In this document: piece after piece, positions 1 through 36,191 of the stretch
Position numbering within the stretch: the first letter of the stretch is position 1
Layout: each line of letters opens with the position of its first letter
NCBI GenBank assembly: GCA_026713705.1
Contig: JAPONY010000019.1
Span: 1 to 36,191, forward strand
Length of the DNA stretch: 36,191 bases
Direction: 5' to 3'
Source of the DNA: Gammaproteobacteria bacterium
GTDB taxonomy: Bacteria; Pseudomonadota; Gammaproteobacteria; Poriferisulfidales; Poriferisulfidaceae
The notes under the pieces: generated by a model
What the model was told of the DNA's origin: nothing
The model's input: only the letters and a program-made list of their open reading frames with translations
Database searches by the model: none
Program-made: the position numbers and the translations under genes

Positions 1-139
1 CAACCCGCGAATATCAGAGTGATTGACCGTCGTCGTATGTGCCTCCCGCGGCTTGGGCTCAGGGTGCGACCGAAACTGAAACTGACCCTATGCAGGATGT
101 TACTATAAACTGCCAAAGACAGATTAATCCATATCAGAA

Positions 140-817
140 ATGGGATTCGAAAAAAGTGGGGATATTTTTGTGAGATTTTGCTTCACACGTACACTCGACC
201 GCAAGACTACGTTGGCTAGAATTTCTGAGCTGCATCCCACCATCACCGACATCTACAAAAATATGTCGGACACGGAGCTTGAGAGGCACTGTTCCCCTCT
301 AGTTTTATCGACCTGCAAACGTGCCTTTTTGGTGCCAGTGCGACCTGGCTACGCAATTAGCCTTATAAATAGTTCTCAATCGGCTAACGATCTTTTTGGA
401 GGTGATATCCGCGTATTGCTACGCTGGGATAACGTGTATTATCGAAAGAAAACCCGGCATAGGATGATCCAAGCTCCTGCCCAGATTCTGTGGTATGTCA
501 GCCGTGATATTAAAAAAATTGTAGCTGTATCTTGGCTCGACGATGTGGAGATCGGTGGACCTAAAGAGCTTTTTAAAAAATTCAAAAAATCTGGAGTACT
601 GGAATGGAAAGATATCTACGAGATGTGTGATGGCGATGTGTCAAAGGAAATAATGGCTTTGAAATTTTCTCACACACTCCCTCTTCGCGAGCAAATATCA
701 TTGAGTCAACTACAGAATATAATGGAAAAAAATCAGGCTGCGCTTCAGCTGCAGTCTGTATCAGAATTGCCACCTAAAGTGTTTCGAGAACTGTTGCAAC
801 TCGGCTATCCGGATTAA
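140..817 (+). CDS. PUA-like domain protein paired with an ASCH gene
   Basis: 225 residues, or 215 if translation starts at the in-frame GTG at 170, which has a better Shine-Dalgarno-like GTGGGGA in front than the ATG at 140. The C-terminal half (about 110-195) carries LWYVSRD, AVSWLDDVEIGGPKELFKKF, LEWKDIYE and IMALKFSHT. From memory this resembles the PUA-like tail of a family in which a GNAT acetyltransferase domain normally comes first. No GNAT motif is present here, so this is either a stand-alone version or an N-terminally truncated one; in-frame stops lie upstream, so the missing part is not directly adjacent. The gene ends two bases before the ASCH gene at 820, so the two are surely co-transcribed. 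Base composition is AT-rich, unlike most of the window, suggesting transfer. Function unknown; RNA or modified-nucleotide binding is an inference from the fold. Confidence 0.7.
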   Translation: MGFEKSGDIFVRFCFTRTLDRKTTLARISELHPTITDIYKNMSDTELERHCSPLVLSTCKRAFLVPVRPGYAISLINSSQSANDLFGGDIRVLLRWDNVYYRKKTRHRMIQAPAQILWYVSRDIKKIVAVSWLDDVEIGGPKELFKKFKKSGVLEWKDIYEMCDGDVSKEIMALKFSHTLPLREQISLSQLQNIMEKNQAALQLQSVSELPPKVFRELLQLGYPD

Positions 818-819
818 TC

Positions 820-1311
820 ATGAAAAAAAGAAATTCACCCTTGCTTTTCTCCATAAAGCCTCATTATGCGGATCTTGTCTTTCAGGGGCTCAAGGCAGCA
901 GAGTTAAGAAAACAGATTACATCCTGTATGGAAGACCGTATTGTATTTATTTATGTTTCTAGTCCGGTCAAACAACTACGAGGTGGTTTTCATATTGGAC
1001 ATGTGTGGAGTGGGCCACCTGAAAAAATTTGGAACCAAGTGTCTGAACTCGCGGCTGTTGATAAGCCGGATTTTGATGCCTACTATGCTGGACGAACCAT
1101 TGCATACGCCCTCGAAATAATTGAGGTCTGGGAATACGATACCCCGATTGACTTGGAGACGCTAAGGAGTCAATTTAAGAAATTTGTGGTTCCACAATCC
1201 TGGAGATATGCGAGAGATGAAGAAGTCCAATCATTCCAAGAAATGAAACGTCAGAATACTCGCAAACTCCATAACACTTGCAGTAACAGCTCCAAAGTTA
1301 AAGCCGCGTAA
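820..1311 (+). CDS. ASCH-domain protein
   Basis: 163 residues. The N-terminus LLFSIKPHYADLVFQGLKAAELRK matches the ASCH start (S-I-K-P ... G-K-x-x-E-x-R-K). It continues with IFIYVSSPVKQLRG, IGHVWSGPPEKIW, YYAGRTIAYALEI and a C-terminal VVPQSWRYA, the usual order in ASCH proteins of about 120-160 residues. ASCH domains have a PUA-like beta-barrel and are thought to bind RNA or modified nucleosides; the target here is unknown. The gene follows the preceding PUA-like gene by two bases, so two PUA-fold proteins are made as a unit. The Lys/Asn/Ser-rich tail after about residue 145 is probably disordered. AT-rich coding, as in its partner. The ASCH call is fairly secure; the role is not. Confidence 0.82.
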   Translation: MKKRNSPLLFSIKPHYADLVFQGLKAAELRKQITSCMEDRIVFIYVSSPVKQLRGGFHIGHVWSGPPEKIWNQVSELAAVDKPDFDAYYAGRTIAYALEIIEVWEYDTPIDLETLRSQFKKFVVPQSWRYARDEEVQSFQEMKRQNTRKLHNTCSNSSKVKAA

Positions 1312-1455
1312 AACCAGTTACCAGCGATGTTGGTCACATGTGCCGACTGGCGATTCGATCATGTGCGGCCAAAATTGGAGTAGAAAGTCTGTCTCTTTCG
1401 AACTCTTTTTTCGATAGCCATGATAGAGTAGCGCGGTCTACCGCATCGCACGCAC

Positions 1456-1953
1456 ATGATTCCCCTGGCAATCCTGACCTGTGGCGGGACCTTCGACAAG
1501 GTCTACCACGACGCCCTGAGCGATTACACCATCGGAGCACCTTGTACTCCAGACATCCTGGCCGAAGCCGGCATGCAGGACGGCTGGGAATTGATCGAGG
1601 TGATGCGCAAGGACAGCCTGGACATGACCGACGACGACCGGGCAATCCTGCGCACGGCGGCGGCAAGCTGCAGAGCTTCGCGGCTCGTGGTGGTCCATGG
1701 CACCGACACCATGGCGGATTCCGCGGCAGTGCTGGCCGACATTCCGGACAAGACCATCGTGCTGACCGGCGCCATGAGCCCCGCACGGTTCCGCCAGACC
1801 GATGCCCCCTTCAACCTCGGCTTCGCCATTGCCGCCGCGCTGACCGCAGACTTTGGCACCTACATCGCCATGGGCGGAAGGCTGTATCCGCACGACCAGG
1901 TCAAGAAAAACCGGGGACAGGGACGGTTCGAGCCGGCCAATTCCACCTCTTGA
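1456..1953 (+). CDS. Short asparaginase-domain protein
   Basis: 165 residues. ILTCGGTFDKVY at 6-17 is the TGGT(I/F)D loop of type I/II asparaginases, VVVHGTDTMADSA is the second catalytic motif (HGTDTM), and LTGAMSPARFRQTDAPFNLG is the GAM-S-DA-NL segment. Full-length bacterial asparaginases have about 330 residues in two domains. Only the N-terminal alpha/beta domain is present, and the stop is followed directly by the next promoter, not by a decayed C-terminal half. Stand-alone proteins of this size exist in Proteobacteria, so it is likely intact rather than truncated. In the full-length enzyme the active site is completed by the neighbouring subunit, so activity of this form is uncertain. 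No strong ribosome-binding site precedes the ATG. Confidence 0.82.
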   Translation: MIPLAILTCGGTFDKVYHDALSDYTIGAPCTPDILAEAGMQDGWELIEVMRKDSLDMTDDDRAILRTAAASCRASRLVVVHGTDTMADSAAVLADIPDKTIVLTGAMSPARFRQTDAPFNLGFAIAAALTADFGTYIAMGGRLYPHDQVKKNRGQGRFEPANSTS

Positions 1954-1977
1954 AATCCTCCGCGCTCTTCCTCATTA
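1949..1977 (+). promoter_or_regulatory. Sigma-32 (heat-shock) promoter for hsp20
   Basis: CTTGAAA at 1949-1955 is a perfect heat-shock -35 element. After a 14-base spacer comes CCTCATTA at 1970-1977, one base off the CCCCATNT-type -10. The -35 overlaps the stop codon of the asparaginase-domain gene (TGA at 1951-1953). The hsp20 start codon lies about 40 bases further on, giving a short leader. Sigma-32 control of a small heat-shock gene is what the family predicts. Confidence 0.75.
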
Positions 1978-2014
1978 AATAAATAGACGAGGATGGTTAC
2001 AAAGGAGGTAAATC

Positions 2015-2447
2015 ATGCATCCGAGCATTTATTTCGACCCGTTCGAGACGCTGGGCCGCTGGAATCAACTGTTCAACCGGTTTTGCAAGCAATGTCGAGG
2101 GCCAGGGCCAGTCCGGCTGGATTCCTGCGGTCGATTTTGAGGACCTCGGCGAACACTATCTGGTAACGGCCGACCTGCCCGGCATCAAGCCGGAAGACGT
2201 GGAAATCAGCCTGGATGGCGACGTCCTGCAGATCAAGGGCGAACGCCTGGCTGAAACCGGTGAAGGCGAAGGGAAACGCTATCGTCGTACCGAGCGCGTG
2301 TACGGCGCATTTCGGCGCAGTTTCCAGCTGCCCGCCGACGTTGATCCGGACGCTATCGAGGCGCATGGCAAGGACGGAGTGCTGCACATTCGAATCGGCA
2401 AGCACGCCGCCACCCAGCCCCGGCGCATCACGGTTCAGACCAACTGA
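2015..2447 (+). pseudogene. Small heat-shock protein Hsp20, frameshifted
   Basis: An AAAGGAGGT ribosome-binding site at 2001-2009 precedes ATG 2015, which begins MHPSIYFDPFETLGRWNQ, a normal Hsp20 start. This frame hits a stop at about 2140. The alpha-crystallin domain continues one frame over: WIPAVDFEDLGEHYLV, ADLPGIKPEDVEI, GKRYRRTERVYGAFRRSF, the conserved AHGKDGVLHI, and a C-terminal ITV (I-x-V) motif. The frames join at the TTTT run at 2081-2084, where one T too many explains the break. If corrected, the product would be about 143 residues, normal for the family, an ATP-independent holdase that binds unfolding proteins in the cytoplasm. The rest is undamaged, so this is a very recent lesion, an assembly error or a +1 frameshift. 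An internal ATG at 2199 would give only part of the domain. Confidence 0.85.
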
Positions 2448-2466
2448 GCCAACGGGTTCCAAACCG

Positions 2467-2499
2467 GCCCGTCGGCAGTCTCTGCCGACGGGCTTTTTT
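2467..2499 (+). terminator. Rho-independent terminator after hsp20
   Basis: A perfect 12-bp stem (GCCCGTCGGCAG / CTGCCGACGGGC) with a 3-base loop is followed by six T residues, 20 bases after the hsp20 stop codon. Confidence 0.92.
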
Positions 2500-2583
2500 A
2501 TGCCCGGGACACTCGGAAAATGGGGTGCAATACGGACCTGTATCCTCTGGGCAGGTGTACAATGCGCGCCCGACCTGAGGTTT

Positions 2584-2660
2584 CGGAGTGTAGCTCAGCC
2601 TGGTAGAGCACTGCCTTCGGGAGGCAGGGGCCGGAGGTTCAAATCCTCTCACTCCGACCA
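2584..2660 (+). tRNA. tRNA-Pro (anticodon CGG)
   Basis: 77 bases with encoded CCA. The acceptor stem CGGAGTG pairs with CACTCCG. The D arm GCTC/GAGC, the anticodon stem CTGCC/GGCAG with loop TTCGGGA (anticodon CGG, reading CCG), and the T arm around TTCAAAT are all present. A TACAAT hexamer at 2558-2563 may be its -10 box; no good -35 is visible. Confidence 0.96.
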
Positions 2661-2741
2661 CTTCGCAGTCGACCCACTTTTTCTGATACCATCCTCGGAT
2701 CTTTCGCGTATGGGAGTTTTCGGATCGAATTGGAGGAAAAA

Positions 2742-3590
2742 ATGTACAGAGCAAAAATCCCGATTCTCGCCGTCGCGTTGACCCTTACGCCCGGATTTTC
2801 CGGGGCCATGGATGAAGGGTTTTATATCGGGCTTTCCGCTTCTGTGGAAAACCTGGATGCCACTTTTTCAAAGACGACGGACAACACCCATCCGAGCAAC
2901 GGGACACCTTCCATGGGGCGAATCTTCCACAACCGGGATTCCGACAGCAAGACGGCAAGCGGTTTTGGGATCGTGGCCGGATACCAGAGCCCCCTCCACT
3001 ACGGGAGCCTGTATTGGAGCGGTGAAGTCAGCTTGACTTATCACAGTGGGAAAGCGCGGGGAAGGTTGCCTTGGGTCCAAGATGCTTCCGCCAGGGCTGC
3101 GGGAGGAGCAGACGATCCGGATTGGCCTCAATCTGGAGAAGGTTGGCCGGATTTCTGGACTTTCGAAAAAGACCGCAGCCACGGCCTGAGCTTCAGGCTA
3201 GGCGGGCAACCTGACTTTCTCACCGCCGCGCTTGGAGAGGGTTCCGGGCTCTACGTCCTGGCTGCCGTTCATCGGGTCAAGGGTGAATTTACCGTTACCT
3301 ACGAAGGGTGTTCCGCGGACGGTGGATGCCTAAACGGAATGGAAGATAAATCTTATACAAGGGGAGCCGACAAAGTCGACAGGGACTATACTGCCTGGAC
3401 TTTCGGGGCAGGTATGCACACGTCGGTTGCCGAACAAATGGGTCTGCAGGTTGAGGTGTACCACAGCGAGTATGACAAAGAAGTCTTCAGCCTCCTCGAC
3501 AGCAGCCAAGAACCTTACGTCGAAATCCCTCAGGAACCGGATGCCAGAGAAACCGGCCTGAGGCTGAGACTGTTGAGATACTTCCAGTAG
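2742..3590 (+). CDS. Predicted outer-membrane beta-barrel protein
   Basis: 282 residues. ATG 2742 is chosen because GGAGG at 2732-2736 sits five bases before it; a TTG at 2730 is in frame but lies over that site. Residues 1-22 look like a Sec signal peptide (MYRAKIPILAVALTLTPGFSGA), giving a mature start near MDEGFYIGLSAS. The mature chain has alternating amphipathic strands (FYIGLSASVENL, SGFGIVAGYQS, YWSGEVSLTYHSG, LSFRLGG, YVLAAVHRVKGEFTVTY, WTFGAGMHTSV, LQVEVYHSEY) and a C-terminal strand ending in LRLRLLRYFQ, close to the aromatic-ended signature of barrel proteins. Two cysteines (around GCSADGGC) lie in what would be a loop. No family is recognised; an Opa/OmpW-sized barrel is the best structural guess. 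It stands alone between tRNA-Pro and argB. Confidence 0.72.
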   Translation: MYRAKIPILAVALTLTPGFSGAMDEGFYIGLSASVENLDATFSKTTDNTHPSNGTPSMGRIFHNRDSDSKTASGFGIVAGYQSPLHYGSLYWSGEVSLTYHSGKARGRLPWVQDASARAAGGADDPDWPQSGEGWPDFWTFEKDRSHGLSFRLGGQPDFLTAALGEGSGLYVLAAVHRVKGEFTVTYEGCSADGGCLNGMEDKSYTRGADKVDRDYTAWTFGAGMHTSVAEQMGLQVEVYHSEYDKEVFSLLDSSQEPYVEIPQEPDARETGLRLRLLRYFQ

Positions 3591-3608
3591 CCCGGCCGAG
3601 CAAACCAC

Positions 3609-4508
3609 ATGGACCGGCAATCCGCCCAACAGACCGTTCATGTTCTGGTTGAGGCCCTACCCTACATCCAGGCCTTCGCGGACCGGTCCGTCGTCATCAA
3701 GTACGGCGGCAACGCGATGGTCGACGAAACGCTGAAGAGCAGCTTCGCGCGCGACCTGGTGCTGATGCAACAAGTGGGCATCAAACCCGTCGTCGTACAT
3801 GGGGGAGGCCCCCAAATCGGAGAGCGCCTGAAGGAACTCGGCATAGAGAGTCGGTTTGTCGATGGCGTGCGCGTCACCGACAAGCAAACCATGGACGTGG
3901 TGGAGAAGGTGCTCGGTGATGTCATCAACACGGAGATTGTCGAACTGATCAACCAGCACGGGGGGCGTGCTGCCGGCATCACCGGCAAGCGCGGCGGATT
4001 CATTCATGCCAAGCGGCTCAAACTGAAGCAGTTCTCTCCGGAAATGAACGCGCCCGAAATTATCGATCTCGGCCATACGGGGACTGTGGCAAGTATCGAC
4101 CCCGGACCGATCCAGGAACTGGAGGACGGCGGGAAGATCCCCGTAATCGCCCCGGTCGGGGTCGGCGCCGACGGCGAGAGTTACAACATCAACGCGGACA
4201 CCGTCGCCAGCCATATAGCGGTCGCACTGAAGGCCGAAAAGCTGATGATCCTGACCAATCAGTCCGGAGTCCTGGATGCCGAAGGGGAATTGCTGACCAA
4301 TCTAGGCCCGTCGGCCATAGAGAACCTGATTGACGACGAGACGATCAGTGATGGCATGGTGCCCAAAACCCGTTGCGTGCTGGACGCATTGAACGCCGGC
4401 GTCCACACCGCACATATCATCGACGGCCGGACTCCTCACGCCGTGGTTCTGGAAATCTTCACACGCGAAGGGATCGGCACACTGATTGCGGCCGAATCAG
4501 CGGCTTAA
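3609..4508 (+). CDS. argB: Acetylglutamate kinase
   Basis: 299 residues, normal for the family. ArgB phosphorylates N-acetyl-L-glutamate with ATP, the second step of arginine synthesis, in the cytoplasm. Seen in the sequence: VVIKYGGNAM (ATP-phosphate Lys and glycines) near residue 28, VVHGGGPQIG near 60, GKRGGFI, the IPVIAPVGVGADG and YNINADTVA stretch near 180-200 (substrate and nucleotide contacts), LTNQSGVLD and DGMVPK. The amino-terminal extension VHVLVEALPYIQAF is typical of the hexameric, arginine-inhibitable ArgB type. That class is feedback-controlled and can be a PII target, of interest because two glnK genes lie in this window; the link is inference. No other arginine gene is adjacent. 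Confidence 0.97.
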   Translation: MDRQSAQQTVHVLVEALPYIQAFADRSVVIKYGGNAMVDETLKSSFARDLVLMQQVGIKPVVVHGGGPQIGERLKELGIESRFVDGVRVTDKQTMDVVEKVLGDVINTEIVELINQHGGRAAGITGKRGGFIHAKRLKLKQFSPEMNAPEIIDLGHTGTVASIDPGPIQELEDGGKIPVIAPVGVGADGESYNINADTVASHIAVALKAEKLMILTNQSGVLDAEGELLTNLGPSAIENLIDDETISDGMVPKTRCVLDALNAGVHTAHIIDGRTPHAVVLEIFTREGIGTLIAAESAA

Positions 4509-4524
4509 TCGTTTCAAATGGGGT

Positions 4525-4544
4525 GGGCGGAGCTTGCTCCGCCC
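4525..4544. terminator. GC-rich hairpin between convergent genes
   Basis: Perfect inverted repeat GGGCGGAGC TT GCTCCGCCC, 16 bases after the argB stop and 8 before the stop of the convergent small gene. Neither side has a proper T-run, so it may act as a weak bidirectional terminator or only as an mRNA end structure. Confidence 0.5.
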
Positions 4545-4552
4545 GTAGTAGT

Positions 4553-4792
4553 TTATGTCGTCTTTGAGAAGGTGTACTGCTCGCCTTCGCGTCGCACCGT
4601 AATTCCGACATGCTCGGCCGTCTGTTCCTCGCCGTCCTCAATATTGAACTGCTGCCCGCCAATCGCCACCAGGCCTTCGCGGGTCACGCCGCAGTGTATC
4701 GGCCCGATCGTATCGTATTCCCGCGCCTCCAGGCGCAGGGTGTTGGGATCGTCCTCTTCTTCGGTTTCCTGGTTTTCCGGTTCGTCTGCCAT
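4553..4792 (-). CDS. Small acidic protein of unknown function
   Basis: 79 residues; I do not recognise the family. The first 20 residues are almost all acidic or polar (MADEPENQETEEEDD) and probably disordered. The rest looks like a small beta-rich domain: TLRLEAREYDTIGPIHCGVTREGLVAI, then GGQQFNIEDGEEQTAEHVGITVRREGEQYTF. One cysteine. It converges with argB and diverges from tRNA-Gln; its start codon lies only about 27 bases from the tRNA promoter -10 box, so the two transcripts start back to back. A coding gene is likely from the amino-acid make-up and GC-rich third positions, but function is open. Confidence 0.62.
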   Translation of the reverse strand: MADEPENQETEEEDDPNTLRLEAREYDTIGPIHCGVTREGLVAIGGQQFNIEDGEEQTAEHVGITVRREGEQYTFSKTT

Positions 4793-4818
4793 GGGGACTT
4801 GCTCCTGTTGGGTGGGCG

Positions 4819-4824
4819 TATAAT
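4819..4824 (+). promoter_or_regulatory. -10 box of tRNA-Gln promoter
   Basis: Perfect TATAAT 14 bases before the mature tRNA-Gln 5' end. No good -35 is seen at 17 bases upstream (GACTTG). Confidence 0.6.
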
Positions 4825-4838
4825 TTTAACCGTACCGC

Positions 4839-4912
4839 TGGGGGATCGTCTAGTGGTAGGACTGCGGACTCTGACTCCGCCAGCGGGGGTTCGAATCCCT
4901 CTCCCCCAGCCA
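4839..4912 (+). tRNA. tRNA-Gln (anticodon CTG)
   Basis: 74 bases with encoded CCA. Acceptor TGGGGGA pairs with TCCCCCA. The anticodon loop CTCTGAC gives anticodon CTG (reads CAG). The T loop is TTCGAAT. The body matches the usual bacterial tRNA-Gln pattern. Confidence 0.96.
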
Positions 4913-5067
4913 ATTCCCGGTTCTCGGATTCCGGCCCGCAACAGGGACGCGGACGGCTTCGCGGTCAGGAGAGGCTACGGATGACGGGCTCGCCGCCAGG
5001 GTGGTCGTCGGCACCGATGCCAGAGGGCCACCTTGCCGCCTGCTCCACTCCCCGCACTGCCGAATCA

Positions 5068-6870
5068 CTACATGGGGTCCATCGAGTCGTCGTCGTCATC
5101 CGGCGGCTCCGCAAGTTTGGAGCCGAACGAACCGATGATTTGGTGCAAGGTGCCTTCGTGATGGAAGACCCCGCCCACCTCGGGCTCGGCCTTGGTGCCA
5201 TAAAGGGAGCCCTGAAGTGCCCCGCGGCTGCCCGCCACGAGATTATTCATCTGACCAGGATCAGAGAATTTGGAGTCCGTGACCGTCAGGCCCTCCCAGG
5301 TCAGTGCCCCTGAATAGAGGGTGCCCGCGTACCAGGCCTCCCCGTCATCATTCAGCCTCTTGATGTTCGTGATTTTGACGCCGATGTTCGCGGCCGCTAC
5401 CATAACATTCGGAGTGACCGTGTCGTCTGCCTCAACAGAAGGCTTATAGTCAATTTTCACATCGCCCTGGACGAGGTAATGCTCCAGGCTTGTTTTCCTG
5501 CTTTCCACGCCCACCATGACGCCCTCTCCGGTCAACTCGACACTGGGAGGCTGAATGCCGTCCTCAATGGCATTTTCATCATAGATCCGGCCCAGCGAGG
5601 CGTTTGCATAACGCACGTGCGCCGGCGTCTCTGTCTCTTCATCATCGAAAAACCGATATACCCCGACAAAGAACATGCTGTGCCGCAACATGCCGTCATA
5701 GCCCACATATTCTTCGTTATCATCTTCCAGGCTTTCCCTGACCTTTGACAGACTCGCAAAATCCGGAGCGGTCGTAACACCCATCGGCAACTCTACACTG
5801 GTCAGATCCATGTTCATTACGGCATCAGGCGTCAGAAGATACCTGTTGTCGTCATCATCTTCGTAGACCGCGAACAGATCAGCGAAACTTGGAGCATCAT
5901 CAAGATCAACTCCACTCGGAAGCCCCGTTTTAGCGGTCAGTGCCTTGTTTGTTACGTTATCGCCCGTAAGAAGGTACTCCCGCCCGTCTTCATCTTCGTA
6001 GACCTCCCTGCGGTCGGCCTCCACGGAGGGCGTTGTCCGGACCTGAGACAGAAAAGTTTCACGATAGAACATAACCGGCTGGCGGTCCGCCGTAAAACTT
6101 CGGAAACTCACGACATTCTCATCCTCATCATCCGTTGAGCCTGCCGGACCCAAATGGAAAGTCGTATCTTCTCGCAAATTATCCTTGCCGAAGACACACT
6201 TTGCAGGACCGGTCGCGGTTGCATCACTGCACGTGGCACCGATAGCCTCGCTCGCGACCGAACCATCTTCGCCGGTTTGGGCCAGCACCGCGCCGGTGCT
6301 CAGATACCGGGTGCTGGCGCCGACGATGCCGTTTCTCAGGCCGTTGAGCTGAGCGGGAGTACTGCCCAACGCTCTGGCTCCTCCCTCGCGGACTCTCGTC
6401 AGGTCGGCGAAGGCCGGAGCCGTCTCAACGCCTTCCGGCAACTCCACGTCCGTCAGATTCATGTCGGTCACGTTGTCAGGCGTCAGCAGGTACTCGTTCC
6501 CATCCGCGTCCTTGTAGACCGCGAACAAATCAGCGAAACTTGGAGCATCATCAAGATCAACTCCACTCGGAAGCCCCGTTTTATCGGTCAGTGCCTTGTT
6601 TGTTACGTTATCGTTCGTCAGGAGATACTTGTTCCCCTCTGCGTCTTGATAGACCTGATGATCGGTAAACTTGGCGATGGCCGCCGAAAGACCTTTACTT
6701 GAAATCAGGTAGTCCACGCTGGAGTAGACCTCTTGGGGGTCGGCCCCGTTACCATCCATGGGTGGGGCTGCTGGTTCTGATACCAGCAACCTGGAACTGC
6801 CGGAACCGCCGCAGGCGGACAGAGCCAGAATGACACAGCCAAAGAGTGGATAGCGGATAAAAGCAGACAT
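5068..6870 (-). CDS. TbpB-like surface lipoprotein with internal repeats
   Basis: 600 residues. A lipoprotein signal ends in LALSAC, with the lipidated Cys at 20 followed by GGSGSS; SD GAGGAG precedes the start. Two near-identical blocks (about 73-160 and 290-377) each hold two units of the form VYxDxxGNxYLLTxDNVT...LPxGV...APSFADL. The C-terminal part (about 395-595) looks like the 8-stranded barrel of the TbpB/factor-H-binding class: YAGTLYSGALTWEGL, then the diagnostic ending GALQGSLYGTKAEPEVGG followed by GSFGSKL. Such lipoproteins are often moved to the cell surface by Slam and bind host or metal-carrier proteins; the ligand here is unknown and no Slam gene is in the window. Last residues are Asp-rich (DDDDDSMDPM). 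The family call rests on remembered motifs. Confidence 0.75.
   Translation of the reverse strand: MSAFIRYPLFGCVILALSACGGSGSSRLLVSEPAAPPMDGNGADPQEVYSSVDYLISSKGLSAAIAKFTDHQVYQDAEGNKYLLTNDNVTNKALTDKTGLPSGVDLDDAPSFADLFAVYKDADGNEYLLTPDNVTDMNLTDVELPEGVETAPAFADLTRVREGGARALGSTPAQLNGLRNGIVGASTRYLSTGAVLAQTGEDGSVASEAIGATCSDATATGPAKCVFGKDNLREDTTFHLGPAGSTDDEDENVVSFRSFTADRQPVMFYRETFLSQVRTTPSVEADRREVYEDEDGREYLLTGDNVTNKALTAKTGLPSGVDLDDAPSFADLFAVYEDDDDNRYLLTPDAVMNMDLTSVELPMGVTTAPDFASLSKVRESLEDDNEEYVGYDGMLRHSMFFVGVYRFFDDEETETPAHVRYANASLGRIYDENAIEDGIQPPSVELTGEGVMVGVESRKTSLEHYLVQGDVKIDYKPSVEADDTVTPNVMVAAANIGVKITNIKRLNDDGEAWYAGTLYSGALTWEGLTVTDSKFSDPGQMNNLVAGSRGALQGSLYGTKAEPEVGGVFHHEGTLHQIIGSFGSKLAEPPDDDDDSMDPM
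5863..5962. repeat. 100-bp internal direct repeat, copy 2
   Basis: Differs from 6514-6613 at only two positions; the copies are offset by 651 bases (217 codons, in frame). Codes for part of the second repeat block of the lipoprotein. The surrounding repeat sequence is more diverged than this core. Confidence 0.93.
6514..6613. repeat. 100-bp internal direct repeat, copy 1
   Basis: Partner of 5863-5962, 98 of 100 bases identical by eye. Codes for part of the first repeat block (NKALTDKTGLPSGVDLDD and following) of the lipoprotein. Confidence 0.93.
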
Positions 6871-7088
6871 ATTCTCCTCGGAATCAGATACGATGTCGAC
6901 ACCACTGGGTACGCTGTGCCTTGGACATCCAGATTCGATATTCTACATGAAGATTCCTGCAGAAATCTTTTCCGATCGCCCACCCGGAAAGCCCCCGGGT
7001 TACAGTCAAATTTTCCGGATCGTTTCGTCGAATCCCCACGCCGCCTGCCAACTAGAACGGAATCCCGGCTGATGGTACGCTACGCAGC

Positions 7089-7178
7089 GGAGAGTTGCCG
7101 GAGTGGTCGAACGGGGCGGTCTCGAAAACCGTTGTGCGACTTGTCGTACCGAGGGTTCGAATCCCTCACTCTCCGCCA
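7089..7178 (+). tRNA. tRNA-Ser (anticodon CGA)
   Basis: 90 bases with encoded CCA and the long variable arm typical of tRNA-Ser. Acceptor GGAGAGT pairs with ACTCTCC. The anticodon loop CTCGAAA gives CGA (reads TCG). The T loop is TTCGAAT. The 218 bases between it and the lipoprotein gene hold no gene I can support. Confidence 0.96.
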
Positions 7179-7186
7179 CGAACGAC

Positions 7187-7219
7187 AAAAAGGGGCGCCG
7201 CCATCCGCACGGCGGCACC
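7187..7219 (-). terminator. Second terminator of the TorF-type porin gene
   Basis: On the minus strand, GGTGCCGCC pairs with GGCGGCGCC (one U-G wobble that works only in minus-strand RNA) and is followed, after two Cs, by five T residues. Confidence 0.75.
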
Positions 7220-7227
7220 TTAAAACG

Positions 7228-7260
7228 GAGAGGCCTGTCCGCATGGCAGACAGGCCTCTC
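7228..7260 (-). terminator. First terminator of the TorF-type porin gene
   Basis: Perfect 12-bp stem GAGAGGCCTGTC / GACAGGCCTCTC with a 9-base loop, followed on the minus strand by CGTTTTA. It lies 27 bases past the porin stop codon. Confidence 0.75.
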
Positions 7261-7287
7261 AAACACGGATTCTCAATCGGCGGGCGC

Positions 7288-8406
7288 TTACAGCCCGAAT
7301 CCGTAACTCACACTCATCCCAAGGCGGGTCTCGTCATTAATATCTTCATCTGAATCGACCAGGTAAACCGCGAAATCAATATCATTGACCGTCGTGGCAT
7401 AACCAACCTCGACGTAGTCACCAGCCGGCTCGCCCTTGTCCTCGTCATCCTCGCTGACGCCATAGGTTCCGAATGTCACGTAGGCGCCTTTGTAGTCCAA
7501 GGTCAGCATGGCAATGTCGTAGTCATTGTCTGCGGCCCCGCAGAAATTCTCATGCTCGCCGATCGCGTAATCCAGACTGACCGAAAAATCATCCTTAGCA
7601 TAACCCACGCCAATATTGATTTCGTCGTAGTCCTTGTCGAACCCGGTCTCAACGCAGCTGGCTGCGGTGGCCTCGGTTTCAATTTTTTCAGAATCCTTCA
7701 TTTTCGAATATGCCGTTTTCTCGTCAGCATCCAATGCCTCGTATTCCGTCGGCGTGTATCGGTTGCTGACGGTTTCCGTCTCAGTCACCCTTTCGTAGTT
7801 CGCCTTGGTAAGGGCATCGGTAGAGTCATCAAGAGCCTCAAATGCTTCATCAGTAAAGACATAGGTCCCATCGTTGGCGGCATTGAGGTTATCCCCGGGA
7901 GCCTCGGGAGCATTTTCTGTGATTAGGTTCCCTTCTGTATCTTTCGGAGCCCATTTATAAACACCTCCCTCGACATCCACAATGCTGTTGCCGCTTGTCA
8001 TCCTCCGGATGCCTGTCTTGTCCCTCGTTATGCTTTTCGAGTAGGCGCTGCTATACACGGCCTCAGTAGCCGGAGTATAGACCCCGTCGTCGTCCTCCGT
8101 GTAGCGGTAGGCGGTATAGCCGACATACATCGAGAATCCGTTTTCGAATTCAAAGGCCAAGCCCCCATAGACGTCGATCTCGATCCCGTTGCCGGAGTCA
8201 AGGTCGGCGATCCAGGTGCCCAGGTAGAACGGGCCTGTCGCCAGATCAATTCCACCGTTGGCCACGCCATCGCTCTGATGGAAGCCGCGGTAGATGTAAT
8301 CGGACATGATGCCGAAGTTGGCCGAGAGATCAAGCTCGGCGTGAGCCGGCATGGCCGCCCCGGTTAGCGTTGCTGCAAAGACAGCAATTAGTTTCCAGTT
8401 TTTCAT
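7288..8406 (-). CDS. TorF-family putative porin with a large insertion
   Basis: 372 residues. SD AGGGGAAAAT precedes the ATG. Signal peptide 1-23 ends AMPAHA. Residues 24-105 (ANFGIMSDYIYRGFHQSDG, GGIDLATGPFYLGTW, DLDSGNGIEIDVYGGL, MYVGYTAYRY) and 256-372 (YDEINIGVGYAKDDFSVSLDY, DIAMLTLDYKGAYVTFGTYG, YVEVGYATTVNDIDFAVYLV, SVSYGFGL) match the TorF (Gcw_chp) porin family, which is usually about 220-260 residues. Between them, about 105-255, lies an extra acidic, Thr/Glu-rich stretch with no barrel-strand pattern, in the place of a loop. Cys 251 at its end and Cys 289 could form a disulfide. It would sit in the outer membrane; substrate unknown. Two terminators follow. Confidence 0.78.
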   Translation of the reverse strand: MKNWKLIAVFAATLTGAAMPAHAELDLSANFGIMSDYIYRGFHQSDGVANGGIDLATGPFYLGTWIADLDSGNGIEIDVYGGLAFEFENGFSMYVGYTAYRYTEDDDGVYTPATEAVYSSAYSKSITRDKTGIRRMTSGNSIVDVEGGVYKWAPKDTEGNLITENAPEAPGDNLNAANDGTYVFTDEAFEALDDSTDALTKANYERVTETETVSNRYTPTEYEALDADEKTAYSKMKDSEKIETEATAASCVETGFDKDYDEINIGVGYAKDDFSVSLDYAIGEHENFCGAADNDYDIAMLTLDYKGAYVTFGTYGVSEDDEDKGEPAGDYVEVGYATTVNDIDFAVYLVDSDEDINDETRLGMSVSYGFGL

Positions 8407-8515
8407 ATTTTCCCCTGTTTAGGTTGAAGTTGACAGTTCACGCCCTACCCAAGCCTCTGCATTCAGGGCACAAGGCCCCGAACAATCAGTGTTGGTCAGG
8501 CAAATTGGGTTTCGG

Positions 8516-8557
8516 AAAAATCCTGAAAGCCTTCCAGGAGCGCCCGGAAGGTTTCAG
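8516..8557 (-). terminator. Terminator of rplM-rpsI
   Basis: Minus strand: CTGAAACCTTCC pairs with GGAAGGCTTTCAG (one bulge) around a 10-base loop, then GATTTTTC. It starts 10 bases after the rpsI stop. Confidence 0.82.
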
Positions 8558-8566
8558 CGACTCAAA

Positions 8567-8959
8567 TCAGCGTTTGGAGTACTGAATGTCCTTGCGGGCC
8601 TTTCTTAACCCAACTTTCTTACGTTCGACAATTCTTGAATCACGGGTCAGGAACCCGCCTTGTCGCAGTTGCGCACGGTTCTCTTCGTTGTAGGAAAGCA
8701 GCGCCCGGGCAATGCCGAGCCTGATGGCCCCGGCCTGGCCGCTGATGCCGCCACCGGACACCTTGGCGTTCAAGTCGAATTTGCCCAGCATGTCGCACAC
8801 GGCCAGCGGCTGGCAGACCTGAATGCGGGCCGTCTCGCGGACGAAATAGTCCTTGAGATCGCGACTGTTGATTCGCATCTTTCCGGAGCCTTCGCTCAGC
8901 CGCACCCGGGCGGTCGAGTTTTTGCGGCGTCCGGTGCCTAGGAAAACTGACGCAGCCAT
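8567..8959 (-). CDS. rpsI: 30S ribosomal protein uS9
   Basis: 130 residues from the ATG at 8959 ([21 protein letters not shown]); the frame is open further upstream but that part lies inside rpl[20 protein letters not shown] and the conserved C-terminus [23 protein letters not shown] (the basic tail that reaches the P-site tRNA) are intact. Only two bases separate it from rplM, so the pair is one transcript, as in most bacteria. Confidence 0.98.
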
Positions 8960-8961
8960 GC

Positions 8962-9405
8962 TCAGGCCCCCAGTGCAGCAGGCTGCTGGGCAGCATGCTG
9001 GTGGTCGCCCCCGGCATAGACATGCAGCCGGCGCAGCATGCATCGGCCCAGTCGGCTCTTCGGAAGCATTCCGCGGACCGCCAATTCAATGATCTTCTGG
9101 GGTGCGCGAGCCTGCAGGTCCTCAAACGACTCGCTGCGCAGATGGCCCACATATCCGGTGTGGTGGTGGTACATCTTGTCGGCCCGCTTGTTGCCGGTCA
9201 CTCGCACCGAAGAGGCGTTGAGAACAATGACGTGGTCGCCCGCATCCACATGCGGCGTCCAGTCGGGCCGGTGCTTGCCGCGCAGGCAGTGTGCCACCTG
9301 AGACGCCAAGCGCCCCAAGACCTGGTCAGCGGCATCCACCACGTACCAGTTGCCAGCGCCAGATTTGGCGCTGACCGTGCTGCGGGTCAGTGTCTTGCTC
9401 TTCAT
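8962..9405 (-). CDS. rplM: 50S ribosomal protein uL13
   Basis: 147 residues from ATG 9405 (MKSKTLTR); a GTG four codons earlier (9417) is possible, but homologues start close to the ATG and neither has a clear Shine-Dalgarno. [51 protein letters not shown] and [13 protein letters not shown] are family signatures. An early-assembling 23S rRNA-binding protein. First gene of rplM-rpsI. Confidence 0.98.
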
Positions 9406-9465
9406 CGTGGGTCTCACGGAAGCGGCTAGTTTATCAGATTTGACTAATTTAGTTGAATGGCGCCG

Positions 9466-9831
9466 TCAATCAACCAACTCTTCCAAAACAGGCTCGGGCA
9501 TGACACGGTCCGCCCGTTGCTCCAGCCCTTCCGCACTGATCCGAACGTAGTCCGGGCCATCGCCAAACACCACGAATCGCGCCGGACCCTCATCCTCCGT
9601 CACCTCCCAGCGGCCATACACTTTCTGGTCCTCGTCTTCCAGGATGAACTGGCTGGCGTAGACCTCCGTCGCATAGACCCGAACCGGGCCCAGCAAGCCC
9701 ATTTCCCAAGTGCCTTGGTACAGGATCAGTGATCCGATCAAGACCAAGCCAATGCGCAGGCGGCCGGTAAGTTTCTCCAATTCCGCGATGCGGACTTCCG
9801 GGGCCTTCCCGGGTTCATCCATATTTTTCAT
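9466..9831 (-). CDS. Small one-TM protein downstream of purC
   Basis: 121 residues; family not recognised. The N-terminus (about 1-28) is charged and helical (VRIAELEKLTGRLR), followed by one membrane segment (about 28-48, IGLVLIGSLILYQGTWEMGLL). The soluble C-terminal part has beta-rich YASQFILEDEDQKVYGRWEV and ARFVVFGDGPDYVRIS, which looks like a repeat-type 'datum' domain, and an acidic end. SD AGGAG eight bases before the ATG. The start is 12 bases after the purC stop on the same strand, so it is co-transcribed with purC. Topology predicts a short cytoplasmic N-terminus or coiled segment and a periplasmic C-domain, but orientation is not certain. Confidence 0.68.
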   Translation of the reverse strand: MKNMDEPGKAPEVRIAELEKLTGRLRIGLVLIGSLILYQGTWEMGLLGPVRVYATEVYASQFILEDEDQKVYGRWEVTEDEGPARFVVFGDGPDYVRISAEGLEQRADRVMPEPVLEELVD

Positions 9832-9843
9832 AAGCCCTCTCCT

Positions 9844-10770
9844 TCAGTCGAAGATTGATTCGCCGCACAGGCGGCGGCCAATCTGTCGGTAACGTTCCGT
9901 GGTGCGCTCCACGATGTCGGCCGGAATTTCCGGCCCAGGCGGTCGCTTGTCCCAATCCAGGGTCTCCAGCCAGTCGCGCACGAACTGCTTGTCGAAACTG
10001 TACGGATTTTCACCCGCATGCCAATCGTCCGCATTCCAAAAGCGGGAAGAATCCGGCGTCAGCACCTCGTCGATCAGGACCAGCGTTCCCTCTTCGTCCA
10101 ACCCAAACTCGAACTTGGTGTCGGCGATGATCACGCCGCACTCTTGAGCATGGGCGCTGGCCTCGGCATACAACTGCAAGCTCACGTCCCGCACTTCTTC
10201 CGCGCGCTCCTGCCCGATCAGGTCCGCCACCCTCTCGAAACTGATGTTCTCGTCATGCTCTCCCGGTTTGGCCTTGGTCGCGGGGGTGAACAGCGGCTCC
10301 GGAAGGCGCCCGGCCAAGGCCAGGCCAGGCGGCAGATCGATCCCGCACACTTGTCCCTCGCGTTGATAGTCCTTCCAGCCCGACCCGATCAGGTAACCCC
10401 GGACCACCGCCTCTACCGGCAGCGGCTCAAGCCACCGCACCCGCAGGCTGCGGTCGGCCAGCATCGCGCGTTCCTCAGGCTCCAGCGGCAAATCCTCCAG
10501 CATCAGCGGGCAACGGTGATTCGCCACGATGGGCCGCAAACGGTCAAACCAGAACTCGGAAACAGCGGTCAGGATCTTCCCTTTCTCCGGGATCGGCGTC
10601 GGCAGCACCACATCGAAAGCCGACAGCCGGTCGGTCGCCACCATCAGCATGTGCTGGGCGTCGATTTCATACAAATCCCTCACCTTCCCTTCGGCAAGGC
10701 GCGGCAAATGGGCAAGATCGGTCCGAAATACGGGAGGCACGGTTGTCGGAACCCTGATGGAAACGCCCAT
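9844..10770 (-). CDS. purC: SAICAR synthetase
   Basis: 308 residues from ATG 10770; the same frame stays open far upstream, but that part lies opposite purE and has no PurC-like sequence. It joins CAIR and aspartate with ATP to make SAICAR in purine synthesis. Visible motifs: [12 protein letters not shown] (phosphate-binding start), [39 protein letters not shown] and [29 protein letters not shown]. The length is that of the long PurC/ADE1-like form rather than the 237-residue E. coli type. It is divergent from purE with 57 bases between start codons, so one short region drives both halves of the purine cluster. Confidence 0.97.
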
Positions 10771-10788
10771 TATGAACCACTTGGGGAG

Positions 10789-10794
10789 TATAAT
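10789..10794 (+). promoter_or_regulatory. -10 box for purE-purK
   Basis: Perfect TATAAT in the 57-base gap between the divergent purC and purE start codons, 33 bases before purE. The -35 region falls at the purC start codon, so purE transcription would compete with early purC. No PurR-like palindrome is seen. Confidence 0.5.
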
Positions 10795-10827
10795 CCGTTG
10801 TTTCCACAAGCCGTTACCGAGTCGCCC

Positions 10828-11325
10828 ATGACCAACCCGGATCCGGCACCATCCGTCGCCATCGTGATGGGGAGCCGCAGCGATTGGGACACCATGAAGG
10901 CTGCAGCCGAGCAATTGGATGCGCTGGAGGTGCCTTATCTCGCGCAGGTGGTTTCCGCGCACCGCACTCCCGACCTGATGGCGGAATTCGCCCGCAGCGC
11001 CCGCGACCGCGGAATCCGTTGCCTGATCGCCGGCGCCGGCGGAGCCGCGCACCTGCCCGGCATGCTGGCGGCCATGACCCCGTTGCCGGTGCTCGGGGTT
11101 CCCATCAACGCCACCGCGCTGCAAGGCTGGGACTCCCTGCTGTCGATCGTGCAGATGCCGAAAGGCATCCCCGTCGCCACTTTCGCCGTCGGTGCGCCCG
11201 GAGCCGCGAATGCCGCGCTGTTTGCAGCGGCGATACTGGCCGGTGAAGACCCGGATCTGGCGGAACGCCTGGATGCCTTTCGGGATGCCCAGACCCGCTC
11301 CGTCCTTGAGCAGAAACTCGATTGA
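10828..11325 (+). CDS. purE: N5-CAIR mutase
   Basis: 165 residues from ATG 10828. [14 protein letters not shown] is the PurE nucleotide-binding loop; [54 protein letters not shown] and [15 protein letters not shown] are class I PurE motifs. It converts N5-CAIR to CAIR, the step after PurK. The gene overlaps purK by 20 bases if purK starts at TTG 11306. Partner of purC across the divergent promoter. Confidence 0.97.
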
Positions 11326-12454
11326 ACCCCTTGCGCCAGGCGCCAACCTCGGCATGCTGGGCGGCGGCCAGCTGGGCCGCATGTTCACCGAGGCCGCGCA
11401 ACGCCTAGGCTACCGCGTCGTCGTGCTGGAGCCGAGCGAGCCTTGCCCGGCCGGACTCCTCGCCGATGAGCACCTGGTTGCCGACTACGACCACACGGAG
11501 GCACTGAACCGGCTCGGCGAGATGTGCGAGGCCGCCAGTTACGAATTCGAGGCGGTCCCAGCCCAAGCAGTAGAGTACCTGCGCGACCGGATTACGGTCC
11601 GACCCGATGCCCAGCCTCTGTCCGTCGCGCAAAGCCGGCTGGCGGAAAAGCATTTTGCGGCAGAACATACGCCCGCCACTCCCCCGGTTCCCTACCAACC
11701 CATCGAAGAAGCGGCACAAATCCCCGCCGCATTGGAACAAGTCGGCTCTCCGTGCATCCTGAAAACCGACCGCCTGGGCTATGACGGCAAAGGCCAGGCG
11801 GTCGTCGAAAGCCCTGCAGATGCGGAAGCGGCGTTTTCCCGGTTCGGCAACGTATCGTGCGTACTGGAGCGACGGCTCGACCTGCAGCAGGAAGTCTCCG
11901 TAATCGTGGCCCGGGACTGCGAGCACAGCGTCGCCTATCCGGTCGCGGAAAACGAGCACCGCAACGGGATCCTGCACTGCTCCCGCGCTCCGGCAAATAT
12001 CTCTGGAGTTGTCCAGGAACAGGTCCAGGACAGCGCGCGCAAGATTGCCGACGCACTGGACTATCACGGGGTTCTGGCGGTCGAATACTTCATCACGTCC
12101 GCCGGCGTCTTCTTCAATGAAATGGCGCCCCGCCCCCACAACAGCGGCCACTACACGCTGGATGCCTGCGTCGCTTCCCAGTTCGAGCAACAGGCGCGGA
12201 TCTTGTGCGGGCTTCCACTCGGCGCACCCACGCAGCACACGCCCGCCGTGATGATCAACCTGCTCGGAGACCTCTGGAACAGTCGCGAGCCCGACTGGGC
12301 GCTGCTCCAGGGCGACCCGTCCGTCCGGTTGCATCTGTACGGCAAGAAAGAGGCACGCCCCGGGCGCAAGATGGGACACCTCTGCGTTCTGGATCCCGAT
12401 CCGGATGTCGCCTATGCACGCGCCTGCTCGCTGTACGAAGAGTTAAGCGCATGA
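11306..12454 (+). CDS. purK: N5-CAIR synthetase (PurK)
   Basis: 382 residues if started at TTG 11306, inside the end of purE. No ATG lies before the nucleotide-binding [11 protein letters not shown], so a non-ATG start is needed (TTG 11306, or even ATT 11321). ATP-grasp enzyme: it makes N5-CAIR from AIR, bicarbonate and ATP. Seen: [16 protein letters not shown] (ATP loop), [42 protein letters not shown] (metal and substrate residues), and LLGDLW. Translational coupling to purE is likely. Its stop overlaps the next gene as ATGA. Confidence 0.94.
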
Positions 12455-13446
12455 CCGATTCCTACCGCGCGTTGCGCCTCCGGGCCGACGGGGAGCCCCG
12501 CTGCGAAGTCGTGCAGGTCTCGGTCGAGGATTTGAGCCCCGGCGACGTGGTGGTCGCGCCGGAGTTCTCCGCGATCAACTACAAGGATGCGATGGCCGCG
12601 ACCGGCGCGGCACCGATCCTGCGCGTGCCGACCCTGATCGGCGGAATCGATGCGGCCGGCTCCGTGGTGCACAGCGAAAACGAGAGATTCACGGTCGGAC
12701 AGCCAGTCCTGATCACCGGCTGCGGGCTGTCCGAGACCCGCGACGGCGGATTCTCCGAGCGACTGCGCGTGCCCGGAGATTTCCTCATCGACATCCCGCC
12801 TCCCTTCACTGCGCGCTCGGCAGGCATCCTGGGCACCGCCGGATTTACCGCAATGCTGGCCATCGAACGCCTGCAGGAGAACCACGTGATGCCGGATACC
12901 GGCCCGGTCCTCGTGACCGGCGCGAGCGGCGGTGTCGGCAGCTTGGCCATCCTGCTGCTCGGCCGGCTGGGCTATTCGACGATCGCCATGACCGGGAAGT
13001 CCGAAGCACACGAGGCCCTGCGCGCACTCGGTGCAAACGAGATCCGGGAGCCTTTCGACCTGTCCGGAGACCCGGAGGGCCTGGCAAAGGCCGAAGTTGC
13101 CGGGGCCATCGATAACCTGGGCGGCAATGCGCTGCCTTTGCTGGTGCGCATGACCCAGCCTTGGGGCAGCGTGGTCAGTATCGGACGCGCCACCGGCAAC
13201 GCGTTCCAGGGCTCCGTCATACCGTTCATCATCCGCGGAGTCAGTATTCTGGGCGTGACGTCGGCCAACTGCCCGATGGACCGGCGCCGCCGGGCCTGGG
13301 GTCAGTTATTCGAGATCCTTCAGCCGGAAGACTTGGAGCCGTTGGTAGAAGATACGATTGACCTGGAGGATTTGCCCAAGCGGTTCCCGTTTTACATCGA
13401 AGGCCGCGCCCGCGGCCGCACCTTGGTTCGCCTCAATCAGAATTAG
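12451..13446 (+). CDS. acuI: Acrylyl-CoA reductase-like MDR oxidoreductase (AcuI/YhdH)
   Basis: 331 residues from ATG 12451, overlapping the purK stop by four bases. A zinc-free medium-chain dehydrogenase of the YhdH/AcuI group: INYKDAMA near the N-terminus, PTLIGGIDAAGSV, VLITGCGLSETRDGGFSER, GTAGFTAMLAIERL, and the NADPH loop VTGASGGVGSLAILLL, then TGKSEAHEALRALGA and SILGVTSANCP. AcuI reduces acryloyl-CoA to propionyl-CoA with NADPH, which removes a toxic intermediate of, for example, DMSP breakdown. No DMSP gene is near, so the substrate is inferred only from the family. The coupling to purK probably reflects shared transcription, not a shared pathway. Confidence 0.88.
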   Translation: MTDSYRALRLRADGEPRCEVVQVSVEDLSPGDVVVAPEFSAINYKDAMAATGAAPILRVPTLIGGIDAAGSVVHSENERFTVGQPVLITGCGLSETRDGGFSERLRVPGDFLIDIPPPFTARSAGILGTAGFTAMLAIERLQENHVMPDTGPVLVTGASGGVGSLAILLLGRLGYSTIAMTGKSEAHEALRALGANEIREPFDLSGDPEGLAKAEVAGAIDNLGGNALPLLVRMTQPWGSVVSIGRATGNAFQGSVIPFIIRGVSILGVTSANCPMDRRRRAWGQLFEILQPEDLEPLVEDTIDLEDLPKRFPFYIEGRARGRTLVRLNQN

Positions 13447-13520
13447 TATGGATTACTTGAAGATATCAAAATAAGGCCAATAGCCAGGCAAGATTCCTAC
13501 GTGTGATAGAATAATCATCG

Positions 13521-13546
13521 ATTTCATTGAAATCATTGAAATCAAT
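13521..13546. promoter_or_regulatory. Candidate operator of the FitAB-type module
   Basis: ATTTCATTGAAAT (13521-13533) is a perfect odd palindrome, and CATTGAAAT is present twice in tandem (13525-13533, 13534-13542). It lies 36-60 bases before the antitoxin start in an AT-rich stretch, where ribbon-helix-helix antitoxins usually bind their own promoter. Confidence 0.5.
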
Positions 13547-13581
13547 ATATTGGCCTGATAAGAACAGGAGGAGGATGCCAC

Positions 13582-13827
13582 ATGGCGAGCATCACTATCC
13601 GAAACCTTGAAGATGAGATCAAACAGAATCTGCGTGTTCGCGCGGCCAAAAATGGTCATTCCATGGAAGAGGAAGTGCGCGAAATCCTACGCTACACGTT
13701 TGATGTGAATTCCTTACCGGAAAAAAATCTGGGTACGGCAATCCACCAGTTGTTCGAGGCAGCCGGTGGAATTGAACTTGACCTTCCCCCGCGTCAACCC
13801 ATGCGTGAATTGCCAGATTTCGATTAG
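13582..13827 (+). CDS. FitA-type ribbon-helix-helix antitoxin
   Basis: 81 residues. The N-terminus MASITIRNLEDEIKQNLRVRAAKNGHSMEEEVREILR is an Arc/MetJ-type ribbon-helix-helix DNA-binding domain in the form typical of FitA/StbC-like antitoxins. The C-terminal third, with its LDLPPRQPMRELPDFD end, would wrap the toxin. AGGAGGAGG lies just before the start. It ends 12 bases before a PIN-domain toxin. Such antitoxins bind the toxin and repress their own operon. Confidence 0.9.
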   Translation: MASITIRNLEDEIKQNLRVRAAKNGHSMEEEVREILRYTFDVNSLPEKNLGTAIHQLFEAAGGIELDLPPRQPMRELPDFD

Positions 13828-13839
13828 GCAAACGCTCCA

Positions 13840-14262
13840 ATGATCATTCTTGATACCAATGTCATATCGGAATTGATGCGGGACAATCCCCATCCGGTCA
13901 TGCTAGCTTGGCTGAATGGACAACTCACTCGCACCTTGTTTTCTACGACTGTAAACGAGGCGGAAATCCTCTCTGGAATTGCAGTGTTACCCGAAGGGAA
14001 ACGACGAAACCGGCTTGCAGTCGCAGCTTCGCATACTTTCGAGAAATTGTTCGCTGACCGCATTCTTCCGTTTGACAGCAGCGCTGCCGCCGCCTATGCG
14101 GAAATTGCCTCGGAACGACGTGCTTCTGGTCATCCAATTAGTCACTTTGACGCCCAGATCTCTGCAATTGCCCGCTCAAGAAATGCGATCATTGCTACTC
14201 ACAATGCCAAAGACTTCAGAAATATTGGAATTGACGTGATCGACCCTTGGCAAAATTCCTGA
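13840..14262 (+). CDS. PIN-domain toxin (FitB/VapC type)
   Basis: 140 residues. ILDTNVISELM places Asp5 at the active site; VNEAEILSGIAVLP supplies Glu42, SHFDAQISAIARS supplies Asp104, and IIATHNAKDFRNIGIDVIDPW supplies the Asp near 125. All four acidic positions of the PIN RNase are present, so the enzyme should be active. The order RHH antitoxin then PIN toxin, the AT-richer DNA and the position between acuI and uvrB fit a transferred toxin-antitoxin pair. It converges with uvrB, leaving only 27 bases between stop codons. RNA target unknown. Confidence 0.92.
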   Translation: MIILDTNVISELMRDNPHPVMLAWLNGQLTRTLFSTTVNEAEILSGIAVLPEGKRRNRLAVAASHTFEKLFADRILPFDSSAAAAYAEIASERRASGHPISHFDAQISAIARSRNAIIATHNAKDFRNIGIDVIDPWQNS

Positions 14263-14289
14263 ATACGCACGTAACTTGCTGCAACCCCA

Positions 14290-16311
14290 TCAGCTCGCCG
14301 CCTTGAGCGTCGCGCCGAACGTCTGCTCGTGAATGGCGCGGGCTTCATCCCGCAACCGCGCCGCCTCCTCGAATTCCAGTTCCCGCGCATGGTGATACAT
14401 CTGCTGCTCCAGCTCCCGGATCTTCCGGAGCGCCTCTTCCGGGCTCAACGGCTCGGCCGGTTCAGCCTGAGCGTACCGGACCCGTTTGGCGTGTTTCCCG
14501 GGGGCACGTCCGGCCGCGCCTTCCATGATGTCGGCAACCCGCTTCTCGATGCCCCGGGGGGTGATCCCGTGCTCGCGGTTGAATTCCTGCTGCTTGGCGC
14601 GTCGGCGATCGGTCTCGTCGATGGCCCGGCGCATTGAATTGGTGATCTCGTCGGCGTACAGGAGCGCGCTCCCCTTTAGATGCCGTGCCGCCCGGCCAAT
14701 GGTCTGGATCAGCGAGCGCTCCGAACGCAGGAACCCTTCCTTGTCTGCATCCAGGATCGCCACCAGCGCAACTTCCGGAATGTCCAGCCCTTCGCGCAAA
14801 AGGTTGATCCCGACCAGCACGTCGAACTCGCCGAGCCGCAGGTCGCGGATGATCTCGACCCGTTCCACGGTGTCGATGTCGGAGTGCAGGTATCGAACCC
14901 GGACGTCGTGCTCGCGCAGGTATTCGGTCAAATCCTCGGCCATGCGCTTGGTCAGCGTGGTCACCAGCACCCGGTCGCCGTCCCCGGCGGTCTTTCGGAT
15001 CTCGGACAGCAAGTCATCAACCTGGGTGGAGACCGGGCGAACCTCGACGCCCGGGTCCACCAGCCCGGTCGGGCGCACGACCTGTTCGACGACCTGTCCC
15101 GCAAGCTTGAGTTCGTAAGGTCCGGGCGTGGCCGAGACATGGATGGTCTGCGGCGCCAGCGCCTCGAACTCCTCGAACTTGAGGGGCCGGTTGTCCAGCG
15201 CGGACGGCAGCCGGAACCCGTAATCGACCAGATTCTTCTTGCGCGAATAATCGCCCCGGTACATGCCGCCGAACTGCGGGATCGTGACGTGGCTCTCATC
15301 GACGAACAGCAGGGCATTGTCCGGCAGGTAGTCCAGCAGGCAAGGCGGCGGCTCCCCGGGCCCGCGCCCGGACAGGTAGCGCGAGTAATTCTCGATGCCG
15401 GCGCAATAGCCAAGCTCCTCGATCATTTCCAGGTCGTAGCGGGTGCGCTGCTCCAGGCGCTGCGCCTCCACCAACTGGTCCTGCGACACCAGGAAGGCCA
15501 GATGGGTCTCGAGTTCTTCCCGGATCTGCTCTACCGCGCGCTCCAGCACCACTTTCGGAGTCACGTAATGGCTCTTCGGATAGATGGTCAGCCGGGGCAC
15601 GTCGCGATGCACCTCTCCGGTCAGCGGGTCGAAGAAGCGCAGGCGCTCGACCTCGTCGTCGAGCAGCTCGATGCGCACCGCTTCGCGCTCCGAATCCGCC
15701 GGATGCACGTCGATCACGTCGCCGCGCACCCGGAACGTGCCTCGGCGAAGGTCGATTTCGTTGCGCTTGTACTGCAATTCCGCGAGCCGTCGCAGGATCC
15801 CGCGCTGCCCGGTGCGGTCGCCGCGGTTCAGGTGCAGCACCATCCGGTGGTAGGACTTGGGGTCCCCCAGCCCGTAGATGGAGGAAACCGTGCCGACGAT
15901 GATCGTGTCGGGCCGTTCGAACAGGGCCTTGGTCGCGGACAGGCGCATCTGCTCGATGTGGTCGTTGATCGACGCGTCCTTCTCGATGTAGGTATCCGAG
16001 GACGGCACGTACGCTTCCGGCTGGTAGTAGTCGTAGTACGACACGAAGTATTCCACCGCGTTGTGCGGGAAGAACTCCTTCATCTCCCCGTACAGCTGCG
16101 CGGCCAGGGTCTTGTTGTGCACCACCACGATGGTCGGCCGCTGCAACTGGTGGATGACGCAGGCCATGGTGTAGGTCTTGCCGGAACCGGTCACGCCGAG
16201 CAGGCTCTGGTGGCTGAGGCCGTCCTCCAGCCCCGCGACCAGCGATTCGATGGCTTCCGGCTGGTCGCCGGCCGGCCCGAAGGAGGCTTGCAAGTCAAAC
16301 GCGAATGACAT
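14290..16311 (-). CDS. uvrB: Excinuclease ABC subunit B
   Basis: 673 residues from ATG 16311 ([21 protein letters not shown]); the frame runs on upstream over aspB but that is not UvrB sequence. DNA-damage verification helicase of nucleotide excision repair, loaded by UvrA and recruiting UvrC. Seen: Walker [19 protein letters not shown], the damage hairpin [12 protein letters not shown], the [17 protein letters not shown] box, [48 protein letters not shown], and the C-terminal UVR motif [32 protein letters not shown]. 75 bases separate it from the divergent aspB; no clear LexA box (CTGT-N8-ACAG) is seen there. Confidence 0.98.
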
Positions 16312-16386
16312 TCGGGTCACTTCGAGGTTAAAGTTCCCAGTATAACGAGTGAAGTTACGGTAAACTACACCCCACCGGACTTTCCC

Positions 16387-17568
16387 ATGGAACGCGCCCT
16401 TTCGAAACGGGTCGGACGTTGCGAGCCTTCCGCAACGCTGGCCGTCTCCGCGACTGCGCGCCGCCTGCGCGCGGCGGGCCAGGAAATCATCGACTGGAGC
16501 GCCGGAGAGCCGGATTTCGACACCCCGGAAAACATCTGCGACGCCGCGGTCCAGGCCATCCGCGAAGGCCAGACCCGCTACACCTCGGTCGGTGGCACGC
16601 CGGCCCTGCGCGCCGCGATCGCGCACAAGTTCCACCGCGACAACAAACTGCACTTCGAGGCCGACCAGATCCTGGTGAGCGCCGGCGCGAAGCAAGTCCT
16701 GTACAACTGCCTGCAGGCACTGGTCGATCCCGGCGACGAAGTCATCATCCCTACTCCCTACTGGGCCTCGTACCCCGACATGGTGCGCCTGGCGGGCGGC
16801 GAGCCAGTGTTCCTGCCGACCACCCTGCAGCAGAATTTCCGCCCGACCGCCGAGCAGCTGGACCAGGCGATCACCGCGCGCACGAAGCTGCTGATCCTCA
16901 ACAGCCCGTCCAATCCCTGCGGCGCCATGCTGCACCGGGAGGACCTTGAGGAGTTCGCCAAAGTGCTGCGCGCGCACCCTCATGTGAACGTGGCGTCCGA
17001 CGATATCTACGAGTTGATCCGGTTCGACGGCGTGCCGTTCTGCAGCCTGGCCCAGATCGCGCCCGACCTGAGCGACCGCACCCTCCTCATCAACGGCGTC
17101 TCCAAAGCCTATGCCATGACCGGCTGGCGGATCGGCTATGCGGCGGGGCCCAAGGACATCATCGACGCCATGCTCACCGTCCAGTCGCAGAGCACTTCCA
17201 ACCCCTGCTCAGTCGCCCAGGCCGCCGCCTGCGCCGCGCTGCTGGAGGACCAGTCCTCGGTGCCCGACATGGTGGCCGCCTTCGAACAGCGCCGCAACTA
17301 CATCGTGGCGGCTCTCGACGAACTACCCGGCATCACCTGCCTGAAACCCGACGGCGCGTTCTACTGCCTGCCGGACGTCGGCGAGGCCATGCGCCGGTTG
17401 GAATGCCCGACGGACATCGAGTTCGCCACCCTGCTGCTCGACCAGTTGCGCCTTGCCGTGGTGCCTGGAATCCCGTTCGGCTCGGCCGACCACATCCGGG
17501 TGTCGTTCGCCACCGACATGCCGACTCTTGAGGAAGGCATCTCGCGCCTGCGCGACCTTCTTGACTGA
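16387..17568 (+). CDS. aspB: Class I aspartate aminotransferase-like enzyme
   Basis: 393 residues. PLP-dependent fold type I enzyme of the AspB (subgroup I-gamma) type: [14 protein letters not shown] near 37-50, [30 protein letters not shown] near 172-179, SDDIYELI, and the PLP Lys240 in [26 protein letters not shown] near the end carries the substrate-carboxylate Arg. It transfers amino groups between aspartate or a related amino acid and 2-oxoglutarate. Its stop codon overlaps the next gene (TTG start at 17561), making it the first gene of a coupled four-gene run that ends in a Cas6-like gene. Exact substrate not readable from sequence. Confidence 0.93.
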
Positions 17569-18439
17569 CGCACCCTCTCATCTTCCCCCCGCATGGTGGG
17601 ATCTCGCCCGCACGGAAGCCTATCGGGCATGGCGGGAACAGGTCCTCGGCGAAAGCGTGACGGACTTCACGCCGGTCCGACTCCGCGACCTCTCCCGGTT
17701 GAGCGCGGCGGAAATCGATGCCCTGGCCTCGCGCCTGCATGCCGCCGGGGCCGTCTGCTACGGCACGGACCGCATCCCTGAGCCTCGCGACATCCTCGCC
17801 CTGGGCGAGCAGCTGGGGCTGGTGCATCTCGACCACCACCAGTGCGCCGAACCGGACGGGGTGGCGCGGCTGACCGCACGGGAAGACACGGCCGGGCGGT
17901 TCATCCCGTACACCCGCCACCGCCTGCGCTGGCATACCGACGGCTACTACCAGCCGGATACGCAAAAGATCCGCAGTTTCGTCCTGCACTGCGTCCAGCC
18001 GGCGCTCGACGGCGGCGTCAACCGGCTGCTCGACCCGCGCCTGCTGTACATCGCCCTGCGTGACGAGAATCCGGACCTGATCCAGGCCCTGATCCACCCC
18101 CGGGCCCTCACGGTCCCGGCCCATGCCGAGGACGGCGAGGAACGCCGCGCCGAATTCAGCGGCCCGGTCTTCTCCATCGACGGCGAACACCTGTACATGC
18201 GCTATACCGAGCGCGCCATCCATATCCGCTGGCATCCCGAAACCGAACCTGCCCGGACCCGGGTCCAGGAATTGCTTGAGACCTTGCCGCAAGCCGGGCA
18301 CCTCCTCCGCCTGGATGCGGGATGCGGACTGATCGCGCATAATGTGTTGCATTGCCGGAGCGCTTATGCCGACTCTGCCGATCACCCCCGCCTGCTGTAC
18401 CGAACCCGCTACACGGACCGCGCCCGACGCCCATGCTGA
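17561..18439 (+). CDS. TauD/SyrP-like Fe(II)/2-oxoglutarate dioxygenase
   Basis: 292 residues with a TTG start at 17561 that overlaps the aspB stop; no ATG lies before the conserved region. The N-terminus WWDLARTEAYRAWR is followed by a TauD/TfdA core: the iron motif HxD in RLRWHTDGYY (His125, Asp127), GGVNRLLDPRLLYIALRDENPD, SIDGEHLYMRYTERAIHIRWH, and the distal His with the 2-oxoglutarate Arg in LIAHNVLHCRSAY (His264 and Arg266), then LLYRTRYTDR. Enzymes of this kind oxidise amino-acid-like or sulfonate substrates; here the substrate is unknown. It overlaps the next small gene by seven bases. Confidence 0.87.
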   Translation: MTDAPSHLPPAWWDLARTEAYRAWREQVLGESVTDFTPVRLRDLSRLSAAEIDALASRLHAAGAVCYGTDRIPEPRDILALGEQLGLVHLDHHQCAEPDGVARLTAREDTAGRFIPYTRHRLRWHTDGYYQPDTQKIRSFVLHCVQPALDGGVNRLLDPRLLYIALRDENPDLIQALIHPRALTVPAHAEDGEERRAEFSGPVFSIDGEHLYMRYTERAIHIRWHPETEPARTRVQELLETLPQAGHLLRLDAGCGLIAHNVLHCRSAYADSADHPRLLYRTRYTDRARRPC

Positions 18440-18624
18440 CCCTGAGCGAACTTTTGATTGGCCACTATGATCTGGACTCCTTCGAGAGCCTGAAGGATCT
18501 GATCGCGGAACGCATCGATGCCGGGGAGCGGTTCCTCAGCCTGGACGTCCGCCCCCCGTTTCACGACACTCCGGACGACTGGGAGGAGCAGCTGGAAAGC
18601 TTCTTCACGGCCCGCCGCCCCTGA
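18433..18624 (+). CDS. 63-residue protein of unknown function
   Basis: Not recognised. From ATG 18433 it overlaps the dioxygenase stop and ends two bases before the Cas6-like gene. Mostly helical by eye and acidic: MLTLSELLIGHYDLDSFE, LKDLIAERIDAGERFLSLD, then RPPFHDTPDDWEEQLESFF. Its place between two tightly coupled genes is the main reason to believe it is real. It could be a small partner or adaptor of either neighbour. Confidence 0.68.
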   Translation: MLTLSELLIGHYDLDSFESLKDLIAERIDAGERFLSLDVRPPFHDTPDDWEEQLESFFTARRP

Positions 18625-18626
18625 CC

Positions 18627-19304
18627 GTGCACTGGCAGGAAGAGGACACTCCCCCGCCCCCCGTCGCCCCGGACGTGGTGGACGTCCGCTACCGGATCCG
18701 GTGCCGGGCGTTGCCGGTCGACCATGCCCGAGACCTGCGCTTGGCACTGCTTTCGGTCTGGCCCTGGCTTGCCGACGAGCCGCTTGCCGGCATTCACACC
18801 ATCCATGGGGCCGAATCCGGGAACGGCTGGATCCGGCCGGACGATCCGGCTACCTACCTGCCGCTGTCCAGGCGGACCCGTCTGGCCCTGCGGCTGCCTT
18901 ACCACCGTCTGGAGGAAGCGCGGGAGTTGCCCGGAACCACCCTGCAGGTCGGGCCGGACCCGATGGTGATCGAGGACAGCCGCCTGTACCCACTGCAGGC
19001 ACAGGGCACGGCTTTCGCCCGCTACGTGGCGATCGAAACCGAGGATGAAGAGACGTTCCTGGGCCTGTGCGCCGAGCAACTCCAAGGCTTCGGCATCGAA
19101 GCGCCGCGCATGATGGCCGGCCGGACCCACCTCATCGCCGCAAACAATGCAGCCCTGCACTGCCGCAGCTTGATGCTGGACGGGCTCGATCCCGGACAGT
19201 CCCTGGATCTCCAGCGTCAGGGCCTTGGCCCCGAGCGGCTGCTCGGCTGCGGCCTGTTCCTGCCCCACAAAAGCATTGCGCCCGTCGCGACGACACCCCA
19301 ATAA
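18627..19304 (+). CDS. Cas6-like RAMP protein (Cmx6 type), no CRISPR nearby
   Basis: 225 residues, GTG start two bases after the preceding stop. VVDVRYRIRCRALPVDHARDLRLALLSVWPWL (18-48) reads as the first strand and helix of a ferredoxin-like RAMP fold. LPLSRRTRLALRLPYHRL follows. The end has the Cas6 glycine-rich loop in full: GLGPERLLGCG (199-209, GxG-x5-GxG) and then LFLPHKSI. From memory the pattern fits the Cas6/Cmx6 family (called type I-MYXAN). Cas6 proteins cut CRISPR precursor RNA, but no array or other cas gene is seen in the window. It is translated in a run with an aminotransferase, a dioxygenase and a 63-residue protein, so it may process or bind another RNA, or its family name may be misleading. 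His33 and His59 are catalytic candidates. Confidence 0.75.
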   Translation: MHWQEEDTPPPPVAPDVVDVRYRIRCRALPVDHARDLRLALLSVWPWLADEPLAGIHTIHGAESGNGWIRPDDPATYLPLSRRTRLALRLPYHRLEEARELPGTTLQVGPDPMVIEDSRLYPLQAQGTAFARYVAIETEDEETFLGLCAEQLQGFGIEAPRMMAGRTHLIAANNAALHCRSLMLDGLDPGQSLDLQRQGLGPERLLGCGLFLPHKSIAPVATTPQ

Positions 19305-19316
19305 GCAGGCGATTTC

Positions 19317-19325
19317 TGCTAGAAT
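19317..19325 (+). promoter_or_regulatory. Extended -10 promoter of the rpsF operon
   Basis: TGCTAGAAT: a TG extension plus TAGAAT (-10 at 19320-19325), 13 bases after the Cas6-like stop. No good -35 is seen 17 bases upstream, which an extended -10 can offset. Confidence 0.55.
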
Positions 19326-19351
19326 GCGCGTCCGGAAATAATTCCGACTCC

Positions 19352-19382
19352 TTGCCCCACCGCACCGACGGGGGGCTGGCAA
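19352..19382 (+). promoter_or_regulatory. Candidate S6:S18 autoregulatory leader hairpin
   Basis: In the rpsF leader, TTGCC (19352-19356) pairs with GGCAA (19378-19382), and inside it CCCC and CCG face CGG and GGGG with a CACCGA loop. Bacterial rpsF leaders often carry a hairpin with a CCG motif that the S6:S18 complex binds to repress the operon. Position and CCG content fit; the exact bulge structure needs folding. Confidence 0.45.
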
Positions 19383-19398
19383 CCCGAAGGGAGCACAC

Positions 19399-20013
19399 AT
19401 GCGACATTACGAAATCGTGTTTCTGGTCTATCCGGACCAGAGCGACCAGGTACCGCAAATGATTGAGCGGTACTCGAAAATGGTGACCGGCGACGGCGGA
19501 CAGGTACATCGCCTCGAAGACTGGGGGCGACGCCAGTTGGCCTATTCCATCGACAAACTGCACAAGGCCCACTACGTTCTGATGAACGTGGAATGCGAGT
19601 CCCAGGCGCTGGGAGAGATCCAGCATGCCTTCCGCTTCAACGACGCCGTGCTGCGCAGCCTGATCGTCCGCCAGGACCACGCCATCACCGAGCCTTCGCC
19701 GCTGGCGAAATCGGCCGAGGAGGAAAGCGACACAGAGGACGATTGGCGCAACGACTCACAAGCCTCCGACAAGGCCGCAGCAGACACGCCTGAGAAAGGA
19801 AACGGGGCGGAGACGAAAGCCTCCCCGCCAGCCGCCGAGGCCGAAAAGCCCGCCGAAGCTGAAGAACCTGCCGAGGCCGAAGAGCCCGCACAGGAAGAGG
19901 CTGACCGCCCGCCGACCGAGGCCGCAGCGGATTCCGAGCCCGACGCCGAAGCGGCAGAGACGCAGGAAGCGACCGAAGAACCCACCCCTAAACCCTCCGA
20001 GACCACGGAGTAA
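19399..20013 (+). CDS. rpsF: 30S ribosomal protein bS6 with long acidic tail
   Basis: 204 residues, against about 95-135 in most bacteria. The core (1-100) is normal: [63 protein letters not shown]. From about 105 to the end runs a disordered Ala/Glu/Pro tail with [19 protein letters not shown] repeats. SD AAGGGAG precedes the ATG. In E. coli, RimK adds glutamates to the S6 C-terminus; here a long acidic tail is genetically encoded. First gene of rpsF-rpsR-DUF2232-rplI. Confidence 0.97.
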
Positions 20014-20015
20014 CC

Positions 20016-20240
20016 ATGGCCAGCAACCCCAAACGCGACAGCGCACGGCGCTTCTCGAACAGCACTCCATCTGAGATCGACTACAAGGACCTGGATCTGC
20101 TGCGCGACTACATCACCGAGACCGGCAAGATCATGCCGGCCCGGGTCAGCGGCACTCCGGCGCGCTTTCAGCGCCGGCTCTCCACCGCCATCAAACGCGC
20201 CCGTTACCTAAGCCTGCTGCCCTACTGCGACAACCACTGA
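20016..20240 (+). CDS. rpsR: 30S ribosomal protein bS18
   Basis: 74 residues. [50 protein letters not shown] is the conserved body; the end CDNH replaces the usual tail. Two bases after rpsF; forms a heterodimer with bS6 in the 30S platform. No zinc-binding cysteine set at the N-terminus, so it is the zinc-free type. Confidence 0.98.
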
Positions 20241-21148
20241 TGCTCGCCGCGCTCGGGCGGATCCTGCAAGGACCGCCGCTCCCGATCGTCGGCGGCCTGA
20301 TTTTGTTGCAGGCACTGGCGATGCACGTGCCGGTGCTGCTGTTCGGCATATTGTTCGCCGGCATCGTCGCCGCTTTCCTGATGCTAATGCGGCCCCTGCG
20401 CGAGGCCGCCCTGATCCTGGCCCTGTCCGGCATCGCCTACGCGGCACTGGGCTACCTGCTCGCAAATGACTCCTCGGCGCTTCTGATTCCGCTGCTCTTC
20501 CTCGGCACCCCGGCCCTCCTTGCCGCCATCCTGCGCCTGAGCGACTCCCTTTCCCTGGCGATCCTGTGCGGCTTCATCGGGGCCTGGATCGGAGCCAAGG
20601 TGCTGGGATTGCTGCCGCTGGACCTCGACCAGGCCTGGGCCGCCGCGCTGGAAAGCGTCCGTCAGGCCGCCCTTGAAGCGGGACGCCCCGAACCTTTCGG
20701 AGGCCTGTCGGCGGAATGGCTGGGCCTGATCGGCACTGAAGTGGTGATGGCCAGCCTGGCGCTTCTGTCCACCTTGCTGCTGCTGCTCGCCCGCACCTGG
20801 CAGAGCGCATTGTCGGAGACACCCTTTTTCGCTCAGGAATTCCGGGCGACGCGTTACGGCCGGATTGCGGATATTGTTTTCCTAGCTACCGTCGTCGCGA
20901 CCTGGTGGTTCCCAGAACCCTTCATGCTGGGCCTGTCCCTGACGTTGGTCACGGCGTTCCTGTTCCCGGGAATCGCCACCGTGCACCGCCTGGCGGACCG
21001 GATACGTTACCGGCTGGCCGTGCTGATTCCCTTTTACATCCTGCTGCTGAGCCTACAGGAGGTACCTTTGATCGTCGCCACACTCGGCGCGGTCGAAGAC
21101 CTGCTAGGATGGCACCGACGAGCGGCAGGAAACAACGGCATTTCCTGA
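20240..21148 (+). CDS. DUF2232-type membrane protein
   Basis: 302 residues. Its start overlaps the rpsR stop (TGATG). About seven to eight membrane segments by eye: LPIVGGLILLQALAM, VLLFGILFAGIVAAFLML, ALILALSGIAYAALGYLL, LLIPLLFLGTPALLAAIL, LAILCGFIGAWIGAKVLG, TEVVMASLALLSTLLLLLA, IADIVFLATVVATWWF, FMLGLSLTLVTAFLF and a last one near LAVLIPFYILLLSLQ. Position between rpsR and rplI, length and topology match the DUF2232 membrane proteins found there in many gammaproteobacteria. Function unknown; an inner-membrane location is inferred. Confidence 0.85.
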   Translation: MLAALGRILQGPPLPIVGGLILLQALAMHVPVLLFGILFAGIVAAFLMLMRPLREAALILALSGIAYAALGYLLANDSSALLIPLLFLGTPALLAAILRLSDSLSLAILCGFIGAWIGAKVLGLLPLDLDQAWAAALESVRQAALEAGRPEPFGGLSAEWLGLIGTEVVMASLALLSTLLLLLARTWQSALSETPFFAQEFRATRYGRIADIVFLATVVATWWFPEPFMLGLSLTLVTAFLFPGIATVHRLADRIRYRLAVLIPFYILLLSLQEVPLIVATLGAVEDLLGWHRRAAGNNGIS

Positions 21149-21163
21149 AATCGGAGAAACAAC

Positions 21164-21724
21164 ATGGAAGTCATTCTGCTTGAGAAGATCGAACGACTGG
21201 GTTCGCTGGGCGACGTGGTTCGCGTGCGGCCCGGCTATGCACGCAACTACCTGATTCCGGCCGGCAAGGCCAAGTACGCAACCGAAGCCAACATGGTGGA
21301 AGTCCAGGCGCACCGCGAAGAACTGGAGCGCAAGGCGTTGGAGACACTGTCCGCAGCAGAGCAGCGCAAAGCAAAACTGGACGGCTTCAAGATCACCGTC
21401 ATGGTGGAAACCAACCAGGAAGGCAAACTGTTCGGTTCGGTCGGCGCCGGGGAGATCGCCCGGGGTGTCACCGAGGCGGGAGGAGAACTGGAACGCCACG
21501 AGGTGCGGTTGCCCGATGGGCCGCTGCGCAGCCTGGGTGAGCATCCGGTCGAAGTGCATCTGCATTCAGACGTCGAAGCCACCGTGCACGTCACCGTGGA
21601 ATCCAGCGGCGTGATCGAGACTCCGGTCGAACTGGAGGAAGAAGAGGCCAAAGCCGCCCCGGATGCGGACGAAGCGCAGGCTGCGCCGGAAGAGGCTCCA
21701 GCGGCGGAGGAACCGGCCTCCTGA
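21164..21724 (+). CDS. rplI: 50S ribosomal protein bL9 with acidic tail
   Basis: 186 residues; bL9 is normally about 148-150. MEVILLEKIERLGSLGDVVRVRPGYARNYLIPAGKAKYAT is the N-terminal rRNA-binding domain; the long helix and a complete C-domain (GKLFGSVGAGEIARGV, HPVEVHLHSDVEATVHVTV) follow. The last 36 residues are an Ala/Glu/Pro tail (LEEEEAKAAPDADEAQAAPEE) like that of bS6 four genes earlier. Confidence 0.97.
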   Translation: MEVILLEKIERLGSLGDVVRVRPGYARNYLIPAGKAKYATEANMVEVQAHREELERKALETLSAAEQRKAKLDGFKITVMVETNQEGKLFGSVGAGEIARGVTEAGGELERHEVRLPDGPLRSLGEHPVEVHLHSDVEATVHVTVESSGVIETPVELEEEEAKAAPDADEAQAAPEEAPAAEEPAS

Positions 21725-21766
21725 GGCTTTTTCCACAATTCCCCCACAGGTTTTGAACTAGATTTA

Positions 21767-21789
21767 CCATAACTTTTAGCGAGTTATGG
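21767..21789. repeat. Perfect 8-bp inverted repeat between rplI and dnaB
   Basis: CCATAACT (21767-21774) and AGTTATGG (21782-21789) with a 7-base spacer, 43 bases after rplI. No T-run follows, so a simple terminator is unlikely; an operator or RNA processing hairpin is possible. Just upstream, TTTTCCACA (21728-21737 region) is one base off a DnaA box. Confidence 0.6.
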
Positions 21790-21913
21790 GCAGGTTGCTG
21801 TACCGCTTTTCCTATTGACAGGACGGCGCACTTCCCCGACAGTATAGAGTCCCGGATCACCGCAGGCCCGCGCCTGCTCCGCGCACCGCTGAACCCATAG
21901 AATTCGACACAGA

Positions 21914-23341
21914 ATGGCCGACGAAACCCTAACTTTATCCGCCGTCGAGCCTCTCGACGCCGAACGCGCAGTGCTCGGCGCATTGATCAACGACGAAGGC
22001 GCCTGGGACAAGATCAGCTCCCTTCAGGCCAGCGATTTCACCGAAGCCAGCCATCGGATGATCTTCGATGCGATCCATACCTTGGAGCACGACGGAAAAC
22101 CGGTCGACCTTGTCACCGCCTCGGATCAGTTGCGCCGACACGCGGACTACCAGGAGCATCCGGAAATCCTGGAGTACGCCCGCTACATCGCAGACGAGAA
22201 CTTTACGTCCGAACGCATCGAGCACTACGTCCGCATCGTCCTGAGTTGCTCGGTGCAGCGCCAGTTGCGCCGCGCCTGCAGCAACATCATCGCCTTGATC
22301 AACGATCCTCAGGGCCGTGATTCCGATGAGGTCGTGGGCGAAGCGGAGCGCCTGATCCTGGAAGTCTCCAACGCCGAAAAACGCGGCAACGATGATTTCG
22401 TACGCATCGGAAAGGCGTCCAGCGAGTCCGTCGGAGAGATCGAGCAGCGCCAGGAATGGGTGCGCGAAAACCCTGGAAAGCAGTTGCTGACCGGCACGCC
22501 GACCGGCTTCAGCGACTTCGACCGCGAAACGTCCGGCCTGCAGCCCGGCGAACTGGTCATCCTCGCCGCCAGCCCCGGCATGGGCAAGACCAGCCTGGCC
22601 ATGAACATCGCGTTCAATGTCGCCGGTGGCGGGATTCCAGGGCATGAAGAGGACGTGGTCGCCGTCTTCAGCATGGAGATGTCGGCCCGGGCGCTCGCCG
22701 ACCGCATGCTGGCCATGGTGGCCCAGGTCGATCAGACCAAGCTGCGCAGCGGACGACTGGATGACGCCAACTGGACAAACATCGAGTCGGCGCTCGGGTT
22801 GCTGACCAAACCCAACCTGTACGTCTACGAGGTGTCCTCCCCCACCCCGGCGCTGATCCGTCGTATGGCGCGGCGCCTTCGTGCAAACCACAAAAACAGA
22901 CTCGACCTGATCGTCATCGACTATTTGCAGTTGATCCCCGGCGAAAGCCGGGATGCCAGCAACCGCAATGCCGAGCTGTCCATCATCACCCGGGAATTGA
23001 AAGCAATCGCCAGCGAACTGCAAACCCCGGTGCTGTGCCTGTCGCAGCTCAACCGCCAAGGTTCCAAGCGCGAGGCAGGCGATGCCCCCAAGCTGCAGGA
23101 ACTGCGCGACTCCGGCGCCATCGAACAGGATGCCGACATCGTGATGTTCCTGTACAACGCAACCGAAGAGGAGAACATGCCGAACCCGGGGATCGCCAAC
23201 GCCGAGCTGAAGGTGGCGAAAAATCGTAATGGCCGCTGCTTCTCCATGAGCCTGAACTTCACCAAAAAGCATTTCCAGTTCGAGCAACGCAGCCCAGACG
23301 ACTACCAAGGAGAGACCCCGCAAGACTTTGGCGGGAATTGA
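21914..23341 (+). CDS. dnaB: Replicative DNA helicase
   Basis: 475 residues. Hexameric 5'-3' helicase of the replication fork. N-terminal domain: VEPLDAERAVLGALINDEGAWDKI and LVTASDQLRR. C-terminal RecA-like domain: TGTPTGFSDFDRETSGLQPGELVILAASPGMGKTSLAMNIA (Walker A near 215), VFSMEMSARALADRML, DLIVIDYLQLIPG (Walker B), LCLSQLNR, and ELRDSGAIEQDADIVMFLYN with the arginine-finger region. No intein. Its stop codon (23339-23341) lies inside TTGAT, the pentanucleotide next to which the TnpB element begins, so the insertion left dnaB whole. Confidence 0.98.
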   Translation: MADETLTLSAVEPLDAERAVLGALINDEGAWDKISSLQASDFTEASHRMIFDAIHTLEHDGKPVDLVTASDQLRRHADYQEHPEILEYARYIADENFTSERIEHYVRIVLSCSVQRQLRRACSNIIALINDPQGRDSDEVVGEAERLILEVSNAEKRGNDDFVRIGKASSESVGEIEQRQEWVRENPGKQLLTGTPTGFSDFDRETSGLQPGELVILAASPGMGKTSLAMNIAFNVAGGGIPGHEEDVVAVFSMEMSARALADRMLAMVAQVDQTKLRSGRLDDANWTNIESALGLLTKPNLYVYEVSSPTPALIRRMARRLRANHKNRLDLIVIDYLQLIPGESRDASNRNAELSIITRELKAIASELQTPVLCLSQLNRQGSKREAGDAPKLQELRDSGAIEQDADIVMFLYNATEEENMPNPGIANAELKVAKNRNGRCFSMSLNFTKKHFQFEQRSPDDYQGETPQDFGGN

Positions 23342-23357
23342 TAGCAAAATCTGCAGG
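23342..23357. repeat. Left terminal inverted repeat of the TnpB element
   Basis: TAGCAAAATCTGCAGG matches the reverse complement of 24598-24613 at 14 of 16 positions, with the outer ten identical. Confidence 0.7.
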
Positions 23358-23370
23358 AATATAATCCTGA

Positions 23371-24618
23371 ATGAAAGTCCACCGCACCGTCCGCTACCGC
23401 CTGCACCCCGGCTCAAAACGCAAGCATCAGCAGTTGCACGGCACCGCCGGAGCCTGTCGATTCGTCTGGAACCACATGGTCGGGAAGCTTGAGGATGAAT
23501 ATGCGTTCGGGATCCGCCCGGAATGGCGATATTACTCAATGGGCAAGGTCTTCACCATATTGCGGAGGCACAGCTACAAGTGGTTACAGGGCTATTCGGC
23601 AAACATCGTCAAGAACTCGCTCCAGCCCATCGAGACGGCTTACAAGGCGTTCTTTGCTGATTTGAAGACTGGAGGGAAACTCAACCGAAAGCCTCCGAGG
23701 TTCCACGGCAAGTACACTACCCCACTTTCTTTCCCGATCAATTACGTCACTGCGAAAATCTCTGGAGACAGCCTATTCGTTCAGAAAGTCGGCTGGATGA
23801 AGATGGTAGGCAATAACCCGTATCCGGACGGCGAGTTCAAGTCCGGGCGCATCCGGCATGAGTGTGGGAATTGGTACGCTTACTTAGTCTACGAAGTGGA
23901 AACCCAAGCCAGCCTTTCGCATACGATCAGGGAAGTGGGGGTCGACCGCAACGTATCGGATGGCCGATGGGCAGTGCTCTCGGACGGGAGCAAACACCCG
24001 ATCCCCGACCTTGGGCGCAAGGTTGCCCGCCGGAAACGATACCAACGCAAACTGGCACGGCAGGCCAAAGGGAGCAACCGGCGAAAAGTCACTCAGGTGC
24101 GGTTGCAGAAAGCATTCCAAGCAGAACGCTTCGCTCGCCTGAACTGGGCGCACCACGTCAGCAAGGCCATTGCTTCGCAGTACGATCTCACCTACATCGA
24201 AGATCTGAACATCAGGAGTATGACGAAATCGGCCAAGGGTACAGTGGAGGTTCCAGGAAAGAACGTGAAAGCGAAATCAGAGCTGAACCGCAGGATATTA
24301 GCCAGCGCATGGGGCATGCTGGAATTGCGCCTGAGCTACAAGACAAAAGTGCGCAAGGTGAAGCCGGCGTACTCCAGCCAGACGTGCCACCAGTGCGGGC
24401 ACGTGGCAAAGGAAAATCGTCCTTCGCAATCAGATTTCAAGTGCACCGCTTGCGGGCACACAGACGATGCGGACGTGAATGCCGCGTTGAACATCCTGGC
24501 CTTCGGGAATGGGGCTACTGGGCGTGGAGGTGGCGACACCGGCGGAGCATCCCGCCACAGTCGGCCTGGGAAGCGTCAAGAAATGAGCAGGAACCGTCAT
24601 GCGGATTTTGCTACATAA
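23371..24618 (+). CDS. tnpB: TnpB, RNA-guided nuclease of the IS605 OrfB family
   Basis: 415 residues, full length. N-terminus MKVHRTVRYRLHPGSKRKHQQLHGTAGACRFVWNHMV is the OrfB helix-turn-helix start. The RuvC-like catalytic centre appears complete: Asp in VGVDRNVSDG (about 193), Glu in YIEDLNIRSM (about 281), and Asp in DDADVNAALNI (about 370). Between the last two is the zinc finger CHQCGHVAKE...FKCTACG with four Cys. TnpB proteins cut DNA guided by an omega-RNA made from the element's right end and keep the element in place; TAM recognition follows the left-flank sequence, here TTGAT. The Gly/Arg-rich tail after residue 380 probably reflects the overlapping omega-RNA rather than protein constraint. 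Confidence 0.93.
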   Translation: MKVHRTVRYRLHPGSKRKHQQLHGTAGACRFVWNHMVGKLEDEYAFGIRPEWRYYSMGKVFTILRRHSYKWLQGYSANIVKNSLQPIETAYKAFFADLKTGGKLNRKPPRFHGKYTTPLSFPINYVTAKISGDSLFVQKVGWMKMVGNNPYPDGEFKSGRIRHECGNWYAYLVYEVETQASLSHTIREVGVDRNVSDGRWAVLSDGSKHPIPDLGRKVARRKRYQRKLARQAKGSNRRKVTQVRLQKAFQAERFARLNWAHHVSKAIASQYDLTYIEDLNIRSMTKSAKGTVEVPGKNVKAKSELNRRILASAWGMLELRLSYKTKVRKVKPAYSSQTCHQCGHVAKENRPSQSDFKCTACGHTDDADVNAALNILAFGNGATGRGGGDTGGASRHSRPGKRQEMSRNRHADFAT

Positions 24619-24639
24619 TTCCCACTTCGGCTATTCGTC
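24500..24639 (+). ncRNA. Predicted omega-RNA scaffold of TnpB
   Basis: By analogy with known TnpB systems the guide RNA covers the 3' end of tnpB and the right end. GTGGCG (24530-24535) can pair with CGCCAC (24553-24558), with an alternative GGCGG/CCGCC stem inside. Limits are not determined; the guide part would start at the right edge and read into alr. Confidence 0.35.
24598..24613. repeat. Right terminal inverted repeat of the TnpB element
   Basis: CATGCGGATTTTGCTA, inverted partner of 23342-23357. It lies inside the last codons of tnpB (ADFAT). Confidence 0.7.
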
Positions 24640-25740
24640 ATGAGCCGGCCCGCCCGGGTTCGCGTTTCCCTTTCTAATCTGGTTCACAACTGCAGACAGG
24701 CGCGAGCAAAGGCGCCCGACAGTTCGCTGATGGCCGTGATCAAGGCCAATGCCTATGGGCATGGAGCCCTTGCCTGTGCCCAGGCGCTTCGAGGAGAAGC
24801 AGACGCTTTTGCAGTCGCGGCGCTGGATGAAGCCCTCGAACTGCGCGGCGGCGGCATCCAGGACCCGATCATCGTGCTGCATGGGGTCCGCGAGCCCGGA
24901 GAATTGGCATCGGCGACCGAGCAAAACCTGTGCCTGGTCGTCCACGACAGCGAACAGGTCGCCCTGCTGGAACAGGCCACGGTCTCCGGCATGGGCCCCC
25001 AACTCTGGCTGAAAGTCAACACCGGCATGAGCCGACTCGGCATCAATCCGGAGCAGGCGGAATCCTGCCTGGCGAAACTGCAGGCGCTACCCTGGCATCC
25101 GGGCCCGGTCGGGCTGATGACGCATCTGGCCTGCGCCGACGAGCCCGGAGACGCCGCCACCCACGCGCAACTCGAACAGCTCGCCGGGATTTCCGGCGCC
25201 GGCGACCGCTCGGCCGCCAACTCCGCCGCCGTGTTGCGCTACCCCGAAAGTCACCTGGACTGGACGCGACCGGGGCTGATGCTGTACGGCGTCGCGCCCG
25301 CCCACAGCCCGCCCGTCGATCTCCGCCCGGTCATGACCCTAGAGGCCCCCTTGCTGACGATCCGTGATTGCCGGGCTGGCGAGCGACTCGGGTACGGGGC
25401 CGCCTATACCTGCGCCTCGGATATGCGGGTTGGACTGATCGAAGCCGGCTACGCCGACGGTTATCCGCACGCCTCGAACGGGCAAACGGAGGTCGCCATC
25501 GGAACCGAGCGCTTTTCGACCCTGGGCCGGGTGTCGATGGACCTGATTGCCGTCGACCTCACGGGCAGCGATGCCGACTCCGGAGACTGGGTGGAACTTT
25601 GGGGATCGCAGGTGCCCGTTCAGGACGTTGCCGAGAAAAGCGGTACAATAGGCTATGAACTGCTGACTCGCGTCGGCCATTTGCGCCATGAGTACAGCGG
25701 TCTACAGGGGACCTCTCCGGACCTGCCAACTCCGGGCTGA
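24640..25740 (+). CDS. alr: Alanine racemase
   Basis: 366 residues. PLP enzyme that makes D-alanine for peptidoglycan. N-terminal barrel: VRVSLSNLVHNCRQAR and MAVIKANAYGHG with the PLP Lys near 34; WLKVNTGMSRLGI; LMTHLACAD; ANSAAVLRYP; and RPGLMLYGV. C-terminal domain: LGYGAAYTC with the second catalytic Tyr (about 254), EAGYADGYPHAS, LGRVSMDLIAVDL. It begins within 30 bases of the TnpB element, so its own promoter may have been displaced; the ATG has no strong SD. Confidence 0.97.
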   Translation: MSRPARVRVSLSNLVHNCRQARAKAPDSSLMAVIKANAYGHGALACAQALRGEADAFAVAALDEALELRGGGIQDPIIVLHGVREPGELASATEQNLCLVVHDSEQVALLEQATVSGMGPQLWLKVNTGMSRLGINPEQAESCLAKLQALPWHPGPVGLMTHLACADEPGDAATHAQLEQLAGISGAGDRSAANSAAVLRYPESHLDWTRPGLMLYGVAPAHSPPVDLRPVMTLEAPLLTIRDCRAGERLGYGAAYTCASDMRVGLIEAGYADGYPHASNGQTEVAIGTERFSTLGRVSMDLIAVDLTGSDADSGDWVELWGSQVPVQDVAEKSGTIGYELLTRVGHLRHEYSGLQGTSPDLPTPG

Positions 25741-25880
25741 GGATTACAGGGGGCAATCCAGGCCATCGGCCGAATTGATTATTTCATGGCATCGTTTTTT
25801 TGCTGCGAGACTTGGGATTTGTGTCCGTCGTGCATCTTGACGCCGGCGCTTTCGCGTCCTGTCTCTCCGCGCGCCTCCTT

Positions 25881-27626
<1,746 letters not shown>

Positions 27627-27644
27627 CTGCTCTCGGCCATCCGG

Positions 27645-27671
27645 AAAAGGGGCGCCTAGAGCGCCCCTTTT
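27645..27671 (+). terminator. Terminator after amtB1
   Basis: Perfect stem AAAAGGGGCGC / GCGCCCCTTTT with loop CTAGA; the T-run lies in the stem end. It separates the two glnK-amtB operons. The 184 bases from here to glnK2 hold no gene; TATGAT at about 27794 may be a -10 box. Confidence 0.9.
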
Positions 27672-27798
27672 CATCTGTCTGAACGCGGATGCGCCAAGCT
27701 GGCCCCGGATACGGCGATGGGAATTGGTGTGTGAGGGAGGCGAAGAACGATCGTGTGCGCCGGTTGGCCGAGGACCTGTTCCTCTTGCGATATGATAG

Positions 27799-29476
<1,678 letters not shown>

Positions 29477-29497
29477 TCCTGGCTTTCGGCAATTATC

Positions 29498-29525
29498 GGA
29501 AAGGCGCCTTCGGGCGCCTTTCCTT
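29498..29525 (+). terminator. Terminator after amtB2
   Basis: Perfect 11-bp stem GGAAAGGCGCC / GGCGCCTTTCC closed by a stable TTCG tetraloop, followed by TTTA. Confidence 0.88.
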
Positions 29526-29552
29526 TAGGGGGTCACCAGACCTGATTTCCGG

Positions 29553-29774
29553 CTATTCTTCGACTTGTTGCCATCCGGAAAGATCCGCCGGAGCCTCGCA
29601 GTCGTCGTTGTCCCAAACGGAATAGCCGGAATCCTTGCCGGCCACCGCCTCGGCCGCTTCTTCCGGAGAGGGGAACGTCAGGGTCGGGGTCTCGTCCACC
29701 CACAGGTCCCACATGCCAAGCGGCTCCTGGCGCAATTCAAATGTGGCAATGGCCGTCTTCAACCGGTATATCAT
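29553..29774 (-). CDS. Small acidic protein of unknown function
   Basis: 73 residues from ATG 29774, with AGGGGGC directly upstream. Not recognised. Reads MIYRLKTAIATFELRQEP then MWDLWVDETPTLTFPSPEEAAEAVAGKDSGY and an acidic Trp-containing end. The last part resembles small 'SPEEAAEAV...G' domains of uncharacterised proteins. It diverges from the next gene with only 27 bases between start codons. Confidence 0.62.
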   Translation of the reverse strand: MIYRLKTAIATFELRQEPLGMWDLWVDETPTLTFPSPEEAAEAVAGKDSGYSVWDNDDCEAPADLSGWQQVEE

Positions 29775-29801
29775 GCCCCCTATATTACTGCTTTTACCGC
29801 C

Positions 29802-30146
29802 ATGGCTTCCGCCCTGTTCACGTTCCACGGTCTCTTCCCGGACGAAGTCCGCCAGGAAGGCCAGACCCTGGTGTCCAAAGTGCTGTTCGACGTCGAATAT
29901 CACGGAAAACTGCATGCCCACCATATGGCGCATGTCATCCATGTCGATGGCGAAGACCAACCGCAGGTGACTTCCGACTTCACGCTCCCTTGCGTGGGCC
30001 TGGCGGACGCTGTGTTCGCCTATCTGGACTACGTGTACGGCCCGCAAAGCCACAGCGTCTCGCATGGCGGCCCCAAGGGGCCGAACCTGATGGAAAACGC
30101 GCTGCACGTGGAATGGCAGACCCGGCTGGAAATCCCGGATTCCTGA
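29802..30146 (+). CDS. Small His-rich protein of unknown function
   Basis: 114 residues from ATG 29802 (MASALFTFHGLFPDEV). Family not recognised. HGKLHAHHMAHVIHVDGEDQPQVTSDF suggests a beta-sheet domain with a His cluster that could bind a metal; the second half has VYGPQSHSVSHGGPKGPNLME. No clear SD. Convergent with the HAD gene (10 bases apart). No signal peptide, so cytoplasmic. Confidence 0.62.
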   Translation: MASALFTFHGLFPDEVRQEGQTLVSKVLFDVEYHGKLHAHHMAHVIHVDGEDQPQVTSDFTLPCVGLADAVFAYLDYVYGPQSHSVSHGGPKGPNLMENALHVEWQTRLEIPDS

Positions 30147-30156
30147 GAACGCCCCG

Positions 30157-30969
30157 CTATTCGGAGACCGCGTACTTCAACGTGCGCGTCTGGTGCAGGA
30201 GTTCGTGCAGGTTGGCCACCACCGCGTGCGGGCGGTACGGGTAACTCACGGTGCCGGGGAAAATCCGGTCGATCCAGTCCTGCTTCCAGCCTGCCCCGTT
30301 GTAGAACACCGCCGCCACTTCCGCCTTGCAGGCGGCGGCAACATCGGTCGTGCTGTCCCCGACATACCAACAGTGCAGACCCGCACTTTCGCCGAGACGG
30401 CTTAGCGCCTCGCGGATCTGGTCCGGGTGGGGCTTGCGCCGCGGCACGTCGTCGCCGCACACGATCGTGTCGAACGATTCCCGCCAGCCGCAATCCCCGA
30501 GCACCTCGATTTCCTGCTCCACGAATTCCCGGTTCCGGTTGCTCAGCATGCCGAGGCGGATTTCCATTTCCCGCAGATGCCCCAAGGTCTTCAGGGCGTC
30601 CGGCTCCAGCGGCGTCACCGAGCCGCAGTGAGTCCGGTAGGCGGCGTCGAAGGCTCGGTGCGCACTGTCCTTGGCTTCCTGATCGTGCCCGAACAGCACC
30701 TCGAAGATGTCGGTCCTGGAGATCTTCCGAGCCTTCCGGACTTTGGGGTGCAGTTGCCGGTGCTTGCGTACGTATTGAACCAGTTTGGCGTCTTCGAGTG
30801 TCCGGCTCTGCTTGATCGAGATCATCCGTTCGAACAATCCCAGTTCTTCCAGTTTAGGGAGGATTTCGTCGACCGCGTGGTACATCGCGTCATGCGTGTC
30901 CACCAGCGTGGCGTGCCAGTCAAACAGGATGAGCCGGGGGACGGCATGCGGGAAGTTAAGCAGGCTCAT
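30157..30969 (-). CDS. HAD-family hydrolase with altered motif I
   Basis: 270 residues. HAD phosphatase layout: motif I LFDWHATLVDT (nucleophile Asp17), motif II MLSNRNRE (Ser), motif III Lys in RRKPHPDQI, motif IV WYVGDSTTDVAAA with the metal Asps. In motif I the usual second Asp (Asp+2, general acid/base) is His19. The cap region about 30-130 is basic and helical (KHRQLHPKVRKARKISR). Proteins with FDWH starts exist in this family, so the change is probably natural, but the reaction may not be a simple phosphatase. Starts inside the end of the chorismatase gene (14-base overlap), so the two are translated together. Confidence 0.85.
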   Translation of the reverse strand: MSLLNFPHAVPRLILFDWHATLVDTHDAMYHAVDEILPKLEELGLFERMISIKQSRTLEDAKLVQYVRKHRQLHPKVRKARKISRTDIFEVLFGHDQEAKDSAHRAFDAAYRTHCGSVTPLEPDALKTLGHLREMEIRLGMLSNRNREFVEQEIEVLGDCGWRESFDTIVCGDDVPRRKPHPDQIREALSRLGESAGLHCWYVGDSTTDVAAACKAEVAAVFYNGAGWKQDWIDRIFPGTVSYPYRPHAVVANLHELLHQTRTLKYAVSE

Positions 30970-31942
30970 CTAGATAGGTGCTTTCCATCTCCAGTAGAAG
31001 GTCGTCCCGACACAAACGGCTGTGCAGGAAATAGCGCGGCGTCTCCCGGCCGATGACAGCATTCACTTCACCCTCGACTTTCGGGAGATCGTCCGGATTC
31101 GCCAAGTAGATCTTCTGGAACGGGAGGTCGTGCAACCGCTCCGGGCTAGTCGCCCCCTCAATGCGGGCCTGTTCAATCACCGCCGCATGGTTGTGCAGGA
31201 TTTCCCGGGCTTGGGCTGCCGCATCTCCGCAGTGCCGTGTGTCATGCCCGGTAATGCTGGCGGTTCCAGACAGATACAGGGCGCTCTGTCCATCGGCGGC
31301 ATGCGAGACTCCGCGACAGAACGAAGGGCCGTGAGGTCCCAAGTGCTCGGGATAGTCCGAAGGTGCCGTTTGTCTGGGGTTTTCCAGTGGGTTCCCGGCG
31401 TCCCGCCCTGCCAGGAAGTACACGGCGAACCCTGGCGCGCAACTACTGGTGGTGGTCACCGCAGGCAGCGCCAGCCCAGCAGCCTGCTCATCTTCCACCA
31501 GGGCCTGGCGCCGACCCTCGCAGAAGGCTTGATAGCGGTTCAGGCCGCCGGTCGGCCCGGTGATGTCCGGAAAATAGTTCCACACGCGCAGGATCCAGGG
31601 GTATCCCTGCTCGCGCGCGAGCAGGTGCAGGTCGTGGTAAACCTGGCGGGTCAGCGACTGCGGGTCCGGCGAGTCCTCGCCGAACACCGCATGTGCGAAC
31701 ATCCGCGACCCGAAGCAGACGAAGCGGAATCCCCGGCTTTCACCGCGCCGTTCGATCCGGTCGCTGGTCCAATGCTCGCACAGGGCCGGCACGCCCAGCG
31801 GCGGCAGCCCCAATTCCAGCCCGGATTCGCTCGCCTCCGTGCGCGCACCATATAAGATACGCACAATGGTTTGTTCGGAGTGTTGAGGAGAAACCGGATC
31901 TGGAAAATACTCGATTCGAAAACCAGATGACCTCGAAGACAT
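30956..31942 (-). CDS. Chorismatase-family enzyme (FkbO/Hyg5/XanB2-like)
   Basis: 328 residues from ATG 31942. Motifs remembered from chorismatases: ILRVWNYFPDITG, NRYQAFCEGRRQAL, VYFLAGRDAGNPLENPRQTAPSDYP, HLGPHGPSFCRG, YLSGTASITGHDTRHCGD, and RYFLHSRLCRDDLLLEME at the end. These enzymes cut chorismate to pyruvate plus dihydroxycyclohexadiene-carboxylate or 3-/4-hydroxybenzoate, precursors of pigments, quinones or polyketide starters. No polyketide or pigment cluster is in the window; its only partner is the overlapping HAD hydrolase. Product type cannot be told by eye. It diverges from the hydantoinase-like gene. Confidence 0.85.
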   Translation of the reverse strand: MSSRSSGFRIEYFPDPVSPQHSEQTIVRILYGARTEASESGLELGLPPLGVPALCEHWTSDRIERRGESRGFRFVCFGSRMFAHAVFGEDSPDPQSLTRQVYHDLHLLAREQGYPWILRVWNYFPDITGPTGGLNRYQAFCEGRRQALVEDEQAAGLALPAVTTTSSCAPGFAVYFLAGRDAGNPLENPRQTAPSDYPEHLGPHGPSFCRGVSHAADGQSALYLSGTASITGHDTRHCGDAAAQAREILHNHAAVIEQARIEGATSPERLHDLPFQKIYLANPDDLPKVEGEVNAVIGRETPRYFLHSRLCRDDLLLEMESTYLDEPA

Positions 31943-32016
31943 GAATGAATACGGCCGGAATCAACGGTCTCCCAAAAGAATTTCCATTTTAACATTGGGT
32001 CGAGGTGCGGGCACTC

Positions 32017-33972
32017 ATGCGGATCGGCATTGACACCGGTGGAACGTTCACGGATTTCACCGTACTGGATGGCGATGTCTGGCGGGTTCACAAGGTGCCA
32101 TCCGACCCGGATTCCCCGGCGCAGGCGATCCTGCGCGGCCTCCGGGAACTGGGAATCGATCTGCAGCAAGATTTCCATTTGGTCCACGGCACCACCGTCG
32201 CCACCAACGCCGTACTTGAACGCAAGGGTGCCCGTTGCGTTTACATCACCAACCGAGGGTTTGCCGATATCCTGAGCCTGGGGCGCCAGGCGAGGGCCGA
32301 ACTCTACAACCTGACACCCCGACCCGAGGCGCCGCCCGTTCCGGCGGATCTGTGCCTTGAGACCGGCGGGCGCCTTGCATCCGACGGAGAAACCCTGGAG
32401 CCGCTGACCGATGCGGACCTGGACGAACTGTGCCGGAGAATCAAAGCTTTCCAGCCAGAGGCAGTCGCCATCAATCTTTTGTTCTCGTTTCTGGACGACC
32501 GCCACGAGCGGCAGATCATGGAAGCCCTGCCAAAAAACCTGTTCGTCTCCCGATCTTCCGAAGTGTTGCCGGAAATCCGCGAATACGAACGCGGCATGGC
32601 AACCTGGCTCAACAGTTATGTCGGTCCGCTGGTTGGCCGCTACATCGATGAGCTGCATCGGTCCCTGCCAAATGTCCGGCTGGATACCATGCAGAGCCAC
32701 GGGGCCACGTTGCCGGGCCAGCTGGCTTCCCGTCACGCGGTGCGACTGCTTTTGTCGGGCCCGGCAGGGGGATTGGCCGCAGCCCTCCAGATCGGCCAGC
32801 AGGCCGGATGCGAACGCATCCTGAGCCTGGACATGGGTGGGACTTCCACCGACGTGGCGTTGATCGACGGAGCCATCAAAATGACGTCCAAGGGAAAGAT
32901 CGCGGGCTGGCCGGTGTCGGTACCGATGGCGGACATGCACACCATTGGAGCGGGCGGGGGATCGCTGGCATACCGGGACAGCGGCCACCTGCTCAGGGTC
33001 GGCCCGCGCTCCGCGGGGAGCCAGCCCGGTCCCGCCTGTTATGCCCGGGGCGGCACGGAACCCACCGTGACCGACGCGAATGTCGTGCTGGGGTGGCTGC
33101 CGGAACAGGCCCGCCTGGCGGGAGGTCTGCCTCTGGATATCCAGGCTGCAGAATCGGCAGTTGAACGGTTGGCTCAGGAATTGGGCCTGGACCTGCACGA
33201 GACTGCGCAGGGCATTGTGCATCTGGTGAATGAAAACATGGCTCAGGCACTCCGCGTCGTCTCGGTGCGCCAAGGCCACAACCCGAAAGACTTCGTGCTG
33301 ATGGCGTTCGGCGGTGCGGGCGGCCTGCACCTGTGTGAATTGGCGGATGCACTGTCAATGACGCAGGCAATGGTCCCGGTCCATGCCGGGATATTTTCCG
33401 CGCTGGGCCTGTTGCTGGCGCCACAGGGGAGGGAACTGTCCCGAACCGTGCCAGGTCGCCTTCAAGGTATGAATGATTCCAAAATTGAGCGCCGTTTCGA
33501 CGAACTTGCCGAGAGAATACGCGAAGAGATCGGGGACGAGGTCTCACGATCCTGGCAACAGTCGCGCGATCTCGATTTGCGTTACGAGGGGCAATCCGAA
33601 GTCTTGCGCCTGCCTTGGGTTTCAACCACCCGGACGCAGGAAGATTTTCACGCACGTCATCGGGAATGCTACGGCTACACACTCGACATGCCGGTAGAAC
33701 TGGTCAATCTCCGGCTCAGTTTGAAGGATCCTTCCTCCCCCCCAGCCTTGCCCCCCTGGCCGGTGCAGGACCCGACAGACCCCCTTGATCATGCGACGGT
33801 ACACGGTCTGGCCCTGCCGATTCCACTCTACGCGCGCGCCCAATTGGCGGTCGGTCAGACAGTGGAAGGCCCCGCCATTATCCTTGAGGATACTGCCACC
33901 ACCCGGGTCTCGTCCCACTGGCGCGCTAAAGTGGATGCATGTGGTAATATCCGGTTGCAACGCGAACCCTGA
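32017..33972 (+). CDS. hyuA: Hydantoinase/oxoprolinase subunit A-type protein
   Basis: 651 residues from ATG 32017 (GAGGT ten bases before); a GTG at 32005 is also in frame. ATP-dependent ASKHA fold: MRIGIDTGGTFTDF, LVHGTTVATNAVLERKG, EIREYERGMATWLNSYVGP, LLLSGPAGG, ILSLDMGGTSTDVALIDG, IGAGGGSLAYRD, GPACYARGGTEPTVTDAN, and FGGAGGLHLCELADAL, all in normal order. HyuA acts with HyuB in hydantoin, oxoproline or carboxylase reactions. No hyuB follows; the next gene is a desaturase. The length is that of a HyuA alone. Confidence 0.93.
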   Translation: MRIGIDTGGTFTDFTVLDGDVWRVHKVPSDPDSPAQAILRGLRELGIDLQQDFHLVHGTTVATNAVLERKGARCVYITNRGFADILSLGRQARAELYNLTPRPEAPPVPADLCLETGGRLASDGETLEPLTDADLDELCRRIKAFQPEAVAINLLFSFLDDRHERQIMEALPKNLFVSRSSEVLPEIREYERGMATWLNSYVGPLVGRYIDELHRSLPNVRLDTMQSHGATLPGQLASRHAVRLLLSGPAGGLAAALQIGQQAGCERILSLDMGGTSTDVALIDGAIKMTSKGKIAGWPVSVPMADMHTIGAGGGSLAYRDSGHLLRVGPRSAGSQPGPACYARGGTEPTVTDANVVLGWLPEQARLAGGLPLDIQAAESAVERLAQELGLDLHETAQGIVHLVNENMAQALRVVSVRQGHNPKDFVLMAFGGAGGLHLCELADALSMTQAMVPVHAGIFSALGLLLAPQGRELSRTVPGRLQGMNDSKIERRFDELAERIREEIGDEVSRSWQQSRDLDLRYEGQSEVLRLPWVSTTRTQEDFHARHRECYGYTLDMPVELVNLRLSLKDPSSPPALPPWPVQDPTDPLDHATVHGLALPIPLYARAQLAVGQTVEGPAIILEDTATTRVSSHWRAKVDACGNIRLQREP

Positions 33973-33994
33973 TTTCTCCGACGCGCACATTGCC

Positions 33995-35191
33995 TTGACA
34001 AGTGAACTAATCGCCTTCTGGCACGGCCTGTTCCTGCTGCCGGTATGGGGCTACTTTCTGCTGGTTCTGGGGCTGACGCACATCACCATCGTCGCGGTCA
34101 CGCTCTTCCTGCACCGTGATCAGGCCCACCGCGGACTGCGCCTGAATCCACTGGTCCGACATTTCTTCCGGTTCTGGCTTTGGCTGACTACCGGCATGAA
34201 CACCCGGGAGTGGGTAGCAGTGCACCGCAAACACCATGCGACCTGCGAAACCTGCGACGACCCGCACAGCCCGGCGGTTTCCGGCATCCGCACCGTGCTG
34301 TGGGCCGGCGTGAAACTGTACAAGGAGGAAACAGCACGGGAGGAGACCCTGCGCCGCTATGGCAGCGGCACGCCGGACGACTTCCTGGAACGGCACCTGT
34401 ACACCCGCCGGCGGAATATCGGCATCATCCTGCTGCTGCTGACGCAACTGGTCCTGTTCGGACTGCCAGGAGTGGCCATATGGGCGATACAGATGATGTG
34501 GATCCCGTTTTTTGCCGCAGGCGTGATCAATGGCGTCGGTCACTGGTTCGGGTATCGATCCTTCGCCACGGACGATCTTTCCACCAATATTGTCAACATC
34601 GGCATCCTGATCGGCGGCGAGGAAATGCACAACAACCATCACGCCTACCCGTCTTCGGCGCGATTCTCGATGCGCTGGTGGGAGTTCGACATCGGCTGGA
34701 TGTACATCCGCCTGCTGCGCATGCTGCGAATGGCCAAGGTATTGCAACAGGCCCCCCGGTTGAGGCTGCGTCGCGCCAAGACCCAGATCGACCAGGAAAC
34801 GATGCAGGCCCTGATTGCCAGCCGGATCACGATCATGGGCCAATACGCCCGGAAAGTGCTGCTCCCCACGCTGCGCGCCGAGATGCGCAGCGCCACCGGC
34901 CATTACCTCCCCGGGCTCAAACGGCTGAGAAAAATGCTTCCAACACTGGAACACCGGTTGACGCCGCTGGATCACGACCAGCTCCAGCAACTCCTGTCGC
35001 AATGCCCACGGCTACGCGAGGTGATCCGTTACCAGCAGCGATTGCAGGAAATCATCCGCGCCCGGAACGAGGGCTACCGAATCATGCGCACCCGGCTCGA
35101 CGAGTGGTGCGTGGAAGCCGAACAGACCGGCATCGCCGGTCTTCAGCAGTTCGCGCGCCGACTGTGCCGTTATTCGCTCCGACCGGCCTGA
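33995..35191 (+). CDS. Membrane fatty-acid (acyl-CoA) desaturase
   Basis: 398 residues from TTG 33995, 22 bases after hyuA. An ATG at 33935 (overlapping hyuA) would add 20 residues that look unlike homologues. The three His boxes of di-iron desaturases are present: HRDQAHR, HRKHH (in EWVAVHRKHHATCETCDDPHSP) and HNNHH (in GGEEMHNNHHAYPSSARFS), with HWFGYR between. Membrane helices flank them (YFLLVLGLTHITIVAVTLFL, IGIILLLLTQLVLFGL, FFAAGVINGVGHWF). A long helical tail (about 260-398, LRRAKTQIDQETMQAL) follows. Probably introduces a delta-9-type double bond and so adjusts membrane fluidity. Confidence 0.9.
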   Translation: MTSELIAFWHGLFLLPVWGYFLLVLGLTHITIVAVTLFLHRDQAHRGLRLNPLVRHFFRFWLWLTTGMNTREWVAVHRKHHATCETCDDPHSPAVSGIRTVLWAGVKLYKEETAREETLRRYGSGTPDDFLERHLYTRRRNIGIILLLLTQLVLFGLPGVAIWAIQMMWIPFFAAGVINGVGHWFGYRSFATDDLSTNIVNIGILIGGEEMHNNHHAYPSSARFSMRWWEFDIGWMYIRLLRMLRMAKVLQQAPRLRLRRAKTQIDQETMQALIASRITIMGQYARKVLLPTLRAEMRSATGHYLPGLKRLRKMLPTLEHRLTPLDHDQLQQLLSQCPRLREVIRYQQRLQEIIRARNEGYRIMRTRLDEWCVEAEQTGIAGLQQFARRLCRYSLRPA

Positions 35192-35228
35192 CCCTTTTCC
35201 CCATCCCGACCTTTCAGCTTATACGCCA

Positions 35229-35537
35229 ATGAAAAAACATTTCTGGATCCTGGCTCTATTCCTTCCCCTCACTCTGGCAGGCTGTGAAACCATGGGCGAC
35301 GTCGCTTCCTGGTTCGACGATGAGGACGTGCAGGCCGAAACCGCGATCGACGAGGAACCCGCCCAAAAATACGTCACCGTGACGGTGAAGGACCGGTATG
35401 GATTCCGCATCAAGGACCCGCTGGGCCAACGGACCACCGGCGGCAGCTGCGGCGTCTGGAAGGATCAGGTTCAAGAAACCCAGGGCGCATGCTGCTGGAG
35501 CACCCGCGGCGAATGCGCCTGCCCCTGCCCGGAATAG
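35229..35537 (+). CDS. Small Cys-rich lipoprotein
   Basis: 102 residues. Lipoprotein signal MKKHFWILALFLPLTLAGC with lipidated Cys19. An acidic linker (FDDEDVQAETAIDEEPAQ) is followed by a short beta segment YVTVTVKDRYGFRIKDP. The last 30 residues hold six Cys (74, 88, 89, 96, 98, 100; GACCWSTRGECACPCPE), enough for three disulfides or a metal site. Family not recognised. 37 bases after the desaturase, so it may share its transcript. Confidence 0.75.
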   Translation: MKKHFWILALFLPLTLAGCETMGDVASWFDDEDVQAETAIDEEPAQKYVTVTVKDRYGFRIKDPLGQRTTGGSCGVWKDQVQETQGACCWSTRGECACPCPE

Positions 35538-35556
35538 CCGGAAGTCTTGACGGGAA

Positions 35557-35578
35557 AGCCCGGCGGAACCGCCCGGCT
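35557..35578 (-). terminator. Probable terminator of rpmB-rpmG
   Basis: Minus strand: AGCCGGGCGG-TT-CCGCCGGGCT with one mismatch, then TTTCCC, directly after the rpmG stop. The T-run is short. Confidence 0.5.
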
Positions 35579-35579
35579 C

Positions 35580-35747
35580 CTACTTAATCTTGGATTCCTT
35601 GTAGAGGACGTGCTTGCGTACGACCGGGTCGTACTTCTTGATTTCCATCTTGCCGTCCGCCGTGCGCTTGTTCTTGGTCGTCGTGTAGTAATGGCCCGTG
35701 CCAGCGCTTGAAACCAGCTTGATCTTCTCGCGGACTGCCTTGGCCAT
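35580..35747 (-). CDS. rpmG: 50S ribosomal protein bL33
   Basis: 55 residues, from reading the minus strand: [20 protein letters not shown], then [20 protein letters not shown] and [15 protein letters not shown] with TAG at 35580-35582. No zinc-binding Cys pair, so the zinc-free form. Five bases after rpmB, normal order. Confidence 0.96.
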
Positions 35748-35752
35748 GACCG

Positions 35753-35989
35753 TCAGACCCGAATGCCGCGGCCGCGGATTTCGTTCAATACCGTTTCAAT
35801 GCCCTTCTTGTCGATGATCCGCATCCCCTTGCGGGAGACCCGCAACTTGACCCAGCGATTCTCGCTTTCCACCCAGAAACGTTGAGTGTGGAGGTTCGGC
35901 AGGAAACGCCGCCGCGTCTTGTTGTGCGCGTGCGAAACATTGTTGCCCGCCATCGGGCGCTTGCCGGTAACCTGGCAGATCCGTGACAT
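35753..35989 (-). CDS. rpmB: 50S ribosomal protein bL28
   Basis: 78 residues. [33 protein letters not shown] and [28 protein letters not shown] are the complete family pattern. Start CAT at 35987-35989 with GAGG about eight bases before. First gene of rpmB-rpmG. The 202 bases from here to the window end hold no gene I can support. Confidence 0.97.
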
Positions 35990-36191
35990 GAGAGAAGCCT
36001 CAAACTTGAGCGGCGAACTTTAGCAGAAACCGCGTCCAGGCGCAAATTGGAGTCTCTTTATATGAAGGCCGTCTGTAACGCAAGTCACTCTCCAGACAGT
36101 TCTGGGGCGGCCAGATTGCAGTTTTATATTCGACCTGTTGATGCGGGTCCCGCCGAAGCATCGCCCGCTGGCCCTGATGGAATCTGCCGAC

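Follow-up and report, generated by a model that had tools for sequence, protein, structure and literature searches.

An open reading frame (ORF) in the 36,191-nucleotide contig analysed here (the window), from a Gammaproteobacteria bacterium, encodes a genuine Cas6-family protein by profile and by RAMP (double ferredoxin-like) fold, and the distribution of this cas6 among Gammaproteobacteria follows that of dsrA, a gene for reverse dissimilatory sulfite reductase (rDsr), almost perfectly and is independent of Cas1. We lean slightly toward the reading that a Cas6 was captured into the Gammaproteobacterial rDsr cluster, domesticated, and kept there as a standard part that acts on RNA without CRISPR. 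In this reading it is an RNA-binding protein of the Cas6 type, probably an endoribonuclease, that would act on dsr-related RNA.

The initial annotation had named the protein Cas6-like from the Cmx6 pattern, a C-terminal GLG-x5-GCG loop and an N-terminal RAMP pattern, and it was right. The protein matches NCBIfam TIGR02807 (type I-MYXAN Cas6/Cmx6) with an E-value of 4e-30 and 105.2 bits, above the curated cut-off of 98.85 bits, and Pfam PF09559 (Cas6) with an E-value of 1.1e-52 and 179.2 bits (cut-off 26.7). Several PADLOC Cas6 models also match, with E-values down to 3e-51, and the TIGR02807 model was likewise matched by 27 of 27 aligned homologues. The sole clear sequence relative in the PDB is the Cas6 of a type I-B CRISPR-associated transposon (CAST) (8fcj; E-value of 3e-8 from the single sequence and 8e-24 from a profile). 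An AlphaFold2 model generated with the alignment of the 27 homologues had a mean pLDDT of 84.6 and a pTM of 0.81. The best Foldseek match of this model in the PDB was 8fcu_B (E-value of 1e-16), followed by further Cas6 chains, and comparison by VIA with 8fcj_B resulted in a Z score of 24.3 and an rmsd of 2.1 over 196 residues, with Z scores of 10–16 for other Cas6 structures. The predicted fold is thus that of Cas6.

The window corresponds to contig 19 in a genome of 1.94 Mb (95.6% complete), the closest named records of which are Candidatus Porisulfidus, a sponge-associated sulfur-oxidising symbiont. The gene is single-copy in all six genomes of the window's family, with 67–91% identity. It is preceded by three tightly packed genes (Table 1), an arrangement that was described correctly at the outset: the TauD-like gene overlaps the aminotransferase gene, its own end is in turn overlapped by the 63-residue ORF, and cas6 starts two bases past the stop of the 63-residue ORF. 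Searches of Pfam, NCBIfam and the PDB gave no significant match for the 63-residue protein. In those Porisulfidus loci that are long enough (L007–L010), cas6 lies between uvrB-aminotransferase and rpsF-rpsR-rplI-dnaB, after the TauD-like and 63-residue genes. Next to uvrB in the window there is also a FitA-like antitoxin and PIN-domain toxin pair (13582–13827 and 13840–14262, + strand), and the ribosomal protein S6 (19399–20013, + strand; 204 residues) carries a long acidic, Ala/Glu-rich C-terminal tail.

Table 1 Features of the cas6 locus in the window
Feature	Position	Strand	Details
Class I/II aminotransferase	16387-17568	+	PF00155, 4e-78; not in the conserved set
TauD/TfdA-like 2-oxoglutarate dioxygenase (dsrQ)	17561-18439	+	PF02668, 5.7e-14; TTG start
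Small protein, no known family	18433-18624	+	63 aa; found by tblastn in most of 60 loci
Cas6/Cmx6-family protein, dsr-type orphan	18627-19304	+	225 aa; GTG start
Codon of His33 (LPxDH motif), likely Cas6-type catalytic histidine	18723-18725	+	Residue conservation
Glycine-rich loop GLGPERLLGCG (residues 199-209), Cas6 hallmark	19221-19253	+	Residue conservation

A repeat-array search of the 36-kb window revealed no CRISPR-like array, an Rfam scan returned three tRNAs only and no CRISPR RNA family, and a PADLOC scan of 20 other large window ORFs identified no second cas gene, a TnpB-type protein aside. The latter, a transposon protein encoded at 23371–24618 (+ strand) and inserted between dnaB and alr, matches Cas12f1-like_TNB (3e-18), OrfB_IS605 and HTH_OrfB as well as PADLOC Cas12f models. 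With this one Cas12f-like exception, the earlier observation that the window holds no array or other cas gene was borne out. Both points that could have refuted the initial annotation instead upheld it: the fold is that of Cas6, and neither Cas1 nor Cas7/DevR was found in the genome. The Cas3 matches were all below cut-off, the same model also matching in all 14 control genomes. The status of the gene as an orphan apart from CRISPR is strongly supported by this lack of Cas1 in the genome and by the independence of carriers from Cas1 described below.

To survey the class, we searched 370 Gammaproteobacteria genomes of at least 90% completeness, drawn evenly from it, for cas6 (with a profile), Cas1 and dsrA. 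This identified cas6, a single-copy gene, in 128 genomes, Cas1 in 146 and dsrA in 125. Both cas6 and dsrA were present in 122 genomes, cas6 only in 6, dsrA only in 3 and neither in 239 (Fisher p of 5e-86 and odds ratio of 1620, both without correction for kinship). Mixed families show the same pattern: f32, f49 and f118 each include genomes that carry the pair alongside genomes that lack both. By contrast, Cas1 was found in 58 of the 128 cas6 carriers versus 88 of the 242 non-carriers (cas6 only, 70; neither, 154; Fisher p of 0.12).

Most of the 9 genomes that are discordant for cas6 and dsrA are explained by contig breaks, and one by a real CRISPR Cas6. In the dsrA-only genomes (G111, G189 and G099) the contig stops beside dsrA, the outermost genes in G111 being TauD and the small gene, and in four cas6-only genomes (G115, G085, G283 and G064) the contig ends toward the expected dsrA side. 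The cas6 of G359, the weakest match (1.7e-33), shares its contig with a Cas1 gene 6.5 kb away and is a genuine CRISPR Cas6, indicating that our search is able to detect such proteins. One cas6-only exception, G267, is left standing. The geometry of the pair is also constant: cas6 and dsrA lie on the same contig within 10 kb in 89 genomes and are divergent in 89 of 89, with a median gap of 1.65 kb and all pairs within 4.5 kb. Among the 122 carriers of both genes, the pair is split between contigs in 30 and widely separated in three (family f94).

A second draw of 299 Pseudomonadota provided 35 genomes with dsrA besides that of the window. Three of these are Gammaproteobacteria, and they encode a diverged Cas6 (E-values of ~1e-46 to 1e-48) divergent from dsrA, while no Cas6 was found in the 32 dsrA genomes from outside the class. 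As dsr clusters outside Gammaproteobacteria work without it, cas6 is not essential to the chemistry. Four of these 32 genomes (G523, G557, G549 and G461) do contain the dsrQ-small pair in divergent orientation to dsrA, without Cas6. Thus, this pair may have come first, with Cas6 probably added to it later in Gammaproteobacteria, an order that we infer.

Scanning one genome per species resulted in 60 loci, nearly all from Gammaproteobacteria. A record labeled "Halobacteria" (L028) groups with Gammaproteobacteria in the tree and is probably mis-binned. Clustering of the ORFs that neighbor cas6 revealed DsrC-, DsrE-, DsrF- and DsrB-like proteins, and in locus L014 the NCBIfam models for dsrA, dsrB, dsrE, dsrF and dsrC were all matched above cut-offs. 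The usual map of the 60 loci is dsrK-M-C-H-F-E-B-A and, divergent from it, dsrQ(TauD)-small-(TPR)-cas6-dsrC2-p67. In loci other than those of the Porisulfidus group, the TauD-like and 63-residue genes are kept, while the aminotransferase and ribosomal genes are no longer neighbors. The initial annotation had placed cas6 in a metabolic operon with three genes; the part of this that stood is the TauD-like gene (dsrQ) and the 63-residue protein, which recur in most of the 60 loci, while the aminotransferase, adjacent only in Porisulfidus loci L007–L010 and hence confined to the window's genus, was dropped as a functional partner.

The conserved partners of cas6 are dsrQ, the 63-residue protein, a DsrC without cysteines and, in divergent orientation, the dsr operon. 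The gene for the latter DsrC-family protein, dsrC2, is nearly always immediately 3′ of cas6 (for example, L014 10788–11126, with the tail GLPESRRKGGY); its product lacks both C-terminal (redox) cysteines, ends with GLPE(S/T)RRKGGY in most loci, and is possibly a regulator. The TPR gene is optional; where it is present the small gene lies directly upstream of it, and otherwise directly upstream of cas6. It encodes an all-helical repeat protein with weak TPR-type PDB matches only. Downstream of dsrC2 there is a conserved 67-residue protein of no known family, p67 (L014 11255–11458 and equivalents), and in L014 the genes after it encode a histidine kinase resembling NarX/NarQ and a response regulator of the LuxR type. 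The window's genome departs from the common map in that contig 5 carries dsrA-B-E-F-H-C-M-K together with dsrC2, which has stayed next to dsrA in divergent orientation, while dsrQ-small-cas6 lies on contig 19, off the dsrA contig. That dsrQ, the small gene and cas6 moved jointly and are still under selection argues for a functional unit that acts in trans. The Cas6 had no match in phages or viral contigs, and a phage origin of the dsr-type gene was rejected.

In an alignment of 61 rows, the residue at position 33 is a histidine in all 59 rows that cover it, as it is in every CRISPR-linked Cmx6 compared and in three Burkholderiales-type homologues. The catalytic histidine of Cas6 enzymes sits at the start of helix 1, and helix 1 of the AlphaFold2 model (residues 34–44) begins right after His33. 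Residues G199, G207, C208 and G209 of the glycine-rich loop are invariant across the family alignment. The Cas6/Cmx6 proteins of type I-MYXAN CRISPR (Synechocystis 6714 pSYLB and Nostoc plasmids) belong to the same TIGR02807 family, adopt the RAMP fold and share the LPxDH histidine and a GLGGxRxLGCG loop with the dsr-type proteins. However, these cyanobacterial-plasmid proteins are encoded inside real cas operons and show only 25–29% identity to the window Cas6, whereas dsr-type cas6 adjoins dsrA, with no Cas1, Cas3 or Cas7 alongside. An SGNGWxRP insert and an LPHK tail are conserved in the dsr-type proteins and missing from CRISPR Cmx6. The type I-B CAST Cas6 (8fcj and 8fcu), the nearest solved structure by sequence and by fold, is a subunit of a DNA-targeting Cascade and contains an asparagine where the window Cas6 has His33, so sequence does not prove which residue is catalytic.

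In the phylogenetic tree, the 59 dsr-type rows form one group (support 92/80), separate from six CRISPR rows and a Gloeobacter orphan. The latter, from Gloeobacter morelensis plasmid pGMOR1 (L109 7938–11805), falls on the CRISPR side of the tree and is a second kind of Cas6/Cmx6 with no annotated cas genes beside it; the adjacent genes encode a protein with a PAPS-reductase domain and a cupin, and genes for a DNA methyltransferase and a further PAPS reductase lie close by. The dsr-type Cas6 is under purifying selection, with dN/dS of ~0.05–0.18 among copies of the window's genus and 0.04–0.18 for six other pairs, and the gene is retained in reduced genomes of 1.0–1.1 Mb.

Folding of intergenic regions against shuffled sequences revealed unusually strong hairpins in the dsrC-dsrM gap, right after dsrC (mean z of -3.1 in 32 loci; for example, L014 4197–4269 and L119 about 16050–16108), and one is present in the window's genome as well. 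No excess structure was found in the cas6-dsrC2, dsrH-dsrC and dsrC2-p67 gaps. The dsrC-dsrM hairpins show no sequence conservation among loci and none is repeated within a locus; they also occur in two cas6-less dsr clusters from outside Gammaproteobacteria and are absent in one cas6 carrier (G130). For these reasons the hairpin was rejected as an established Cas6 substrate and is only a candidate target, a candidate mRNA stabiliser or processing site being the other reading.

A second element, the palindrome TATCCC-N4-GGGATA, is found in the dsrA-dsrQ intergenic region of 39 of 39 loci, ~200 nt upstream of dsrA and at 11 times background density (L014 around 8445; L119 12061). Beside it are a second palindrome (ACCnATGGGGTG) and a AAGTCTAG element. 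A short palindrome downstream of dsrC2 had been considered as a Cas6 hairpin and was rejected, since the same TATCCC-N4-GGGATA marks these 39 dsrA-dsrQ regions. Its presence there together with the second palindrome reads as the DNA-binding site of a regulator, a likely dsr operator.

How might a Cas6 function in this setting? We propose that a Cas6 of the type that processes CRISPR crRNA was captured into the rDsr gene cluster of Gammaproteobacteria, where it would bind and most likely cleave a particular RNA, with a dsr-cluster transcript as the most probable target. Such cleavage would set the amounts of individual Dsr proteins post-transcriptionally, and the small protein, the optional TPR protein and the cysteine-less DsrC may serve as its cofactors or regulators. 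Our leading model, held with roughly even confidence, is that dsr RNA is trimmed or split by an RNA endonuclease dedicated to it. It fits the picture in Allochromatium vinosum, where the dsr genes are transcribed as a unit, dsrC and dsrS having additional promoters (PMC3368242), an organization that leaves room for post-transcriptional adjustment, where DsrC is cited as binding DNA upstream of the dsr cluster (in PMC5944118), and where DsrR takes part in the regulation of sulfur oxidation (PMC11406059).

The protein could instead be an RNA-binding or scaffold subunit that lacks nuclease activity and holds or protects dsr-related RNA, or brings DsrQ together with the small protein and the cysteine-less DsrC. 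Binding of RNA without cleavage is common among RAMP proteins, the dsr-specific insert and tail suggest new partners, and the next gene encodes a DsrC stripped of its redox cysteines. However, the conservation of His33 and of the entire glycine-rich loop is as strict as in CRISPR Cas6, and a pure scaffold would need neither; we consider this reading possible but unlikely. A protein that acts on RNA outside the dsr cluster, for example on tRNA or a small RNA, as part of sulfur-state control, would be consistent with the homology of DsrEFH and DsrC to the TusBCD-TusE tRNA-thiolation relay (DsrC, DsrE and DsrF at these loci match the TusE, TusD and TusC models) and with the retention of cas6 away from dsr in the window's genus and family f94, where it must act in trans. 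Yet the presence of cas6 follows dsrA, whereas tRNA thiolation is, to our knowledge, near-universal in Gammaproteobacteria, making this reading quite doubtful.

A conventional Cas6 that serves CRISPR arrays at other sites in the genome would account for the curated cas6_cmx6 match, the preserved active-site residues and the carriers that also have Cas1. Its independence from Cas1 largely refutes this, and we regard it as highly improbable: the carriers without Cas1 include Cocleimonas flava DSM 24830, the single-contig Porisulfidus OY288106.1, CP070641.1 and genomes of 1.0 Mb, the window's genome has neither Cas1 nor Cas7/DevR, and cas6 follows dsrA instead. Linkage to dsrA in most genomes could also be that of a functionless passenger of the cluster, but the strong purifying selection, the retention in reduced genomes and the persistence of copies unlinked from dsrA refute this, leaving it with next to no likelihood.

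In sulfur oxidisers, the tauD-like gene that lies upstream of dsr and diverges from dsrA was named dsrQ (Lenk et al. 2012, as cited in PMC7596348); the window TauD-like gene is its counterpart and heads the same operon as cas6. The passages of PMC7596348 on DsrQ report it on its own account, with no mention there of a Cas6-like gene. The A. vinosum genes dsrR and dsrS are, like dsr-type cas6, accessory genes of the rDsr cluster, but they are encoded at the opposite end of the dsr operon, and DsrR, called IscA-like in the title of a cited paper, belongs to a different fold family from Cas6. In the open-access literature we found no paper that links Cas6 with dsr.

Cas6 is known as the cutter of CRISPR RNA, and the present results tie an entire branch of the family to the dsr pathway, from which many sulfur bacteria and animal symbionts derive energy. 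For annotation, the fact that the cas6_cmx6 model accepts dsr-type proteins means that sulfur oxidisers without CRISPR may be credited with a CRISPR gene. As for biology, it is an evenly balanced proposition that Cas6 has been permanently recruited in about one third of the sampled Gammaproteobacteria, essentially all with rDsr, as a non-immune housekeeping processor of sulfur-oxidation RNA. If so, a CRISPR RNA enzyme would have been recruited into energy metabolism to tune a gene cluster at the RNA level, and a former defence enzyme would run a layer of dsr expression that operates on RNA, a sharp and testable claim.
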